A DNA stretch of 64,000 nucleotides, taken from the NCBI GenBank assembly GCA_023265025.1, contig JAHFUP010000002.1, positions 62,001 through 126,000 of the forward strand. The letters are read 5' to 3'. Within the stretch, counting starts at the first letter, position 1. The number at the start of each line of letters is the position of its first letter. Below, piece by piece: positions 1 through 64,000 of this stretch. The notes below the pieces were generated by a model. That model saw nothing but the letters and a program-made list of their open reading frames with translations, had not been told where the DNA came from and did no database searches. Origin of the DNA: Acidimicrobiia bacterium (GTDB taxonomy: Bacteria > Actinomycetota > Acidimicrobiia > Acidimicrobiales > AC-14). Position numbers and translations under genes: made by a program.

Positions 1-197
1 GCCGCGGGCCTCTCGGAAGTGATCGGCCGGCCGATCACCCCTTCGGCCGTCAACCGGTCGAGCAACGGGGTCGCCTCGATCCCAAGGAGACGCGCAACCG
101 GGATGCCACGCTCGGTGACGACAACCTCGTTGCCTTCCCGCGCCCGCTCCAGCCAGTCGCGGAGGTTGGCACGGAGCTCGCTTACCGCTACGTCCAC
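1..197 (-). CDS. Phd/YefM-family antitoxin, 3' end outside the window
   Basis: Too short and too close to the edge to stand out. Reading the minus strand from a GTG gives 65 residues beginning MDVAVSELRANLRDWLERAR and continuing EGNEVVVTERGIPVARLLGI. This is the classic N-terminal DNA-binding half of a prevent-host-death antitoxin: a short helix, then a V-V-T-x-x-G-x-P-V-A strand-turn-strand. Such proteins repress their own promoter and neutralise a PIN or RelE toxin, which would lie to the left of the window. The reading frame is still open at position 1, so the gene is partial. The start is set by where the family normally begins. Confidence 0.75.
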   Translation of the reverse strand, partial: MDVAVSELRANLRDWLERAREGNEVVVTERGIPVARLLGIEATPLLDRLTAEGVIGRPITSERPA

Positions 198-247
198 ACC
201 GCCACTGTACAGGATGAGACACCCGGAACGTACATCGCCGCTCCCCC

Positions 248-1609
248 TCAGGATCCGAGCTTGAGCATGGCGCCGTCGTTGAAATAGGGGTTGCCACCCC
301 GGGCGCCGGGGGCGACGCCGCCCCAGAGGACGATCCGCTCGCCGGCCCACACCATGCCCGGGCCCTGGCGCACATCCAACGGGCTGGCGGAGAGCGGCAC
401 CCAGGTGTCGGATTCAGGGTTGTACCGGGCGCCGTCGTTCACCTCGGTGGTGGTGAAGCCACCCCAGACCACCATCTCCCGACCCGTCCAGACGGCCCGG
501 TGGGCGCCCCGGCCGGCGATCGGGGACGGTGACATCAGTGTCCAGGAGTTGGAGCCGAGGTCGTAGGCGGCGCCGTCCTCGCGGCCGCAGGGGTTGCAGG
601 TCGTATTCCTGATGTACCCACCCCAGACGAGCATCTTCTCGCCGGTCCACACGCTGCTGAAGGTGTCCCGCCCCGCGCTTTCGTTGGTCTGGGGGAAGGC
701 GGCCATCGGCGACCACGAGTTGTCAGCCGGGCTGTAGATGGCGCCGTCGTCGAAGTACTTGCCGGTCTGGCCCCCCCCGTTCGAGCCGCCCCACACCAGC
801 ATGCGGTGGGTGGTGGCGACGGTGCGGAAGGCCACCCGGGGCGCCAGCGGCGCGGGTGGCAGCATGGTCCAGGCGTTGGTGGCCGGGTCATAGGAGGCGC
901 CGTCGGCGCTCGGTCCGCCACCTTCGATCGCCCCGCCCCAGACGACCATCCGGTTCTGGAAGTAGACGCCGCTGTGGCCGTTGCGGCCGGGGATGGGGGC
1001 GGTGGGGATCGGCGTCCACTTGTCGGTGGCGGGGTCGTAGGCCGCTCCGTCGTTCAGCGCGCAGTTCGGCCGGCAGCCGTCGCCCCGGGTCAGGCCGCCG
1101 AAGACGATCATCTGGGTGCCGGTCCATACCGCGCTGTGGCCCCGGCGGGGGGCGATCGGCGCGGCGGCCAGCGGCTTCCACTCCGAGGTGGCGGTGTCGA
1201 AGATGGCGCCGTCGCCGAGCGGCCCGCTCGGGCTGTTCCCGCCCCAGACGATGAGCGATCGGCCGGTCGTTACTGACGAGAAGTCCGAGCGCGGCACCAG
1301 GCCGGCGTCGGGCAGGGCCGTCCACACCCCGCCACCCGTGCTGTCCCCGCCGCCGCCGGGCCGCAGGAGGATCACCGCCCCGACCAGGAGGGCCAGGACC
1401 ACGCCACCGATGAGCAGCCGCTGCCGGCCGCCGGAGGACCGCTCCGCCTTCGGCGCCAGGGCGACCGCCGCCTCCTTCTTCTCGCCGCCGGCGTGTGCTG
1501 CGCAGGAGACGCCCATCGCGGTCCGGACCGCGCAGTCGGGGCAGACCGGCGTCCCGCAGGTACGGCAACTCAGGTTGGTCTCGACGTCATGCTGCGTGCA
1601 GGTAGCCAT
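248..1609 (-). CDS. Membrane-anchored B-box zinc finger / kelch beta-propeller protein
   Basis: A 453-residue protein. Residues 1-39 hold eight potential zinc ligands (C4, H7, C15, C18, C23, C26, C36, H39) in a B-box-like cross-brace. A single membrane segment follows at about 58-78, and a kelch/galactose-oxidase-type propeller at about 90-453 has roughly six blades marked by recurring R-x-x-H-x-A-V-W-T-G and V-W-G-G strings plus D-G-A-x-Y-D-P turns. The topology implies a cytoplasmic zinc finger and an external propeller. The ATG is chosen because the zinc-finger ligands begin right after it; a longer reading frame exists upstream but overlaps the neighbouring kelch gene. It is a paralogue of that neighbour. 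Role unknown; substrate or partner binding is an inference from the fold. Confidence 0.85.
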   Translation of the reverse strand: MATCTQHDVETNLSCRTCGTPVCPDCAVRTAMGVSCAAHAGGEKKEAAVALAPKAERSSGGRQRLLIGGVVLALLVGAVILLRPGGGGDSTGGGVWTALPDAGLVPRSDFSSVTTGRSLIVWGGNSPSGPLGDGAIFDTATSEWKPLAAAPIAPRRGHSAVWTGTQMIVFGGLTRGDGCRPNCALNDGAAYDPATDKWTPIPTAPIPGRNGHSGVYFQNRMVVWGGAIEGGGPSADGASYDPATNAWTMLPPAPLAPRVAFRTVATTHRMLVWGGSNGGGQTGKYFDDGAIYSPADNSWSPMAAFPQTNESAGRDTFSSVWTGEKMLVWGGYIRNTTCNPCGREDGAAYDLGSNSWTLMSPSPIAGRGAHRAVWTGREMVVWGGFTTTEVNDGARYNPESDTWVPLSASPLDVRQGPGMVWAGERIVLWGGVAPGARGGNPYFNDGAMLKLGS

Positions 1610-1646
1610 GGCGGCATTTTCGCACCGCCGGTCAAGACCTTCCCGG

Positions 1647-2807
1647 TTACGCGGCGTCGAGGGTGAGCACCGCCCCGTCGGCCAGCCTGCCATCGGCGCC
1701 GGCGCCGCCCCATACCAGCAGCTGGCGCCCGGTCCACACCATGGCGTGCAGCTGGCGAGGGTGGAGGGGCACCGGCGGGAGGAGCACCCACGAGTCGTCC
1801 ACCGGGTTGTAGAGGGCACCGTCGCCCTCGACCGCGGTGTCGAACCCGCCCCAGACCAGCATGTCGCGGCCGGTCCACACCGCCCGCTGCCCGCCCCGGC
1901 CGCTGAGGGGCGACGGCGCCATCGGCGTCCAGGAGTCGGTGTCGGGGTCGTATGCGGCGCCGTCGGCGCGGAGGCACGGCGTGCAGGCGTCGCTGCGGCC
2001 GTAGCCGCCCCAGACGAGCAGCTGCCGCCCGGTCCACACGCCGGCGAAGGTGTCCCGTGCCGCGAGCGACGCCGGCCCGGCCGCCATCAGGGCCCAGGCG
2101 CCGGTGAGGGTGTTGTAGACGGCCCCGTCGTCGAGGTACAAGCCGCCCTCGACCGCCTCGGACGACCCGCCCCACAGCAGCATCCGGTCGGTCGTGGCCG
2201 CCGCCCGATGCGAAACCCGGGGCCCGACCGGCGCCGGCGGCAGGACGGTCCAGCTGTTGGCCTCGGCGTCGAACGAGGCGCCGTCGGCCAGCGCCGCCCC
2301 CCCTTCGCCAGCCCCGCCCCAGACCACCATCCGGTTCTGGACGAACACAGCGGTGTGCCCGCTGCGGGGCCCGATGGGTGCCGGCGCCAGTGGGGTCCAG
2401 GTCTTCGACCCCGGGTCGTAGGCGGCCCCGTCGGCGAGGGGGCAGAGCCCCTCGCACCCCTCCCGCACGCCCGACCCGCCCCAGACCAGCATCCGGTCGC
2501 CGGTCCACACCGCGGTGTGCCCGGTACGGGGCGACAGCGGCGCCGGCGGGAGCAGCGTCCAGGTGTCGGAGGACAGGTCGTAGGAGGCGCCGTCGCCCAG
2601 GACGCCGGTGTCGCCGGTCCCACCCCACACGATCATGGCCTTGCGGGTCCAGACGACCGACGGCGAGCTGCGGCCGGCCAGATCCGACGCCGCCATCGGG
2701 TGCCACACGCCCCGGGCGACCAGGTCGCCGGCGTCCAGATCCTGGTCGGCGGGGTGGAGGAACACGATGGCCGCCACGCCCATGGCCAGCACGACGACCG
2801 TGCCCAC
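1647..2807 (-). CDS. Membrane-anchored kelch beta-propeller protein
   Basis: A 386-residue protein: an N-terminal hydrophobic segment (about residues 2-17, starting MGTVVVLAMGVAAIVF) and then a six-blade kelch propeller with the same V-W-T-G-x-x-M-x-V-W-G-G signature as its downstream neighbour, but without the zinc finger. The GTG start lies within the hydrophobic stretch; no ATG, GTG or TTG occurs in frame between it and the stop of the E1 gene 38 bases upstream, so a CTG start slightly further up is possible. It sits at the 3' end of the branched-chain catabolism block and is probably co-transcribed. Exported or membrane-tethered; function unknown. Confidence 0.82.
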   Translation of the reverse strand: MGTVVVLAMGVAAIVFLHPADQDLDAGDLVARGVWHPMAASDLAGRSSPSVVWTRKAMIVWGGTGDTGVLGDGASYDLSSDTWTLLPPAPLSPRTGHTAVWTGDRMLVWGGSGVREGCEGLCPLADGAAYDPGSKTWTPLAPAPIGPRSGHTAVFVQNRMVVWGGAGEGGAALADGASFDAEANSWTVLPPAPVGPRVSHRAAATTDRMLLWGGSSEAVEGGLYLDDGAVYNTLTGAWALMAAGPASLAARDTFAGVWTGRQLLVWGGYGRSDACTPCLRADGAAYDPDTDSWTPMAPSPLSGRGGQRAVWTGRDMLVWGGFDTAVEGDGALYNPVDDSWVLLPPVPLHPRQLHAMVWTGRQLLVWGGAGADGRLADGAVLTLDAA

Positions 2808-2845
2808 CAGCCAGCCCCAGTCACGGTCGCGGAAGCGGGCCGCGG

Positions 2846-4900
2846 CTACTCCTCGAGCAGAGCGCGGGCGGCGGCGACGATGTCGGCGGTGGTGACAGAC
2901 AGCGACCGTTCAAGCCCGATCTCGAAGGGCATGGCCGGCACGTCGGGCATCGCCAGGCGCCGGACGGGGGCGTCGAGGTCGTAGAACGCCTCCTGGGAGA
3001 CGGTCGCCGCCACCTCCGCCCCGACGCCGAAGCTGACGTTGTCCTCGTGGACGACCAGCACCCGACCCGTCCGGACCGCTGAGGCGAGGATCGTGGTGGT
3101 GTCGAGCGGGGAGATGGTGCGGAGGTCGATGACCTCGACCGAGTAGTCCTCGCCGGCCAGGATCTCCGCCGCCTCCAGCGACAGGTGACGGTGGAGGCCG
3201 TAGGTGACGAGCGTCATGTCGTCCCCGGGCCGGGCCACGTCGGCCAAGCCGATCGGCACCCGCCACTGCCCGTCGGGCACCAGGCCGGCGACCTTGCGGT
3301 ACGTCTTCTTGTGCTCCAGGAACAGCACCGGGTCGGGGTCTTCCACCGCGCTGCGCAGGAGCCCGGCGACGTCCGCCGGCGTCGAGGGGGCCACGACCTT
3401 GATGCCGGCGACGTGGGCGTAGAACGACTCGATGGCCTGCGAGTGGTACGGGCCGCGGTGGCCGCCGGCGCCCCACGGCGTGCGCACGACGAGCGGGACG
3501 TTGAAGTCCCCGTTCGACCGGTAGCTGATCTTGGCCGCCTCGCTCACCATCTGGTCGAACGTCGAGTGCATGAAGTCGGCGAACTGGATCTCCACCACCG
3601 GGCGCATGCCGGCGAGGGCCAGTCCCACGCCGATCCCGACGATCGACGACTCGGCCAGCGGGGTGTCGATCACCCGGTCCTCGCCGTAGGTCTCCTGAAG
3701 GCCCTTGGTGGCCCGGAAGACGCCGCCCAGGACCCCGACGTCCTCGCCCAGGACGACGACCCGCTCGTCCTCGCCCATGAGCTCGTGGAGGGTCTGGCGG
3801 ATTGTGTCGAGCACCGTCCGCTCCACGCCGCCGCTCGGCGGGGCTACTTCCCGGGGGCGCGAGCGGATGGGCCGGGAGTAGACCCGCGTCGCCGCCGTCT
3901 CGGGCGCCGGCGGGGCGGCCACCTCGGCCTGCCGGCAGGCCTCGGCGACCTCCTCGCGGGCCGCCTCCTCCAGGCGGGACGCCTCCTCGCGGCTCAGCAG
4001 CCCATGGTCGAGGACGTAGCGCTCGAGGCGGGGGACGGGGTCACGCCGGCGGGCGGCCTTGACCTCCTCGCGCGACCGGTAGGCGCGGTCGTCGTCGTCG
4101 GTCGTGTGCGGCATGAGCCGGTAGGTCTTGGCCTCCACGAGGGTGGGGCCCTTGCCGGCCCGGGCCCTGGCCACGGCGGCCTGGGTGGCGGCGTAGACGT
4201 CGAGGATGTCGTTGCCGTCGACCACCACCCCGTCCATCCCGTAGGAGGAGGCGCGGTCGGCCACGTCGGGCACCGCCGACTGCTTCCGCATGCCGACCGA
4301 GATGGCGTAGCCGTTGTTCTCGCACACGAAGACGGTGGGCAGCCGGTGGATGCCGGCGAAGTTGAGGGCCTCGTGGAAGTCGCCCTTCGAGGCCGCCGCC
4401 TCGCCGAACCAGGTGACCGTGACCTTGTCGTCGCCCCGGATCGTCGACGCCAGGGCGATGCCGGAGGCGTGGGGGAACTGGGTGCCGATCGGCGAGGAGC
4501 CGGTGATGATCCCGAGCCGCTTCGAGCCCCAGTGGTTCGGCATCTGGCGGCCGCCGGAGTTGGGGTCGTCACCCTTGGCCATCACGGCCAGCAGCACCTC
4601 GTAGGGCGTCATCCCGACGGTGAGCACGACGCCCACGTCACGGTAGTAGGGCAGGGCGATGTCGTGGCCGGCGCGCAGGGCCCACGCCGAGCCCACCTGA
4701 GCCGCCTCCTGGCCCTCGGCGGGGATGTAGAAACGGGCCTTCCCCGTGCGGGTCAGGTTCCAGGCCCTCTGGTCGATGAAGCGGGCCAGAAGGACCGTGC
4801 GGTACATGCCGACGACGTCGTCGTCGGACAGCCCGAGTTGGACGTGACGGGCGGGAGGAACCGCCGTGGCTTTCGCCCGCTCGTCGATGACCTTCGCCAT
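2846..4900 (-). CDS. Fused E1 alpha-beta subunit of a branched-chain-type 2-oxoacid dehydrogenase
   Basis: A 684-residue thiamine-diphosphate enzyme, catalysing decarboxylation of a 2-oxo acid and reductive acylation of E2 lipoate. Residues about 20-330 are the alpha subunit, with R-F-Y-I-P-A-E-G-Q-E-A, a G-S-S-P-I-G-T-Q region, and a TPP/Mg motif running from GEA (166-168) to ENN (194-196). Residues about 355-684 are the beta subunit (V-V-V-L-G-E-D-V-G, D-T-P-L-A-E, G-A-G-G-H-R-G-P-Y-H-S-Q). Usually the two are separate genes. A leucine-dehydrogenase-type gene lies 9 bases upstream, making branched-chain oxo acids the likely substrate. No E2 or E3 gene is visible here, so partners must be encoded elsewhere. 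The ATG is preceded by a short purine-rich stretch. Confidence 0.93.
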   Translation of the reverse strand: MAKVIDERAKATAVPPARHVQLGLSDDDVVGMYRTVLLARFIDQRAWNLTRTGKARFYIPAEGQEAAQVGSAWALRAGHDIALPYYRDVGVVLTVGMTPYEVLLAVMAKGDDPNSGGRQMPNHWGSKRLGIITGSSPIGTQFPHASGIALASTIRGDDKVTVTWFGEAAASKGDFHEALNFAGIHRLPTVFVCENNGYAISVGMRKQSAVPDVADRASSYGMDGVVVDGNDILDVYAATQAAVARARAGKGPTLVEAKTYRLMPHTTDDDDRAYRSREEVKAARRRDPVPRLERYVLDHGLLSREEASRLEEAAREEVAEACRQAEVAAPPAPETAATRVYSRPIRSRPREVAPPSGGVERTVLDTIRQTLHELMGEDERVVVLGEDVGVLGGVFRATKGLQETYGEDRVIDTPLAESSIVGIGVGLALAGMRPVVEIQFADFMHSTFDQMVSEAAKISYRSNGDFNVPLVVRTPWGAGGHRGPYHSQAIESFYAHVAGIKVVAPSTPADVAGLLRSAVEDPDPVLFLEHKKTYRKVAGLVPDGQWRVPIGLADVARPGDDMTLVTYGLHRHLSLEAAEILAGEDYSVEVIDLRTISPLDTTTILASAVRTGRVLVVHEDNVSFGVGAEVAATVSQEAFYDLDAPVRRLAMPDVPAMPFEIGLERSLSVTTADIVAAARALLEE

Positions 4901-4909
4901 GCCGCTCCC

Positions 4910-5989
4910 TTAGGTGGGGATGCGTATCTGGTGGACGGCAGACAGGGCGGCGATCCGGTCCTCGGCCAGCTTGTCCGCGGCCGCGGCGGTCGTCACCCCG
5001 TCGGCCTCGGCCCGCTGCAGGACCGCGGTCACGTTCTCGAAGACGCGCCGGACGGCGGCCAGCGCCAAGTCCGGGTGGTAGCCGGTGGGAGCGAGCTCCT
5101 CGGCGATGTTGATGAGGCCGCCGGCGTTGGCGACGAAGTCGGGGGCGTAGAGCACGCCGGCCTCGGCCAGGGCGGCGGCGGACGCCGCGCCGTCGGCCAG
5201 CTGGTTGTTCGCAGATCCCACCACTGCCGCGCACCGTAGCTCCGGAATGGTGGCCGTGTTGAGGACACCGCCCATGGCGCACGGCGCGTAGATGTCGCAC
5301 TCCACCGCGTGGATCTTCTCGACGGCCACCGCCTCGGCCCCGACCTCGGCGACGGCCCGCTCGACCGATGCCGGCGTGACGTCGGCCACGGTGATCCGGG
5401 TCCTTTCCTCGGCCAGGTGGCCCAGCAGGGCGCGCCCGACCTTGCCCACGCCGGCCACGGCGACGTGACGCCCGACCAGCGACGTGTCGCCCCAGAGGCG
5501 GAGGGCGACGGCCTTCATGGCCCACAGGAGGCCGTAGGCGGTGGCGATGGACGGGTCGCCGGAGCCGCCGAGCTCCCGGCTGACTCCGGTCACGAAGCGG
5601 GTCTCCTTGCGGACGATGTCCATGTCGGCCTGGGTGGTGCCCACGTCCTCGGCGGTGAGGTACCGGCCGCCGAGGGCGTCGACGTGGCGGGCGTAGGCCC
5701 GCAGGAGCGCTTCGGTCTTGTCGCGGTCGGGGTCGCCGAAGATGACGGCCTTGCCCCCGCCCAGGTCGAGGCCGGCGGCCGCCGCCTTGTGGGTCATGGC
5801 CCGGGCCAGGCGGAGGACGTCCTCCAGGCCCTCGTCCTCGGACGCGTACGGGTAGAACCGGGTGCCGCCCAGCCCTGGCCCGAGCCGGGTGGAGTGGACG
5901 GCGATGATGGCCCGCAGGCCCGAGCCACGGTCGTGGCAGAACACGACCTGCTCGTAGTCGTCGGCCCCGATGCGGTCGAAGACGTCCAC
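4910..5989 (-). CDS. Leucine/valine dehydrogenase (Glu/Leu/Phe/Val dehydrogenase family)
   Basis: A 359-residue NAD-dependent amino acid dehydrogenase that deaminates branched-chain amino acids to 2-oxo acids. The glycine-rich L-G-P-G-L-G-G-T-R segment lies at about 36-44, the substrate-binding lysine is K68 (M-T-H-K-A) and the catalytic lysine is K80 (L-G-G-G-K), the same numbering as Bacillus leucine dehydrogenase. The C-terminal Rossmann domain carries G-V-G-K-V-G-R. Length is typical. It precedes the E1 fusion by 9 bases, so product and next substrate are encoded side by side. Leu versus Val preference cannot be decided from sequence. Confidence 0.92.
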   Translation of the reverse strand: MDVFDRIGADDYEQVVFCHDRGSGLRAIIAVHSTRLGPGLGGTRFYPYASEDEGLEDVLRLARAMTHKAAAAGLDLGGGKAVIFGDPDRDKTEALLRAYARHVDALGGRYLTAEDVGTTQADMDIVRKETRFVTGVSRELGGSGDPSIATAYGLLWAMKAVALRLWGDTSLVGRHVAVAGVGKVGRALLGHLAEERTRITVADVTPASVERAVAEVGAEAVAVEKIHAVECDIYAPCAMGGVLNTATIPELRCAAVVGSANNQLADGAASAAALAEAGVLYAPDFVANAGGLINIAEELAPTGYHPDLALAAVRRVFENVTAVLQRAEADGVTTAAAADKLAEDRIAALSAVHQIRIPT

Positions 5990-6026
5990 CGGCGGCAGGC
6001 TACTGCTACCCCGGCGGCGCGCTCTC

Positions 6027-6383
6027 CTATTGCACGACGAGCGTGGCCACCTGGTGGGTCTCGTGGAGCTGGCAGTAGATCTTGAACGTGCCCGGGTGGG
6101 TGGCTCTGATCTTGACCTCGCTGCCGCCCGGCGGGATCTCCGTCGAGATGCCGTACCCCTCGATGGTGAAGCCGTGGGCCGCGGTGGTGGGGTTGCCCAC
6201 GGCCAGGATCACGTTGTCGTCCTTGCTCACCGTGATCGTCTTGGGCTCGTACGAGGCGCCGGCACTCGCTGTGGCCGGGACGACGGATATGGCGCGCCGG
6301 ACGGTCGGATGCCCGCCGCAGCCGGACAGGACGAGGGCCAGGCCGAGCGCGGCCGCGGGAAAGAAACGGCGGAAAGTGGGCAC
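6027..6383 (-). CDS. Cupredoxin-domain lipoprotein
   Basis: A 118-residue exported protein. It has an N-terminal basic pair, a hydrophobic core and a lipobox ending L-S-G-C with acceptor Cys22. The mature part is a plastocyanin-like beta sandwich with candidate copper ligands H70, C104, H107 and H110 (pattern Y-C-Q-L-H-E-T-H), which fits a type-1 or CuA-related site, though the usual axial Met is not obvious. Possibly a periplasmic-side electron carrier or copper-handling protein. Its GTG start lies one base after the 3' end of tRNA-Phe, leaving no room for a ribosome binding site outside the tRNA; the start could be slightly downstream, but the signal peptide then loses its basic region. Confidence 0.83.
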   Translation of the reverse strand: MPTFRRFFPAAALGLALVLSGCGGHPTVRRAISVVPATASAGASYEPKTITVSKDDNVILAVGNPTTAAHGFTIEGYGISTEIPPGGSEVKIRATHPGTFKIYCQLHETHQVATLVVQ

Positions 6384-6384
6384 G

Positions 6385-6457
6385 TGGTCGGGACCGGCGT
6401 CGATCCGGTGACCTCGCGCTTTTCAGGCGCGCGCTCTACCAACTGAGCTACCCGACC
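6385..6457 (-). tRNA. tRNA-Phe (GAA)
   Basis: The minus strand folds as a full cloverleaf: acceptor GGTCGGG pairing with CCCGACC, a D-arm with AGCTCAGTTGGT, an anticodon loop CTGAAAA with anticodon GAA, and a T-arm with GGATCGACGCC. The discriminator is A and CCA is not encoded. Confidence 0.95.
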
Positions 6458-6502
6458 GGGGTCTGGATTACCGTAGCGCCCCGGAAGGCGGCGGCGAAAT
6501 TG

Positions 6503-6577
6503 CGGTCCTGACGAGATTTGAACTCGCGACCTCCGCCTTGACAGGGCGGCGTGCACTCCAAGCTGCACCACAGGACC
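6503..6577 (-). tRNA. tRNA-Asp (GTC)
   Basis: Minus-strand cloverleaf with acceptor GGTCCTG/CAGGACC, discriminator G, anticodon loop CTGTCAA (anticodon GTC) and T-loop GTTCAAATC. It lies 45 bases upstream of tRNA-Phe, so the two are probably one transcript. CCA is not encoded. Confidence 0.95.
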
Positions 6578-6596
6578 CTGCGATACGGAGACCAGC

Positions 6597-8030
6597 CTAG
6601 GCCACCTTCAGCTCGCCCGTCATCCGCGCCGCGGCGAGCACGACGATCAGGGCCAGCCCATAGCTGACCCGACCGATGGCGACGGCGTGGGAGGAGTCCA
6701 GGAGGACGGCGAAGAAGTAGGGGTAGCCGGCGAGGGCGACGGCGGACCACGCGGGCGCGACGGCCACGGTCGCCACCGCCAGCAGGGTGAGGGCGTACCA
6801 GGGCTGGACCGGCGTGACGGCGAGCAGGAGGGCGCCCAGGAGGGCGGCGCCGCCCTGGGGCACGTCCGGCCGTTTGTAGAGGACCCACGCGGCCACACCG
6901 GCCACGGCGAGGGCGGCCAGGGTCGCGGTCAGGCCGGCGGGGAGGCCGAGGAGGCCGGCGAGGAGGTAGCGGCCGCCCTCGCCGTAGCGTTCCTCGCGCA
7001 GGTACCCGGGGAGATAGCCGATGACCCGGAGGCCGACGGCGACGACGTGCGGCAGGTAGCCGATCGCGACGACGGCGCCGGCGGCGCCGATCAGTCGGGC
7101 CAGCGCCGGCCGTCCGGCCCTGCGGAAGCCGACGGCGGCGACGAACGCCAGGCCCAGCACCGCGGGGTAGAGCTTGACCATCGCCGCCGCGCCGATCAGG
7201 GCGCCGGCCCACGCCGGCCGTCGCTTGGCCGCGGCGAGCAGGGCCAGGACAACGAACAGGGCGGCCAGACCGTCGACATGCCCGTTGTTCACCACTTCGA
7301 CGACGGCCACGGGGGAGAGGGCGTACAGCGCCGTCCAGCGCTCGTCCCGCTTGTACGCCCGCAGCACCGCCGGCAGCGCCGCGATCAGGGCCATGTCGCC
7401 GAGCAGGCCGGCCACCTGCCAGGCCTTGTGGTGGGTACCGATGCCGGCGATCCGGTAGACGGCGGTGAACCACGCCTCGGCCACCGGCGGGTAGATGGTG
7501 TGGACGAGCGGCCGGTTGATTCGTGTGCAGCCCGGCTCCCGCTGCAGGTGGGCGCAGCCCTCCGCGCCGGGCCAGAGCCAGTCCTCCCGGAGGTCGGCCA
7601 GGTGGACCGAGCTGGGGGTGTAGCGATACGGGTCGGTGCCCGAGGTCTGCACCCGCCCGTCCCATGCGTATCGGTAGAGGTCATCGGAGAGGATGGGTTG
7701 GCCGGCGAGGGCGGCCAGGCGCAGCGCCAGCCCGACGGCGAGGACGGCGGGGATGGCGACCCGGCGGGGGAGCCGTAGGGCGCACACCACGCCGGCGCCC
7801 CACGTCACCGCCCAGAGGGCCAGGCGCATCAGCAGCGCCCAGCGGTCGTTGCGGAGCGGCTCGGAGGTGGCGAACGCCAGGCTCAGCCCGACGCCGGCGG
7901 TTGCGGCGACGGCGAAGCCGGGTGCCGCCCACCGGGGCGGGGCGTCAGGCTCGCTGGGCGGCACGGGCGAAGTCGGCCATGCCGGTGGCGAAGTCCACCT
8001 CGGCAACGAAGCCGAGCGCCTCCGCGGCAC
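6597..8030 (-). CDS. GT87-like polytopic mannosyltransferase
   Basis: An integral membrane protein (up to 477 residues) with about ten hydrophobic segments, an S-D-D-L-Y-R-Y-A-W-D-G loop after the second or third segment and a N-N-G-H-V-D-G motif. These are hallmarks of the polyprenyl-phosphate-mannose-dependent GT-C families (GT87/DUF2029). It would transfer a sugar outside the membrane to lipid or protein. The GTG start overlaps the SDR gene by 86 bases; there is no closer start until an internal Met that would delete the first membrane segment, so the overlap is retained. Fourth gene of the regulator-kinase-epimerase operon. Confidence 0.82.
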   Translation of the reverse strand: MPRRRSASLPRWTSPPAWPTSPVPPSEPDAPPRWAAPGFAVAATAGVGLSLAFATSEPLRNDRWALLMRLALWAVTWGAGVVCALRLPRRVAIPAVLAVGLALRLAALAGQPILSDDLYRYAWDGRVQTSGTDPYRYTPSSVHLADLREDWLWPGAEGCAHLQREPGCTRINRPLVHTIYPPVAEAWFTAVYRIAGIGTHHKAWQVAGLLGDMALIAALPAVLRAYKRDERWTALYALSPVAVVEVVNNGHVDGLAALFVVLALLAAAKRRPAWAGALIGAAAMVKLYPAVLGLAFVAAVGFRRAGRPALARLIGAAGAVVAIGYLPHVVAVGLRVIGYLPGYLREERYGEGGRYLLAGLLGLPAGLTATLAALAVAGVAAWVLYKRPDVPQGGAALLGALLLAVTPVQPWYALTLLAVATVAVAPAWSAVALAGYPYFFAVLLDSSHAVAIGRVSYGLALIVVLAAARMTGELKVA

Positions 8031-8982
8031 GCGCCGGCGAGGCGACGACGTGGCGGACGTCGCCGAGGCGCCACTTCCCGGTGACGACCGGATCCAGCCC
8101 CGGGCCGGCGAGGGCGCCGGCCAGGTCGGCGACGGTGTGGGGTGTGCCGCTGGCGACGTTGCAGGCGACCCATGTGTTGACCGGGGCGGTGATGGCCAGG
8201 ACGTTGGCCCGGGCGACGTCGGTCACGTGCACGAAGTCGCGGGTCTGGCCGCCGTCCTCGTAGACCTCGGGGGCCCGGCCGGCGGCGACCGCGCTGCGGA
8301 AGATCGACGCCACGCCGGCGTAGGGCGTGTCCCGGGGCATCCGGGGCCCGTAGACGTTGTGGTAGCGGAGGGCGATGGCGGTGGCGCCGGCCTCGGCCGC
8401 CCACAGCATGCAGAGGTGCTCCTGGTGCAGCTTGGTGGCGGCGTAGACGTTGCGGGGGTCGACCGGCGCGGTCTCGTCGATCGTGGCCCACGTCGCCCGC
8501 TCCCGGCAGCCGGCCACGGGGCACGCCGGCTCGAACCGACCGGCGGCCAGGTCGGCTTCCGTACGGGGCCCGGGCCGAACGTCGCCGTGCTCGGCACAGC
8601 GGTACCGGCCCTCGCCGTAGACCACCATGCTGCTGGCCAGCACAAGCCGGCCGCGGAACCGGCGCCGCCACAGGGCTTCGAGCAGGCGGGCGGTGCCCAG
8701 GTCGTTGTCGGTCACGTAGCCGCCGACGTCGCCGAAGTCGACGCCCAGGCCGACCTTGGCCGCCTGGTGACAGACGGCGTCGACGCCGGCCACCGCGGCC
8801 TCGGCGACGCCGGGCTCGGACAGGTCGGCCACCGTGAGGTCGACGGCGGGGTCGAGATAGTCCGGCACGCCGGCATGGGCCGCGAGGCTGTCGACCACCC
8901 GGACCGTCGCCCCGCCGGCCAGCAGCGCGTCGGTGACATGGGAGCCGATGAAGCCGGCGCCGCCGGTGACCAGGACCCTCAC
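7945..8982 (-). CDS. NAD-dependent epimerase/dehydratase with a zinc-ligand-rich insertion
   Basis: An extended SDR of 345 residues with an N-terminal T-G-G-A-G-F-I-G-S dinucleotide-binding loop and a Y-A-A-T-K active site. Between them is an insertion with C-x2-H and C-x4-C spacing (Y-R-C-A-E-H-G and A-C-P-V-A-G-C). It resembles the cysteine-rich loop of dTDP-6-deoxysugar 4-epimerases of the WbiB type. Likely makes a nucleotide-sugar for the GT87 gene it overlaps. The GTG start overlaps the kinase stop as GTGA; a longer frame adds 14 unlikely residues. Confidence 0.88.
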   Translation of the reverse strand: MRVLVTGGAGFIGSHVTDALLAGGATVRVVDSLAAHAGVPDYLDPAVDLTVADLSEPGVAEAAVAGVDAVCHQAAKVGLGVDFGDVGGYVTDNDLGTARLLEALWRRRFRGRLVLASSMVVYGEGRYRCAEHGDVRPGPRTEADLAAGRFEPACPVAGCRERATWATIDETAPVDPRNVYAATKLHQEHLCMLWAAEAGATAIALRYHNVYGPRMPRDTPYAGVASIFRSAVAAGRAPEVYEDGGQTRDFVHVTDVARANVLAITAPVNTWVACNVASGTPHTVADLAGALAGPGLDPVVTGKWRLGDVRHVVASPARAAEALGFVAEVDFATGMADFARAAQRA

Positions 8983-10211
8983 CGTGAGGTGGCGGCGAGT
9001 GGCAGCCGGATGGTGAAGCGGCATCCCTGGCCTTCGTTACGGACGCTGATCTCCCCATGGTGGGCCTCGACCAGTCCCCGTGCGACGGCGAGGCCGAGGC
9101 CGGCGCCACCGTCGCCCGGCGTGCGGGCCGCGTCGCCCCGGTAGGCGAGCTCGAACACCCGAGGCAGGTCAGGAGCCGGGATGCCGCCGCAACCGTCGCG
9201 CACCGACACGAGCGCGGTCTCCCGGTCGTCGTCCGCGAGGGCGGCCTCGACCCAGACGGTGCCGCCTCTCGGCGTGTGGCGGATGGCGTTGTCCAAGAGG
9301 TTCCGCACCACCCGGGCCATCTCGGGGATCGACAGCTCGACCACCGGCGTGGGCGAGGCGACCGCGCCCTTGAGGTCGACACCCTTCGCGCTGGCCGCGA
9401 GCGAGACGCCGGCCACCGCGTCGGACACCAGCTCGTCGAGGGCGATCTGCTCGAGCTCCAGGCTGAGCGCCCCGGCCTGGATGCGGGACAGCTCGAAAAG
9501 GTCGTCGACCAGGCCGGCGAGGCGGTCGGTCTCCCGGCCCATGGTCCGGTAGTAGCGGGCGACGGTCTCGGGGTCGTCGACCACACCGTCCTCGAGCGCT
9601 TCGACCATGGCCCGGATCCCCGACAGTGGCGTGCGCAGGTCGTGGGAGACCCAGGCGACGAGCTGGCGCCGGCTGTCCTCCGCCGCCGCGGCCTGCTCGC
9701 GGGTCTCGGCCAATCGGGTGAGGGCCCCGTCCAGTTCGGCGGCCAGGCGCACCAGCTCGCTCGGGCCGCCAACGCTGCCGCCCGCCGGCGCCACCGCGCC
9801 GTCGTCGCCGATCTGCTGGGCCCGGTCGCCCAGTCGCTGGCTGGCGGCGGCCACCCGCTCGCCCAGCACCAGGGCGGTGACGAGGCCGACGGTGGCGGCG
9901 GCGACGGTGACCACGAGCAGGGCCCGCAGGTCGTGGGCGGAGATGAACATGGTGGCGCCGGTGCCGAGGAGGGCGACGGCGAACGCCAGCACCGGCGCCA
10001 ACGCGGCCACGCCGGCCTGGACGGCGAGCGAGGCGTGGCGTAGCACCCGCAGCAGCACGGCGGCGACGACGGCGGCGACGGCCGCCGAGCCGAGGGCCCA
10101 GCTGAGCAGGACACCGGTGTCCCAGGCCCCCATGCTGGCGTCGGCGGCCAGGAGGCTGGCGCCGAGCACGCCGCCGGCCACCACGCCGCCGAGCAGAAGG
10201 CGGCGGCTCAC
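8979..10211 (-). CDS. Two-component sensor histidine kinase
   Basis: A 410-residue kinase. The N-terminal half has about four to five hydrophobic segments (residues 5-115) with little extracytoplasmic sequence, suggesting intramembrane sensing. A HAMP-like linker follows, then the phosphoacceptor H190 in W-V-S-H-D-L-R-T-P-L, the N-box (L-L-D-N-A-I-R-H) and G-boxes (D-G-C-G-G-I-P; G-A-G-L-G-L-A-V). The GTG start overlaps the regulator stop as GTGA, and its own stop overlaps the SDR start in the same way, so the four genes are translationally coupled. Confidence 0.93.
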   Translation of the reverse strand: MSRRLLLGGVVAGGVLGASLLAADASMGAWDTGVLLSWALGSAAVAAVVAAVLLRVLRHASLAVQAGVAALAPVLAFAVALLGTGATMFISAHDLRALLVVTVAAATVGLVTALVLGERVAAASQRLGDRAQQIGDDGAVAPAGGSVGGPSELVRLAAELDGALTRLAETREQAAAAEDSRRQLVAWVSHDLRTPLSGIRAMVEALEDGVVDDPETVARYYRTMGRETDRLAGLVDDLFELSRIQAGALSLELEQIALDELVSDAVAGVSLAASAKGVDLKGAVASPTPVVELSIPEMARVVRNLLDNAIRHTPRGGTVWVEAALADDDRETALVSVRDGCGGIPAPDLPRVFELAYRGDAARTPGDGGAGLGLAVARGLVEAHHGEISVRNEGQGCRFTIRLPLAATSR

Positions 10212-10909
10212 GGCTCGAACCGGTAGCCCACGCCCCACACCGTGCATACGTGCCGCGGATCGGCCGGATCGGCCTCGACCTTCTCCCGCAGCCGGCGCAC
10301 GTGGACCGTGACGGTCGAGGTGTCGCCGTACGCGAACCCCCACACCTGTTCCAGCAGCTGCTCGCGCCGGAAGGCCCGGCGGGGGTTGCGCATGAGGTGC
10401 ACGAGCAGGTCGAACTCGCGTGACGTGAGCGACACCAGCTCGCCGGCGCGGCGGGCCTCGTGGGCGACGGTGTCGACCTCCAGGGCACCGGCTCGCAGGA
10501 TGGTTGGCTCGCCGGCGGTTGCGACCGCGCCGCCGGCCCGGCGGAGCACGGCCTTGATGCGAGCGGTCAGTTCACGGGGCGAGAACGGCTTGGACACGTA
10601 ATCGTCGGCGCCGAGCTCCAGGCCGACGATGCGGTCCGCTTCCTCGCCGCGGGCCGTCAGCATGATGACAGGCACCGGCGCCGTGGCCCGCAGCCGGCGG
10701 CAGACCTCGAACCCGTCGAGCGACGGGATCATCAGGTCGAGCACGATCAGCTCGGGGGGATCGGCGAGCGCCCGTTCCAGTCCGACCGCCCCGTCGAAGG
10801 CCACCTCGACCACGAATCCCTCGCGTTCGAGGTAGCGGGTCACGACCTCGGAAACGGTAGGGTCGTCCTCCACCACCAGTATGCGGGGCGGAGAGGCGGT
10901 GAGGGGCAC
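10208..10909 (-). CDS. OmpR/PhoB-family response regulator
   Basis: A 233-residue regulator with a receiver domain having acidic pocket E14-D15-D16, phosphoacceptor D58 (L-I-V-L-D-L-M-I-P) and the conserved Y-V-S-K-P-F lysine. The winged-helix effector domain (about 135-233) ends in V-W-G-V-G-Y-R-F. It starts the minus-strand operon and is transcribed divergently from the GT2 operon across a 110-base gap that must hold both promoters. The GTG nearest the receiver core is chosen; a start 11 codons further up is possible. Confidence 0.93.
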   Translation of the reverse strand: MPLTASPPRILVVEDDPTVSEVVTRYLEREGFVVEVAFDGAVGLERALADPPELIVLDLMIPSLDGFEVCRRLRATAPVPVIMLTARGEEADRIVGLELGADDYVSKPFSPRELTARIKAVLRRAGGAVATAGEPTILRAGALEVDTVAHEARRAGELVSLTSREFDLLVHLMRNPRRAFRREQLLEQVWGFAYGDTSTVTVHVRRLREKVEADPADPRHVCTVWGVGYRFEP

Positions 10910-11020
10910 GGGTCGATTGTGCCTTACCCCCGTCCGCAGCAACCCCCGGCAGCGAATTGTTCATCGAATGGTGAGCACTTCTACCGACCGCCGTAATCGC
11001 CTCCCGGGGAGACTGCCTGC

Positions 11021-11677
11021 ATGCCCCACGTCGTGATCCCCGTGCTGAACGAGGCCGCCGCCCTGCCGGCGCTCCTGTCGGCCATGCCGCCCGGCTTCAC
11101 CGCGGTTGTCGCCGACAATGGCTCCACCGACGGCTCGGGCGACATCGCCCGGGCGGCCGGCGCCATCGTGGTGGTGGAGCCGGCGCGCGGGTTCGGCGCC
11201 GCCTGCTGGGCCGGCTTGCTGGCCGCGTCGCCCGAGGACGGCGTCGTGTGCTTCATGGACGGCGACGGCTCGCTCGACCCGTGGGACCTGGTGGGCGTCG
11301 CCTCTCCCGTGCTGGCCGGGACGAGCGACCTCGTCCTCGGCGCCCGCCGGCCGACGGCGGCCGGCGCCTGGCCGGTGCACGCCCGCCTGGCCAACCGGTT
11401 CCTGGCCCTGGAGATCCGCCGGCGCACCGGTCGTGCCTTGCGCGACATCGGCCCGATGCGGGCTGCCCGTCGCGACGCCCTGCTGGCGCTCGGTATGACC
11501 GACCGCCGGTTCGGCTGGCCGCTGGAGATGATCCTGCGCGCCGCGGAGGCGGGCTGGCGCATCGACGAGCTACCCGTCCCGTACGCGCCCCGGACGGGGC
11601 GGTCGAAGGTGACCGGCACGGTCTCGGGGACGATGCGTGCGGTGCGCGACATGAGCCGGGTCCTGGCCGTCTCATGA
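11021..11677 (+). CDS. GT2-family glycosyltransferase
   Basis: A 218-residue soluble GT-A enzyme with I-P-V-L-N-E-A, A-D-N-G-S-T-D-G-S and the metal-binding D-G-D-G-S motif, without membrane segments. It resembles the short dolichyl-phosphate-mannose-synthase-like enzymes that often pair with DUF2064 proteins. A GGGGAG ribosome binding site sits about 10 bases before the ATG. The stop overlaps the next gene's ATG (ATGA). Sugar donor and acceptor are unknown. Confidence 0.9.
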   Translation: MPHVVIPVLNEAAALPALLSAMPPGFTAVVADNGSTDGSGDIARAAGAIVVVEPARGFGAACWAGLLAASPEDGVVCFMDGDGSLDPWDLVGVASPVLAGTSDLVLGARRPTAAGAWPVHARLANRFLALEIRRRTGRALRDIGPMRAARRDALLALGMTDRRFGWPLEMILRAAEAGWRIDELPVPYAPRTGRSKVTGTVSGTMRAVRDMSRVLAVS

Positions 11678-12309
11678 CCCATGTCATCGTCATGGCCAAG
11701 TCGCCGGTGCCCGGACAGGTGAAGACCCGCCTGTGCCCGCCGTTCTCGCCGGCCGAGGCGGCGGCGATCGCGGAGGCGGCCCTGGCCGACACCCTCGACG
11801 CCGTGGCCGCGTGCGGCGCCGGCCGGCTGATCGTCGCCCTGGACGGCGCGCCAGGGCCGTGGCTACCGGCGGGCTTCCACATCGTCCCCCAGGTCGCCGG
11901 GCCGTTCGACCGGCGCCTGACCGCGGCGTGGGCCGCCGCGGGCGGGCCGGGCGTGCAGATCGGCATGGACACGCCGCAGGTGACCGCCGGCCTGCTCGAC
12001 GACGCCTTGTCGTCACTCGACGCCACGCCGGCGGCGTTGGGGTTGGCCGTCGACGGCGGCTGGTGGGCCATCGCCCTGCGCCGGCCCGATGCCCGGATGT
12101 TCGTCGGCGTTCCCATGAGCACCGGCGGGACCGGTGCTGCGCAGCGCCAGCGTCTCGACGAGCTCGGGCTGGACGTCACGTCGCTGCCGGCGCTGGTCGA
12201 CCTCGACACCATCGCCGACCTCCCGGCGGTGACCGAGAGCGGAACCGCCATCCGGACGGCCGCGCTGGCCCGGACACTCGGTGTGCTCCCTCTTTCAGTC
12301 ACCGTTTAA
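11674..12309 (+). CDS. DUF2064 (TIGR04282-type) nucleotidyl/glycosyl transferase
   Basis: A 211-residue protein opening with M-A-K-S-P-V-P-G-Q-V-K-T-R-L-C-P-P, the defining N-terminal signature of the DUF2064 transferase-1 family. G-M-D-T-P-Q-V and D-G-G-W-W-A follow. The fold is GT-A/nucleotidyltransferase-like; activity is uncharacterised in most members. It is coupled to the GT2 gene by ATGA and to the methyltransferase by TAATG, so the three products should be made in similar amounts. Confidence 0.88.
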   Translation: MTHVIVMAKSPVPGQVKTRLCPPFSPAEAAAIAEAALADTLDAVAACGAGRLIVALDGAPGPWLPAGFHIVPQVAGPFDRRLTAAWAAAGGPGVQIGMDTPQVTAGLLDDALSSLDATPAALGLAVDGGWWAIALRRPDARMFVGVPMSTGGTGAAQRQRLDELGLDVTSLPALVDLDTIADLPAVTESGTAIRTAALARTLGVLPLSVTV

Positions 12310-12926
12310 TGCTCACTCTTACCGCCACGGTCCGGCCCTCGGTCGTGTTCCGCACCGACGAGGGCGAGGCCCTCGACATGGACCTCGGCCGCTGGCACGA
12401 CCCCGCCACCGACGAGGAGCAGGAACTGCTGGCCGGCGTCGACGGCCCGGTGATCGACCTCGGCTGCGGCCCCGGCCGACTCGTCGTGAGCCTGGCGTCG
12501 CAGCGCGTGCCGGCGCTCGGCGTCGACTCGTCGCCGTCGGCCATCGCCCTGGCCCGCATGCGGGGGGCGACCGTCCTCCAGCGCGACCTGTTCGGCCCCC
12601 TGCCTGGCGAGGGTCGGTGGGGGACGGCCCTGCTCTTCGACGGCAACGTCGGCATCGGCGGGAACCCCACCCGCCTCCTGCGGCGTTGCCGCCAGCTGAT
12701 CGCCCGTACCGGCGACGTCCTGGCCGAGGTGCAGCCCCCCGGCACCACGTGGCGGCGCCTGACCGCGTGGTTCGAGCGCGACGGGCAGCGCAGCGAGTCG
12801 TTCGCCTGGGCCGTCGTCGGGGCGGACGCCATCGCCGGGCTGGCCCGCCCCGCCGGCCTCTCGGTCGCCGCCCTCGGCCCCACCCCGTCGGGCCGGTGGT
12901 TCGCCCGACTGACGCCGCGGCCGTGA
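12309..12926 (+). CDS. SAM-dependent class I methyltransferase
   Basis: A 205-residue protein with motif I V-I-D-L-G-C-G-P-G-R and a following acidic residue in L-G-V-D-S-S-P-S-A. The lower part of the Rossmann fold is present, with no recognisable substrate domain. The ATG shares its A with the preceding TAA stop, and the TGA is shared with the next GTG. The neighbouring sugar transferases suggest a small-molecule or glycan substrate, but this is inference. Confidence 0.85.
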   Translation: MLTLTATVRPSVVFRTDEGEALDMDLGRWHDPATDEEQELLAGVDGPVIDLGCGPGRLVVSLASQRVPALGVDSSPSAIALARMRGATVLQRDLFGPLPGEGRWGTALLFDGNVGIGGNPTRLLRRCRQLIARTGDVLAEVQPPGTTWRRLTAWFERDGQRSESFAWAVVGADAIAGLARPAGLSVAALGPTPSGRWFARLTPRP

Positions 12927-14140
12927 ACCTGAAGCTGCCGGCGCCGATCCAGCGGTTCACCACCGACTCGGACGCGCCGCTGCAGCAGGGCGCCTACCGC
13001 TCGGCCCTCCGCGACGAGCGTCTGGCCGCCATCTTGGGCGCCTCGCTCGGGATCCTGTTCTCGATCTGCTTCGTCACCGGGCTGTACTCGCACATCCAGC
13101 AGCACCCGCTGTCCTGGCTGCCCATCCCGGCCCGCCCCGCCGGCCTGTACCGCTTCACCCAGGGCCTGCACGTGGTCTTCGGGATCGCTTCCATGCCCGT
13201 GCTCATCGCCAAACTGTGGCTGGTTTGGCCCCGGTTCGTGTCGTTCCCCGTAGCCAAGACGATCAGTGGGCTCGTCGAGCGCATCGGTGTGTTCCCGTTG
13301 GTCGCCGGCGGCATCTTCATGACGTTCTCGGGCGTGGCCAATATCGCCCAGTGGTACCCGTGGCGCTTCTCGTTCACTGCGTCGCACTACTGGATGGCGT
13401 GGGTGACCATGGGCTCGATCGTCGCCCACGTCGGCGCCAAGTGGATCATCACCCGGCGGGCGCTGGCCCGCCCCTCTCGCCGGCCGGCCCTGGCCGAGGC
13501 CGACCCGGTGCTCGGGACGACCGCCGAGGCCGCCGGCGCCGGCGGGCTGTCCCGCCGGGGGCTGTTGACGACGGTCGCCGCCGCCTCCGGCCTGCTCACG
13601 CTGACGACGATCGGCCAGACCGTCCGCCCGTTGCGACGCCTGGGCCTGCTCGCCCCCCGCGACCCGGCTACCGGTCCCCAGGGCCGGCCGGTGAACCGGG
13701 GGGCAGCCAACGCCGGCGTCGTCGACCTGGCCCAGTCGGCGGCCTACCGGCTGGAGGTCTCCGGTCGGGTGGCCCGACCGATGTCGCTGACGCTCGACCA
13801 GTTGCGCGCCCTGCCGTCCCACGACACGGTCCTGCCCATCGCCTGCGTCGAGGGCTGGAGCTACTCGGCCCCGTGGCGCGGCGTGCGTGTGCGCGACCTC
13901 CTCGCCATGGCCGGCGCCGACCCCGACCGCACCATCCTCATCGAGTCCCTCGAACCGCAGGGCGCCTACCGCACCTCCACCCTCAACTCCGGCCAGGCCG
14001 CCGATCGCGACACCCTCCTGGCGCTGTCGCTCGACGGTGAGCCCCTCGCTCTCGATCACGGCTTCCCCTGCCGGCTCATCGCCCCGAACCGCCCCGGCGT
14101 CCTGCAGACGAAATGGGTTACCAAGGTGGTGGTCCTGTGA
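12923..14140 (+). CDS. Membrane-anchored molybdopterin-dependent oxidoreductase (sulfite-oxidase fold)
   Basis: A 405-residue protein. Residues about 30-180 hold four to five membrane segments with several histidines, resembling a cytochrome-b561/DUF4405 domain. A short S-R-R-G-L-L linker that resembles a Tat motif and another hydrophobic stretch follow. The C-terminal domain (about 245-405) is an oxidoreductase molybdopterin-binding domain with the predicted Mo-ligand Cys308 in I-A-C-V-E-G-W-S. It probably passes electrons between a heme membrane domain and an extracytoplasmic Moco site, in the manner of MsrP/MsrQ but fused. The GTG start overlaps the preceding stop. Confidence 0.87.
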   Translation: MNLKLPAPIQRFTTDSDAPLQQGAYRSALRDERLAAILGASLGILFSICFVTGLYSHIQQHPLSWLPIPARPAGLYRFTQGLHVVFGIASMPVLIAKLWLVWPRFVSFPVAKTISGLVERIGVFPLVAGGIFMTFSGVANIAQWYPWRFSFTASHYWMAWVTMGSIVAHVGAKWIITRRALARPSRRPALAEADPVLGTTAEAAGAGGLSRRGLLTTVAAASGLLTLTTIGQTVRPLRRLGLLAPRDPATGPQGRPVNRGAANAGVVDLAQSAAYRLEVSGRVARPMSLTLDQLRALPSHDTVLPIACVEGWSYSAPWRGVRVRDLLAMAGADPDRTILIESLEPQGAYRTSTLNSGQAADRDTLLALSLDGEPLALDHGFPCRLIAPNRPGVLQTKWVTKVVVL

Positions 14141-14577
14141 CGGACGCCACCGTCCACCACCGCCCCGGCCGGCTGTTTTGGATCTCCGCCGCCGCCGGCT
14201 GGGCCGTCATGGCCTGGGGCCTGCAGGGCATCTTCGTGCACAGCCTCGACACCCGCCCCGCCAACCTGGCCAAGTTCGTCGTGGGCGGCGCGCTCCTGCA
14301 CGACCTCCTCGTCGCCCCGCTGGTGATCGGCGCCGGCCTGCTCGTGGCCCGCGCCGTGCCCGGCCGCGCCCGCGCCGTCGTGCAGGGCGCCCTGGCCGTG
14401 AGCGGCATCGTTGCCCTCTTCTCCTATCCGTTGGTGCGGGCCTACGGCCTGGCCGCCAACAACCCGACATCGCTGCCCCACAACTACACCGCCAACCTTC
14501 TGGTCGTGCTCGGTCTGGTGTGGGCGGTCGCCGCCGGGCTCGTCATCACGCGCCTCCGCCGTCCCGCGACCCGATAG
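14137..14577 (+). CDS. Small four-helix membrane protein
   Basis: A 146-residue protein with four hydrophobic segments and an N-P-T-S-L-P-H-N-Y loop before the last. No family recognised. The GTG overlaps the oxidoreductase stop, so it is the fifth coupled gene of the operon and may be an accessory subunit of the Moco protein. The C-terminal end converges on the HNH gene with 17 bases between. Confidence 0.72.
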   Translation: MTDATVHHRPGRLFWISAAAGWAVMAWGLQGIFVHSLDTRPANLAKFVVGGALLHDLLVAPLVIGAGLLVARAVPGRARAVVQGALAVSGIVALFSYPLVRAYGLAANNPTSLPHNYTANLLVVLGLVWAVAAGLVITRLRRPATR

Positions 14578-14594
14578 CCCCAGCCCGCGCGTCA

Positions 14595-15692
14595 TCAGGC
14601 CGCCGCAAGCGGACGGGGGCCACCGCAGGAGACCAATGTCTGTCCCCGCTCGTCGGTGAACACGACGCCGTCTGGATCGTCGGCGTTTCCACTGATACCC
14701 AGCCGCCCGAGATGGTGGAGCCGGTGATGCCGGTGGCACAGTGCCAAGAGGTTTGGCGTGTCCGACGCCCCGCCGTCCTCCCAGTGCCGGATGTGATGAA
14801 CATGGAGCCACCGGCTCCGATCGCACCCCGGCACCCGGCACCCTCGATCTCGATCTTCCACGACGAGCCGAGTCCGGTCCGGCACCGTCCGGAACGCCCG
14901 CCCCACGCTGATTGGCTTCCCGCCGGCCTCGAAGACCGGCCGCACCCTGGCGTCGCAGCCGATGAACCGGCGGATCCCGTCGCTGAGCCCGGGACCGAGG
15001 TGGAGGTGCCCGCCGGCCCCGGGCTGGGTGCCGACGTGCAGCAGCACGAGGTGACGGTCAGTGTGCCGGCGGGATGCACCGCCCAGTGAGCGGTCGGCCA
15101 TGGCCACCAAGGCGTCGGCCCAGTCGACGCGGGCGTTGGGCCCGCCGGCCCTGAACAACTCATCGCGTGTCGCGCTGAGCGCCCGCTCCACCAGCGCACC
15201 CTCTTCGGGCGGCAGCTCGGCCGTAAGTCGCCACGTGCCGTTCTCGGTGTGGCCGAAGCTGACCCCGCGGCTCTCCCTGGGCGCCTGCCGTTCTGTCTTC
15301 TCGGCCGGCGCCGGCTCCCGCAGCGGGTAGCTCCCGAGCACCCGACGGAGCTGCACGACGGTGGCCGAGCGCGCCAGCGCCGCCACCTCGGCGTCGATCG
15401 ACGCCGGCGCATGGCGGCACACGACCGCCACCTGATCCTCAGCCACCTCGCCTGCCTCAAGCGCCGCCCGGGTCTCGGGTAGCTCGCCGAGCCGGCGGGC
15501 CATCAGCACCAGGCTGCGCGCCCGGGCCGGGGACACCCCGCACGTCCACGCCACCCACTGCGCCGGGGAGTGAACGCCCGGCGTCTTCCACGACTCCGCT
15601 TCGAGCACACGGGCGATCAGGGACACGAGCCGACCCGTGGCCGCGTTGATTACGCCACACACCTCGGCGAGCTCGGTCTCCAACGCCTGCAT
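14595..15692 (-). CDS. DUF222 / HNH endonuclease (13E12-type), SOS-box controlled
   Basis: A 365-residue protein. The N-terminal DUF222 region (about 1-250) is helical. The C-terminal HNH zinc nuclease has C-R-V-P-G-C, H-V-H-H-I and N-L-L-A-L-C-H-R-H-H, with all catalytic and zinc-binding residues present. The family is abundant in actinobacteria as the mycobacterial 13E12 repeat proteins, some of which are LexA-regulated. The ATG at M-Q-A-L-E-T is selected because a perfect SOS-box palindrome begins 13 bases upstream; the longer frame would run through it. Likely a mobile or DNA-damage-linked nuclease. Confidence 0.9.
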   Translation of the reverse strand: MQALETELAEVCGVINAATGRLVSLIARVLEAESWKTPGVHSPAQWVAWTCGVSPARARSLVLMARRLGELPETRAALEAGEVAEDQVAVVCRHAPASIDAEVAALARSATVVQLRRVLGSYPLREPAPAEKTERQAPRESRGVSFGHTENGTWRLTAELPPEEGALVERALSATRDELFRAGGPNARVDWADALVAMADRSLGGASRRHTDRHLVLLHVGTQPGAGGHLHLGPGLSDGIRRFIGCDARVRPVFEAGGKPISVGRAFRTVPDRTRLVVEDRDRGCRVPGCDRSRWLHVHHIRHWEDGGASDTPNLLALCHRHHRLHHLGRLGISGNADDPDGVVFTDERGQTLVSCGGPRPLAAA

Positions 15693-15705
15693 GAAACCAG
15701 TGTAT

Positions 15706-15719
15706 CGAACATACGTTCG
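15706..15719. promoter_or_regulatory. LexA (SOS) box upstream of the DUF222/HNH gene
   Basis: The sequence CGAACATACGTTCG fits the Gram-positive LexA consensus CGAAC-RNRY-GTTCG exactly and is centred about 20 bases before the ATG. A second exact match lies in front of the other DUF222/HNH gene of this window. Confidence 0.85.
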
Positions 15720-16208
15720 TATAGCAACACCTAAAAATGCATGGCGGCCGAAAAAGTTCGCCACCTGTACCGAGGTACTACGGCGAGTTGGATCGACCGT
15801 AGCCCGGTGGTGAGGATTCCCCGGACATGGCAAAGCTGGAGCCGATGGTGGCGACAGCTACTACGTCCTCGGCGATCTACGGTTCCCTGATGATTCGAGC
15901 CGGACGGCGCGACGAAGCTCTGCCCAGTCGATTGGCTCCACGAACGGAGGATGCCACCCTTCAGCGACTCTTCGGTTTCTCGTCCCCTTCGTGGCGCGGA
16001 GCCGATAGGTCTCGGTGCCGGTCCTCGATGATGTGATCGTTACCAAAGGGTCAAGCGGTCAACGACGGCCGCCACCGCGGCGTCGACCGAGCCGACGACC
16101 AGGCGGTCCGAATGCCGATGAGGAGGCAGTCCCCGGGCTCCCTGCGGTGCAGAAGGGGCGGACGCGGGAGCCGCCGACTCGACCGGCGCCGGCCCCCGAA
16201 CGCGACGA
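15720..16208. other. Non-coding or uncertain stretch of about 490 bases
   Basis: No convincing gene. A 61-codon minus-strand frame at 15861-16046 with a TTG start reads as ordinary protein (T-E-T-Y-R-L-R-A; E-G-W-H-P-P-F-V-E-P-I-D-W) and may be a small gene or a fragment, but it has no ribosome binding site and no recognised family. The rest looks like spacer between convergent and co-directional accessory genes. Confidence 0.4.
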
Positions 16209-16236
16209 AGCGCCGGCACCCGTAGGTGCCGGCGCT
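16209..16236 (-). terminator. Perfect 12-bp hairpin terminator after the duplicated lipoprotein gene
   Basis: AGCGCCGGCACC, loop CGTA, GGTGCCGGCGCT: a perfect 12-bp stem 23 bases after the minus-strand stop. There is no U-tract, as is common for actinobacterial terminators. Confidence 0.75.
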
Positions 16237-16259
16237 CCGTTGCGCTGCTGCGAAGGCGA

Positions 16260-17468
16260 TTAGTTGGCAGACGAGGCCGCGACCAGACGGACGACACCGA
16301 GGGGCATGCCCTCCTTGAAGTCGCTGACGCCGAACGTGGCGTTCAGGGCGCCGGCGCCGGTCGAGGTGAGCTTGGCCACGGTGCCCTGCAGGACCACGTC
16401 GGAGCCCTCCTGGCTCACCTTGACGGCGGTGCCGTCCAGGGACAGCAGGGGGATGCCGGACTTGCCACCGGACGAGGCGGTCAGGATCGAGTTACCGGGA
16501 TCGACCACGAAGTCGGTGACGTCGATCGACTTGCTGCCCTTGCTGAACCGCAGCCCACTGGCCTCGTGCAGCACGGTGCCGGCGATGTAGCCGGGCTTGA
16601 AGCCGAGATCGGAGTGGATGGCGGCGTAGCCACCGGTGATCGGGAAGGAGACGGTCGACGTAGCGGCGTCGAACTTGGCCGACCCGACGGGGGCCACGGC
16701 CACACCGAGGGTACCCAGCGCCTTGGCGGTGCCGGCGTCGAGGGTCACGTTGGTGGCCTTGCCGTCCAGGCGGCTGACGACAGCCGTCTTGTCGGCGACT
16801 GCGTCGTAGGTGGTCGGGGTGCCCTTGGCCACGAGCCGGACGGAGCCCAGCGGGATGCCGGCCTTGAGGGCGGTGACGTTGAAGGCCTTGTTCAGCGCGC
16901 CGGCCGCGGTGTCGGTCAGCTTGGCCACGGTGCCCTCGAGCACGACGTTGCCGGAACCGTCGCTACCGACCTTGACGTTGGTGCCGTCGAGGAAGAGCAG
17001 CGGGACCTTCGGGGTGCCGCCGACGGTGCCGTAGAGCATCGAGCCACCGGGGTCGACCACGAAGTTCGACAGCTCGACCTTGGTGGAGCCGGCGCTGAGG
17101 CTGAAGCCGCTGCCGTCGTGGGCGATGGAGCCCTGGATGTAGCCGGGCTTGGCACCCAAGTCGCTGTGAATCTCGGCGTAGCCCGACGTGATGGGGAAGG
17201 TGATCGTCGAGGACGAGGCCTCGAAGGTCGCCGAGCCGATCGGGGCGAGCGCGACGCCGAGGGACTTGAGGGCCTCGGCGGTGCCGGCGTCGATCTTCAC
17301 CGACGTGCCGACGCCTGAGAGGCTGGGGATCGCGGTGACCTTGTCGGTGGACTGGTTGGTGCCGGCGGCGTTGGAGCTGGACGAGTCGCTGTTGTCCCCG
17401 CACGCGGCGCCCGCCAGAGCGAGAGCCCCGACGAGCGCGGCAATCGAGGCCTTTGTTTTGATGGACAT
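16260..17468 (-). CDS. Secreted lipoprotein with two tandem ~170-residue repeats
   Basis: A 402-residue protein with a signal peptide ending near Cys23 (A-L-A-G-A-A-C-G-D), then an Asn/Ser-rich linker. Two homologous modules at about 48-215 and 228-402 follow. Both carry I-x-S-D-L-G-x-K-P-G-Y-I, F-V-V-D-P-G, P-L-L-x-L-D-G-T and P-L-G-x-V-R-L-V-A. The family is not confidently recognised; the pattern suggests beta-rich surface domains. The start is fixed by an AGGAAGAG ribosome binding site 6 bases before the ATG. Followed by a perfect hairpin terminator, so probably monocistronic. Confidence 0.82.
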   Translation of the reverse strand: MSIKTKASIAALVGALALAGAACGDNSDSSSSNAAGTNQSTDKVTAIPSLSGVGTSVKIDAGTAEALKSLGVALAPIGSATFEASSSTITFPITSGYAEIHSDLGAKPGYIQGSIAHDGSGFSLSAGSTKVELSNFVVDPGGSMLYGTVGGTPKVPLLFLDGTNVKVGSDGSGNVVLEGTVAKLTDTAAGALNKAFNVTALKAGIPLGSVRLVAKGTPTTYDAVADKTAVVSRLDGKATNVTLDAGTAKALGTLGVAVAPVGSAKFDAATSTVSFPITGGYAAIHSDLGFKPGYIAGTVLHEASGLRFSKGSKSIDVTDFVVDPGNSILTASSGGKSGIPLLSLDGTAVKVSQEGSDVVLQGTVAKLTSTGAGALNATFGVSDFKEGMPLGVVRLVAASSAN

Positions 17469-17521
17469 TGTTCTCTCTTCCTTTCGCTTCTTCAGCGAAA
17501 TCAGTGGGCCGGGCCCTGGGT

Positions 17522-17552
17522 GCCCGTTGTCCATTTCTACGGAGCAACGGGC
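17522..17552. repeat. Inverted repeat between the XRE gene and the lipoprotein gene
   Basis: GCCCGTTG, 15 bases, CAACGGGC. It lies 50 bases past the XRE stop and 54 bases before the lipoprotein start, so it could be a terminator for the first or an operator for the second. Confidence 0.5.
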
Positions 17553-17601
17553 GGACCCGTATGAGAGAACACGGCGGAACAGTGAATCGCCGGGACCGCC
17601 G

Positions 17602-18144
17602 TCAGGCCGGGGTGTGGAGCTCCTTCACATCTTCGGCGACGTCGACCCTCACGGCGCGGCCGCCGTCGTGCCAGAGTCGGATCACGGCGCGGCTCGACGT
17701 CCAGAGGTGGGCGAGACGGGGAGCGACCGGTTGGGGGTTGCCGTCGTCGGCGGCGCGCAGGCCCACGTCGAGGCTGAGCGGGCGCCGGTGGTCGGGCCCC
17801 GTCGGGTCGAGGAGCTCACCGATGGTGACGCCGACACTGACGGCCAGCCCGAAGAGCTCGTCGATGGTGACGTTGCGGCTCTTGCTCTCGATCGCACTGA
17901 CGGTGGAGCGGCCCCACCCGTGGCAGAGATGCGACATCCGGGCCGCCAGCTGGTCCTGGGTCATGCGCCGGAGGATCCGGTAGGCCCGCAGGTTCTCGGC
18001 CAGCGCGTCCGAGGGCCGGCCCAGCTCCGGCACCGGCTCGCCGGTGTGCTTGCTGTACGGGCCACGGCCGTTGGACGCTGGCGCCTCAGGGCCCCTGGAC
18101 GGCACAGAGGGCTCTGTGGTCGTACCGTGCATCCGGTCGTTCAT
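17602..18144 (-). CDS. XRE-family helix-turn-helix regulator
   Basis: A 180-residue protein with an HTH at about 50-115 (M-T-Q-D-Q-L-A-A-R-M; S-T-V-S-A-I-E-S-K; I-D-E-L-F-G-L-A-V-S-V-G-V). A C-terminal region with W-H-D-G-G-R-A-V-R-V-D-V-A-E-D-V may be a ligand or partner domain. The ATG has an AAGGAG ribosome binding site 7 bases upstream, which rules out the longer frame. A CTATCGG palindrome lies about 70 bases upstream, suggesting autoregulation. The downstream neighbour is the duplicated lipoprotein, a plausible target. Confidence 0.85.
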   Translation of the reverse strand: MNDRMHGTTTEPSVPSRGPEAPASNGRGPYSKHTGEPVPELGRPSDALAENLRAYRILRRMTQDQLAARMSHLCHGWGRSTVSAIESKSRNVTIDELFGLAVSVGVTIGELLDPTGPDHRRPLSLDVGLRAADDGNPQPVAPRLAHLWTSSRAVIRLWHDGGRAVRVDVAEDVKELHTPA

Positions 18145-18216
18145 CGTCGAGCTCCTTCTCTGCATCCTCGGACAACTCCCGAGGATGGCCACCGCCGCCG
18201 GTCGGACCCGCCAAGT

Positions 18217-18235
18217 CTATCGGTCTCGCCGATAG
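18217..18235. promoter_or_regulatory. Palindromic candidate operator upstream of the XRE gene
   Basis: CTATCGG-TCTCG-CCGATAG, a perfect 7-bp inverted repeat with a 5-base centre, in the gap between the XRE gene and the upstream VOC gene; its size suits an HTH dimer. Confidence 0.55.
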
Positions 18236-18302
18236 GCTAGCGGGATAGCGACTATGCTTCGGCGGCACCCAGCGAGTCCGACCGTTCGCAGACCTCGGGG
18301 GT

Positions 18303-19091
18303 CTAGCTCGCCGGCGTCGCGTTGTTGGGTCCGACGAGCTTGAACTGGGCGCCGGTGGTGTCGGTCGCGACCGCCAGGCGGCCGTAGGGCGTGTCCTCGG
18401 CAGGCTGCACGATCGCGCCGCCCAGGGCGACGGCTTTCTCCAGGGTGGCGTCGACGTCGTCGCTGCCGAAGTACACCGACCAGTGGGCTGGGACGCCCTC
18501 GGGCAGGAACCCCGAGGCGTCCATGATGCCGGCCAGCATGGTGTCACCGTCGTTCAGCGTGGTGTAGCGGAAGTCGGGAGTGTCACCCGCGACACGGCTC
18601 TCGGCGCGGAAGACGTCCGTGTAAAAGGCCACCGCGGTGTCGTACTCGCAGGTGTGGAGCTCGAACCAGCTCGGAGTGCCGGTTTCTCCCAGGACCCGGA
18701 AGCCGCCGAACACGCCCGGCTGCCAGAGGCCGATCACTGCGCCGGCTGGGTCGGCCACGTAGGCCATGGTGCCGAGGTCGGCGACGGGCATCGGCGCGAC
18801 CTGAATCTGGCCGCCGTTGGTCGTGGCCAGCTCGATGGTCTTGGCCGCGTCGTCCGTGGCCAGATAGACGGACCAGACCTCGGGCATCCCCTCTCCGGGC
18901 TGGCTGGCCATGCAGCCGGCGACGAGCTCGCCGTCCTTGGCGAAGTTGAAGTAGCCACCGAACTCGGCGTTCGGCTCGTCGGCGGTCCAACCGAAGAGCT
19001 GGCAGTAGAAGTCGCGGCTGCGGTCGGTGTCGGACGTCATGAGGTCGACCCAGCACGGTGCTCCGATGGGGGCGGTCTCTCGGGTGGGCAT
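18303..19091 (-). CDS. Two-domain VOC (glyoxalase/bleomycin-resistance) protein
   Basis: A 262-residue protein made of two beta-alpha-beta-beta-beta modules, each opening with a P-C-W-V-D-L or P-S-W-F-E-L-H strand and a F-Y-x-x-x-F segment, and each ending with D-P-A-G-A or D-T-T-G-A-Q-F. It resembles the two-domain actinobacterial VOC proteins annotated as hydroxylases or CFP30B-like antigens. The metal-ligand pattern (His/Glu) is incomplete, so catalysis cannot be assumed. Stands alone, upstream of the XRE gene. Confidence 0.85.
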   Translation of the reverse strand: MPTRETAPIGAPCWVDLMTSDTDRSRDFYCQLFGWTADEPNAEFGGYFNFAKDGELVAGCMASQPGEGMPEVWSVYLATDDAAKTIELATTNGGQIQVAPMPVADLGTMAYVADPAGAVIGLWQPGVFGGFRVLGETGTPSWFELHTCEYDTAVAFYTDVFRAESRVAGDTPDFRYTTLNDGDTMLAGIMDASGFLPEGVPAHWSVYFGSDDVDATLEKAVALGGAIVQPAEDTPYGRLAVATDTTGAQFKLVGPNNATPAS

Positions 19092-19172
19092 GGTGCGCTC
19101 CTTCGTGTGTCCGGGAAGATGTCACTACTTCGACGCCTGGCCGGCGCCGAATTCATCGGCGCGGCCGCGCGA

Positions 19173-20582
19173 TCAGGCCGCCGGCTCCCAGTGAACACGG
19201 TCGGGTTCGGCGGCCCGCCCCTCGACCAGGCCGAGGAGGGCCCGACGCGGGTCACGGGCCAGCGGCTCCACGAAACCACCGTGGTATGCCTGGCAGCACT
19301 TTCCGCTCAGCCAGCCGCCGAGGACTGGGACGGCGAAGATGCCGTGGCCGCCGGCGAGGCCTTCGCCCAGGGCTTCCACCTGGCGGATGAACTGCTCACC
19401 GGGCTCCAACATGTCGACGAGGGCCTGCCCCACCGTCGTGCCGGAGGCGCCGACCACCGGCGACTCCCACAGCGTCTCGACGTCGGTGGCCCGCCAGTTC
19501 TGCTGCGCGTTCGTCGACGACAGGCGGGGAATCCATTCCTCGGCGACGAAGAGGTCTCCGCTCGCATGCGTGGCCTCGCGCACCCTGCGGTAGAGCGCAT
19601 CTCTGCTCGCCGACCTGCCTGATGACCCAAGCGCGAAGGCCAGTTCGACATCGTCGACACCGGCTCGCACCGCGGTGACCGCGAGGTTGCTGGTTGCCCC
19701 CCGTTCGATGTGGCCGTCGCCGAAGACGACTTGGCCGTTGTCGAGGACGAGCCCGTGCGTGTTGTCCCAGTCGTGGAAGGCGCGGGCGACAAGGTCGCCC
19801 ACGGACAGCTCCGGGTACCGGCTGGTTCTGGTGGTCAGTTCGGAGAGGGTCCGGCGGTAGAGGAACCGATGGGGTAGGAAGCGGATCAGCAGGCTGAGCT
19901 CCCGGAGCGCGGCGGCGGTGTCGGTCGCCACCTTGCGCTGGAGCAGCTCCCAGAAGCTCGGATAGCGGGCCTTCCAGTAGCGGCGGATGGACGCGACTGG
20001 GGTCCGGAGGTGGCCGGCGGCGAATGCATCGGTGAGGTAGTGCTGCGCCGCCGCCTCGCGGGCCATGGCCTGCGAGAGGTCTCCGCCCTCTCTGCCCAAT
20101 CGCCATGCCTCGTCGAGCGCTGCCTCGTGGAGGTGACGGTACGCGAGCCGGGCGGAGCCGAACCCGCTCCCGGTGATGGGGTCGGAGCGGCCGGGGGCGG
20201 CGAAGTGGTCGTCGTTGGTGGCGGCCAGCGCGAGGTACCTGTCCCGGACCTGCCGCTCGACGTCGCTCCGATTGGCGTCGGGGCTGAAGGCGACGCCGGC
20301 GAACCGTCCTCCCGGCTCGAACCTGGGATCAACGACGGCTTCGTCCACCGTCGACACCTTCAGAGCGCAGACGATCTCGTCACGGGTGTCGATCGCAGTT
20401 CCGCCGGCGCCCTCCCTCGCCGCGAGGCTGAAGAAGCCGTCGGGCCGGAAGAAGTCCCCGCTGAGGGCGACCACGTCGCCGAAGCTGAGGAGGAACCGGT
20501 CCTCGCCCGACTCGCCGCCGACGTTGACGTCGGCCGCGCCCGTGGCGGCGTCGCCGACGGCGCGGTGCTCGTGGGTCTTCAT
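19173..20582 (-). CDS. Phospholipase C/P1-nuclease-like protein
   Basis: A 469-residue protein with the motif H-Y-L-T-D-A-F-A-A-G-H-L-R-T-P at about residue 185-200, which is characteristic of the zinc-dependent phospholipase C/P1 nuclease fold. Further conserved histidines occur (D-D-H-F-A; F-H-D-W-D-N). No signal peptide is evident, which is unusual for this fold. The ATG overlaps the upstream winged-helix regulator's stop as ATGA, so the pair is an operon and the regulator probably controls this enzyme. Substrate unknown. Confidence 0.72.
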   Translation of the reverse strand: MKTHEHRAVGDAATGAADVNVGGESGEDRFLLSFGDVVALSGDFFRPDGFFSLAAREGAGGTAIDTRDEIVCALKVSTVDEAVVDPRFEPGGRFAGVAFSPDANRSDVERQVRDRYLALAATNDDHFAAPGRSDPITGSGFGSARLAYRHLHEAALDEAWRLGREGGDLSQAMAREAAAQHYLTDAFAAGHLRTPVASIRRYWKARYPSFWELLQRKVATDTAAALRELSLLIRFLPHRFLYRRTLSELTTRTSRYPELSVGDLVARAFHDWDNTHGLVLDNGQVVFGDGHIERGATSNLAVTAVRAGVDDVELAFALGSSGRSASRDALYRRVREATHASGDLFVAEEWIPRLSSTNAQQNWRATDVETLWESPVVGASGTTVGQALVDMLEPGEQFIRQVEALGEGLAGGHGIFAVPVLGGWLSGKCCQAYHGGFVEPLARDPRRALLGLVEGRAAEPDRVHWEPAA

Positions 20583-21340
20583 CCCTCCGGCCTCACCTGG
20601 CGCGGCCTTCGTCGTGGCACGTCGCGGAACCGCACACAGCACCTGCTGGGGCCGGGGTCGAGGCCGGCGTCGAGCCCGGCGTGGTCGAGGCCGGTAAGGA
20701 GGCCCATCATGAGCTCCAGGTTCATCGTGCAGACCAGGTCGGGATGGTCCTCGGCCAGCGCATGGAAAGGGCAGTTCACGAGCTCGACGCCGCCGGCGTC
20801 GGGGCGGGGCTCGTAACCCAGCTCCTCGAGTACGTCCTTCGCCGCGGCGGCGAGGGCGGCCCGACTTGGTCGCGTTCCAGCCCGGGAGCGGGCGTCGGTT
20901 CCCAGTGCCACGCCCATGCTCTGCGCCGCCCGGGCCAGCGCCTCCCTCACAGCCACGCCGTCGCGCTCGGCATCGGTGACGGCCCGGGCCAGCAGGGAGC
21001 CGGCCAGGTCGTAGCGCCGGTCCGGCAGGCTGACCTCCACCTCCCGTGACGACCGTCGATACAGCTTGGCTGGGCGGCCGGCGCCAGGACCGCTCCGGCC
21101 GGCCGGGCGGCCGAACTCGGTCTCGAGCAGGCGGTCCTCCACGAGCTTGTCGAGGTGGAACTTCGCCACGTGGTGGGGAACGCCGACGCCTTCGGCGGCT
21201 TGGTCCCGGTTCACGGGCGCGCGCTGGCCCACGACAAAGCGGTACAGCGCCCGGCGCACGGGCTCGCCGAGGGTGGCGATACCCGACACCCGGGCGTCGA
21301 AGCCCTCCCGAATCGTCGATGCATCGGAGGGAGTGCCCAT
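20579..21340 (-). CDS. Winged-helix regulator with a C-terminal Cys/His sensor-like domain
   Basis: A 253-residue protein. The N-terminal ArsR/MarR-like winged helix (about 20-95) includes R-A-L-Y-R-F-V and A-K-F-H-L-D-K-L-V. The C-terminal domain carries C-P-F-H, then D-L-V-C and a terminal C-C-V-R-F. This spacing of cysteines recalls SufR-like iron-sulfur or other metal-binding regulators. It heads an operon with the phospholipase-C-like gene, and a palindrome overlaps its predicted -10 element, so negative autoregulation is likely. What it senses is inference. Confidence 0.8.
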   Translation of the reverse strand: MGTPSDASTIREGFDARVSGIATLGEPVRRALYRFVVGQRAPVNRDQAAEGVGVPHHVAKFHLDKLVEDRLLETEFGRPAGRSGPGAGRPAKLYRRSSREVEVSLPDRRYDLAGSLLARAVTDAERDGVAVREALARAAQSMGVALGTDARSRAGTRPSRAALAAAAKDVLEELGYEPRPDAGGVELVNCPFHALAEDHPDLVCTMNLELMMGLLTGLDHAGLDAGLDPGPSRCCVRFRDVPRRRPRQVRPEG

Positions 21341-21389
21341 GCCTGCCGCCTCTCTAAAGGACGTTTCTGTTGACGAAATCGCTTCGCCT

Positions 21390-21428
21390 TCTAACGTACA
21401 TCATAGTATCCGTTAGAGATGGAGGCAA
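21390..21428 (-). promoter_or_regulatory. Sigma-70-type promoter with overlapping palindromic operator
   Basis: On the minus strand: -35 TTGCCT, 17-base spacer, -10 TATGAT. The inverted repeat TCTAACG-N14-CGTTAGA (21390-21417) brackets the -10 element. A repressor bound here would block transcription of the regulator/phospholipase-like operon starting 50 bases downstream. Confidence 0.7.
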
Positions 21429-21464
21429 GGCCCAGTGGCAACGGCGACCGGGCGCCCTCGACCG

Positions 21465-22025
21465 CTACGCGTCCTCTGTGCTGGGGAGCAGCTTGGTCCG
21501 TCGGAGCACGGCGAGGCCGAGCAGCGCGGCGACTGCGAGGGCGCCGAGGGCGAGGAAGAACCCGCGCTCCGACGGCTCCGGGCTTGGCGGCACCGGGCCG
21601 GCCGCCGGTCGTGTGGCAACGGCGAGAAGGGCCTCGGGCTCCGCCTTTGCGCACAGCGAGGATGTCCACCCGGTGGCGGACCGCCGGAGGAGCAAGCCGA
21701 CCCGCTGGCCGACGGCGACCTCGAGGCCGCACGACGCCCCGCTCGCCGCTGCCTCAACGTCCACACGATCGCCGATGCCGCCTTTGACGCTGCGCTCGAC
21801 GTCGAAGTGGTTGACCACTGGACGACCGGAGCTGATGATCGGGCCGGCGGTGGGCGGGTCGTCGATGCCCGTCAGGACGCCGACGAACGCCCCGTCGCTC
21901 GTGGCCAGGGCCTCGGCGACCTGCACGTCGGCCCGGCAGCTGCACGCAAGGGCCGGTGCGGCCTGGACGACGAGCTGGCCCCCTGCCACTATGAGGGCCA
22001 CCACTGCCGCACGCATCAGTCTCAT
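21465..22025 (-). CDS. Secreted NTR/TIMP-like protein with C-terminal membrane anchor
   Basis: A 186-residue protein: a signal peptide cut near A-L-A, and then a mature N-terminus C-S-C, the hallmark of netrin/TIMP-like (NTR) domains. There follow an A-F-V-G-V-L-T-G strand, V-N-H-F-D-V-E-R-S-V-K-G and a second cysteine pair (A-S-C-G-L; S-S-L-C-A). A Pro-rich stalk and a C-terminal membrane helix with a basic tail end the protein. Bacterial relatives are uncharacterised; surface exposure is well supported. Confidence 0.75.
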   Translation of the reverse strand: MRLMRAAVVALIVAGGQLVVQAAPALACSCRADVQVAEALATSDGAFVGVLTGIDDPPTAGPIISSGRPVVNHFDVERSVKGGIGDRVDVEAAASGASCGLEVAVGQRVGLLLRRSATGWTSSLCAKAEPEALLAVATRPAAGPVPPSPEPSERGFFLALGALAVAALLGLAVLRRTKLLPSTEDA

Positions 22026-22210
22026 CGTCCCGCCTCCAGTGCCAGCGCCGGCCGCCGGTGCTACGCCTTTGGACGGTACAGAGTGGCCGGCGGTTCCCGG
22101 CGCGACCTCGAAGGTGGCGGCTGCTCAGTCCGGCAGTGGTCCGGTGCGCATCAGCAGCGCCGTCAAGCGAGTACGTTCCTCGGCGGTGAGTCGTGTGGGG
22201 AGCCGGGTCG

Positions 22211-22729
22211 TTGGCTGAGAAACCGATGTCGTTCAGCGAGCTGCTCGCCGGCTACGGCACGAGGACGATCGGCGAGGGGATGTCCATCGAGTCCGTGTTC
22301 GCCCTCCTGAAGGTCCGTGGCGAGGACGGGAGCGCGGCGTGGTCTGTCCGCACCGGTGGCGTGCAGCTGGCAATGGAGGAGCTGCTGGGAGTTCTCGAGG
22401 GCCTCACGACGTCGCTCCGCCAGCGGCTGACGAGGGCCTGGAAGGGGACCCTGGCCCAGGACCCGCCGGCGGCCGCCACCGTCGACCAGCGACCCCCGCA
22501 GCCCGTCCCGTTCAGCGAGCTGCTCGCCGGCTTCGAGACGGTAGGCGTCGCCGACGAGCACCTCATCGAGTCGGTCTTCGCCGTGATCAAGGCCCGGCGG
22601 GTCGACGGGGCGCCGGTCTGGTACGTCCGGTCCGCGGAGATGACCCTGGGCTCGGAGGAGTTGCTCGGCGCCCTGGACGGCTACGCGTCCACTGTCCGGC
22701 TGGATCTGGCCGCTTCGTGGAAGTGGTGA
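22211..22729 (+). CDS. Hypothetical protein built from two copies of a ~75-residue module
   Basis: About 172 residues. Both halves open with F-S-E-L-L-A-G-[YF], continue with I-E-S-V-F-A-[LV]-[LI]-K-x-R, W-x-V-R and S/M-E-E-L-L-G-[VA]-L-[ED]-G, and end with a W-K tail. This is a recent-looking internal duplication. No known family recognised. The TTG start is favoured because GGGGAG lies 8 bases upstream; the ATG five codons later is the alternative. Soluble, no signal peptide. Confidence 0.7.
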   Translation: MAEKPMSFSELLAGYGTRTIGEGMSIESVFALLKVRGEDGSAAWSVRTGGVQLAMEELLGVLEGLTTSLRQRLTRAWKGTLAQDPPAAATVDQRPPQPVPFSELLAGFETVGVADEHLIESVFAVIKARRVDGAPVWYVRSAEMTLGSEELLGALDGYASTVRLDLAASWKW

Positions 22730-22736
22730 GCGGGCG

Positions 22737-23171
22737 TCAGGAGGTGGCGCCGAGGAACTCGAACACTTGGGTGAGACGGATGTTGTTGCCCGACGGGTCG
22801 CGGAAGGAAGTGTCGATCCCGTAGGGCTGGGTCGTCGGAGGGTCGTTGAAGGCGACGCCACGCGCCGACAAGTCGTCGTAGGCGGCCTGACAGTCGTCGG
22901 TCTCCAGGAACAGCGTGCCGACGACGCCTTTGGCGACCAGTTCCCCGAGCACGGCACCGGTGTCGGCGTCGAGCATCGGCGGGTCGGGGACGGGCATGAG
23001 CACAAGCCCGACGTTCTCCTGGCCGACGGGCCCGACGACCAGCCACCGGAAGTTGCCCCATTCCTCCATGGTCACGTCGGCCCGCACTTCCCAGCCGAGC
23101 GTGCGGGTGTACCAGGTGAGCGCCTCGGCCTGGTCGTGCACCCAAAACTGTGCGTTGGCGATTGTGATCAT
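22737..23171 (-). CDS. VOC-family protein (glyoxalase-like)
   Basis: A 144-residue single VOC domain: A-Q-F-W-V-H-D-Q-A-E-A-L-T-W-Y at the start, V-G-T-L-F-L-E-T-D-D in the middle, and R-D-P-S-G-N-N-I-R-L-T-Q at the end. A GAGGAGG ribosome binding site 5 bases before the ATG fixes the start against a much longer frame. The AraC gene ends 29 bases upstream, so the two are likely co-transcribed. Confidence 0.87.
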   Translation of the reverse strand: MITIANAQFWVHDQAEALTWYTRTLGWEVRADVTMEEWGNFRWLVVGPVGQENVGLVLMPVPDPPMLDADTGAVLGELVAKGVVGTLFLETDDCQAAYDDLSARGVAFNDPPTTQPYGIDTSFRDPSGNNIRLTQVFEFLGATS

Positions 23172-23200
23172 CGGGCCTCCTCGTGTCGGTACCGCCAACG

Positions 23201-23629
23201 CTACGGACGGGACGCCGGCTCGGCTTCTCGAAACGTGCGGTTCTGCGGGCGGCCGTAGGCGAGGGCGACGCAGTCGGGGATGCGGATGTGGCGCCGGGCC
23301 GGCGGGAAGGTCGCCCGGTAGACGACGGGGGCGACGCCGTAGATGCGCCCGAAGCTGGTGATGAAGGAGCCGACGCTCGTCAGCCCGACGGCGAAGCAGA
23401 TCTCCGTCACCGTGCGGTCGGTGTTGCGCAGCAGGGCGGCCGCTCGCTCCAGCCGGCGGGTGAGGAGGTACTGGTGCGGCGCCTCGCCGAACGTGCGCCG
23501 GAACTCCCGGCTGAAGTGCGCCGGTGACAGGCCGGCGGCGCGGGCGAGGTCGGCGACGGTGAGCGGCTCGAAGTACCGGGCGTCGGCCAGATCCTTGGCT
23601 CGCAGGAGGTGGCGGGCCGGCGGGACCAT
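23201..23629 (-). CDS. AraC-family transcriptional regulator
   Basis: A 142-residue protein consisting mainly of the double HTH: L-A-R-A-A-G-L-S-P-A-H-F-S-R-E-F-R and I-C-F-A-V-G-L-T-S-V-G-S-F, then the F-G-R-I-Y-G-V-A-P-V-V-Y-R signature. There is no separate ligand domain. It probably controls the adjacent VOC gene. Confidence 0.88.
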   Translation of the reverse strand: MVPPARHLLRAKDLADARYFEPLTVADLARAAGLSPAHFSREFRRTFGEAPHQYLLTRRLERAAALLRNTDRTVTEICFAVGLTSVGSFITSFGRIYGVAPVVYRATFPPARRHIRIPDCVALAYGRPQNRTFREAEPASRP

Positions 23630-23714
23630 GCGACCAAGTATCGCCGAGCCTGCCCCGGTAGGCTCCGGCGGGGCACGGCCCGGCGAGGGCTGTCATGCGG
23701 GGAGGAGTTGGGGG

Positions 23715-24608
23715 ATGGCGTCCGAACTGGCATCTGGCACGATCGTGCTCACGGGGGCGAGCGTGTCGAACGGCGCAGGCGCGGCGTTCCGGATCAACCC
23801 GACGGGGGGCGCGGAGGCGCTGCTGTCGTCGGCCGGCACCTTCGCCACACCGATCGGGATCGGCCTTGAGGCGGACGGGAAGATCGTGATCGCCGATGCC
23901 GACGCGTTCGGTGGCAAGGGCGGGGTCATTCGAGTCGACCCCAAGACCAAGAAGCAGACCACGGTGGCCTCTGCCGGCTTGTTCGCCAACCCGTTCGACC
24001 TCGTCGTCGAAGCGACGGGCAGCATCCTGGTGGTCGACCCACACGCCTCCGCCGGTTTGGGTGGGGTGATCCGGGTCGACTCCAAGACCGGCGAGCAGGT
24101 CATGCTCTCCTCCGGCGAGGAAACCGGCGCGGGGGCTCTTCGTGAGGTCGGGATTGCCCTGGAGGCGAACGGGCGCATCCTCGTCATAGAGCAGAGCCTC
24201 ACCGGCGGGACCATGGGCGGAGGCCGGGTGACCCGGATCCACCAGAAGACGGGTGTCCGCAAGGTGGTGTCATCAGGAGGATCATTCGCGAGCGCCACCG
24301 GGATCGCCGTCGAGCCCGACGGCGGCATCGTCGTCGCCGATGCAAACGCCTTCGGCGGCAGCGGCGGTGTCATCCGTGTCCACCCAAAGACCGGCAAGCA
24401 GACGACTGTCTCCTCGGGTGGCTCGTTCATCAGCCCGCTGGGAATCGCGGTCACCGCTGATGGCAGCATCCTCGTTGCCGACACCGACGCATTCGCGGGG
24501 AAGGGCGGCGTGATCCGCGTCGACCCGAAGACCGGCGCGCAGACGAAGGTGGCCGCCGGCAAGAAGTTCGGCGGTCACCGGAGGCTCGCCGTCGTGCCGG
24601 CGAACTAG
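23715..24608 (+). CDS. NHL/SMP-30-like repeat beta-propeller protein
   Basis: A 297-residue protein of about six tandem repeats of roughly 44 residues with the core G-I-A-V-x-x-D-G-x-I-x-V-A-D-x-x-A-F-G-G and G-V-I-R-V-x-P-K-T. This is the pattern of a lyase/NHL-type propeller. No signal peptide, so probably cytoplasmic. GGAGGAG lies 7 bases before the ATG. Function unknown. The tight similarity among repeats suggests recent amplification. Confidence 0.82.
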   Translation: MASELASGTIVLTGASVSNGAGAAFRINPTGGAEALLSSAGTFATPIGIGLEADGKIVIADADAFGGKGGVIRVDPKTKKQTTVASAGLFANPFDLVVEATGSILVVDPHASAGLGGVIRVDSKTGEQVMLSSGEETGAGALREVGIALEANGRILVIEQSLTGGTMGGGRVTRIHQKTGVRKVVSSGGSFASATGIAVEPDGGIVVADANAFGGSGGVIRVHPKTGKQTTVSSGGSFISPLGIAVTADGSILVADTDAFAGKGGVIRVDPKTGAQTKVAAGKKFGGHRRLAVVPAN

Positions 24609-24609
24609 C

Positions 24610-24627
24610 CTAGCTTAGCTAAGCTAG
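24610..24627. repeat. 18-bp perfect AT-richer palindrome after the propeller gene
   Basis: CTAGCTTAGCTAAGCTAG begins two bases after the propeller stop codon. It contains two CTAG tetramers, which are normally scarce, and stands out from the GC-rich surroundings. Could be a transcription stop or a protein-binding site. Confidence 0.55.
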
Positions 24628-24728
24628 CCGTTTCTGTTGCCCGGCCGCCCGACGAAACCGGGTACGAGAGGCTACCTTGTCGTGCGGGATCACCATGGCA
24701 GGGGCCATGAGTGGATAGAGGGGGATTC

Positions 24729-25067
24729 ATGGGAACTGTTGCCTTTGCGGCTCCGCTTGTGCCGGGCAAGACCGATGCCTGGCGGGAGTGGATGGAGGAG
24801 GCGAGGGGACCTCGTGCCGCCGAACTCGCCGACTTCAACACGCGCCACGGCCTGACCCGCCACGCCGCGTGGCTGCAGCAGACGCCGATGGGAGACTTTG
24901 TGGTCGTCATCCACGAGGGACCGGGCGCCGAAGAGCTGCTGCCGAAGCTGGCGACCTCGGACAACGAGTTCGACGTGTGGTTCCGTGACAACGTTCAAGA
25001 GGTCCACGGCATGGACGTCTCGAACCCGCCGCCTCTGCCAGAGCTGGCTATCGACATCCGTTCGTAA
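24729..25067 (+). CDS. Small dimeric alpha/beta-barrel-like protein (DUF6176/EthD-like)
   Basis: A 112-residue protein: V-A-F-A-A-P-L-V-P-G-K opening strand, W-R-E-W-M-E-E helix, R-H-A-A-W-L-Q-Q-T-P and F-V-V-V-I-H-E-G-P-G-A strands, then a long helix. The secondary-structure order fits ferredoxin-like ABM/EthD proteins. GAGGGGG lies 5 bases before the ATG. No catalytic residues identified; function unknown. Confidence 0.7.
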   Translation: MGTVAFAAPLVPGKTDAWREWMEEARGPRAAELADFNTRHGLTRHAAWLQQTPMGDFVVVIHEGPGAEELLPKLATSDNEFDVWFRDNVQEVHGMDVSNPPPLPELAIDIRS

Positions 25068-25105
25068 CGCCGTCCCGCCCGAGCGGGACATCCCGGGCGC
25101 GTGCG

Positions 25106-25549
25106 CTACGGCTTGAGGGGCGGCGCCCATCGTGAACCACTGGAGGCCGTGAGGACGGCAACGGCGATTCCCTCAGCGTGGCAGACGTCGAGAAGGTGTG
25201 GATCGGCGGTGGCGAGAGCCTGCCTACGGGACCGAGCGACCTCGGCGGCGACACAGTCGGCGAGGCTGACCTGGCACCTGGTCCGGTGGTAGCTCCGTGC
25301 GCGAAGTCGTCCGGCCGCGGCGCCGATCGTCGCATCAACGGACACGCCATCGAGAAGGTGCAGCTGGGCAAGGTCGAGCGCCGCATCCTCCTCGTCCGCG
25401 CCGGAGAGGCGAACGAGGTGGTCGAGAACCTCCGCGACGCCGAGGGCGGTCAGCGACGAGTCGGCGACGCCGAGGAGCGGCCGGACCTCACTCGCGGCTC
25501 GTTCTCCCTTGAGATAGGCCAGAACGGCATAGGCGTCGAGAACCGTCAA
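25106..25549 (-). CDS. vapC: VapC-type PIN-domain toxin
   Basis: A 147-residue PIN nuclease with the first acidic residue D5 (V-L-D-A-Y-A-V-L-A-Y-L), a central E in V-A-E-V-L-D, and C-terminal S-L-A-D-C-V-A-A and T-A-D-P-H-L-L. Members cleave tRNA or rRNA. The TTG start overlaps the antitoxin's TGA (TTGA), so translation is coupled to the antitoxin, the usual order for vapBC. Confidence 0.9.
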   Translation of the reverse strand: MTVLDAYAVLAYLKGERAASEVRPLLGVADSSLTALGVAEVLDHLVRLSGADEEDAALDLAQLHLLDGVSVDATIGAAAGRLRARSYHRTRCQVSLADCVAAEVARSRRQALATADPHLLDVCHAEGIAVAVLTASSGSRWAPPLKP

Positions 25550-25791
25550 CGCGACGTTGCTCGCCGTGTCTCATCGGCTCGAGCCTCCTGGCGGGCACGG
25601 TCCGTGGCTGGCCCGCGACCTTGGTACTTGCCTTCAAGATCGTCGACCGGATGCTCACTGAGCGGCCGCATCACCACTCGGTCACCGAGGTCGACGACGA
25701 CGACGCGGCGTGTGTTCCAGCGTGCTCGGGTGTCGGCTGGGATGGAGACTTGGCCGTTGCGGGAGACCGTCATGACGTGAGCCTCGTTCAT
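25546..25791 (-). CDS. vapB: AbrB/MazE-type VapB antitoxin
   Basis: An 81-residue protein with a swapped-hairpin AbrB DNA-binding domain (V-S-R-N-G-Q-V-S-I-P-A-D-T-R; V-V-V-V-D-L-G-D-R-V-V-M) followed by a charged tail (D-D-L-E-G-K-Y-Q-G-R-G-P) that would wrap the toxin. Directly upstream is a pair of TTGTAT repeats spaced by two helical turns, a likely autoregulatory operator. Confidence 0.88.
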   Translation of the reverse strand: MNEAHVMTVSRNGQVSIPADTRARWNTRRVVVVDLGDRVVMRPLSEHPVDDLEGKYQGRGPATDRARQEARADETRRATSR

Positions 25792-25798
25792 GCCGCTA

Positions 25799-25828
25799 TT
25801 GTATGACCTCTGCACGCCGTTGTATAGC
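25799..25828. promoter_or_regulatory. Direct-repeat operator candidate for vapBC
   Basis: TTGTATGAC and TTGTATAGC occur 21 bases apart, placing them on the same face of the helix, 8 bases ahead of the antitoxin start. Confidence 0.45.
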
Positions 25829-25966
25829 GCAGTGCGCCGAGCTGCCGTTCGGCCCCAGCTGAACGCCTCGGTGGGTCCGAGTGAAAAATATGAACAAAGT
25901 CTTGAAGGCAACGGGAGAGTACGGAAGAATCCCCCCTTCGCCCGGCGGCCAACCAGAGGACGTTGA

Positions 25967-26611
25967 ATGTCAGAAATGCCGTGGTGGGTGCAGGGTCGGG
26001 AGGCCGTCGTTGCGGCCGCCGACCCATCGGAGTGGCGGGCTGAGGCGCCGGAGTACCACCTTTCCCACGAGCACGTACCGGCAGAGCGGACGTTCCAGTT
26101 CGAGCCTGACTCCCTGGAGGCGATCGTCGAGCGCGTTGTGCAGGTCTTCGAGTTGGAGGTGACCCATAAGCACGACCCGGCCACCTGGGCATCGGTGGTC
26201 ACCGAGCACTTCCGCACCAACGTCAACGGGGGCGACTGGGCCACGCCGGCCGACATCATCGACGTCGGCAGCTACAACCTATTCATCGGCGACAGCATCT
26301 TCTACCCCGCCGGGGCTGAAGGCTTCGACTCGTCGCACGATGTCTTCCACAACGCCCTCCCGTCCGGGTTCTTCTGGGAGGTGCTCGAGGTCCTCACCGG
26401 GCCGCCGGTGGTCACCTTCAAGTGGCGCCACTGGGGCAAGTTCGATGGCGAGTACAAGGGCGTCGCGCCCACCGGGGAGACGATCCAGATGTTCGGCGTG
26501 ACCGTGGCCAAGGTCGCCGACGACCTGCGCCTGCTCCAGGTAGAGCACTACTACGACCCGAACCAGCTGCTCAGCAAGCTGGCCGGCGGCTGCCCGGTCG
26601 CCAGGAGCTGA
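25967..26611 (+). CDS. SnoaL/NTF2-like protein
   Basis: A 214-residue protein. The C-terminal half has the cone-like order of SnoaL-type proteins, including T-F-K-W-R-H-W-G-K-F-D-G-E-Y and T-G-E-T-I-Q-M-F-G-V-T-V-A-K-V-A-D-D-L-R. The N-terminal half contains F-R-T-N-V-N and is probably a second such module. The start is fixed by AGAGGA 6 bases before the ATG. Enzymatic activity cannot be assigned. Confidence 0.75.
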   Translation: MSEMPWWVQGREAVVAAADPSEWRAEAPEYHLSHEHVPAERTFQFEPDSLEAIVERVVQVFELEVTHKHDPATWASVVTEHFRTNVNGGDWATPADIIDVGSYNLFIGDSIFYPAGAEGFDSSHDVFHNALPSGFFWEVLEVLTGPPVVTFKWRHWGKFDGEYKGVAPTGETIQMFGVTVAKVADDLRLLQVEHYYDPNQLLSKLAGGCPVARS

Positions 26612-26685
26612 CCCCTGGCCGGAGCGGCCGCTAGCGCCTCGCCGGCTCGCCCACGAACGAAACTGTGGGCTGCCACACTTTCTCT

Positions 26686-29600
26686 GTGCGGCGATTCGGG
26701 TACATCGGTGGGGGCTCGGAGAAGTTCTGGGAGATCGATCGGGCCGGCGGGTCGGTGACCGTCCGTTTCGGGCGCATCGGCACCGCCGGCCAGACGCAGG
26801 TGAAGGATCTCGGCAGCGATCAGGCCGCCGGCGCCCAGGTCGCCAAGCTCGTGGCCGAGAAGGTCAGGAAGGGGTACGTCGAGGGCGGCTCGGCGCCGGC
26901 CGCGCCCGGGGCGGCGAGCCCGACGACGCCGAAGCCCATGCCGGCCCCGCCCAGAGCCACCGCCGATGAGGATCGGGACGAGGACGCATGGACGGTCCCG
27001 CCGGCCTGGTGGCGGCAGGCGGAGCCGTTCCGCGGGCGGAGCCCGGCACGCGCGTTCGTCCCGGACCCGGCCGCGGCGGAGGTCGTCGCCGGCGTACGTG
27101 CGCGCGGCCGGTTCACTCACGTACTCGACCACCCCAACTCCGATGTCGAGCTCGTGGCGCTGGCTCGCCGCCACATGAGCAGGTCGGCCGGCAGCCAGGC
27201 CGACCCCTTGGGCGCCGCCGTCGTGGCCACGATCATCTCGATCGGGGCCGAGTGGCGCGACCGGGACCGGCTCCCGGCCATCGCCGACGAATGGGTCGCG
27301 GACCAGGGGGTCGTGTTTTCGGCCGAGGCAGCCGCGTTCCTCGACCGCGTCCACCTCACCACCTGGGGCGCTCCGGCACCCGGCAAGTACCCCGACCTGA
27401 TCGTGCTCCCGGTGGCGCCCGGCGTCCATGGGAACCGGAACGGCGATCCGGCCATCCTGGCCCGGGTGCGTGCGTTCCTGGCCGCGGCCGACGATTCGGA
27501 CTATGCGTCGGCCACCGCCCGGCTGGCTGAACTCCGCACCGGTGCGATCGGTACCCACCTCGTCACCTCGTACCTCCTGCCGACGGAGCAGCAGTGGGTC
27601 GACGCGGACATTGCGCTGGCCCTCGGAGCGGGCGCGGGGACGCTGCTCTCCGTGGTCCTCCCGTCGGTGACGACGGAGCCCCAGGCGACGGCGATCCTCG
27701 ACGCGACCGGCATCTGGCCCGCGACCCTCCCGCCGGCGTTCCACAGCATGGCCGCCCAGATCGGTCCCGACGTCGCACCCGTTCTGGCCCGCATCTTCGA
27801 TACCGGCATCGACGCGGCCAGGAAGCGCCGGGTCGTGTCCATGCTCGGCGAGATCCCGACCGACACCGCCTTTGGGCTCCTGCTCGACCGGCTTGACCAG
27901 AAGCACGTCCAACCGGTGGTGCTCGAGGCGATCGCCCGGTTCCCGCGCCGCGCCGCGCGCCTCCTCGCCGAGGTCGCCACTGGATCCGGGCAGAAGGCCA
28001 CGGCCGCGCGCGAGTTCCTCCGGGGCCACGCCATCTCCCACCCCGGCGTCGTCGAGCGCGTCCGCCCCGAGCTCTCCGCCGCCGCCATGAAGGTCGTCGA
28101 CAGCATCACTGCGTCCGGCGCCCGGGTGCCAGAGGCGGAGGCCGACCGGCAGCCCTCGGTGCTCGTGACCCCGCCGTGGACCGCCCGCCGGGCGCGACCG
28201 AACCCCGTCGTGGTCGAGGGCATAGGCCGCGCTACCCCGACCGTGCTCCGGTGGAGGCCGGGCGAGCGGGCGTTGTGGGCCGAGGCTGACAGCGACGATT
28301 GGTACCTCTCCGAGGTACAGGACTGGACTCCTTGGGTCGTGAGGGCGATCACAGGAAACGATTGGCGCCAGCTCGGGATCTTCGCCATGGCTCCCGAGGA
28401 AATGGTCCGCCCCCATCTGGGCCGGGCCCAACCGGCGGGGCATTACGACGCCCTCCCGTCGCTGCGCCGCGTCCTTGCCCGATTCGAAGAGGACGCCGCC
28501 GGCTTCGCGCTGCGCTGCGTCGCCATGCGGCCGGCGTCGATGGCCCCGGTGCTGCTGCCCCTCGAGGGGTCCGAGATCGCGGCGCGGATTGCTGACTGGT
28601 ACGCCCGGTCCAAGGCGGTACGGCCTGTGGCGCTCGCCTGGTTCGACCGCCACCCCGCGGCGGCCGCCCGCGACCTCGTCCCGCCGGCGCTGGGCAAGCC
28701 CGGCAAGGAGCGGTCGAACGCCGAGGCTGCGCTCCGGGCGCTCGACCAGGGCGGCCACCGTGACGAGATACGCGCCGCGGCTGCGGCGCTCGGAGCCGAG
28801 GCGACCGAGGCCATCGATGCCATGCTCGCCGTCGACCCGCTCCAGCTCCTCCCGGCCCGCATCCCGGCGCCGCCGGCGTGGCTCGACCCGGTACACCTGC
28901 CCCAGGTGCTCCTCCGCGACCGCACTGGGGCACTGCCGGCGCCGGCCGTCGGCCACCTCATCACCATGCTGGCCATGTCGAAGCCCGGCGACACCTACGC
29001 CGGCGTCGACCTCGTACGAGAGGCAGTCGACCCGGCGTCCCTCGCCGACATGGCATGGGCCGTCTTCGAGCGGTGGGGCGCCGCCGGCTACCCCAACAAG
29101 GAAGCCTGGGCCCTCGACGCCCTCGGGATGGTCGGTGACGACGAGACCGTTCGCCGCCTCGCCCCGCTGATCCGGGTGTGGCCCGGCGAGGCCGCCCACA
29201 AGCGGGCGGTCAACGCGCTGGACGTCCTGTCGGCCATCGGGACCGACGTCGCCCTCATGCACCTGCACGGGATCGCCGAGAAGGCCAAGTTCGCCGGCCT
29301 CAAGAACGCGGCGCGGACCAAGATGGAGGAGGTGGCCGACGGCCTGGGCCTGACCGCCGACCAGCTCGCCGATCGGCTGGTGCCCGACTTCGGGCTCGAC
29401 GACGACGGCGCCATGCTTCTCGACTACGGCGACCGCCGGTTTCGCGTCGGCTTCGACGAGCAGCTGAAGCCGGTCGTCGCCGACGAGGACGGCTCCCGGC
29501 GCAAGCTCCTGCCCAAGCCCGGGCCGAAGGACGACGCCACCCTGGCGCCGGCCGCGTACGCCCGTTTCGCCGGCCTGAAGAAGGACGTGAAGACGGTGGC

Positions 29601-30303
29601 GGCCGACCAGATCCGCCGCTTCGAGCAGGCCATGGTCAACGGCCGGCGGTGGACCGCAGCGGAGCAGCGGACGCTCTTCGTCGAGCACCCCCTGCTGCGG
29701 CACCTCGCCCGGCGGCTGGTCTGGGTCACCTTCGACGGCGAGGACCGTCCCGCCGGCTCGTTCCGGGTCGCCGAGGACCAGAGCCTGGCCGACGCCGGCG
29801 ACGACGAGCTCACCCTGACCGGCGACACCGTGGTTGGCATTGCCCACCCGCTCCAGCTCGACGACACACTGGGCGCATGGTCCGACGTCTTTGCCGACTA
29901 TGAGATCCTCCAGCCCTTCCCCCAGCTCGGTCGCGACGTGCACCACCTCACCGCCGAGGAGCGCACGGGCCGGATCCTCCACCGCTTCGTGGGGACCACG
30001 GCGTACACGGGGAAGGTCCTCGGCCTCTCGCATCGAGGATGGGCGCGGGGATCGCCCATGGACGCCGGCGTGTCCAACGTCACCTACAAGGTCGTCCCGG
30101 GTGGCAGGGCGGTGATCGTCGACCTCGACCCTGGCATCATCGCCGGCGCGGCCATGGACGCCCCCGAGCAGACCATCGCCGGCGTCTGGCTGAACGACGG
30201 CCCCGCCGACTATGGCAATTCCCGGGGGAACCTCGCGTTCGACCTTCTCGACGAGATCACCGCGTCCGAGCTGCTGCGCGACCTCGAGATGCTGCGGTCG
30301 TGA
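26686..30303 (+). CDS. WGR-DUF4132 (MolR/YehI-like) giant protein
   Basis: About 1205 residues. An N-terminal WGR domain (about 1-75: R-R-F-G-Y-I-G-G-G-S-E-K-F-W-E-I; V-R-F-G-R-I-G-T-A-G) is normally a nucleic-acid or poly-ADP-ribose-associated module. A Pro-rich linker and a long helical HEAT-like middle (about 140-880) follow. The C-terminal DUF4132 domain has V-W-V-T-F-D-G and F-V-G-T-T-A-Y-T-G. It is the first gene of the five-gene WGR/MoxR/DUF5682/VWA/SWIM operon and matches E. coli YehI in architecture. The GTG start is placed where the WGR domain begins; a GTG seven codons earlier lies in a small TGTGG-GCTG-CCACA palindrome. Molecular role unknown; inferred substrate-recognition or effector subunit. 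Confidence 0.9.
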   Translation: MRRFGYIGGGSEKFWEIDRAGGSVTVRFGRIGTAGQTQVKDLGSDQAAGAQVAKLVAEKVRKGYVEGGSAPAAPGAASPTTPKPMPAPPRATADEDRDEDAWTVPPAWWRQAEPFRGRSPARAFVPDPAAAEVVAGVRARGRFTHVLDHPNSDVELVALARRHMSRSAGSQADPLGAAVVATIISIGAEWRDRDRLPAIADEWVADQGVVFSAEAAAFLDRVHLTTWGAPAPGKYPDLIVLPVAPGVHGNRNGDPAILARVRAFLAAADDSDYASATARLAELRTGAIGTHLVTSYLLPTEQQWVDADIALALGAGAGTLLSVVLPSVTTEPQATAILDATGIWPATLPPAFHSMAAQIGPDVAPVLARIFDTGIDAARKRRVVSMLGEIPTDTAFGLLLDRLDQKHVQPVVLEAIARFPRRAARLLAEVATGSGQKATAAREFLRGHAISHPGVVERVRPELSAAAMKVVDSITASGARVPEAEADRQPSVLVTPPWTARRARPNPVVVEGIGRATPTVLRWRPGERALWAEADSDDWYLSEVQDWTPWVVRAITGNDWRQLGIFAMAPEEMVRPHLGRAQPAGHYDALPSLRRVLARFEEDAAGFALRCVAMRPASMAPVLLPLEGSEIAARIADWYARSKAVRPVALAWFDRHPAAAARDLVPPALGKPGKERSNAEAALRALDQGGHRDEIRAAAAALGAEATEAIDAMLAVDPLQLLPARIPAPPAWLDPVHLPQVLLRDRTGALPAPAVGHLITMLAMSKPGDTYAGVDLVREAVDPASLADMAWAVFERWGAAGYPNKEAWALDALGMVGDDETVRRLAPLIRVWPGEAAHKRAVNALDVLSAIGTDVALMHLHGIAEKAKFAGLKNAARTKMEEVADGLGLTADQLADRLVPDFGLDDDGAMLLDYGDRRFRVGFDEQLKPVVADEDGSRRKLLPKPGPKDDATLAPAAYARFAGLKKDVKTVAADQIRRFEQAMVNGRRWTAAEQRTLFVEHPLLRHLARRLVWVTFDGEDRPAGSFRVAEDQSLADAGDDELTLTGDTVVGIAHPLQLDDTLGAWSDVFADYEILQPFPQLGRDVHHLTAEERTGRILHRFVGTTAYTGKVLGLSHRGWARGSPMDAGVSNVTYKVVPGGRAVIVDLDPGIIAGAAMDAPEQTIAGVWLNDGPADYGNSRGNLAFDLLDEITASELLRDLEMLRS

Positions 30304-30360
30304 CCGGCCCGGGAGGCCGGTCCGAAAAGCACTCACTGGGACGCACTCCCGGAGGGAGTG
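30302..30360 (+). promoter_or_regulatory. Two consecutive hairpins between WGR-DUF4132 and the MoxR ATPase gene
   Basis: First hairpin GACCGGCC-CGGGA-GGCCGGTC overlaps the WGR-DUF4132 stop codon. Second hairpin CACTCCC-GGA-GGGAGTG contains the GGAGGGAG ribosome binding site of the ATPase gene in its loop and 3' arm. This is the only gap in an otherwise overlapping operon; it may attenuate transcription and gate translation. Confidence 0.65.
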
Positions 30361-30367
30361 TGGGCCA

Positions 30368-31462
30368 GTGACCATCGTCGATCCTCGCGTCCAGCGCCCG
30401 CCGGCGGAGCTGCGCTGGGCCGGCGAGCTCGACCGGCTGCGGGCGACCGACAAGGCGCCCCGGCCACCGGGCTGGAGCCTCAGCCTCGACGCGGCCCGGC
30501 GGTTCATCGTCGGTGACGCCCGCGACAAGATCGAGCGGAAGTTCGTCGGCGACGCGTCGCTGATCGACCGCTGCCTCGTGAGCCTGGCGACCAGTCGCGG
30601 GCTCCTGCTGATCGGTGAGCCCGGCACGGCCAAGTCGCTGCTCTCTGAGCTGCTGGCCGCCGCAGTCTCCGGAACGTCCACGCTGACCATCCAGGGCGGC
30701 GCGGCGACCACCGAGGACCAGATCCGTTACGGGTGGAACTACGCGCTCCTCGTCGCCGAGGGCCCGTCGGAGCGCTCGCTGGTGCCGGCGCCGGTGCTGC
30801 GCGGCATGCGCGAGGGCAAGCTCGTCCGCTTCGAGGAGGTGACGCGCTGCCCCCTGGAGGTCCAGGACTCCCTGCTCTCGTTGCTGTCCGACCGGGTCAT
30901 GGCGATCCCGGAGCTGACGGGCGACGCCGGAATGGTGTTCGGCGTCGAGGGGTTCAACATCATCGCCACCGCCAACACGCGTGATCGCGGCGTGAACGAG
31001 ATGAGCGCCGCGCTCAAGCGGCGGTTCAACTTCGAGACGGTGTTCCCGATCCCCGATTTGGAGACCGAGCTGGCGCTGGTCGAGTCGGAGGCCACGACGC
31101 TCCTCCGCCGTTCGGGCGTGGAGGTCGCCCCCCGGCGTGACGTCCTCGAGGTCCTGGTCACGACGTTCCGCGAGCTGCGCGACGGCGTGACCGAGGCCGG
31201 CGACCCTCTCGACCGCATGTCCGCGGTGATGAGCACTGCCGAGGCGGTCTCGGTGGCCCACGCCGTCGGCCTTCGGGGCTGGTTCCTGCGGGGCGAGGCC
31301 GGCGCGCCGGCCGACGTCGTCGAGTGCCTCGCCGGGACGGCGGCCAAGGACGACGCCGAGGACCTCGCCCGGCTGCGCCGCTACTTCGAGCAGCAGGTGC
31401 CACGAAAGAAGGGCCGGCACTGGAAGGCCCTTCACGACGCCCGCCACCTCCTGCCCGGTTGA
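30368..31462 (+). CDS. MoxR-type AAA+ ATPase (YehL-like)
   Basis: A 364-residue ATPase: Walker A G-E-P-G-T-A-K-S (83-90), a Walker B-like K-L-V-R-F-E-E-V (151-158) with Glu-Glu instead of the usual Asp-Glu, sensor 1 I-A-T-A-N-T-R-D (199-206) and the arginine-finger segment A-L-K-R-R-F-N-F. MoxR ATPases work with VWA proteins to remodel or activate targets. The GTG start is set by the GGAGGGAG ribosome binding site. The stop overlaps the DUF5682 TTG start (TTGA). Confidence 0.92.
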   Translation: MTIVDPRVQRPPAELRWAGELDRLRATDKAPRPPGWSLSLDAARRFIVGDARDKIERKFVGDASLIDRCLVSLATSRGLLLIGEPGTAKSLLSELLAAAVSGTSTLTIQGGAATTEDQIRYGWNYALLVAEGPSERSLVPAPVLRGMREGKLVRFEEVTRCPLEVQDSLLSLLSDRVMAIPELTGDAGMVFGVEGFNIIATANTRDRGVNEMSAALKRRFNFETVFPIPDLETELALVESEATTLLRRSGVEVAPRRDVLEVLVTTFRELRDGVTEAGDPLDRMSAVMSTAEAVSVAHAVGLRGWFLRGEAGAPADVVECLAGTAAKDDAEDLARLRRYFEQQVPRKKGRHWKALHDARHLLPG

Positions 31463-33741
31463 CGGGCGCCACCTTCGTCGGCGTCAGGCACCACAGCCCG
31501 GCGTGCGCGCGCGTCGTGCGAGACGTGATCGACGACCTGCGGCCGGCGCACGTCCTCGTCGAGGGCCCAGCCGACATGAACGCCCGCATGGACGAAGTCC
31601 TGCTCGACCACGACCTGCCCGTCGCCATCTTCACCAGCTACCGCGACGACGACCGCCACCACGCGTCGTGGAGCCCGTTGTGCGCCCACTCGCCGGAGTG
31701 GGTCGCGCTCACGGAGGGCCGGCGCCGGGGTGCCGAGGTCCGCTTCATCGACCTGCCGGCGTGGCACCCCGCCTTCGCCGACCGGGCCAACCGCTATGCC
31801 GACGCCGAGCGCCGCCACACCGACGCCGTCGAGCGCCTGTGCCGGGCGTTCGCCGTCGACAACGTCGACACCCTGTGGGACCACCTCTTCGAGATCGCGC
31901 CCGGCGCCGATTTGGCCGGCCACCTGACCGCCTACTTCGACCTCGTGCGGGGTGACGCGGCCGCATCCGACTCGGACACCGAGCGCGAGGCGTACATGTC
32001 CCGCTGGGTCCGCGCTGCTGTCGCCGACGCCGGCGGCCGCCCGGTCGTGGTCGTCACCGGCGGGTTCCACCGGCCGGCGCTGGTTCGGTTGTGCGACGCC
32101 GGCCTTGAGGAGGCCGCGGGCTGGCCCGAGGTACCCGCCTTCCCGGAGGGATCGGTGGGCGGCAGCTACCTCGTGCCCTTCTCGTTCCGTCGCCTTGACG
32201 CCTTCGACGGCTACCAGTCGGGTATGCCGTCGCCCCGGTACTACCAACGGCTCTGGGAGGCCGGCACTGAGGCGGCGGCCGAGGACATCGTGGCGTCGGT
32301 TGTCGCCCGGCTCCGGGGCCGGCGCCAGCCGGTCTCGACCGCCGACCTCGTCGCCGCCCGCACGCTGGCCTTGGGCCTGGCCCGTCTCCGCGGCCACCCG
32401 ACGCCGGGGCGCACCGACGTGCTCGACGGCCTGGCCAGCGCCCTCGTCACCGATGCCCTGGACCGTCCTCTCCCCTGGAGCGGGCGGGGGCGGCTGGCTG
32501 CCGGCACCGATCCTGTCGTGGTCGAGATGGTCGCTGCGCTCTCCGGCGACACCCTCGGCCGGCTCCACCCGGCCACGCCCCACCCGCCACTGCTGTACGA
32601 CGTAGCCGCCGAGCTGGAGCGGTGCTCGATCCCCGAGGCCGGCGACGTGCGCGCCGACCTCACCGCGCCCGCGGGCCTGGCGGTCAGCCGGGTGCTCCAC
32701 CGTCTGCGGGTCCTGTCGATCCCCGGGATCGTGCGGCGGTCGGGGCCGGACGCCGGCGGCGACCCGGTGCTGGTCGAGACGTGGGAGCTGCGGGAGCACG
32801 ACATGCGCCTGCCGGCGCTCATCGAGGCCGGCTCCTACGGTGCCACCCTCGCCGCCGCGGCCGCCGCCGCCGTTGGCGACCGGTTCGCCCTGTCGGGCAG
32901 CGACGCCGGCGCCCTGGCGTCCGTGCTCTTCGACGCCGCCCTGTGCGGCCTCGACGAGCTCTCCGACCGGGTGGTGGCCGACGTCGGCCGCCTCATCGGC
33001 GCCGCCGCCGACGTGGGCGACGTCGGCGCGTTGCTGGCCACCGCGCTCGGCCTGTGGCGCCACGACCGCCTGCTGGGCGCGGCCGGCAGCGTGGCGCTCG
33101 CCGGCGTGGTCGACGCGGCCACCACCCGGGTCCTGTGGCTGGTGGAGGTGATCCGCGGCGGGCCGGCGCCGGCCGACGACGGCCGCCTGCGGGCGCTCGT
33201 CGCCGTGCGCGACGCGGTGATCCATGCCGGCGCCGTCCTCAGCGTCGACCGGCGCTCGGTCCTCGACGCGTGCCTGCGCGCCGCCGGCCCGGACCGCCCG
33301 CCGGACCTGCGGGGCGCGGCGGTCGGCATGGTGTGGGCCCTCGACGAGGAGGGGGCGGCGGGGGCGACCACGGCCGAGCGGACGGTCCGCAACGCCGGCC
33401 GGGCCGATGTGCTCGGTGACTTCCTCGCCGGCATGTTCGCCGTGGCGCGCGAGCAGGTGCTGGGCGCCGACCCGCCGGGCATCGTGGGCCTGCTCGACGA
33501 GCTCATCGGTCGTTTCGGCGACGCCGACTTCCTCGTCGCCCTGCCCGCCCTTCGTCTGGCGTTCTCGTGGTTCCCGCCCCGGGAGCGCGAGCAGATCGCC
33601 CACCGGCTTCTCGAGGGGCGCGGCCTGAAGGGGTCGGCGTCGTCGCTGCTGCGCCTGCACGCCGATCCGGCGACCGTGGCCCGGGGTCGTGCCGTCGAGG
33701 CCCGTGTCGACGACCTCCTCACGCGGGAAGCCCTGCTTTGA
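31459..33741 (+). CDS. DUF5682 protein (YehM-like)
   Basis: A 760-residue protein. The N-terminus reads F-V-G-V-R-H-H-S-P-A-C-A, then H-V-L-V-E-G-P-A-D, and V-V-V-V-T-G-G-F-H-R-P-A-L in the first third, the typical DUF5682 conservation. Its histidine/glutamate pattern recalls ChaN/TiKi-like folds, but no activity is established. The middle and C-terminal parts are Ala/Leu-rich helices. The TTG start overlaps the ATPase stop and the TGA overlaps the VWA start, so it is locked between its MoxR and VWA partners. Confidence 0.88.
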   Translation: MTGATFVGVRHHSPACARVVRDVIDDLRPAHVLVEGPADMNARMDEVLLDHDLPVAIFTSYRDDDRHHASWSPLCAHSPEWVALTEGRRRGAEVRFIDLPAWHPAFADRANRYADAERRHTDAVERLCRAFAVDNVDTLWDHLFEIAPGADLAGHLTAYFDLVRGDAAASDSDTEREAYMSRWVRAAVADAGGRPVVVVTGGFHRPALVRLCDAGLEEAAGWPEVPAFPEGSVGGSYLVPFSFRRLDAFDGYQSGMPSPRYYQRLWEAGTEAAAEDIVASVVARLRGRRQPVSTADLVAARTLALGLARLRGHPTPGRTDVLDGLASALVTDALDRPLPWSGRGRLAAGTDPVVVEMVAALSGDTLGRLHPATPHPPLLYDVAAELERCSIPEAGDVRADLTAPAGLAVSRVLHRLRVLSIPGIVRRSGPDAGGDPVLVETWELREHDMRLPALIEAGSYGATLAAAAAAAVGDRFALSGSDAGALASVLFDAALCGLDELSDRVVADVGRLIGAAADVGDVGALLATALGLWRHDRLLGAAGSVALAGVVDAATTRVLWLVEVIRGGPAPADDGRLRALVAVRDAVIHAGAVLSVDRRSVLDACLRAAGPDRPPDLRGAAVGMVWALDEEGAAGATTAERTVRNAGRADVLGDFLAGMFAVAREQVLGADPPGIVGLLDELIGRFGDADFLVALPALRLAFSWFPPREREQIAHRLLEGRGLKGSASSLLRLHADPATVARGRAVEARVDDLLTREALL

Positions 33742-34865
33742 CGGGCATCGATCCCGTCCTCGAGCGCTGGCGCCTCGTCCTCGGCAGTGCCGGCGACGCA
33801 TGCATGGGCGGCGCCGGCCTGAGCGGGGAGGGCGAGGCCCGCGACGCGGCGCTGGACTGGCTCTACCAACGCGATGGTGACCTCGACCGGCGCGACATGC
33901 GCCGTTCCGCCGGCCTCGGGGGGTCGACCTTGAGCACGGTCGAATGGCTCGACGACATCCACCGCCTGTTCCCGAAGGAGACGATCGAACGCCTGGAGCG
34001 CGACGCCGTCGAGCGCTACGAGATCCACGAGATCGTCACCGATCCCGCGGTCCTCGAACGCATCGAGCCCAACGCCACCATCCTCAAGGCTGTGCTCCGC
34101 ACCAAGCACCTGATGAACCCCGAGGTGCTGCGGCTGGCCCGCCGGATCGTGGAGCAGGTTGTGCGGGAGCTGGTGGAGAAGATGGCGACAGAGGTCCGCC
34201 AGAGCTTCAGCGGTGCCCGGTCGCGGCGGCCGAGCCGCCTGAAGCGGGCCAGTAGCTTCGACTTCCACCGCACGATCCGGGCCAACCTGCGCCACTACCG
34301 GCCCGAGGAGCGCCGGCTCTACGTCGAGACCGCGCATTTCTTCGCCCGCACCCGGCGCCAGCTCGACCGCTGGCAGGTGATCCTCGTCGTCGACCAGTCG
34401 GGCTCGATGGCCGGGTCGGTGATCCATTCCGCGGTAACGGCGGCGTGCCTCTGGGGGCTACCCGGCGTCCGCACCCACCTCGTCGCCTTCGACACCCAGG
34501 TGGTCGACCTCACCGCCGAGGTCGACGACCCGGTCGAGCTGCTCATGAAGGTCCAGCTCGGCGGGGGGACCGACATCGCCAAGGCCGTGGCCTACGCCGC
34601 GCAACTCATCGAGCAGCCCCGCCGGACGATCGTCGCCCTGATCACCGACTTCTACGAGGGCGGCGACCCGAACCGGCTGGTGCGGACGGTGAAGGCACTG
34701 GTCGAGCAGGGCACCTACGTGCTGGGCCTGGCCACCCTCGACGAGGAGGCCAACCCGTTGTACGACCACGACCTGGCCCAGCGCCTGGCCGACGCCGGCG
34801 CCCAGGTCGGGTCGATGACGCCCGGCGAGCTCGCCGGCTTCCTCGCCGAGCGGATCGTCGGCTGA
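33738..34865 (+). CDS. VWA-domain protein with intact MIDAS (YehP/CoxE-like)
   Basis: A 375-residue protein. The N-terminal helical region (about 1-210) includes a basic R-S-R-R-P-S-R-L-K-R stretch. The C-terminal von Willebrand A domain has the MIDAS D219-x-S221-x-S223, the Thr loop G-G-G-T-D-I and the Asp loop L-I-T-D-F. Metal binding and partner capture are therefore expected. In MoxR/VWA pairs the VWA protein is the adaptor that presents targets. The TTG start overlaps the preceding stop (TTGA) and the TGA shares a base with the next ATG. Confidence 0.92.
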   Translation: MTGIDPVLERWRLVLGSAGDACMGGAGLSGEGEARDAALDWLYQRDGDLDRRDMRRSAGLGGSTLSTVEWLDDIHRLFPKETIERLERDAVERYEIHEIVTDPAVLERIEPNATILKAVLRTKHLMNPEVLRLARRIVEQVVRELVEKMATEVRQSFSGARSRRPSRLKRASSFDFHRTIRANLRHYRPEERRLYVETAHFFARTRRQLDRWQVILVVDQSGSMAGSVIHSAVTAACLWGLPGVRTHLVAFDTQVVDLTAEVDDPVELLMKVQLGGGTDIAKAVAYAAQLIEQPRRTIVALITDFYEGGDPNRLVRTVKALVEQGTYVLGLATLDEEANPLYDHDLAQRLADAGAQVGSMTPGELAGFLAERIVG

Positions 34866-36817
34866 TGCCGCGGCCCGACCTGCTGGCGCTCAGCGACGAC
34901 TCGCTGGCGGCGCTGGCCAACCGCGGGATCGTGAAGCGCTCGGCGCGGGAGGTCGCCGAGGGTTCGGGGCCGGTTGTCTCCGAAGGCGACGACGGGACGG
35001 TCACTGGGCGTTTCCCCGACGGCACGGAGGTCGTGCTGGCGCCGGGCATCACCCTCGAACGGAGCCGCTGCACCTGCCTCGCCTCGGGGGTCTGCCGCCA
35101 CCAGGTCATGGTGGTGTTGGCCTACCGGGACCAGCCGGCGACCTCGGACTGGGTGCCGTGGTCGCCGGCGGAGTTCACCGACGACGAGGTCGAGGCCCTG
35201 GTCGGGAGTCGTATTCTCGGGGTGGCGCGCAAGGCATTCCGGGCCGGCTACCGGGCCCGCGTCCGCCGGCCGGCGCCGTCGGACCCGGTGCCTACCGTCG
35301 AGCTGGCGTCGTGCACGGTCCGGTTCCTCGTGCCGCACGAGTTAGGCTACGCCCGGGTCGACGCCGCCCGCGGGGAACGAGAGGACGCCGTGGCCCTGGC
35401 CGTGTGGGCGTTCCGCACGGCCGACGAGGTCGACGTTGGCGCCGGCGTTCTCGACGTCGCCGTCGGTGGCGCCCTGGCCGAGCGCCGGGCCGCCGGCGGG
35501 TCGGGAGTGGAGCCGGCGGTCGCCGTGGTGGCCGAGTTGCTCGCCGACGGTGTGGTCACCACGGGGCCGGCGGCCGGGCCGGGACTCCTGCAGGCCCGCC
35601 GCGCCCTCGACGCCCAGAACCTGCGCTGGCCCGTCGACGCCCTCGACGACCTGGCCGCACTCCTCGACGCGTACCGCGACCGGAGCGCCCGGTACCGGTC
35701 GGAGGACGTGGCCGCCCTGCTGGCCGAGCTCGTTGCCCGCCACCGGTGCGTGGTGGGCGGGGGCGCGTCCCTTCGGCCCGCCGTACTGGGCACCGAGGAG
35801 GCGGCCGCGACGCCCTTGCGGCTGCTGCGACTGACCGGGCTCGGGGCGCGGGTATCCGGCGACGACGTCCGCACGGTCGAGGTGTACCTGGCCCACGCCG
35901 AGGCGGGTGTCGTGCTCGCCCTGCGCCGGCGGGTCGAGGCCGGCGCCGGCGAGGAACCGCCGACGGCCGAGGAGCTGGGCCGGCGCAAGGCCGGCGGGGC
36001 CCGCCTTTCCGCGCTCGCCGGCGGCAACGTCGTCACGCAGTCGGCGGTGCGGTCGGCCAGCCGGGTCGTACGGATCGCGGAGAGCCGCGTTGGCCGTACG
36101 ACCGTCGCGCCGTCCGCCGGCGCGTGGGACGACCTTCCCGCCAGCATCCTGGTCCACGACCTCGACGCGGAGGCGGCGCGGCTGGCGGGGCTGGCGCCGG
36201 CGGTCGTACGTCCCCGGGTGGTGGCCGAGAACGTCCGGGCCGTGGTGGTCGACGACGTCGAGGACGTCCACTACCTCCCGGGCGAGCAACGCCTGCTGGC
36301 CACGATCCGTGCGCCGGTTGGCCGTGCCGTCGTCTCGCTGACCTACTCGGGGGCGTGCGCCGGGGCGGTCGACGCCTTGGCCGAGGCGCTCGGCGGCGCC
36401 CTGGGGCCCGTCCGTTTCGTGGCCGGCCACCTCTCCCGGCACGCCGGCGACGTGCTGCTCGAGCCCACCGCCGTCGTCGCCGGCTCGTCGGTCATCGTGC
36501 CGGCGTTCGCGCCGGCCACGCCGACGGCGCTTGCCTCCGCCGGCACCGCCGCCACGAAAGAGCCCCTGGCCGCCGCCCTCGGCGACGCCATCGCCACGTC
36601 CGCCGAGGTCGCCCACCGGGGCTGGCGCCACCTGCCGGCGGGTTGGACGGGGCGAGCCGAGCGCGCCGCCCAGGGGCTCCGCCGCGTCGGGCTCGACCGG
36701 GCCGCCGGCGCATTGACCGACCTGGCCGGCGCCACCCGGGCCGCGCCAGGAGACGACTCGCTCGACCGCTGGGCCGACGCTCACCTCCGCCTCCTCCTCA
36801 CCGCCGAGCAGCTCTGA
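34865..36817 (+). CDS. SWIM zinc-finger protein (YehQ-like)
   Basis: A 650-residue protein with a SWIM motif C69-x-C71-x5-C77-x-H79 inside an N-terminal domain that begins L-A-L-S-D-D-S-L-A-A-L-A-N-R-G. The rest (about 100-650) is Ala/Val/Arg-rich and lacks other recognised domains. SWIM fingers bind nucleic acids or proteins. Final gene of the five-gene operon; its ATG shares an A with the VWA stop codon. Nothing identifiable follows for about 200 bases. Confidence 0.9.
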   Translation: MPRPDLLALSDDSLAALANRGIVKRSAREVAEGSGPVVSEGDDGTVTGRFPDGTEVVLAPGITLERSRCTCLASGVCRHQVMVVLAYRDQPATSDWVPWSPAEFTDDEVEALVGSRILGVARKAFRAGYRARVRRPAPSDPVPTVELASCTVRFLVPHELGYARVDAARGEREDAVALAVWAFRTADEVDVGAGVLDVAVGGALAERRAAGGSGVEPAVAVVAELLADGVVTTGPAAGPGLLQARRALDAQNLRWPVDALDDLAALLDAYRDRSARYRSEDVAALLAELVARHRCVVGGGASLRPAVLGTEEAAATPLRLLRLTGLGARVSGDDVRTVEVYLAHAEAGVVLALRRRVEAGAGEEPPTAEELGRRKAGGARLSALAGGNVVTQSAVRSASRVVRIAESRVGRTTVAPSAGAWDDLPASILVHDLDAEAARLAGLAPAVVRPRVVAENVRAVVVDDVEDVHYLPGEQRLLATIRAPVGRAVVSLTYSGACAGAVDALAEALGGALGPVRFVAGHLSRHAGDVLLEPTAVVAGSSVIVPAFAPATPTALASAGTAATKEPLAAALGDAIATSAEVAHRGWRHLPAGWTGRAERAAQGLRRVGLDRAAGALTDLAGATRAAPGDDSLDRWADAHLRLLLTAEQL

Positions 36818-37014
36818 CGGCCGGCGGTGGCGCGCCTGCCCTCTTGCTCGCGCTCGCACGCTCCCTGGAGGACGGCGGCGAGCGGGAGCTCGGATCGGGG
36901 CGCTCGAAGAGCAAGTCCGACGCCGCCGGCATTCGATTCTGGAAGCCGGTTCCCGAGCTGAGTCGGTTGGCGCAGGGCTCTCGAGGGCGCCCTCGGCGTC
37001 CGCATATCCAAAGG

Positions 37015-37034
37015 ATAGGTGTCAAGGCGTCAAG
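37015..37034 (+). repeat. Left copy of a 20-bp direct repeat (19/20 with 43876-43895)
   Basis: ATAGGTGTCAAGGCGTCAAG; the other copy reads ATAGGCGTCAAGGCGTCAAG in the same orientation 6.86 kb away. The pair brackets the block of accessory and broken genes. A TATCC-AAA-GGATA palindrome sits just to its left. Confidence 0.7.
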
Positions 37035-37036
37035 GG

Positions 37037-37219
37037 GTGCGAGAAGCCGACGCCGACTGCCGGACGTGCCGGCAACACGGGTGCATGCTGGTTCGATGCA
37101 TCGATGCGGACAACCCGTACGACGTCGTGAACTGGCTGCGCGACCAGGGGATCGACGGAGCGGTGATCTTCCGGGTTCCGGTCGACCCGACGGCCGACAT
37201 GGGTGCCCACGGGATGTGA
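37037..37219 (+). CDS. Small hypothetical protein with a C-x2-C-x3-C cluster
   Basis: A 60-residue frame: C-R-T-C-R-Q-H-G-C near the N-terminus, then N-P-Y-D-V-V-N-W-L-R-D-Q-G-I-D-G-A and V-I-F-R-V-P-V-D-P-T-A-D. The V-x-F-R-V-P-x-x-P-T-x-D string recurs in the small gene at 42656, and the two loci also share a 22-bp DNA repeat. Start uncertain (GTG here; an ATG 16 codons later). Its ATG-TGA end overlaps the GTG of the following aspartic-protease-like frame. Function unknown. Confidence 0.5.
   Translation: MREADADCRTCRQHGCMLVRCIDADNPYDVVNWLRDQGIDGAVIFRVPVDPTADMGAHGM
37078..37099 (+). repeat. 22-bp repeat, first copy (21/22 with 42638-42659)
   Basis: CGGGTGCATGCTGGTTCGATGC; the second copy has A in place of G at one position. 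Weaker similarity continues about 80-130 bases downstream of each copy through the FRVP-coding part, so these are two diverged copies of one locus. Confidence 0.7.
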
Positions 37220-37655
37220 GATTCGAGTTCAAGCCACTTCCGGGGACCCGCCTGGACGTGGCCCGGCCCACCCTTCAGGTGGCCGTCGTCGCACCGGCCG
37301 CGAGCCCGGCCGTTTCTGTGTCTCCTCGACACGGGGTCGATCGACAACCGGTTCGCGGCCTGGGTCGCTGCCGCCGCCGGGATTCGATCTCTCCGGCGCC
37401 GCGGTCGAGCGAATCGCCGTCGGCGGGACGGTCACCGAGGCACGCTCAGTTCGCTGCGCCCATCTCACCCTCGCTCGGGTGGCCAAGGGCGCCCGGGTGG
37501 ACCTGCGGGCGCTCGCAGGCGCACCGATCGACGCATGTTGGGACGTCGACGCCATCTGCCTGGTGGAGAGCCGGCAGGCGCCGGCAGGAGCCCGATGCGA
37601 AGTGCTGGAGCGCTTCCCGCTGCTTGCCGGCGGGCCGACGCCGGGGGAGCGGTAG
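37216..37655 (+). pseudogene. Retroviral-like aspartic protease fold gene, broken by two frameshifts
   Basis: Three frames must be joined. From the GTG: M-R-F-E-F-K-P-L-P-G-T-R-L-D-V-A-R-P-T-L. After a +1 shift near 37290: R-P-F-L-C-L-L-D-T-G-S-I-D-N-R-F-A-A-W-V. After another +1 shift in the GGG near 37380: F-D-L-S-G-A-A-V-E-R-I-A-V-G-G. The L-L-D-T-G-S-x-D-N string is the active-site signature of small pepsin/retropepsin-like domains. Either a decayed gene or base-insertion errors in the assembly. The overlap with the preceding small gene suggests a former two-gene unit. Confidence 0.6.
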
Positions 37656-37713
37656 CTCGGTGGTCGATCCACGGTGGAGGTCGCCGGTTCGATAATGCTG
37701 GTCGAGGGCGTTC

Positions 37714-37793
37714 GGGGTGCCAGTACCCCTTGTATGGACGCGGCTTCGGTGCTTTACTCCACGATGGCAGGCTGGACGCCGGGGTGTCCCCGG
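37714..37793 (+). promoter_or_regulatory. Structured leader of the large secreted protein gene
   Basis: Contains two compact hairpins: GGGGT-GCCAGT-ACCCC (37714-37729) and CCGGGG-TGT-CCCCGG (37779-37793), the latter 33 bases ahead of the start codon. No known riboswitch class was recognised. Confidence 0.4.
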
Positions 37794-37826
37794 ATGCGTC
37801 TGGCCATGCCGGGGGAGGGGAACACG

Positions 37827-40800
37827 ATGAGTTCTCGGCGGGCCTTGGTTCGGCTATTCCCAGTTTTTCTGGTGTTGCTGGGCCTGCCTCTGGTACTGGT
37901 CGCGCCCGCAGCGGCGCAGCCCGATGTCGTGCCGTTCGCAGGGTGCAATGAGCCCCATGCTGCGGTCGTCAGCCCCCTGAATCCACAGACCGTGGCCGTC
38001 GCCGCGTGCAACAGCGTCGCCGTCTCCACCGACTTCGGCCGCACGTTCACCATCGGGTTCCAGACCGGGAACCAGTTGCCGGCGGGCCTTACGGCGGCGA
38101 CATGGGGAAGCTGCGGCGACCCGTCGTTGGCGTACGACGCCCAGGGTCGCCTGTTCTGGTCGTACCTGCTCTGTGGCGACTACACCCCGGCGGACGGTAC
38201 CCGCGATGAGATCACCATGGTGGTTGCGCAGATCAACCCCACCACCGGCGCCCTCATCGGCAACCCGGTCGACGTGACCCCGGGCCAGTTCAGCGACGAC
38301 AAGGAATGGATCGTCGCCGATGCCTCGCCGTCGAGCCCGTACGCGAACAACCTGTATGTGGTCTGGACCCGCCTGGGCGGGGCCAGCCAGGTCATGTTCT
38401 CCCGCTCCACCAACCAGGGTGTGACGTGGTCCGCGCCGCAGGCCGTGTCTGCCGCCGGCGAGGGCTTCGTGTGGCCCGCCCACAATGCCGTCGCTCGCAA
38501 CGGCGACCTCTACCTCGGCTACCACTCCGACACCTGCGGTGCCACCAACGCCAGCATGTTCATCCTCCGCGACAGCAGCGGGGGCGCCAACCTGGCGGCG
38601 GGAACCCCGGTTCAGAAGAGCTCATTCGCGTCGGCTGTGACGTGCAACGTGCAGACCGGATCGCCGATCGCCAATACCGACTTCTGGATGCAGGGCGCAA
38701 TGCAGCCCTTCATCCTCGCCGACCCCGTCCGGCCCGGGAACGTCTACGTCATCGCCAACGACGACACCGACGACAACTTCACCACGGGCGACCCAGGCGA
38801 CATCGTCATGGCCCGCTCGACTGACAACGGCCTTACCTGGACGAAGTCCACCATCAGCCACGCGCCGGCCAACACCCTGCAGGTGATGCCGGGCGCCGCG
38901 ATCGACCAGGACGGCAAGGTCGTCGCCTTCTGGTACGACACCCGGCGAGGGATCCTAAACACCAACGGCACCGGCACGACCGCCGACGACTACTTCAACC
39001 TCGACGTCTACGCCACCGTCAGCCGCGACGGCGCCGCCACCTTCACCAACGACTTCCGCATCAACGACGCCCAGTTCGACCCCAACCTCGGCGCGGCATG
39101 CCGGTTCGGCTGCGGTGGCATGGGAGATCCCCCGCCACAGACGCTCCGCATCGGTGAGTACAACGGGATCGCCGCCGCCAACGGGAACGCCTATGCCGCC
39201 TGGACCGGCAGCCAGGGCGGAGGCCAGGTCATGGTCTTCGACGTCTTCAGCATCGACGCCGCCTTCGCCGACCGGTTCGAGCCCAACGACTCCATCCAGC
39301 CGGGCATTCCGACCGACCTCGGGGCGCACGCCACCTACAGCCAGCCGGAGTTGACCATACACACCGAGCTCGACGAGGACTTCTTCCGGGTCACCGCATT
39401 GGCCACCGGCAAGTTGCGCGTCGAGTTGTCCCAGAACGCCCGCCTGGCCGAGCTCGACCTTCAGGTTCGGGACAAGTTCGACCAGGGCGTCGGTACCTCT
39501 ACCGCGGCGCAGGACTCGAACGCCACCGAGGCGGTCACGGTCCCGGTGGTCGCCGGCGAGAGCTATTACGTCCGGGTGTTCGCCCAAGCCGGCCAGCAGC
39601 CGGCGACCGCCGTCTACGACCTCAACGTCGTCAACACCCCAGCGCCGGTGCCGTTCAGCATCGCTCTGGCGCCCGGATCCGACACCGGTTGGTACCCCAA
39701 TGACAACGTGACCAACACCACCACGCCGACCGTCGCGCTGCTGGTCGACCAGAGTGCCCTCGCCGGCCTGACCTTGTCGCCGACGCCCGATGCCACCCTG
39801 ACCGACGACGCTCCGGGGTACAAGGTCGGGGTGTTCGTCAACGGGACGCTCGACGGATTCGCGAACGCGGGCCCGGGGCCCGGCACCTACGTCTATACCC
39901 TCACGGGGGCGCCTCCGGTGGCCGAGGGCCTCAACTCGATCACGGCACGGGTGTTCATCGTCGACCCGTCGGACAACCCGACCGTGGGCGGGACGGCCCA
40001 CGTCGTGGGCCAGGGTGGCCAGTCCAACGCCCTGCTCATCTCTGTCGACACCATGGCGCCGGCTCCACCGTCGGCCCCTGACCTGCTGGACTCCAGCGAC
40101 TCGGGCGCCTCGAACACCGACAACATGACGAACGTCACCGCGCCGGCGTTCCAGGGCACGGGTGAGATCAACACCCGGGTGCGCGTGCTCGCCAACGGTG
40201 TGCGCATCGGCGAGGGCGTCGTCGGCTCCGACGCAACCGACGGCGTCACCGGCAACGGCCTCGGCGACTGGGAGGTCACTGTCGAGCCCTTGGCTGACGG
40301 CACCTACACGATCACAGCAGTCGTCGAGGACCTCGCCGGCAACATCAGTGCGCCGTCGGCCGTCATGGCCGGAGGGCCGCTGGTGGTCGACTCGGGGTCG
40401 GGGGCACCGCAGCGCCCGACGCTCGACCTGCTGAGCGCCGACGACACCGGACGCTCCGACCAGGACAACGTCACCAACAAGACCACGCTGCGCTTCCGGG
40501 TCTCGGCGGAGATCGGCACCACCGTCGTGATCAAGGACGGCAACACAGTGATCGACACCCACGTCCAGGTCGCGGCGTTCGACGAGCGGACGGTCATCCT
40601 CGCCGAAGGCCCGCACCCGATGAGTGCCGAATCAACGGACGCGGCCGGCAACCGCAGCGCCCAATCCGAGGAGCTGCTTGTTGTCGTCGACGCCACCGCC
40701 CCGGCCGTGCCCCTGGCCCCCGACCTGCTGGCGTCCTCGGACTCTGGCGGCATCGACGACGACAACGTCACCACCGTGCAGCAGCCGCACTTCGTCGGCC

Positions 40801-41717
40801 CTGGCGAGCCCAACGCGCTGGCCCGCATCTTCGCCGGCGCACCCCAGGTGGGCAACGCCGTCGTCAACTCCTCAGGGGAGTACGAGGTGGCCACGTCGGT
40901 GCTCGGCGACGGCGTCTACGGGGTCACGGTTCGCTTCGAGGACCTGGCCGGCAACCTGAGCCCGGTGTCTCCGGCCCTCAAGGTGACGATCGCCCACGAC
41001 TCTCTGACCCTGCCCGGGGCCACGGCGTCGGGGCCGGCGCCCGGGCCGGTCACGGTCGACCTCGGCGCCGGCACGGTCGCCGGCTATCCGGGGATCCCGG
41101 GGGCAACGGGCAAGGTCGGCATCGTCGGCATCCCTCAGGTCACTCTCGACGTCAACTCCAAGGCGCTGACAGTCCTCGGATCCGCAGGCGACGACACCCT
41201 GACGTACACGCCGGCGACGGCCACCGGCGGCGCCCTGACACGGGCCGGCGTGGCCCAGACGCTGTCGTTCTCCGCGGTGGCGATGCTCACGGTCGATCCT
41301 CTGGGCGGGAACGACGTGCTTGGGGTCGTCGGCACCAACAACGACGACGCCGTAGTCGTGAACGTCGACGTCACCACGACCGCCGCCCTCGGGAGCCGGT
41401 TGGCCGTCCGCATGCCCATCGTCAACGTCGAGCGGTTGGCGATCAGCACTGCCGCCGGCCAGGACACGATCACCGTCAACGCCACGGACACGGTGGACGC
41501 GTACCTGAGTGTCGACGCCGGCGATCCGGCGACGGCCCCGAACAAGAAGGGTGACCAGCTCAACGTCAACGGTGTCTCGCCGAAGGCATTTACGCAGAAC
41601 TCGCCGGGTGGTCCCACGCCTGGGTCCGGCTCGGCGTCGGTCACCTACCCGAAGACGACCAACCACACCACGAGGGTCGACTACAGCTACGTCGAGAAGG
41701 TGGTCATGACCAAATGA
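37827..41717 (+). CDS. Large secreted multidomain protein: BNR/sialidase-like propeller, PPC and Ig-like repeats
   Basis: 1296 residues. A signal peptide (R-R core, hydrophobic stretch to A-P-A-A-A) is cut near residue 31. Residues about 35-500 form a BNR-type propeller with S-T-D-F-G-R-T-F, S-T-N-Q-G-V-T-W-S and S-T-D-N-G-L-T-W Asp-box repeats. A pre-peptidase C-terminal-like domain follows (D-R-F-E-P-N-D-S; D-E-D-F-F-R-V). Three or four Ig-like repeats (S-S-D-S-G-x-x-x-x-D-N-x-T-N) come next, and a beta-rich C-terminal region resembling calcium-rich adhesins (G-G-N-D-V-L) ends it. There is no anchor motif. The ATG is preceded by GGGGGAGGGG. Probably an extracellular adhesin or glycan-binding protein; catalytic sialidase residues were not identified. 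Confidence 0.88.
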   Translation: MSSRRALVRLFPVFLVLLGLPLVLVAPAAAQPDVVPFAGCNEPHAAVVSPLNPQTVAVAACNSVAVSTDFGRTFTIGFQTGNQLPAGLTAATWGSCGDPSLAYDAQGRLFWSYLLCGDYTPADGTRDEITMVVAQINPTTGALIGNPVDVTPGQFSDDKEWIVADASPSSPYANNLYVVWTRLGGASQVMFSRSTNQGVTWSAPQAVSAAGEGFVWPAHNAVARNGDLYLGYHSDTCGATNASMFILRDSSGGANLAAGTPVQKSSFASAVTCNVQTGSPIANTDFWMQGAMQPFILADPVRPGNVYVIANDDTDDNFTTGDPGDIVMARSTDNGLTWTKSTISHAPANTLQVMPGAAIDQDGKVVAFWYDTRRGILNTNGTGTTADDYFNLDVYATVSRDGAATFTNDFRINDAQFDPNLGAACRFGCGGMGDPPPQTLRIGEYNGIAAANGNAYAAWTGSQGGGQVMVFDVFSIDAAFADRFEPNDSIQPGIPTDLGAHATYSQPELTIHTELDEDFFRVTALATGKLRVELSQNARLAELDLQVRDKFDQGVGTSTAAQDSNATEAVTVPVVAGESYYVRVFAQAGQQPATAVYDLNVVNTPAPVPFSIALAPGSDTGWYPNDNVTNTTTPTVALLVDQSALAGLTLSPTPDATLTDDAPGYKVGVFVNGTLDGFANAGPGPGTYVYTLTGAPPVAEGLNSITARVFIVDPSDNPTVGGTAHVVGQGGQSNALLISVDTMAPAPPSAPDLLDSSDSGASNTDNMTNVTAPAFQGTGEINTRVRVLANGVRIGEGVVGSDATDGVTGNGLGDWEVTVEPLADGTYTITAVVEDLAGNISAPSAVMAGGPLVVDSGSGAPQRPTLDLLSADDTGRSDQDNVTNKTTLRFRVSAEIGTTVVIKDGNTVIDTHVQVAAFDERTVILAEGPHPMSAESTDAAGNRSAQSEELLVVVDATAPAVPLAPDLLASSDSGGIDDDNVTTVQQPHFVGPGEPNALARIFAGAPQVGNAVVNSSGEYEVATSVLGDGVYGVTVRFEDLAGNLSPVSPALKVTIAHDSLTLPGATASGPAPGPVTVDLGAGTVAGYPGIPGATGKVGIVGIPQVTLDVNSKALTVLGSAGDDTLTYTPATATGGALTRAGVAQTLSFSAVAMLTVDPLGGNDVLGVVGTNNDDAVVVNVDVTTTAALGSRLAVRMPIVNVERLAISTAAGQDTITVNATDTVDAYLSVDAGDPATAPNKKGDQLNVNGVSPKAFTQNSPGGPTPGSGSASVTYPKTTNHTTRVDYSYVEKVVMTK

Positions 41718-42629
41718 GCGTTCGCGAGGCGACCATGACCGGCTGGCTAGAGGCGCCGGCACCGCCCAAGGTGCTGGACGCCAACCAGGTGGTGGCCTAC
41801 AACTTCCGGGCCGCCCGGGAGCTGCCGGGGCTGGACCCAGGAGGAGACGGCCCGCCGCCTCGCCCCCTACGTCGGCCAGGAGCTTCCGAAGGCGTCGATC
41901 TCGGGCATCGAACGGTCCTACGACGGCGAGCGCAAGCGCTTCTTCGATGCCCAGGAGCTGGTGGCGTTCTCCCTGGCCTTCGACCTGCCGATCGTGTGGT
42001 TCCTCCTGCCCCTGCCCGGCGCCGATGACTACGAGCTGACGGCGGCCGAGCGGTCAGTGCAGGTGCTCGCCACCTTGCTCCTGGGCCGCGACGACCAGCT
42101 CGAGGACATCAAGGCGCGAATGCGGGAGCTACGCGAGGCCGACCCCAAGTCCGCCGGCGAAGTGCTGGCCGAGGCCGGCGGGTTCCCCCCGGAGCTCAGC
42201 TGGGAGCACTTTCAGCGCAGCCGCGAGGAGGCACTGTTCGCGCTGGTCGAGGAGGAGACCTCGGAGATCGAACGGATGATGGGCGATCTCCGCCGGGTGG
42301 TCGCCCGCTTCGACGACCTGTCCCAGCGCTCGCACTACGCCTCGCACCCCCGGAAGGTGTACCAAGCGATCTCCCACTCCCTCATTGGTGAGGCGGTGTT
42401 CGAGAAGGTGCTGCAGACCTTCGACCCGGCCGACGACAGCCGGTACACGCTGCTGCGGAGCCGGATTCCCACACCCGAGGCGATCGAGGCCGCCATCGAC
42501 CTCGACGACCCCGAGATCGTGCATCGCGTGGCGGCGGTTTACGACCGGGCCGAGGAGATCCTGCAGGAACGGCTCGCCAAGCGGAGCCGGTCCCGCCGGC
42601 GGTCGGCCGGCATCGGGTCGGAGACGTGA
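41714..42629 (+). pseudogene. XRE/HTH regulator with a single-base frameshift in the HTH
   Basis: The first frame reads L-D-A-N-Q-V-V-A-Y-N-F-R-A-A-R-E-L. An extra C near 41823 then throws it off. The other frame restores R-G-W-T-Q-E-E-T-A-R-R-L-A-P-Y-V-G and continues through S-I-S-G-I-E-R-S-Y-D to a 200-residue helical C-terminal domain. Removing one base yields a continuous regulator of about 300 residues. The ATG overlaps the stop of the secreted-protein gene (ATGA), suggesting it once regulated or was co-expressed with that gene. Either a pseudogene or an assembly indel. Confidence 0.75.
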
Positions 42630-42637
42630 CCGCGGAC

Positions 42638-42659
42638 CGGGTGCATACTGGTTCGATGC
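42638..42659 (+). repeat. 22-bp repeat, second copy, with a leaderless-promoter look
   Basis: CGGGTGCATACTGGTTCGATGC. CATACT resembles a -10 element and is followed by six bases and then an ATG, the spacing expected of a leaderless transcript. Same orientation as the copy at 37078. Confidence 0.6.
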
Positions 42660-42802
42660 GCCAGGTGATGCGCCTGTCCGAGCCGGAGGTCCGTCCGCCG
42701 GTCGAGGCGCGAGTAACGGTGTTCCGTGTGCCCCTCGGCCCAACGGTCGACATCCTGACAGCGCTAGGGCCGACCGACCCTCCCGCAGCTATAGGACGAT
42801 GA
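42656..42802 (+). CDS. 48-residue small protein related to the 37037 gene
   Basis: Reads M-R-Q-V-M-R-L-S-E-P-E-V-R-P-P-V and then V-T-V-F-R-V-P-L-G-P-T-V-D. The FRVP-PT-D string matches the small gene near the left end of the island. Its ATG lies in the shared 22-bp repeat and its TGA overlaps the next ATG (ATGA), so translation is coupled to the antitoxin-like gene. Below the size where coding can be asserted from composition alone. Confidence 0.5.
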   Translation: MRQVMRLSEPEVRPPVEARVTVFRVPLGPTVDILTALGPTDPPAAIGR

Positions 42803-42981
42803 GCGAGCCGGACACGACCTCGGCAAGCGCTCGCCGGGAGTGGTACTGGCAGGCGATCCAGGCCGATCCCGAGCGCAAGCAACGGCTCGAACGCAACGTC
42901 GAACTCGCCCGAACCGACCCAGGTGTACCCGACGATCTGGATGAGATCGCTCGGCTGCTCGGCGAAGACTCAGCCCAGTAG
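42799..42981 (+). CDS. Antitoxin-like small acidic/basic helical protein
   Basis: A 60-residue protein: M-S-E-P-D-T-T-S-A-S-A-R-R-E-W-Y-W-Q-A-I then Q-A-D-P-E-R-K-Q-R-L-E-R-N-V-E and D-D-L-D-E-I-A-R-L-L-G-E. Helical and highly charged, it sits 9 bases upstream of a RelE-like reading frame, the usual layout of an antitoxin-toxin pair. No DNA-binding motif was recognised. Confidence 0.6.
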   Translation: MSEPDTTSASARREWYWQAIQADPERKQRLERNVELARTDPGVPDDLDEIARLLGEDSAQ

Positions 42982-42990
42982 TCCTGCGCC

Positions 42991-43290
42991 TTGCCCGTCG
43001 AGTGGGAGCTCCGTGGCTTCGGCCCGTGCATCGCGGACTGGATCGCCAGCCAACCGCCCAGCGAATGGCGCAAGCCGGTGAATCAATGGGTTCGTGGTCT
43101 CCGTTCTGACCCCTTCCGCGGCGCCGAACGCGAGTCAGCGTTGGACGCGCCGGGTTGGTCCGGCTGGTTTGCCGAGATTCCGGACGCGGGCATCACCTGG
43201 GTGGCCGTAGTTGCGTACTACAGGGTCAGCGAGGTCGACCCCGCCATTCGGTGCCTCGCCATCGAGTCCCTTCCTCGGAACAGAGGTTGA
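42991..43290 (+). CDS. RelE/ParE-like toxin candidate
   Basis: A 99-residue protein with a TTG start: W-E-L-R-G-F-G-P-C-I-A-D-W-I-A, W-R-K-P-V-N-Q-W-V-R-G-L-R-S-D-P-F-R-G-A, then W-F-A-E-I-P-D-A-G-I-T-W-V-A-V-V-A-Y-Y-R-V. The helix-helix-sheet order and a Y-Y-R strand near the C-terminus fit small RelE-fold toxins, but the family assignment is tentative. Converges on the downstream minus-strand HTH gene with a 12-base gap. Confidence 0.55.
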   Translation: MPVEWELRGFGPCIADWIASQPPSEWRKPVNQWVRGLRSDPFRGAERESALDAPGWSGWFAEIPDAGITWVAVVAYYRVSEVDPAIRCLAIESLPRNRG

Positions 43291-43302
43291 GGACGAACGC
43301 GT

Positions 43303-43866
43303 CTACTCCCTCGACCGGCTGCCGACCGAGCGTAGGGACGCCGCTCCAGTAGCCAGACGCGCCGCGCTGTGCCGGGCACTCGCGACGACTGCCTCGTCGG
43401 GCCGACCCTCGGCCACCCAGTCGGCCGGCGCCACGTCGTCGAGGTCCGGCTGCGGCACCTGTGCCCACGACGCGATCTCGACCGGCTCGAGCGGTCGGTC
43501 CATGCCGCGGAACACCTGGAGCAGTGCGGCCACGACCGGGCGCGTCCGGCGGGCGGCCAGATCGAACTGCCAGATCGGGAACCAGGTCACGCCCCGCCCC
43601 GAAAGGCCGAGCAGCGTGCCCCGCTTCACCCTCTCGTGGATGGCCTGGCGGGTGACGCCCAGGAACTCGGCGGTCTCGGTCGTGTCCCACCGATCTCCGA
43701 CGGCCTGGCCCCAGAGCAGCGGGGCGAGCGCGGCTTCGGCGGCACGCCTGCCCAACTCTCGCGCTTCCTTCCGGTCGACCTTGTCGAGAAGCTCTCCGTG
43801 GCGAGCGAGCATCCGGTCCAAGTGCTCATGGAACCCCTCGGACAGCGCAGCCTCGGCGTCGGCCAT
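43303..43866 (-). CDS. HTH protein with a DUF2384-like C-terminal region (antitoxin-type), leaderless
   Basis: A 187-residue protein. The middle has an excisionase/MerR-like HTH: T-T-E-T-A-E-F-L-G-V-T-R-Q-A-I-H-E-R-V-K-R-G. The C-terminus (V-V-A-A-L-L-Q-V-F; P-V-E-I-A-S-W; D-W-V-A-E-G-R-P-D-E-A-V) resembles the Xre/MbcA/ParS toxin-binding domain. The predicted transcription start coincides with the ATG. It could be an antitoxin or regulator of the adjacent pair. Confidence 0.7.
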   Translation of the reverse strand: MADAEAALSEGFHEHLDRMLARHGELLDKVDRKEARELGRRAAEAALAPLLWGQAVGDRWDTTETAEFLGVTRQAIHERVKRGTLLGLSGRGVTWFPIWQFDLAARRTRPVVAALLQVFRGMDRPLEPVEIASWAQVPQPDLDDVAPADWVAEGRPDEAVVASARHSAARLATGAASLRSVGSRSRE

Positions 43867-43872
43867 GACCTC

Positions 43873-43901
43873 AGCATAGGCGTCAAGGCGTCAAGCGTCA
43901 A
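43873..43901 (-). promoter_or_regulatory. Promoter with stacked -35 elements driving a leaderless mRNA
   Basis: Minus strand: TTGACG, 17-base spacer, TATGCT, then 6 bases to the ATG. The TTGACG hexamer is repeated four times (rc of CGTCAA at 43881, 43889, 43896 and 43904), in a CGTCAAGG/CGTCAAG tandem array. Confidence 0.65.
43876..43895 (+). repeat. Right copy of the 20-bp direct repeat
   Basis: ATAGGCGTCAAGGCGTCAAG, 19/20 identical to the copy at 37015-37034 in the same orientation. It overlaps the promoter of the HTH gene, so one possible reading is a duplicated promoter rather than an attachment site. Confidence 0.7.
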
Positions 43902-43905
43902 GGCG

Positions 43906-44734
43906 TCAACCCATCGTCCTCCGCCGGCGAACCTCGGTCACCTGCAGGAGGGCTTCGTCGAAGATGCGGCCGAGGACGTTGGCGGCCTCGCGGTCGGACT
44001 CGGGGACGAAGTGCGAGTAGACGTTCAGGGTCGTGGCCGCGTTGCGGTGGCCGAGACGGCCGGCGACGGTGCGGACGTCGACACCCTCCGACAGCAACCT
44101 GGTGGCGACCGTAATGGCGGAGGTCGTGCATGCGCACGCCTTTGATCCCGGCCTTGCGGCACAGACGGGCGAAGGCTCGGCTGACCGAGTCGGGGTACCA
44201 ACACTCCGAGCCGTCGATCTCGTTGCTGAACACGAAGGCCCGGCGATCCAGCTCGTGCTCGCACAGCCGCGCCCGCTCGACGGCCCGGGCCCGGTGGGCG
44301 GTCATGGCCGCGACCGTCGTCGGGTCGAGAGACACCCGGCGGGCGGCGTGGGTCTTGGTGTCCTACTCCACCAGCCCGTCGTCGCCGAGGACGATCCCCC
44401 GCGAGATCCACACCGACGCCTTGGCCAGGTCGAGGTCGGGCCACCGCAGGGCGATCAGCTCGCTGCGGCGGGCCCCGGTGGCGGCGGCCAGCAGGATGTA
44501 GTCGGCCAGGTCGACGTCGACCTCGGTGGCCAGCGCGAACAGCCGGGCCAGCTCGTGGGGCGCCGGCGGGTTGATGTCGGGTATCGGGATACGGGGTGGC
44601 GTCGCCGATGAGGCCGGGTTCGCACTGAGCCATCCCCACTTCACGCCTTGGACGAGGGCCCGGTGCAGGATGCCGTGGGCCCGGCGGATCGTGGCCGGGG
44701 CCGGCAATCGGCCGGCCCGGCCGCCCTTCTCCGG
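43906..44734 (-). pseudogene. Tyrosine recombinase (phage integrase) remnant abutting tRNA-Glu
   Basis: Recognisable pieces of an integrase: core-binding helix (T-I-R-R-A-H-G-I-L-H-R-A-L), A-T-G-A-R-R-S-E-L-I-A-L-R-W with the catalytic Arg, an in-frame TAG at 44363 between L-V-E and D-T-K-T-H-A-A-R-R-V-S, H-D-L-R-H-Y with the HxxR box, then a +1 frameshift near 44112. The last frame carries L-G-H-R-N-A-A-T-T-L-N-V-Y-S-H-F with the active-site Tyr. The N-terminal domain is missing where the tRNA begins. Nonsense plus frameshift plus truncation means it is inactive. Confidence 0.88.
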
Positions 44735-44807
44735 CGCCCCCAACGGGATTCGAACCCGTGCTGCCGCCTTGAAAGAGCGGTGTCCTGGGCCGCTAGACGA
44801 TGGGGGC
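44735..44807 (-). tRNA. tRNA-Glu (TTC)
   Basis: Minus-strand cloverleaf: acceptor GCCCCCA/TGGGGGC, anticodon loop CTTTCAA (TTC), T-loop GTTCGAATC, discriminator G, no encoded CCA. The integrase remnant begins at its 3' end, a classic integration arrangement. Confidence 0.95.
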
Positions 44808-44824
44808 CGATCCCTGCGACCCGG

Positions 44825-46066
44825 TCATCGTAGCTGCCACTCGGTGCCTGCTGCGGTGTCTCGAACCTCCACGCCGGCGGCGAGCAACCGATCCCGGAGG
44901 GTGTCGGCGTCGGCCCAGCGGTTGTCGGAGCGGGCCTGCGTGCGAGCCTCCAGCAGGGCCTCGACCAGGGGCCCGACGACCATCCGGGGGTCCTGCAGCC
45001 CGGTCTCGGCTGCCTCGCCCAGGCGGACGATCATGGCCCGCAGGCCGGCCCGGCCGCGGTCGAGGAGGTCGGACTGGGTGGTGTCGCGGGACCAGTCGTG
45101 GAGCAGGTCGTCGAGCTCCAGGGCGATCTTGACTGCACCGGGGGCGTCGCCGGCGGCGATGGCGGCGTCGAAGGACTGCTCGAAGCGGTCGATGTCGGCT
45201 ACCAGAGGATCTGCGGCGGCCGCCGACGATCCGACGCCGGCAGCGGCCAAGGGCGCCGGCGCCGAAACCTGCAACCCGCCAGGTGCCGAACCGGCCAGAT
45301 CCTCGATGCCGACGGTCGTGCCGGTGGGCAGCGCCGACATCTGGCCCTGGCGACGAACCGTGACGGACCCCAATCCGGCCACGGTGGCGGTGCCGGCGTC
45401 GAGGTCGAGGATGCAGGCGGTGTGCTCGTCGACGCCGAGGATGAAGACGTCGTCGGGCAGCATGGCTTCGAGGAGCGACAGCCGGCGCTCGCCCATGTAG
45501 CAGAAGCGGGTGTCGTGGTTGCCGCCCTCGGCGTTGTTGAAGTGGGGGACGACGACCGCCGGCAGCCCGATCTCGCCGGTGAGGTTCATGCCGTCGAGCC
45601 ACCGCAGACGGTCGCCCACCTTGTAGATCTCGTAGACCGGCAGCGAGTACGGCCCCAACGTGCACGCCGCTGCGCTGGCGAACGTGACGCAGCCGCCGGC
45701 CCGCAGCTTCTGGGCCAGGACCGCCGGCACCTGGCTGTCCGACCACTGGGCCAGCGCGTACGACGGGCTACCGGGCCCGGCGAACACGTAGGACGCCTCC
45801 CGCAGCCGGGCCAGCATCGTCTCGTAGGCCAGCGGGTCGGCCGCATCGGCGTCCCGGAAGGACGCGACCACGATCTCCCGCTGGACGCTCTCCTTGAAAT
45901 AGGCCATTGCCTTGGCCGAGATGTCGTCGGCGTTCTCCTGGAACCCGAACGGCGTGTCGAGCATCACCGCCGGCCCGGACCCGGCCCGGCTCAGCAGGTC
46001 CCGGTGGACCTTGCTCATCGTCGGGCTGGTCTCGCCGGAGCCCATGATGACCAGCAGCCGTGCCAT
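44825..46066 (-). CDS. Fusion of an S51-like (class I amidotransferase fold) domain and a CysRS-type C-terminal domain
   Basis: A 413-residue protein. Residues about 1-270 resemble peptidase S51/cyanophycinase: L-L-V-I-M-G-S-G-E, F-A-G-P-G-S-P-S-Y-A-L and a nucleophile-elbow-like F-A-S-A-A-A. Residues about 290-413 match the anticodon-binding tail of cysteinyl-tRNA synthetase (A-L-E-L-D-D-L-L; W-A-D-A-D-T-L-R-D-R-L-L; V-R-D-T-A-A-G-T-E-W). The synthetase core is absent. The ATG follows GTGGTGCGG and is chosen because the conserved strand starts there. Role unknown; possibly a tRNA-linked or peptide hydrolase. Confidence 0.83.
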   Translation of the reverse strand: MARLLVIMGSGETSPTMSKVHRDLLSRAGSGPAVMLDTPFGFQENADDISAKAMAYFKESVQREIVVASFRDADAADPLAYETMLARLREASYVFAGPGSPSYALAQWSDSQVPAVLAQKLRAGGCVTFASAAACTLGPYSLPVYEIYKVGDRLRWLDGMNLTGEIGLPAVVVPHFNNAEGGNHDTRFCYMGERRLSLLEAMLPDDVFILGVDEHTACILDLDAGTATVAGLGSVTVRRQGQMSALPTGTTVGIEDLAGSAPGGLQVSAPAPLAAAGVGSSAAAADPLVADIDRFEQSFDAAIAAGDAPGAVKIALELDDLLHDWSRDTTQSDLLDRGRAGLRAMIVRLGEAAETGLQDPRMVVGPLVEALLEARTQARSDNRWADADTLRDRLLAAGVEVRDTAAGTEWQLR

Positions 46067-46076
46067 CCGCACCACC

Positions 46077-46895
46077 CTAGAACGCTGAATGAAGCAGGTT
46101 GGCCAGCTCGACGGGATGCTGCAGGTGCAGGTCGTGGTCACCCGGCGAGAACCACTCGACCCGCACCCGGGGTGACCCCGCCAGCTCGTCGCCGATGGCC
46201 CGCTTCTGGGCCGCCCAGTCGTCACCCGTGTCGGCCATCACCAACAGTACGGAGACGTCGAGCTCCGGGATGATGGCCGACGGGTGGTGCTCCCACAGCG
46301 AGCGCAGGATGCGCAGGTGGTTGTCGAGGCTGAGCCAGGGTCGGACCGTACCGTCGGGGAGGTGCTCGAAGTTGGCCATGCTGGCGTCGATGGCCCAGTC
46401 CGCCCAACCGGCGTGGAAGCGTCGGAACATCGTCTCGATGGCCTGGCCAGGCGTCCCGGCGAGGGGTGGCGGCGTGAGTGCGGCCTGGCACCGTTCCCAC
46501 TCCGGCCACTGGCGGGACAGCTCCAGCGCGCCACCGTCGATCCCGGCGACACCACGGACGCGCTCCGGCACCCGCGCCGCAAGGTCCACCACGATGTTGC
46601 CCCCCGTCGACTGCCCGACAAGGACCGCCTCATGGAAACCCACCGCGTCGAGGACCTTCACCAGGTCTCCGCCCATGGTGGCGAAGTCGTAGCCGTGGTC
46701 GGGCTTGTCGCTGTGTCCGTGACCACGCATGTCGACACTGGCGACGGGGTGCCCCAACTCGACTAGGCGGCCGGCCACCCCGTCCCAGAGCCGGCGGTTC
46801 GACGCCAGCCCGTGGACCAGCAGGAACGGGACGCCGCCGGCCCCGTCCCACGTGTCCACCTCCAGCGCTATCCCTTCGTCGACCTCGACCCTCAT
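46077..46895 (-). CDS. Alpha/beta hydrolase
   Basis: A 272-residue protein with the oxyanion segment L-L-V-H-G-L-A-S, D-M-R-G-H-G-H-S-D, nucleophile S96 in G-Q-S-T-G-G, a lid-like helical insert and a C-terminal G-D-H-D-L-H-L catalytic His region. No signal peptide, so cytosolic. It ends 10 bases before the S51 fusion, suggesting co-transcription. Substrate unknown. Confidence 0.88.
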   Translation of the reverse strand: MRVEVDEGIALEVDTWDGAGGVPFLLVHGLASNRRLWDGVAGRLVELGHPVASVDMRGHGHSDKPDHGYDFATMGGDLVKVLDAVGFHEAVLVGQSTGGNIVVDLAARVPERVRGVAGIDGGALELSRQWPEWERCQAALTPPPLAGTPGQAIETMFRRFHAGWADWAIDASMANFEHLPDGTVRPWLSLDNHLRILRSLWEHHPSAIIPELDVSVLLVMADTGDDWAAQKRAIGDELAGSPRVRVEWFSPGDHDLHLQHPVELANLLHSAF

Positions 46896-46930
46896 GGGAG
46901 CGAGAACGTAGGCGACAGTACGCTCGGCGG

Positions 46931-47536
46931 GTGTTCGCCGCCCTGGCCTCGGCCGCCGCCGGGTACCTGATCGGCACCGTGCCCTGCGCCGACGCCGCCG
47001 CCCGGCTGGCCACCGGTGGCGCCACCGACCTGCGCGACGCCGGCACCGGCAACCCCGGCGCGGTCAACGCCATGGCGGTGCTCGGTACGTCGTGGGGCTG
47101 GGGAATCCTGGCCGCCGACGCGGCCAAGGGCGCGCTGGCGTGCGCCGCCGGCCGGCGCCTCGCCGGCCCCACCGGCGCCCATATTGCTGGCACCGCGGCC
47201 GTCGTCGGGCACTGCTTTCCGGTCTGGAACGGCTTCCGGGGTGGCAAGGGCGTGGCCGTGAGCCTGGGCCAGTGCGCCGCAACCTTTCCCGCGTACCTGC
47301 CCATCGACCTCGGCGTGGCGTGGGCGGTGGGCAAGTGGACCGGCCGGACCTTTCCCGGCACCGCGGTCGCGTCGGCCACGTGGGTGACGGCCGGCGTCCT
47401 GTGGTGGCGCAACCGGTGGCCCAACGCCTGGGGCCCGACGCCGTCGGCGGCCCTGCCCGTCAGCTCGGCGGTGAGCAGCGCCGTCATCGCCTACAAGTTC
47501 ATGACCGCCAAGCGTCTCGACCTGGTCACGGTGTGA
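46931..47536 (+). CDS. plsY: Glycerol-3-phosphate acyltransferase PlsY
   Basis: A 201-residue membrane enzyme transferring acyl from acyl-phosphate to glycerol-3-phosphate, the first step of phospholipid synthesis. It has the conserved G-N-P-G-A-V-N, the G-H-C-F-P-V-W-N-G-F-R-G-G-K-G-V-A loop and about five membrane segments; the third motif is weaker than usual. The GTG start is chosen at the first membrane segment. The stop overlaps the DegV start (GTGA). Confidence 0.87.
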   Translation: MFAALASAAAGYLIGTVPCADAAARLATGGATDLRDAGTGNPGAVNAMAVLGTSWGWGILAADAAKGALACAAGRRLAGPTGAHIAGTAAVVGHCFPVWNGFRGGKGVAVSLGQCAATFPAYLPIDLGVAWAVGKWTGRTFPGTAVASATWVTAGVLWWRNRWPNAWGPTPSAALPVSSAVSSAVIAYKFMTAKRLDLVTV

Positions 47537-48363
47537 TCGGGCTCGTCACCGACTCCAACGCCCAGCTGCCCGACGAGCTTGCCGCCCGCTACGCGGTCGA
47601 GGTGGTGCCCCTCACCGTCACCGTCGACGGCGTCACCTACCTCGAAGGCGTCGACCTCGACGCCGACGCCTTCTATGCCCGCTTCGAGTCCGGTCGGCCG
47701 CGGGTGACGACGGCCCAGCCCAGTCCCGGCCAGTTCGCCGCCGCCTACGAGGCGGTGGCCGAGCGGGGGGCGACGGAGATCCTTTCCGTCCACATCGGCT
47801 CGTCGGTCTCGGGGACGGTGAACGCGGCCCGGCTGGCCAGCCAGGTGTCGCCGGTGCCCGTCCGCATCGTGGACACCGGCACCGCGTCGTTCGCGGTGTC
47901 GCTCTGCCTGTGGGCGGCCGCCGCCGCGGCGAGCGCCGGCGCCTCCCTGGAGGAGGCCGCGGCCGCGGCCGAACGGGTGGGCGCCACCGTCGGGAATGTG
48001 TTCATGGTCGGCGTCCTGGATCTCGCCCGCGCCGGCGGCCGGCTGGCCGGCGACGTGGCCGCGGCGCCGGCGACGGTTCCGGTGTTGACCCTCGCCGGCG
48101 GCGTGATGCGGGAGATCGACCGCTGCGCCGGCGTGGAGGAGGCGGCCGACGCGATGGCGGCACACGTCGTGGCCGGCGGCGCGGCGCTGCGGGTCGGCGT
48201 CGGGGTCGCCGACCACGGCACCCTGCCGCTCGTGATTGCCCTGGAGGACCGCCTGCGCGCCGCGCCCGAGGTGGCGGAGCTCGTGCGCTATCGGATCGGG
48301 CCGAGCGTCGGCGCCCACACCGGGCCGGGGACCGTCGGCGCCATGTTCGCCTCGACCGCCTGA
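47533..48363 (+). CDS. DegV-family fatty-acid-binding protein
   Basis: A 276-residue protein: V-T-D-S-N-A-Q-L-P at the start, T-T-A-Q-P-S-P-G-Q-F, S-V-H-I-G-S-S-V-S-G-T, and a C-terminal H-T-G-P-G-T-V-G motif. These are the fatty-acid-binding residues of DegV/FakB, which present fatty acids for phosphorylation to acyl-phosphate, the substrate of the overlapping plsY product. A terminator hairpin follows. Confidence 0.92.
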   Translation: MIGLVTDSNAQLPDELAARYAVEVVPLTVTVDGVTYLEGVDLDADAFYARFESGRPRVTTAQPSPGQFAAAYEAVAERGATEILSVHIGSSVSGTVNAARLASQVSPVPVRIVDTGTASFAVSLCLWAAAAAASAGASLEEAAAAAERVGATVGNVFMVGVLDLARAGGRLAGDVAAAPATVPVLTLAGGVMREIDRCAGVEEAADAMAAHVVAGGAALRVGVGVADHGTLPLVIALEDRLRAAPEVAELVRYRIGPSVGAHTGPGTVGAMFASTA

Positions 48364-48375
48364 CCGGCCACCGCC

Positions 48376-48411
48376 CGGTCGAAGAGTGCACCCGATACGG
48401 CTCTTCGACCG
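48376..48411 (+). terminator. Hairpin terminator after plsY-DegV
   Basis: CGGTCGAAGAG, 14-base loop, CTCTTCGACCG: a perfect 11-bp stem starting 13 bases after the stop codon. No strong U-tract. Confidence 0.7.
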
Positions 48412-48561
48412 AGCATCGTTGAGGACCGACGTGCTGACGACGACGTTGGCGTCCGTTGGTCCTCGGGTGGCCTCCCATCGGGCGGTTCCCGTGTGCCATC
48501 GTCCCGTATTCGAGTCAAGCGCCGGCCAATGCCGTCACAACGCTTGCCCAACTATCCGGCG

Positions 48562-49047
48562 TCAGCCCGCCAGCGCCTCGATGATCTCGCCCTGGAGGTA
48601 CGTCAGGTAGTCGTAGACGGCGAAGGCGCCGGCCCGGGGGTCACGCAAGCTGCGGGGGCGCTCGTCGCCCTCCTCGGTGACGTCGAGTCGGGTGCCGAGG
48701 ACGAGGCGGACGTGGTTGAGCGCCCGCATCCACGCCAGCAGCTGGTCCTCGTTCAGGCGCTCGGCGTCCGCCGTCTCCTCCAGCACCGCCAGTGCGCCGA
48801 GATGGGACGAGAGCAACTCGTCGTGGGCCAGGAGGCGGAACTCGGTCTGGCGCTCCTCGTCGTCCGGATAGGCGACGGGAAAGAGCCGGTCGATGGCGGG
48901 GTCGTCGCCGTGCTGGATGGCCGTGGCCTGGCGCACCAGCACGTCTCGGAGTTGGGGGCCGACCGACCGGATCAGATCCCGCTCGTCGGACGGGATGCGG
49001 AGGTCGAACGTGCCGTCGCGACTACGCCGGACCCGTCTACGAATCAT
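48562..49047 (-). CDS. DUF2017 protein
   Basis: A 161-residue helical protein with [30 protein letters not shown] and [16 protein letters not shown]. This family is almost always encoded directly after clpS in actinobacteria, as here (11-base overlap). Probably helps or modulates the Clp protease adaptor, but its role is not established. Confidence 0.9.
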
Positions 49048-49327
49048 GTTCCATCGTGGCCCACAGCCCGTGCTCGTGCAGGCGGAAGACGTCGAGCTCC
49101 GCCTTCTCCCGGGGCCCGCTCGATACGGCCGCCTTGCCCTTCTCGTGGACGTCGAGCATCAGCTTCGTCGCCTTCTCGAGGCTGTAGCCGAACAGCTTCT
49201 GGAAGACGAAGGTCACGTAGCTCATCATGTTGATCGGGTCGTTCCACACGATCACGACCCACGGCCGGTCGGGGACGACGACGTCGGAGATCTCGGGCTC
49301 TTTGACCTCGACAGGGGCGGTCGTCAT
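49037..49327 (-). CDS. clpS: ATP-dependent Clp protease adaptor ClpS
   Basis: A 96-residue adaptor delivering N-degron substrates to ClpC/ClpA. Conserved [27 protein letters not shown] and V-H-E-K-G-K-A; the substrate pocket Asn-Asp is intact. The ATG overlaps the heme A synthase stop (ATGA). Confidence 0.95.
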
Positions 49328-50265
49328 CCCGAGTTGAGTGCAACCGACCACGGCTCCACGCTATCGCCGTCTCCCTCGGTTCCCTTCCCGGCCACCGGCA
49401 CGGAAAAGGCGAGGTGGAGCCGCAGGACGGTCACCCAGACCGCGGTCGCGCCGGCGATGTGGAACCCGACCAGCAGGGCCGGCACGCCGGTGAAGTACTG
49501 GACGTAGCCGAGGGCGGCCTGGGCGACGAGCACGGCCAGCAGCACCTCGCTGCGGCGAAGGATCTCACCGTCGACGCCGGCCCGCCGCAGCCGCCACATC
49601 GTCACGAGCGTGACGGCCAGGAAGAGCATGACGGCGATCCCGTGGAGCCGGGTCACATCGGGCAGCAGGAACGGCAGGCGCTCGGCCTTCTCGTCGCCTC
49701 CGTGGGGGCCGGACGACGTCACGATCGTGCCCAGGAAGATGGCCAGGCCGGCGACGGCGACCTCCAGCCGACCCAAGGCCAGCAGGTCGGAGCCCACCGC
49801 CGGGCGGGTCGGGCCCTCCGGTCGTCCGGCCCGGTGGTGCAGGACGACGGCGTCGGCGATCAGGACCATCGAGAGCAGGAAGTGGGCCATCACGAACCCC
49901 GGCCGCAGCTCGAACAGCACGGTGAGCCCGCCCAGCACGATCTGGCCGATCACCCCGGCGACCAACCCGACGGACAGCCACAGCAGGTCCCGGCGACGGG
50001 GCCGGCGGACGAGCGAGCCGAGCACGGCCAGCATCACCGCCACCGAGACGAGGCCGGTGATCGTCCGGTTCACGAACTCGACCATGGCGTGGTACTCCCA
50101 CGGCGCCACCACCCGGTTCTCGGCGCACGTCGGCCAATCGGGGCAGCCCAGCCCCGACCCGGTCAGGCGGACGGCGCCGCCGGTGACGACGATGAACGTC
50201 AGGGCGACGAGGGCGAACAGGGTGACCCGGCGGTAGGCCGGCGGGGTGAGGGTGGGCACGCGCAT
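49324..50265 (-). CDS. ctaA: Heme A synthase (CtaA/COX15)
   Basis: A 313-residue enzyme with eight predicted membrane helices. [17 protein letters not shown] and E-F-V-N-R in the first half and L-H-G and G-F-H-I-A-G in the second supply the heme-ligating histidines. It oxidises heme O to heme A for cytochrome oxidase. First gene of a clpS-DUF2017 transcript by overlap. Confidence 0.95.
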
Positions 50266-50324
50266 GTCCCAAGCGATGGTAGGGGCGGGTTTGCCCGACG
50301 CGCACGCCCGGGTACGGGCCAGAT

Positions 50325-50477
50325 ATGACGGATCTGACCGCAGACGCAGAGGTCGAGGCCGAGAAGCAGGACCAGGTCCTGAAGCGCGAGGGCCTCGAAA
50401 CCGAGCTGATGCAGGAAGATCGCTCGGACGAGGCCGAAACCATCGCCGACGTGGAGACGGGAGAGGAGACCCAGTGA
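50325..50477 (+). CDS. 50-residue acidic protein upstream of the membrane protein gene
   Basis: Reads M-T-D-L-T-A-D-A-E-V-E-A-E-K-Q-D-Q-V-L-K and ends D-V-E-T-G-E-E-T-Q; strongly acidic and helical. Its TGA overlaps the GTG of the next gene (GTGA), which supports real translation. No family recognised. Confidence 0.65.
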   Translation: MTDLTADAEVEAEKQDQVLKREGLETELMQEDRSDEAETIADVETGEETQ

Positions 50478-51319
50478 GGGCACGAACCAGGCAGGAAACC
50501 AGTCGTGAGCGACGCGAGTTGGCCCGCGACGCCGGCTTCGGAGGGTTCTCGGTGACGAGCGTGCTGGCCGGCGTGCTGGTCGCCTACGGCGCCTTTGCCA
50601 TCCTCGCCGGTCTGGCTGCGGCTGCGGTCGATGCGCTGAACGTCGACACCGACATCACCACGGACTGGGCGCGCCTCGGCACGACCGGCGGGCTGATCGT
50701 CGCCGGCCTGATCTTCCTGTCGTACCTGCTCGGCGGCTATGTCGCCGGCCGGATGGCTCGCCGCAACGGGTTGGCCCACGGTGTGGGCGTCCTGGTCCTC
50801 GGTGTGGTGATCGTCGGTGGCGTCGCCGCGCTGGTACGCACGTCCTCCGCCCCCGACACCGTCGCCGCCAATCTGCGCTCCCTCGGCATCCCGACGAGCG
50901 CCGGCGAGTTCGGCGACGCCGGCACGATCGCCGGGATCGCCTCGCTGATCGCCCTCGCCGCCGGCGCCCTCCTCGGTGGTGCGCTGGGCGAGCGCTGGCA
51001 CGCCCGCCTGTTCGCCCGGGCCGCCGACCCCACCGTCGGCGCCCAGGCCGCCGCCGCCCGCCGGGCCGAGGAGGCCCGTACCACGGCCAACCTCGCGCTG
51101 GCCCGCTCCGAGGGCCGGGTCCGGGCGCATGAGCTCGACCGTGAGCGCGACCGCGACCGCACCGTCGCACAGGAGCAGGCGCTCGACGACGAGCGCGACC
51201 GCGTCGCCGCCCTCTCCGCAACTGGTGACGATCGGACAGGTTCTGACCTGTCGAACCGTCACCGGTTGCGGGGGCGGAAGGTCAGCCGGCCTCGGTCGCC
51301 GTCCGGGCGTACTGGGTGA
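50474..51319 (+). CDS. Four-helix membrane protein with charged cytoplasmic tail
   Basis: A 281-residue protein with hydrophobic segments at about 28-55, 72-95, 100-122 and 155-180, followed by a long Arg/Glu-rich tail (E-L-D-R-E-R-D-R-D-R) likely to be coiled-coil. The second segment carries G-G-Y-V-A-G-R-M-A-R. Its 3' end overlaps the end of the convergent ABC transporter gene by 38 bases. Function unknown. Confidence 0.75.
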   Translation: MRARTRQETSRERRELARDAGFGGFSVTSVLAGVLVAYGAFAILAGLAAAAVDALNVDTDITTDWARLGTTGGLIVAGLIFLSYLLGGYVAGRMARRNGLAHGVGVLVLGVVIVGGVAALVRTSSAPDTVAANLRSLGIPTSAGEFGDAGTIAGIASLIALAAGALLGGALGERWHARLFARAADPTVGAQAAAARRAEEARTTANLALARSEGRVRAHELDRERDRDRTVAQEQALDDERDRVAALSATGDDRTGSDLSNRHRLRGRKVSRPRSPSGRTG

Positions 51320-53165
51320 GGTACAGCTCCCGGTAGAGGCCCTCCCTGTCCACCAGCTCGACGTGGGTGCCGCGCTCGACGATGCGGCCGCCGTCGATCA
51401 CGAGTATCTGGTCGGCGGCCTGGATGGTCGAGAGCCGGTGGGCGATGACCAGCGACGTCCGGCCGGCGAGGGCCTCGGCCAGCGCCTGCTGGATGAGCAG
51501 CTCCGTCTCGGAATCGAGGTGGGCGGTTGCCTCGTCGAGGATGACGATGGCCGGGCTCTTGAGCAGCACCCGGGCGAGGGCGAGGCGCTGCTTCTCACCG
51601 CCTGAGAGCCGGTAGCCCCGCTCGCCGACGAGGGTGTCGTAGCCCTCGGGCAGCCCGGCGATGAGGTCGTGGATCCGGGCCGCCTTGCACACCGCCACCA
51701 GCTCCTCGTCGGTGGCGTCGGTCTTGGCATAGCGCAGGTTGGCCGCCACCGTGTCGTGGAACATGTGGGCGTCCTGGGTGACCATGCCGATGGCCGCGGC
51801 CAGGCTCTCGGACGTGAGGTGACGGACGTCGTGCCCGTCGATGCGGACCTCGCCGGCGGTGACGTCGTACAGGCGGGGCAGGAGGTACGAGAGCGTCGTC
51901 TTGCCGGCGCCGGTGGGGCCGACCAGGGCGATCATCTGCCCGGGCTCGGCCACGAAGGAGATGCCCCGGAGGACGGTGCCCGACGCGTCGGTGGAGAGCA
52001 CGGCGGAGGCGTCGGCCTCAAGGGAGGCGATCGAGACGGTGGACGGCGCCGGGTAGCGGAACCACACGTCGTCGTACTCGATGCGACCGACCGGATCGAT
52101 GAGGTCGTAGGCGCCGGGCGACTCCTCGATGGCGCGCGTCGCGTCGAGGACCTCGAAGACCCGCTCGAAGCTGACGATCGACGTCATGATGTCGACCTGT
52201 GCGTTGGTCAGCCGGGTCAGCGGGGTGTAAATCCGGGTGACGTAGACGGCGAGGGCGGTGAGGGTGCCCAGGGTGATCGAACCGCTGATGACCAGGCGGG
52301 TGCCCAGCCAGTAGACGCCGACGGTGCCGGCGGCGCCGAGCAGGGCGAGGGCCGAGAAGAACAGGCGGCCGTACATGGCGGTGCGGATGCCGATGTCTCG
52401 CACGCGGCCGGCCCGCTCGGCGAACTCGGCGGACTCACGGCGGGGGTGGCCGAAGAGCTTGACCAGCAGCGCGCCCGAGACGTTGAACCGCTCCGTCATG
52501 CCGGCGTTCATCACCGCGTCCAGCTGGAAGGACTCCCGGGTCAGCTTCTGCATCTGGCGGCCCACCCGCCGGGCGGGGAGGAGGAACACCGGGACGACGA
52601 GCAGGACGAGCACGGTGAGCCGCCACTCGAGCTGCACCATCACGAACAGCGTGACCGTCAGGTCGAGGACGTTCTGGAGCACGCTGCCGAGGGTGCCGGT
52701 AAACGCCTGCTGCGCGCCCATCACGTCGTTGTTCATCCGGCTGATCAGTGAGCCGGTCTGGGTCCGGGTGAAGAACGCCAGCGGCATGCCCTGGACGTGG
52801 TCGTACAGGGCCGAGCGGAGGTCGAAGATCAGGCCCTCGGCAATGCGGGCCGAAAGCCAGCGCTGGAGGATGTTGAGGCCGGCGTCGGCGAAGGCCAGCG
52901 ACAGGGCGAGGAGGGCCAGCTTGTCGAGGCCGCCCAGCCGGCGGGGCACCGCGTGGTGGTCGATGATGCTGCGGAATACCAGCGGCGGCAGGATGCCCAC
53001 GATCGAGCCGGCCAGGATCGTGAGCACGAAGACGACCAGGAGCCGGCGGTAATTCCGGGCGAACTCGAGGACCCGGCGGACGACGGCGCGGTCGACCGCC
53101 TTGCCGGCCACCAGCTCGGGATCCCGTCCCATCCGGTGGTGAAAGCCGTACCCGTAGCCGCGCAT
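51282..53165 (-). CDS. ABC exporter, fused permease and ATPase
   Basis: A 627-residue half-transporter. Residues about 45-340 form a six-helix exporter permease (F-R-S-I-I-D-H-H; L-I-S-R-M-N-N-D-V). The C-terminal ATPase has Walker A G-P-T-G-A-G-K-T-T, signature L-S-G-G-E-K-Q-R, Walker B V-I-L-D-E-A-T-A-H and H-loop I-A-H-R-L-S-T-I. Multidrug/lipid type; likely functions as a homodimer because no partner gene is adjacent. Substrate unknown. Confidence 0.94.
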   Translation of the reverse strand: MRGYGYGFHHRMGRDPELVAGKAVDRAVVRRVLEFARNYRRLLVVFVLTILAGSIVGILPPLVFRSIIDHHAVPRRLGGLDKLALLALSLAFADAGLNILQRWLSARIAEGLIFDLRSALYDHVQGMPLAFFTRTQTGSLISRMNNDVMGAQQAFTGTLGSVLQNVLDLTVTLFVMVQLEWRLTVLVLLVVPVFLLPARRVGRQMQKLTRESFQLDAVMNAGMTERFNVSGALLVKLFGHPRRESAEFAERAGRVRDIGIRTAMYGRLFFSALALLGAAGTVGVYWLGTRLVISGSITLGTLTALAVYVTRIYTPLTRLTNAQVDIMTSIVSFERVFEVLDATRAIEESPGAYDLIDPVGRIEYDDVWFRYPAPSTVSIASLEADASAVLSTDASGTVLRGISFVAEPGQMIALVGPTGAGKTTLSYLLPRLYDVTAGEVRIDGHDVRHLTSESLAAAIGMVTQDAHMFHDTVAANLRYAKTDATDEELVAVCKAARIHDLIAGLPEGYDTLVGERGYRLSGGEKQRLALARVLLKSPAIVILDEATAHLDSETELLIQQALAEALAGRTSLVIAHRLSTIQAADQILVIDGGRIVERGTHVELVDREGLYRELYLTQYARTATEAG

Positions 53166-53200
53166 CGCAGGCAGACGATAGGCGGTGCCCGCCGGCTATC

Positions 53201-53557
53201 TCAGAGCAGCACGATCCGTCTTGCGACAAGGGTGTCGGGGGCGCTCGGACGGCCGGTGACGTCGATCGACGCCCTCGCCACCAGGTCGGTGACGGCCGCC
53301 GGCGCCCCGGTCGAACGCACCACCTCGGTGCTGGTCGCCACCAGCACATTGGTGATGCCGGAGACCGGCTGGGCCAGGGTCACGATCCGGGCGCTGGCGG
53401 AGAACGCGCCGACGACGCCCCGGACTGTGACCTCCGGCGCGAGCGTGGTGGTCGTCGCCGGCGGCGGCGGGCCGGACTGGAAGTCGCCCGATGTGCAGGC
53501 GACCGGCAACAGCAGCGCGCCGAGGACCGCGAGGGCCCGGGGGAGCGGGGCCCTCAG
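53201..53557 (-). CDS. DUF5666-like lipoprotein, apparently starting at CTG
   Basis: A C-terminal OB-like domain (V-R-G-V-V-G-A-F-S-A-S-A; D-L-V-A-R-A-S-I-D-V-T-G-R) follows a Thr/Pro linker. To obtain a signal peptide (R-A-P-L-P-R-A-L-A-V-L-G-A-L-L-L, then P-V-A-C) translation must begin at the CTG that overlaps the preceding stop as CTGA. The nearest conventional start, a TTG 16 codons later, leaves only four residues before the lipobox Cys. About 118 residues with the CTG. Confidence 0.65.
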   Translation of the reverse strand: MRAPLPRALAVLGALLLPVACTSGDFQSGPPPPATTTTLAPEVTVRGVVGAFSASARIVTLAQPVSGITNVLVATSTEVVRSTGAPAAVTDLVARASIDVTGRPSAPDTLVARRIVLL

Positions 53558-53880
53558 CTGTCCGCCGGCGCCGCCGCCTTGGCGGCCTTCTTCGCCGGGG
53601 CCTTCTTCGCCGCCTTGGCCGGCGCCGCCTGGCCGTCGGCGTTCACCGGGGCCCCGTGGTGGTGCACGTGCGCCTCGCCGGCGTGCTCGCCCTCGAAGTT
53701 CTCGTGCGGGTGGTGGCTGTGGGTCATGGCGGCGTGGTCGTGCTCGTGCTCGTGCGCCGAGCTGAGGTGCTCGAAGCCGCCGGACCCCTCCTGGAAGTTG
53801 TGGGTGACGTGGTAGTGCCGGTGGTTGTGGACCAGGGCCTCGTGATCGTGAGGCTCCCAGTTGTTCCCGTCGTTGGACAT
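53554..53880 (-). CDS. Histidine-rich protein with Lys/Ala-rich tail
   Basis: A 108-residue protein: N-terminal W-E-P-H-D-H-E-A-L-V-H-N-H-R-H-Y-H, more His clusters (H-E-H-E-H-D-H; H-S-H-H-P-H) and a histone-like tail (A-K-K-A-P-A-K-K-A-A-K). About one fifth of residues are His. No signal peptide. Probably binds metal; the basic tail could bind nucleic acid. A GGGAGC ribosome binding site precedes the ATG. Confidence 0.75.
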   Translation of the reverse strand: MSNDGNNWEPHDHEALVHNHRHYHVTHNFQEGSGGFEHLSSAHEHEHDHAAMTHSHHPHENFEGEHAGEAHVHHHGAPVNADGQAAPAKAAKKAPAKKAAKAAAPADS

Positions 53881-53989
53881 GTGTGCTCCCTGGGTCTGGG
53901 GGTGCCCCATCATTGCTCCGCCGGCGTCGTCAGGTGCTGATGCCGGCTCATCGGGCAAACGGGGTAGGCACCCGGTACCGTTGTGGATC

Positions 53990-54463
53990 GTGGTGACGGC
54001 GACTGCTGTCTGGTTGGACGAGAGAGAGATGGAGGCGTGGCAGGCGTTCCTGCGCGCCAGCATCCGGCTCATGGAGCGGCTCGACGCCGAGCTGGAGCCC
54101 CACGGCCTCTCCCTTGCCGACTACGAGATCCTCGTGCACCTCTCGGCCGAGCCCGCCGGCGAGCTGCGGATGACCGAGCTGGCGGCCCGCACCCTCGTGT
54201 CCCGCAGCGGCCTGACCCGCCGGCTCGACCGGCTGGTGGAGTCCGGGCTGGTGGCGCGGCGCAGCTGCCCGACCGACCGGCGGGGCGTGTTCGCCGTGCT
54301 CACCGACGCCGGCTGCCTCCGGCTCGAGCAGGCCGCGCCCACCCACGTCGCGGGTGTCCGCCGGCACTTCCTCTCCCAGCTCGAGGGGCAGGACCTGGGG
54401 GAGTTCGCCGCGTCCCTCAACGCGGTCGTCCAGAGCTCGGTCTCCCCGGGCCTCAGCGCCTGA
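53990..54463 (+). CDS. MarR-family regulator
   Basis: A 157-residue winged-helix regulator: L-S-L-A-D-Y-E-I-L-V-H-L-S, M-T-E-L-A-A-R-T-L-V-S-R-S-G-L-T-R-R-L-D-R-L-V-E-S-G and the wing R-R-S-C-P-T-D-R-R-G. Two adjacent GTG codons could start it; an ATG 13 codons later is also possible. It overlaps the hydrolase gene downstream and is divergent from the His-rich gene. Confidence 0.9.
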   Translation: MVTATAVWLDEREMEAWQAFLRASIRLMERLDAELEPHGLSLADYEILVHLSAEPAGELRMTELAARTLVSRSGLTRRLDRLVESGLVARRSCPTDRRGVFAVLTDAGCLRLEQAAPTHVAGVRRHFLSQLEGQDLGEFAASLNAVVQSSVSPGLSA

Positions 54464-55308
54464 GCCGCTGGCCCCGCCGGGCGGGCGCCGGCATCCTCGC
54501 GGCCGCGATCGCGGCGTGGTTCACGCTGAACGCCTACGCCGCGGTCAAGCTGGCCCGGGGCGGCGTCGACGTGCGCCAGACGCCGGACCCCGGCTCGTTG
54601 GGCCTTGCGTTCGAGAACGTCACCTACGGCGACGGGCTGCAGGCGTGGTATGTCGCGGGCGAAGCGGGGCGTCCGGTGATCGTGGTGGTGCACGGCTACG
54701 GCGGGAACCGCACCGCCACCGTCGAGGTCGGCCCGCCGCTGCACCGGCTCGGCTACGGCCTGCTGTTCGTCGACCTGGGCTACGTGTCGGGCGCCCGCCG
54801 CTACGGGGGCGGGCAGCGGGAGGCGGACGAGGTGGCCGACGCCGTCCGGTGGGTCGACGAGACGCGCCACGTGCCGGCGGTCCTGCTCTCGTTCTCGGGC
54901 GGGGCCTTCGCGTCCCTGGCCGCGGTGGCGAGGGGCGCCCGGCCGGCGGCCATCGTGGCTGACAGCGGCTTCGTCGGTTTCCGGAGCGTCGTGGCCTTCC
55001 GGGCCCACGTGCCCCGGGTGGTCACCGGTCTCCTGCCCGTGCTGTACCCGTTCGTCAGCGGCGGCGGCCACGCGATCGACGTCGCCCGGGAGCTCGGCGA
55101 CCGCCCCTTCGGTGTGCCGGCGTTCGTCATCCAGGGCACCGGCGACCGCACCATCCCGCCGGCCGACGGCCCCCGCCTGGCCCGCCTCACCGGCGGCCGG
55201 CTTTGGCTGCTGCCCGGCGTGGCCCATACCAAGGCGTTCGACGCCGACCGCGCCGAGTACGTGCACCGGGTCGACGAGTTCGTTCGCTCCGTTGTGGCAG
55301 TCGGCTAG
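54460..55308 (+). CDS. Membrane-anchored alpha/beta hydrolase, apparently starting at CTG
   Basis: About 282 residues. N-terminal signal anchor (R-W-P-R-R, then A-G-I-L-A-A-A-I-A-A-W-F), V-V-V-H-G-Y-G-G-N, the nucleophile segment L-L-S-F-S-G-G-A and a C-terminal G-V-A-H-T-K-A-F His. The anchor is in frame only if the CTG overlapping the MarR stop (CTGA) is used; no ATG, GTG or TTG lies between it and the MarR-coding shadow. Extracytoplasmic esterase or dipeptidyl-type hydrolase. Confidence 0.8.
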   Translation: MSRWPRRAGAGILAAAIAAWFTLNAYAAVKLARGGVDVRQTPDPGSLGLAFENVTYGDGLQAWYVAGEAGRPVIVVVHGYGGNRTATVEVGPPLHRLGYGLLFVDLGYVSGARRYGGGQREADEVADAVRWVDETRHVPAVLLSFSGGAFASLAAVARGARPAAIVADSGFVGFRSVVAFRAHVPRVVTGLLPVLYPFVSGGGHAIDVARELGDRPFGVPAFVIQGTGDRTIPPADGPRLARLTGGRLWLLPGVAHTKAFDADRAEYVHRVDEFVRSVVAVG

Positions 55309-55322
55309 GTGCCGCCGGTCGG

Positions 55323-55925
55323 TCAGGGACCGAGCAGCGTCGGGATCGACAGCGGGGGCAGGAGCGAGAGCGGCGGCGCGGTGGACGTGGTGGTGGCCGG
55401 CGCCGCCGTCGTGGGCGGCGTGGTCGGCGCCGGCGTGACCGGCGAGCTGGTCGCCGGCGGGATGCTCACTCTCGACGTGGGAGGCGGCGCCGGCTCGGCG
55501 GTGGTGGCGGTCGGCGGGGCCGCGGTGGTGGCCGGCGCATGCTGGGTGGTCGTGGCGACGGCGGGCGTGCTGGGTACCGACGCTGCCGGGGTCGGCACCG
55601 GCGCGGGCCCGGCGACGGTGGTGGACGTCGTCGAGCTCGTCCCGACCGGGTCGGTCGCCCCGCCGGCGGTGAAGAAACTCCCGACCAGCGACGACGAGGT
55701 GGTGCTCGATACGCCGCCCGAGCTCAGCTGCGGTCTGGTGGCGTTCGCCAGCGGGGTCTGGCGTGAGGAGTCACGGGAGGTCGCGGCCACGAGGAGCACG
55801 CCCATCGCGAGGGCCACGCCCGCAGCGATCAGCCCGTTGACCCGGGCCGTGCTGCTCTGGGCGTACCACCACATCCGGAGCCGGTCCCGCGCCGGTGTAC
55901 GGCCGAATGCCGTCTTCCTCCCCAT
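55323..55925 (-). CDS. Thr/Pro/Ser-rich single-pass membrane protein
   Basis: A 200-residue protein: basic N-terminus, one membrane helix at about 30-50, then a low-complexity external region dominated by T-T-x-P and A-P-T-T repeats. Resembles the extracellular tail of the adjacent kinase and may be a stalk or mucin-like wall protein. Lies 35 bases after the kinase stop on the same strand. Confidence 0.65.
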   Translation of the reverse strand: MGRKTAFGRTPARDRLRMWWYAQSSTARVNGLIAAGVALAMGVLLVAATSRDSSRQTPLANATRPQLSSGGVSSTTSSSLVGSFFTAGGATDPVGTSSTTSTTVAGPAPVPTPAASVPSTPAVATTTQHAPATTAAPPTATTAEPAPPPTSRVSIPPATSSPVTPAPTTPPTTAAPATTTSTAPPLSLLPPLSIPTLLGP

Positions 55926-55960
55926 GGATGGAGGCAAACGCTAGCGCTGCCGGCGGCACG

Positions 55961-57445
<1,485 letters not shown>

Positions 57446-57540
57446 GCCGGTAGCCTATGGCCCAGCTTCCCCGCCTCCTGCCGCACCGTGCGAAGCTCGT
57501 CCCGGGACTTCGGTGGGCGCTCGCCCGGACAGGGGACAGG

Positions 57541-58686
57541 ATGGCCATCAGAGGGCACGGGAGGCGGTGGCTGGCGGCAGGGGTGGGCGCCCTGGTGGCC
57601 CTGGGCGCGGCGGCGGCCGGCGCCGGCGCCAGCAACGACCGGTTCTTCGCCGACCAGTGGAATCTGACGCAGATCGGGGCTCCCGACGCCTGGAAAGTGA
57701 CGACCGGGTCCGGCATCCTCATCGGCATCGTCGACTCCGGTGTCGACGCCGGCCACCCCGACCTGGCCGGCAAGATCGACGCCCAGGCCGACTGCATCGG
57801 CGGCTCCTGTCGTGAAGGCAGCGCCCGGGACAGCGACGGCCACGGCACCGTGGTGGCGGGCATCGCCGCGGCCAAGACCGACAACGGCGCCGGCATCGCC
57901 GGCGTGGCGCCCGACGCTCACCTCGTGATCGCCCGCGTCCTCGGGCCGGACGGAGGCGGCTTCACCGAGGACATCAACCGGGCCATCCAGTGGGTCGTCG
58001 ACAAGGGTGCCCGCGTCGTCAACCTCAGCCTGGGCGAGCCCGACCTGGTCATCGTCTCGCGTCTCGGCACGCCCCTGCGCCCGGGTATCGAGTACGCCTG
58101 GAGCCGGGGGGCCATCCCCGTGCTGGCGGCCGGCAACTACGAGGACCTGAGCGCCAAGGGGAGCGCCAACTACGGCGACATGCACGCCGTGGTCGTGGGG
58201 TCGACCGACAACAAGGGCCGCGTGCCCGGCTACTCCACGTCGCTGGGCAACGCCATGTGGGGTCTCGTCGCCCCCGGCGGCACCGGCGACGGCCCCGGCC
58301 AGGACATCATCTCGCCCCTCCCCGGCGGCCGGTACGGGTGGGCGGCGGGGACGTCGATGGCCGCCCCACACGTCAGCGGCGCGCTCGCCCTGCTGCTGTC
58401 CCAGGGCCTGGCCCCGTCAGCGGCGGTCGACCGGTTGCTCGGCACCCTCGACCACTCGGTGCCCTGCGGGCTGGGGTGTCGGGGCCGGCTCGACCTTCGG
58501 GCCGCGGTCACCGCCCCCGCGGCTCCCTCGACGACGACGGCGCCGGGTCCGGTGGGATCCCTGGCGTTGCCGGCGTCCGGCGACGAGGACGACGATCTGG
58601 GGCTCGTGCTGCCGGGCGTCGCCATTGCCCTTGCCCTGCTGGCGGCCGGCGCCACGGTGGGGACATGGCGGCGGACGTCCGGCTGA
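57541..58686 (+). CDS. Subtilisin-family (S8) serine protease with LPASG-membrane tail
   Basis: A 381-residue exported protease with catalytic D65 (V-D-S-G-V-D), H101 (D-G-H-G-T) and S272 (G-T-S-M-A-A-P), and oxyanion N199. The signal sequence is at 8-30; there is no long prodomain. The C-terminus has L-P-A-S-G (343-347), an acidic patch, a hydrophobic helix (354-375) and W-R-R, like a sortase sorting signal or a mycosin-type membrane anchor. The ATG is chosen for GGGGACAGG just upstream; a frame 28 codons longer exists. Confidence 0.92.
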   Translation: MAIRGHGRRWLAAGVGALVALGAAAAGAGASNDRFFADQWNLTQIGAPDAWKVTTGSGILIGIVDSGVDAGHPDLAGKIDAQADCIGGSCREGSARDSDGHGTVVAGIAAAKTDNGAGIAGVAPDAHLVIARVLGPDGGGFTEDINRAIQWVVDKGARVVNLSLGEPDLVIVSRLGTPLRPGIEYAWSRGAIPVLAAGNYEDLSAKGSANYGDMHAVVVGSTDNKGRVPGYSTSLGNAMWGLVAPGGTGDGPGQDIISPLPGGRYGWAAGTSMAAPHVSGALALLLSQGLAPSAAVDRLLGTLDHSVPCGLGCRGRLDLRAAVTAPAAPSTTTAPGPVGSLALPASGDEDDDLGLVLPGVAIALALLAAGATVGTWRRTSG

Positions 58687-58687
58687 C

Positions 58688-58981
58688 TCACCCGGCCGGG
58701 TCGACCTCGGGCGCCACGCGGACCACCACACTGCGCAGCACCATTCCCCGTTCCTCGGTCAGGGCGCGGAATCGCAGCGAGACCTCACCCGTCCGGGCGC
58801 CCTCGACCTCGGCCCGGAACCGGAAGTGCCGCTCCTCGCCCCGGACGGACTCGGTGAGGAGGGTCACGCCGGGGGGTGGGTCGGCCAGGTGCCAGGACGT
58901 GCCATTGCGCTCCGGCATCGACACCTCGAAGAGGCAGCCGGCGACGACCCACACCACCGCCTCGGTGCCGTCGCTCCCCAT
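58688..58981 (-). CDS. Chagasin-like (I42) protease-inhibitor-type protein
   Basis: A 97-residue beta-rich protein with N-G-T-S-W, P-P-P-G-V-T-L-L and F-R-F-R-A plus S-L-R-F-R-A, matching the chagasin/I42 loop order (N-P-T-T-G-Y-S-W in the family) only loosely. No signal peptide. It converges on the subtilisin gene, ending one base from it. Alternative: a generic Ig-like domain. Confidence 0.55.
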   Translation of the reverse strand: MGSDGTEAVVWVVAGCLFEVSMPERNGTSWHLADPPPGVTLLTESVRGEERHFRFRAEVEGARTGEVSLRFRALTEERGMVLRSVVVRVAPEVDPAG

Positions 58982-59014
58982 GGGGCGCGACGCTACCGAT
59001 GCCGCCGCCGGTCC

Positions 59015-59587
59015 CTATCGGCGCGCCGACGACTGAAAAGCGTTTCGGGCTTCGGGCGGGCTGAGCACCACCGCGACGCGGGCGGCGAACGTCGCCGCGA
59101 CGCGCTCGCACCCGTCGAACCCGTTGACGCTCTTCGAGTAGAGGTTGAGCCCGCCGATGGCGACGCCCCGGGTGGCCAGGGGGACGGAGAGGCAGCTCCG
59201 AATACCGTGCGTCGCCGCGGCCGCACGGAATTCCGGCCACGCCGACGCGTCGGCGATCGATTCGACGATGAAGACCCGCAGTGACGCGATGGCGTCGAAG
59301 CAGGGCCCGCGCCCCGCCAGCTGCTGGGCCTGATCGAGCTGGTACGCCGCAGCACCGGTGCAGACCTCGCCGTCTGCGCCGAGCCGGCCGAGCAAGGCCA
59401 CGCCGGCCGCGTCACACCTGCCGATGGTCGCGAGGGCCAGCTGAACCACCCGAAGCAGCTTCTTCCGGGTGGACCACATCGCCACTTCGGGCTGCGCCAA
59501 CATGGCCAAGCCCCGAGCCAGCTGGTCGGCCGCGTCGGCCTCTGTCGCTCCTCCTGCGCCACGCGCCGGTGGCCGAGGACTCCCCAT
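59015..59587 (-). CDS. GAF-domain protein
   Basis: A 190-residue protein: a helical lead, then a GAF domain (C-D-A-A-G-V-A-L-L; G-P-C-F-D-A-I; P-E-F-R-A-A-A-A; S-C-L-S-V-P-L; G-G-L-N-L-Y-S) occupying residues about 50-185. It lacks an ANTAR or effector domain and may be a stand-alone ligand-binding regulator. The downstream ATG is preferred over a 24-codon longer frame. Confidence 0.82.
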   Translation of the reverse strand: MGSPRPPARGAGGATEADAADQLARGLAMLAQPEVAMWSTRKKLLRVVQLALATIGRCDAAGVALLGRLGADGEVCTGAAAYQLDQAQQLAGRGPCFDAIASLRVFIVESIADASAWPEFRAAAATHGIRSCLSVPLATRGVAIGGLNLYSKSVNGFDGCERVAATFAARVAVVLSPPEARNAFQSSARR

Positions 59588-59845
59588 ACCACCCAGCTTC
59601 CTCGGCCCGGCCGGTCCGGCGGTAGAGCAACATGTCCCATTCAGGCGACGCGCTCGCACCTGTTCACGCCGAAGTGACGTCGAAGCCGTCCTTCATCGTG
59701 TCGCACGGCATCATCGCGGCCGGTACACGTGAATCGCGGTGCCAGCCGGAAAGATACGAGCTTCGATCAGGTTGAGCCGGAGCGGCTTGGGCAGCTCGCT
59801 GAAGAGGCCGGTTCCTACGGCCGCGTCTGTCGCACCGAAGGCGCG

Positions 59846-60280
59846 TCAGCGGCTCGGTCGGGCCGCGAGGGCGAGGACGACGACAGCCAGGCACAGCGCA
59901 GGGTTCAGGCCGAACGCGGCGACGCCGCCGGGGTCCACGCCTGACTCGTCGGCGAAGGCCGACGCGAGGAACATGCCCGACACAGCGGCGAACAGGCCGA
60001 AGAGCAGGGTCAGTCCGATGCGGGCACCCGTCCGTCCCCGACGCAGCATGACGCCCAGAAGGATACCCGCGGCTGCGCTCGCCAGCACGATGGCGCCGGC
60101 CACGGCCAAGCTGCCACCGATGAACTCGGCGAACCCTTCGACGTCGACAGTCGTGTCGCTCTCCCGCCCCGACAACAGGAGCATCACGCCCACAACGATC
60201 AGGCCGGATGCGGGAAGCGCCCAGAGCACGGAGAGCACGATCGCCACCGTGACCCCGGCCCGGCCCGAGGTTCGTCCCAT
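59846..60280 (-). CDS. Four-helix membrane protein
   Basis: A 144-residue protein with four hydrophobic segments, two of them Gly/Ala-rich, and a short acidic loop (G-R-E-S-D-T-T-V-D-V-E). No family recognised. Divergent from the RibD-like gene with 22 bases between starts; the upstream 186 bases on its 3' side hold nothing identifiable. Confidence 0.68.
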   Translation of the reverse strand: MGRTSGRAGVTVAIVLSVLWALPASGLIVVGVMLLLSGRESDTTVDVEGFAEFIGGSLAVAGAIVLASAAAGILLGVMLRRGRTGARIGLTLLFGLFAAVSGMFLASAFADESGVDPGGVAAFGLNPALCLAVVVLALAARPSR

Positions 60281-60302
60281 GGCGCAAAGATAGGAGCGAG
60301 AG

Positions 60303-60905
60303 ATGTCCTCGACGGTCCTGTACATGTCGATGTCCCTCGACGGCTTCATCGCCGGGCCCAACGAAAGGCCGGACAACGGCCTCGGCGACGGGGGAGAGCG
60401 GCTTCACGAGTGGTGCTTGCCAGGCGGCGCGGACGACCACGCGGCAGCCATCGGGCGACTGCGAGGCGTGAACCGCGCCATCTACGAGGACTTCATGTCC
60501 ACCGGCGCCGTGGTCGCCGGACGTGGGACCTTCGAGCCCGCCGGCGGCTGGGGAGGCGACCATCACGACGGTGTGCCCATCTACATCCTCAGCCGCGGTC
60601 CGGCTCCCACCTGGGCCGCCGAATGGCCTGCGGTGCACTATGTCAGCAGCTTGGCGGCCGGGGTGGGAGACGCCAAGCACGCGGCCGGCGACAAGAACGT
60701 GCTGGTCCACGGGGCGGGCATCGCGCAGCTTGCCCTCACCGCCGGCCTCCTCGACGAGCTCGAGATCCACCTCGTCCCGGTCCTCATGGGCGATGGGCGC
60801 CGGCTGTTCGAACACCTCGGCGTCGAACCGCGCGAGCTGGAGAGAGTCAGGGTTCTCGAAGGAGAGGCCGGCGTCACCCACCTCCGCTACCGCGTCCGCC
60901 GCTGA
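60303..60905 (+). CDS. Dihydrofolate-reductase-like (RibD C-terminal) protein
   Basis: A 200-residue protein: M-S-M-S-L-D-G-F-I-A-G-P, G-R-G-T-F-E, I-L-S-R-G and V-L-V-H-G-A-G-I-A-Q are the standard motifs of the RibD_C/YyaP family of NADPH reductases. Substrate not known. GGAG lies a few bases before the ATG. Confidence 0.9.
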   Translation: MSSTVLYMSMSLDGFIAGPNERPDNGLGDGGERLHEWCLPGGADDHAAAIGRLRGVNRAIYEDFMSTGAVVAGRGTFEPAGGWGGDHHDGVPIYILSRGPAPTWAAEWPAVHYVSSLAAGVGDAKHAAGDKNVLVHGAGIAQLALTAGLLDELEIHLVPVLMGDGRRLFEHLGVEPRELERVRVLEGEAGVTHLRYRVRR

Positions 60906-60972
60906 AGGGACGCCGCACCGGCGATCGCCGCCTGGCTGCCACATCGCCAGGCTGAGCGACGCCGGCCCGCGC

Positions 60973-62172
60973 TCATGCCGCGCTCGCCGGCGCGTCGCCA
61001 TGCCGAGGATGCCGCGGATCATCTGGTCGGACGAAGGCCCGTTTGCCCCGCCCCTCCACCAGGCGCCACCCGTCCAGGCTCTTGAGGTCGTGGTGATGGG
61101 GACACAACCTGTCCAGTAGATCGAGCGCGGTGAAGTGCGTCGCCGCCCAGTCCACCCGATGGTCGGTCTCCAGCCACGTTGAAGCGGTGCAGCCCTCGGC
61201 GGCACAGGTCGGGAACATCCACTCCAGTGCCGTCTGCTGTTTGGCGTTGGCCCGCCGGCCCATGTGGGCCACCCCCACCACCGCCTCCCCGTCGGTCACG
61301 ACCGCGGCCAGGAACGGATCGCCTGAGTCGAGCAGTTCCCGCACCGCGGAGACGGCCACCGGCCCGAAGCCGGCGATCTCACACACCTCGCCCTCGATCA
61401 CCCGGCCCCGCAGCAGCGCCGGCAGGTCGATGCGGACAATCGTCTTGGCCCCCGAGCGCGCGGGCCGCGACGCCGGCGCACACACCGCCTCAGCCAGAGC
61501 ATCGGCGGCGTAGGCCTCGGAGGGCTCGGAGCGCCCTTCGGACCGGGCCGTGCGGAACAGCCGGTCCCGCAGAGGCAGCAGTGCGGCCATGATCGCCGCC
61601 CCCACCTCGGGGTTGTCGCGCATGCGGAGGTTCCAGCCCCCTTCGGCGTCACCCCAGGTGCGCAGGAACCGCTCGGCGTGGATCTTGGCCCGCCGGGCCT
61701 CGGCATCGGGCAGCGCCGCCGCCTTGGTCCGGGCGCACTCCTCCCGCAGCTCGGCCAGCGACGACGTCGCCGCCTTGGCCAGTAGCCGATCGGCGGCCGA
61801 ACCATCGATCGCCGCCGCATCGGCCACCGCCGCCGCCTGCTGCGCCGACAAGGAACCAGCACGAGCCGCGGCGTCCACCGCCGGCAACTTCCCCAGCCGG
61901 CGGGCGGTGGTGATCGTCTCCGACGCCTGCCCCACCGACGTCCCCGTCGAGCGGGCCAGGTGGTGGGCCGCCGACCGCTCGCCGGCCCGCTTCCACGCAC
62001 CGCCGTCGGCCGCCCGGGCCGCGGCCAGCCCCTTGACCGTCGCCGCCATCCGCTCGATGGCCGCCGCCTCGATGACGGCCACACCGGCCTGCTCGCCACT
62101 CAACAAGGAGGCGTCGAACGCCGCGGCGTAGCGACCCATCGCATCCCGCAACTCCGCCAACCGCTCGCACAT
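60973..62172 (-). CDS. Second DUF222 / HNH endonuclease, SOS-box controlled
   Basis: A 399-residue protein. The helical DUF222 region spans about 1-290 and the HNH C-terminus has C-A-A-E-G-C, L-E-T-D-H-R-V-D-W and L-C-P-H-H-H. It differs substantially from the other DUF222 gene here, so this is not a recent duplication. The start is the ATG with TTGGAG 9 bases upstream; an ATG three codons earlier is possible, while the longer frame runs through the LexA box. Confidence 0.9.
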   Translation of the reverse strand: MCERLAELRDAMGRYAAAFDASLLSGEQAGVAVIEAAAIERMAATVKGLAAARAADGGAWKRAGERSAAHHLARSTGTSVGQASETITTARRLGKLPAVDAAARAGSLSAQQAAAVADAAAIDGSAADRLLAKAATSSLAELREECARTKAAALPDAEARRAKIHAERFLRTWGDAEGGWNLRMRDNPEVGAAIMAALLPLRDRLFRTARSEGRSEPSEAYAADALAEAVCAPASRPARSGAKTIVRIDLPALLRGRVIEGEVCEIAGFGPVAVSAVRELLDSGDPFLAAVVTDGEAVVGVAHMGRRANAKQQTALEWMFPTCAAEGCTASTWLETDHRVDWAATHFTALDLLDRLCPHHHDLKSLDGWRLVEGRGKRAFVRPDDPRHPRHGDAPASAA

Positions 62173-62229
62173 TGCGACCATCTCCAACGAATGGAGGGCC
62201 TGACCAGTGAGGGAGTTCGACGTCTCCCA

Positions 62230-62243
62230 CGAACGTATGTTCG
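62230..62243. promoter_or_regulatory. LexA (SOS) box upstream of the second DUF222/HNH gene
   Basis: CGAACGTATGTTCG is a second exact match to CGAAC-RNRY-GTTCG, about 58 bases before the chosen ATG. Confidence 0.85.
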
Positions 62244-62631
62244 TAGCGTACCGCATCACTGCCCCGGTCGCAAGGCAAATTGATCGGTCGTCGGCCGAAA
62301 TTGTTGCCCGATCTCGCCAAGGGCCACGACGTCGCCGGGCGGCGGCCACAGAGGCCCGCGCTGGATGTAGAAGTTCCGTGCGAAACCGGGGGTGTCTCCC
62401 TGCCCGGCGGTGTCTCGGTCGGTCGCACGAGACGTCCCGTGTCTCCTACTTGAACGGGGATCGCCTCGGTGATCAAATCGCCGTTGAGACGTGCCTGCTG
62501 TCTCTCCCTGCCATGCCGAGATGTGATGCTCCCTGCCGCGGACGGGCATCCTGTAGGAGCTGGGACGGGGCTTGATTCGCCGAGGCTGGTCTTGGCTGTT
62601 GAGCCCAACGTCTTTCCGACCCTCGTCACGG
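62244..62631. other. Non-coding stretch of about 390 bases
   Basis: No supported gene. Holds a small inverted repeat GTCTCG-N10-CGAGAC (62412-62433) and several GTCTC/GAGAC words. It should contain the promoter of the HNH gene (minus) and possibly of the small gene to the right. Confidence 0.4.
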
Positions 62632-62832
62632 GTGCCAAGCCCGAATGCCGAATGCCCAGTATGTCAGCGGCCGGTGGTCGTGGGGGGAACGACCTACCTA
62701 GGCAACATGTACTTCGGACCGATAATGGCTCCTCGGACGCGTCAGGAGCTGATCAATGCGTGCGCAGTTCACGGTCGCTCCCCCTTCAACGATTCGACCG
62801 TTCAGGTGGCCGGAGGAGACCCCCCGACTTGA
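62632..62832 (+). CDS. Possible 66-residue protein with a C-x2-C pair
   Basis: Reads A-E-C-P-V-C-Q-R-P-V-V-V-G-G-T-T-Y and then R-T-R-Q-E-L-I-N-A-C-A-V-H-G. The C-P-V-C and C-x2-H spacing would suit a zinc ribbon. GTG start without a clear ribosome binding site. Base composition is less GC-rich than the neighbours. No family recognised. Confidence 0.45.
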   Translation: MPSPNAECPVCQRPVVVGGTTYLGNMYFGPIMAPRTRQELINACAVHGRSPFNDSTVQVAGGDPPT

Positions 62833-62908
62833 TCGGGGACAGACAGGGGGCCGGGTCGTGCTACTTGCGCGCCAGCCGCGGATGGGGAGACCCAACGTTT
62901 CGCGGGAT

Positions 62909-63226
62909 TCAGAAAGGCTCGTCGCCGTAGTCGTACGCCGGCGCCGGCTGGCCGGGCGCCGCCGGCGCCGGCTGGCCCGCAGCGGCCGGCGTGGCCTCGC
63001 CGGCGGCGGCGCGGCTGATCGCTTCCAGGCGGGGGGCGAGCTCGTCGACCTTGGCCCGGGCCCGGCGAATGCGGCCGTCGAGGTCCTCCATGATGTCGAT
63101 GGCCCGCTGGAACCGGGCGGTCAGCGCGTCGACGTCGACCAGGCCCTCGTCGAGCTCGGCGATGATCCTGTTGAGCTCCTCGACCGCCTGGGCATAGCTC
63201 AGCTCTCCGGGTGGCGTGTCACTCAT
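62909..63226 (-). CDS. xseB: Exodeoxyribonuclease VII small subunit
   Basis: A 105-residue protein: L-S-Y-A-Q-A-V-E-E-L-N-R-I-I-A-E-L-D-E-G and F-Q-R-A-I-D-I-M form the XseB coiled-coil that sheaths XseA; the C-terminal Ala/Pro tail is an actinobacterial extra. The ATG overlaps the xseA stop by eight bases. Confidence 0.95.
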   Translation of the reverse strand: MSDTPPGELSYAQAVEELNRIIAELDEGLVDVDALTARFQRAIDIMEDLDGRIRRARAKVDELAPRLEAISRAAAGEATPAAAGQPAPAAPGQPAPAYDYGDEPF

Positions 63227-64000
63227 GGCGCGGGTCCTCCTGGTCGTCGCGGGTCACCTGCGTCACGGTCGACGTCGCCTTGCCGCCGGCGAACGTCGTG
63301 ACCAGGGTGACGCCCTCGTCGACGTCGGACGCACGCCGGAGCAGCCGGCCGTCGACCGTGTGGGTGAGGGTCCACCCCCGGGCCAGCTGGCGCCGGGGGT
63401 CGTAGGCCTCGAGGACGGCGCGACGGGCGGCGGCCCGGTCCGTGTCCGCCGCGAGGCGCCGCTCCACCTCCCGGGTGAGGCGGCGGCCGGCGCCGGCGAC
63501 GGCGGCGGACTGGCCGTCGACCAGGCCGTCGAACCGCGACCGGGTGAGCAGCATCTCGGCCCGCTGGATGGGTCGGCCGGCCGCAACAAGGGTCGTCGCG
63601 GCTCCGGTGGCGACGCTGCCGGCGCCGGCGGCCAGGTCGTTGGCCGCATCGACGCAGCGCCGGCGGGCGGCGCCGGTGGCGTCGTGCGACAGGTCGGTGA
63701 GGCGACGGTGGGCGTCGCGTAGCTCGGCCCCGCCCGATGCGCGAATGCGGTGCGCAGCCGTCGAGAGGTGGTCGACCCGGCTGTCGAGGCAGTGGGCCGC
63801 GCTGCGAGCCAGGTCGCTCGACGAGCGGGCGTGGGCCTGCTCGTGGAGCGTCAAGCGGTGCCTGGTGAGGGTCGACACGGCGCGCCACTGGCCGTCGACG
63901 TGGGCGGCCGTCGTAGCCAGCCGGGCGTCGACGAGCCGGCCGATCCGGGTGAGCGCCGCGGCCAGGTCGTCCCAGGCGCCGGCCACTGTGGCCACGATGG
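63219..64000 (-). CDS. xseA: Exodeoxyribonuclease VII large subunit, C-terminal part
   Basis: The frame is open to the window end. The visible 260 residues are the long helical arm (repeated Ala/Arg-rich helices) and the C-terminal L-E-A-Y-D-P-R-R-Q-L-A-R-G-W-T-L segment typical of XseA. The catalytic and OB domains lie beyond the window. Nuclease VII degrades single-stranded DNA in repair. Confidence 0.93.
   Translation of the reverse strand, partial: IVATVAGAWDDLAAALTRIGRLVDARLATTAAHVDGQWRAVSTLTRHRLTLHEQAHARSSSDLARSAAHCLDSRVDHLSTAAHRIRASGGAELRDAHRRLTDLSHDATGAARRRCVDAANDLAAGAGSVATGAATTLVAAGRPIQRAEMLLTRSRFDGLVDGQSAAVAGAGRRLTREVERRLAADTDRAAARRAVLEAYDPRRQLARGWTLTHTVDGRLLRRASDVDEGVTLVTTFAGGKATSTVTQVTRDDQEDPRHE

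Follow-up and report, generated by a model that had tools for sequence, protein, structure and literature searches.

In the 64,000-nt stretch of Acidimicrobiales DNA analysed here (referred to as the window), the palindrome CGAACATACGTTCG matches the CGAAC-N4-GTTCG consensus with no mismatch and is very likely a LexA operator that represses the promoter of a DUF222/HNH nuclease gene until DNA damage occurs, a reading to which we assign a probability of about 0.92. The initial annotation had described a perfect LexA box about 13 bases before the start of such a gene, and all these points were reproduced: sequence and coordinates of the box are exact, the ATG of the minus-strand ORF (positions 15692-15690) lies 13 nt away, and the encoded protein matches PF02720 with 62.5 bits and PF01844 with 22.1 bits (cut-off 21.4). 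Coordinates of all features are listed in Table 1.

Table 1. Features of the window on which the analysis is based, and contigs of the same genome with exact boxes ahead of DUF222 genes
Feature	Position	Strand	Remark
LexA/SOS box CGAACATACGTTCG	15706..15719	.	Gene-oriented CGAACGTATGTTCG; exact match
Putative -35 TTGCTA	15722..15727	-	17-nt spacing to TACACT; box inside spacer
Putative -10 TACACT	15699..15704	-	ATG 6 nt downstream; leaderless transcript predicted
DUF222 + HNH gene, 365 aa	14595..15692	-	PF02720 at residues 7-282, PF01844 at residues 294-327
HNH nuclease motif	14712..14813	-	PF01844
N-terminal ParB/Noc/KorB-like part	15318..15653	-	AF2 model and PDB structure comparison
Second exact LexA/SOS box	62230..62243	.	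Identical sequence, opposite strand; ahead of second DUF222 gene
Putative -10 TACGCT	62245..62250	-	One base ahead of second box
Putative -35 TTGCGA	62268..62273	-	5' edge of repeated unit falls here
Leader hairpin GGGAG...CTCCC	62211..62228	-	Directly after second box; compensated changes in other copies
DUF222 gene, subfamily B	60973..62172	-	399 aa from ATGTGCGAG; PF02720 36.2 bits
Dispersed unit of ~1.3 kb	60963..62273	-	Promoter, SOS box, leader and ORF; stretch common to copies
14 exact sites ahead of DUF222 genes	C9, C16, C35, C45, C77, C91, C121, C124, C134, C174 (two), C176 (two), C179		

The box fills the spacer of a putative promoter, recognised at the consensus level only, with the gene-oriented layout TTGCTA-ta-CGAACGTATGTTCG-a-TACACT-ggtttc-ATG. 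Since the putative -10 element would leave only six nt before the ATG, the mRNA is predicted to be leaderless. The same order of box, TACACT and start was observed at dnaE2 and imuA'. Among 65 DUF222 promoters, 28 have a TANNNT that begins 1-2 nt past the box, a position at which the -10 element is enriched across the family, and 15 have one immediately ahead of it, so that the promoter geometry varies while the box persists, either within the spacer or just past the -10 element; LexA bound at either position should block transcription. The inner tetramers of the boxes are mostly RYNT. We propose that LexA on the box would sit between the putative -35 and -10 elements and keep RNA polymerase away, and that upon DNA damage activated RecA would induce self-cleavage of LexA, allowing the nuclease to be made, probably from a leaderless mRNA. 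A divergent target across this box was also considered and rejected, as the nearest 290 nt contain no start of a coding-like ORF.

The genome to which the window belongs (5.45 Mb, 185 contigs) was searched for the exact palindrome CGAACNNNNGTTCG with a reversed-pattern control, and 37 sites were found versus 3 for the control. About 0.04 exact sites are expected per 64 kb; the window contains two, both ahead of DUF222 genes. With two mismatches allowed, a dinucleotide shuffle does not discriminate (57 matches, 47 expected), and it is the exact matches that are rare. Genes located behind exact sites include lexA, recA, dnaE2, dinB, imuA', a UvrD-like helicase, a DEDDh exonuclease with a GIY-YIG domain and a ruvC-like start. 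The lexA gene (L010) encodes LexA_DNA_bind and S24 domains, with TIGR00498 above cut-off, and has the box CGAACGTTCGTTCG plus two more partial boxes, while the recA (L012) box is CGAACGTCCGTTCG; dnaE2 combines PHP with Pol III alpha, and imuA' matches NF058630 above cut-off. Presence in the lexA and recA promoters of the organism itself and rarity at random positions, both named in the initial annotation as checks on the operator, are therefore what the genome displays.

Several other features were observed at or near boxes of this genome. RecA contains an intein-like insert with a LAGLIDADG domain, and dnaB (L032), whose SOS box lies 86 nt upstream, has an intein-splicing domain. A caspase-domain (Peptidase_C14) gene (L012:1589-2398, plus strand) is divergent from recA and has the SOS-box intergenic region in common with it. 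An HTH and LAGLIDADG-like protein (L006:1528-2295, plus strand) follows an identical 14-mer in the layout box-acTAGACT. Further exact boxes (L009, L002, L007, L039 and L043) are located ahead of genes for an Eco57I-type methylase, an HTH protein, an aldo/keto reductase and an aminotransferase, and one of this group is 288 nt from a DNA methylase gene; some of these boxes may be chance matches, about three of which are expected genome-wide.

DUF222 genes, repeated at no fewer than 16 loci, form the largest single class behind exact sites (14 of 37). Upstream DNA could be read for 16 of them, and all 16 are preceded by a box, exact in 14 and with one mismatch in two, on C71 (CGAACATGTGTACG) and ahead of a frameshifted copy on C19 (GGAACATACGTTCG); the genes on C160, C95 and C97, which start at contig ends, were left out of this count. 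Thus the same palindrome, or a one-mismatch form of it, does precede the other testable DUF222 genes of the genome, as the initial annotation had suggested looking for. The excess remained overwhelming after near-identical copies were collapsed to lineages. An exact box was also found upstream of every assessable DUF222 gene in G001 (3/3), G002 (2/2) and G003 (14/14), 19/19 in total.

The association extends well beyond these genomes. Of 59 DUF222 upstream regions taken from another 13 genomes of the order, 37 have a box (15 exact and 22 with one mismatch), compared with no exact and five one-mismatch boxes in 273 background windows. A phylum-wide sample consisting of the single best DUF222 match per genome (n=29) gave 15 exact and five one-mismatch boxes (20/29), versus no exact and four one-mismatch boxes in 201 background windows. 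The background rate of boxes with at most one mismatch is about 2%; background windows were mostly gene-internal, and whole-genome counts in four genomes agree. Fisher p values are ~3e-28 (order) and ~3e-18 (phylum), which are overstated because the DUF222 sequences are related and not independent. On a tree of 83 DUF222 proteins, boxes are present in every deep clade. Within the lineage of the first gene in the window (A lineage; 43-57% identity), whose nearest named relatives are from Acidimicrobiales or Actinomycetes MAGs, the box is present with 0-1 mismatch at nine of 10 named loci; at the tenth, the match begins within the protein and the upstream region is unreadable. Genes without a box are concentrated in recent expansions, namely nine of 12 in G011 (L105-L109, L111, L113, L115 and L116) and five of six in G015 (L129-L133). 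Because the box is found at all testable genes of this genome and at most of those sampled across the phylum, DNA-damage control of the DUF222/HNH family appears to be old and widespread and not a mycobacterial oddity. The initial annotation had called such control old and general, and the operator data support this, although it is not universal, as G011 and G015 illustrate.

The Cys/HH/N/HH nuclease motif of the first protein is intact in alignment, and its HNH part weakly resembles the corresponding region of McrA and IscB. An AF2 model of the DUF222 N-terminus, built from seven sequences, is helical with pLDDT mostly 70-90 over residues 11-120; the model beyond residues 1-120 was not used, as pLDDT was <50 over most of the remainder. 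Among the 50 PDB chains listed as structural matches, the best 16 were all ParB, Noc, Spo0J or KorB (Z 5.5-9.1), above unrelated helical folds (Z 4-5). Pfam detected no ParB-type similarity in this N-terminus, and hhalign gave a probability of 5% over 53 columns. Since sequence profiles give no confirmation, we regard the ParB-like N-terminus as a structural lead and not as membership of that family. The protein probably binds DNA via its ParB-like N-terminal domain and cuts it via the C-terminal HNH. An RNA-guided IscB-like nuclease was rejected, as the match is limited to the HNH stretch and far below cut-off, and so was a known defence system, for which PADLOC gave only a 14-bit HNH match. 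In three other copies (L044, L047 and L079; G000:C174, C179 and C71), the HNH ends look frameshifted or disrupted, reflecting either assembly error or decay.

The second DUF222 gene in the window belongs to subfamily B and has a DH-type variant C-terminus with no Pfam HNH match, DUF222 being the only domain recognised. Subfamily B occupies at least 12 dispersed loci with unrelated flanks and 87-95% protein identity. The stretch shared by its copies runs from ~30 nt ahead of the box to ~10 nt past the stop and has sharp edges: identity between copies is 0.80 at -30..-20 and ~0.3 further upstream, and outside the unit it is random (about 0.28), despite low dS (0.02-0.36; dN/dS 0.11-0.20). The copy on C121 (L073) sits between rnj and ftsK, a site that is empty in G001, G002, G005 and G007 (L180 and L181 in the congeners), where the two genes are adjacent; at this one copy examined to the base, ~140 bp extra lie between unit and flank. 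Terminal repeats or target duplications of the unit were not obvious by eye. The flanks of the first gene are syntenic in G001 and G002, which have other genes in its place. Considering this replaced locus together with the empty rnj-ftsK site, it appears that the DUF222 gene comes and goes and that the unit takes its SOS box along.

Besides the box, many DUF222 leaders share a (C/G)(A/G)CTTCCCC-like motif located 10-100 nt past it, which was present in 23 of 69 leaders versus 1.1 expected (examples with ACTTCCCC are L081, L082, L091, L098, L044 and L047). Leaders of the CTTCCCC type all come from the order. In most of them a G-rich ribosome-binding site (SD) is predicted to be able to pair with the motif, such as CACTTCCCC with GGGGAGGTG; predicted pairing is >0.6 in 15 of 21 leaders, with a mean folding z of -1.4. 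Subfamily-B leaders have a different hairpin that follows the box directly, and in C9 and C174 its changes are compensated. No Rfam family matched the DUF222 leaders at gathering level, and the 60 nt that follow the box at lexA, recA, dnaE2 and other SOS genes do not contain the motif. We hypothesize that the leader hairpin may serve as a second, translational lock on DUF222 genes.

What the nuclease does for the cell admits several readings. The ordinary one is accessory processing of damaged DNA, and an SOS-driven role in mismatch repair has been proposed for the 13E12 genes of Mycobacterium tuberculosis (PMC4181829). In a more novel reading the gene is a self-spreading unit, whose SOS box would serve spread during damage-activated recombination and not host repair. 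The sharp-edged subfamily-B copies in unrelated surroundings, the empty rnj-ftsK site, the absence of DUF222 from the first locus in both congeners, a copy number of 2-17 across the genus and the naming of REP13E12 as a repeat in M. tuberculosis (PMC10589994) are all consistent with such selfish dispersal. On the other hand, neither terminal repeats nor a clear target duplication was seen by eye, dN/dS of 0.11-0.20 is equally compatible with host-useful genes, the evidence for dispersal comes from subfamily B and not subfamily A, and tblastn gave no match to phage- or plasmid-borne members of the A lineage; on balance we consider this reading possible, at somewhat worse than even odds. The broader proposal that DUF222/HNH genes are damage-triggered self-dispersing chromosomal units, which combine a ParB-like domain with HNH and their own promoter with a LexA switch, often with an SD-hiding hairpin as second lock, is a little more doubtful still.

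The two locks could also suit an effector of self-destruction or growth arrest, similar to SOS type I toxins. Both the frequency of the leader motif and its predicted SD pairing would fit this idea, as would the lethality of the HNH nuclease MSMEG_1275 upon overexpression in M. smegmatis (PMC9416677). However, MSMEG_1275 is likened here as an HNH nuclease only and not as a DUF222 protein, overexpression proved non-lethal for four of the five HNH proteins examined in the same study, the first gene in the window is predicted to be leaderless and has no hairpin, and up to 17 copies per genome would be odd for a killer, so we think an effector unlikely. As for the box itself, it has just 10 specified bases, and occlusion of certain SOS boxes by ArsR-type factors has been suggested for M. 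tuberculosis (PMC8151990). Chance is ruled out by the 37 versus 3 control sites, and with the box at lexA and recA and the phylum-wide association also taken into account, a fortuitous palindrome or a site for another regulator is extremely improbable compared with a LexA operator.

In M. tuberculosis, some of the 13E12 HNH genes are already known to depend on LexA and RecA (PMC4181829, PMC8151990), including RecA-dependent induction of five HNH genes (PMC8151990), and the initial annotation had mentioned LexA control for mycobacteria; the repeat nature of these genes is known as well (PMC10589994). The genes described here resemble 13E12/REP13E12 in belonging to the same DUF222-HNH family, in being repeated and in having the same box (M. 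tuberculosis motif MKWMTCGAAMRYWTGTTCGA; PMC4181829). They differ in their Acidimicrobiales host, in that nearly all copies are boxed, and in the sharp-edged units with an empty site and the order-specific SD-hiding leader. The regulon as a whole is similar to the LexA regulons of Streptomyces venezuelae and mycobacteria, sharing CGAAC-N4-GTTCG and lexA, recA, dnaE2, dinB, imuA' and ruvC (PMC9380542), although a text search of the S. venezuelae paper found no DUF222 or HNH target named (PMC9380542). SOS-controlled integron integrases (PMC3108266) likewise place the DNA-cutting enzyme of a putative mobile unit under LexA, but the enzyme here is HNH and not a tyrosine integrase, and neither a recombinase nor att sites are present. 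The predicted fold of DUF222 residues 11-125 is similar to the DNA-binding domain of ParB, Noc and KorB (Z up to 9.1), whereas DUF222 has no significant sequence match to them, lacks the CTPase part and is fused to HNH. Searches of the open-licence literature for LexA in Acidimicrobi and for DUF222 together with LexA returned nothing relevant. What appears to be new is the spread of the pattern across the phylum, the unit with its SOS box, and the leader motif.

DUF222 is an abundant actinobacterial family without known function, and these results provide it with a testable SOS function, be it repair, spread or death. The maintenance of operators in most clades, at ~25% protein identity, implies that these genes are supposed to stay off unless DNA is damaged. 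In M. tuberculosis, the 13E12 genes, which are multi-copy and SOS-controlled, would then be one case of a phylum-wide pattern.
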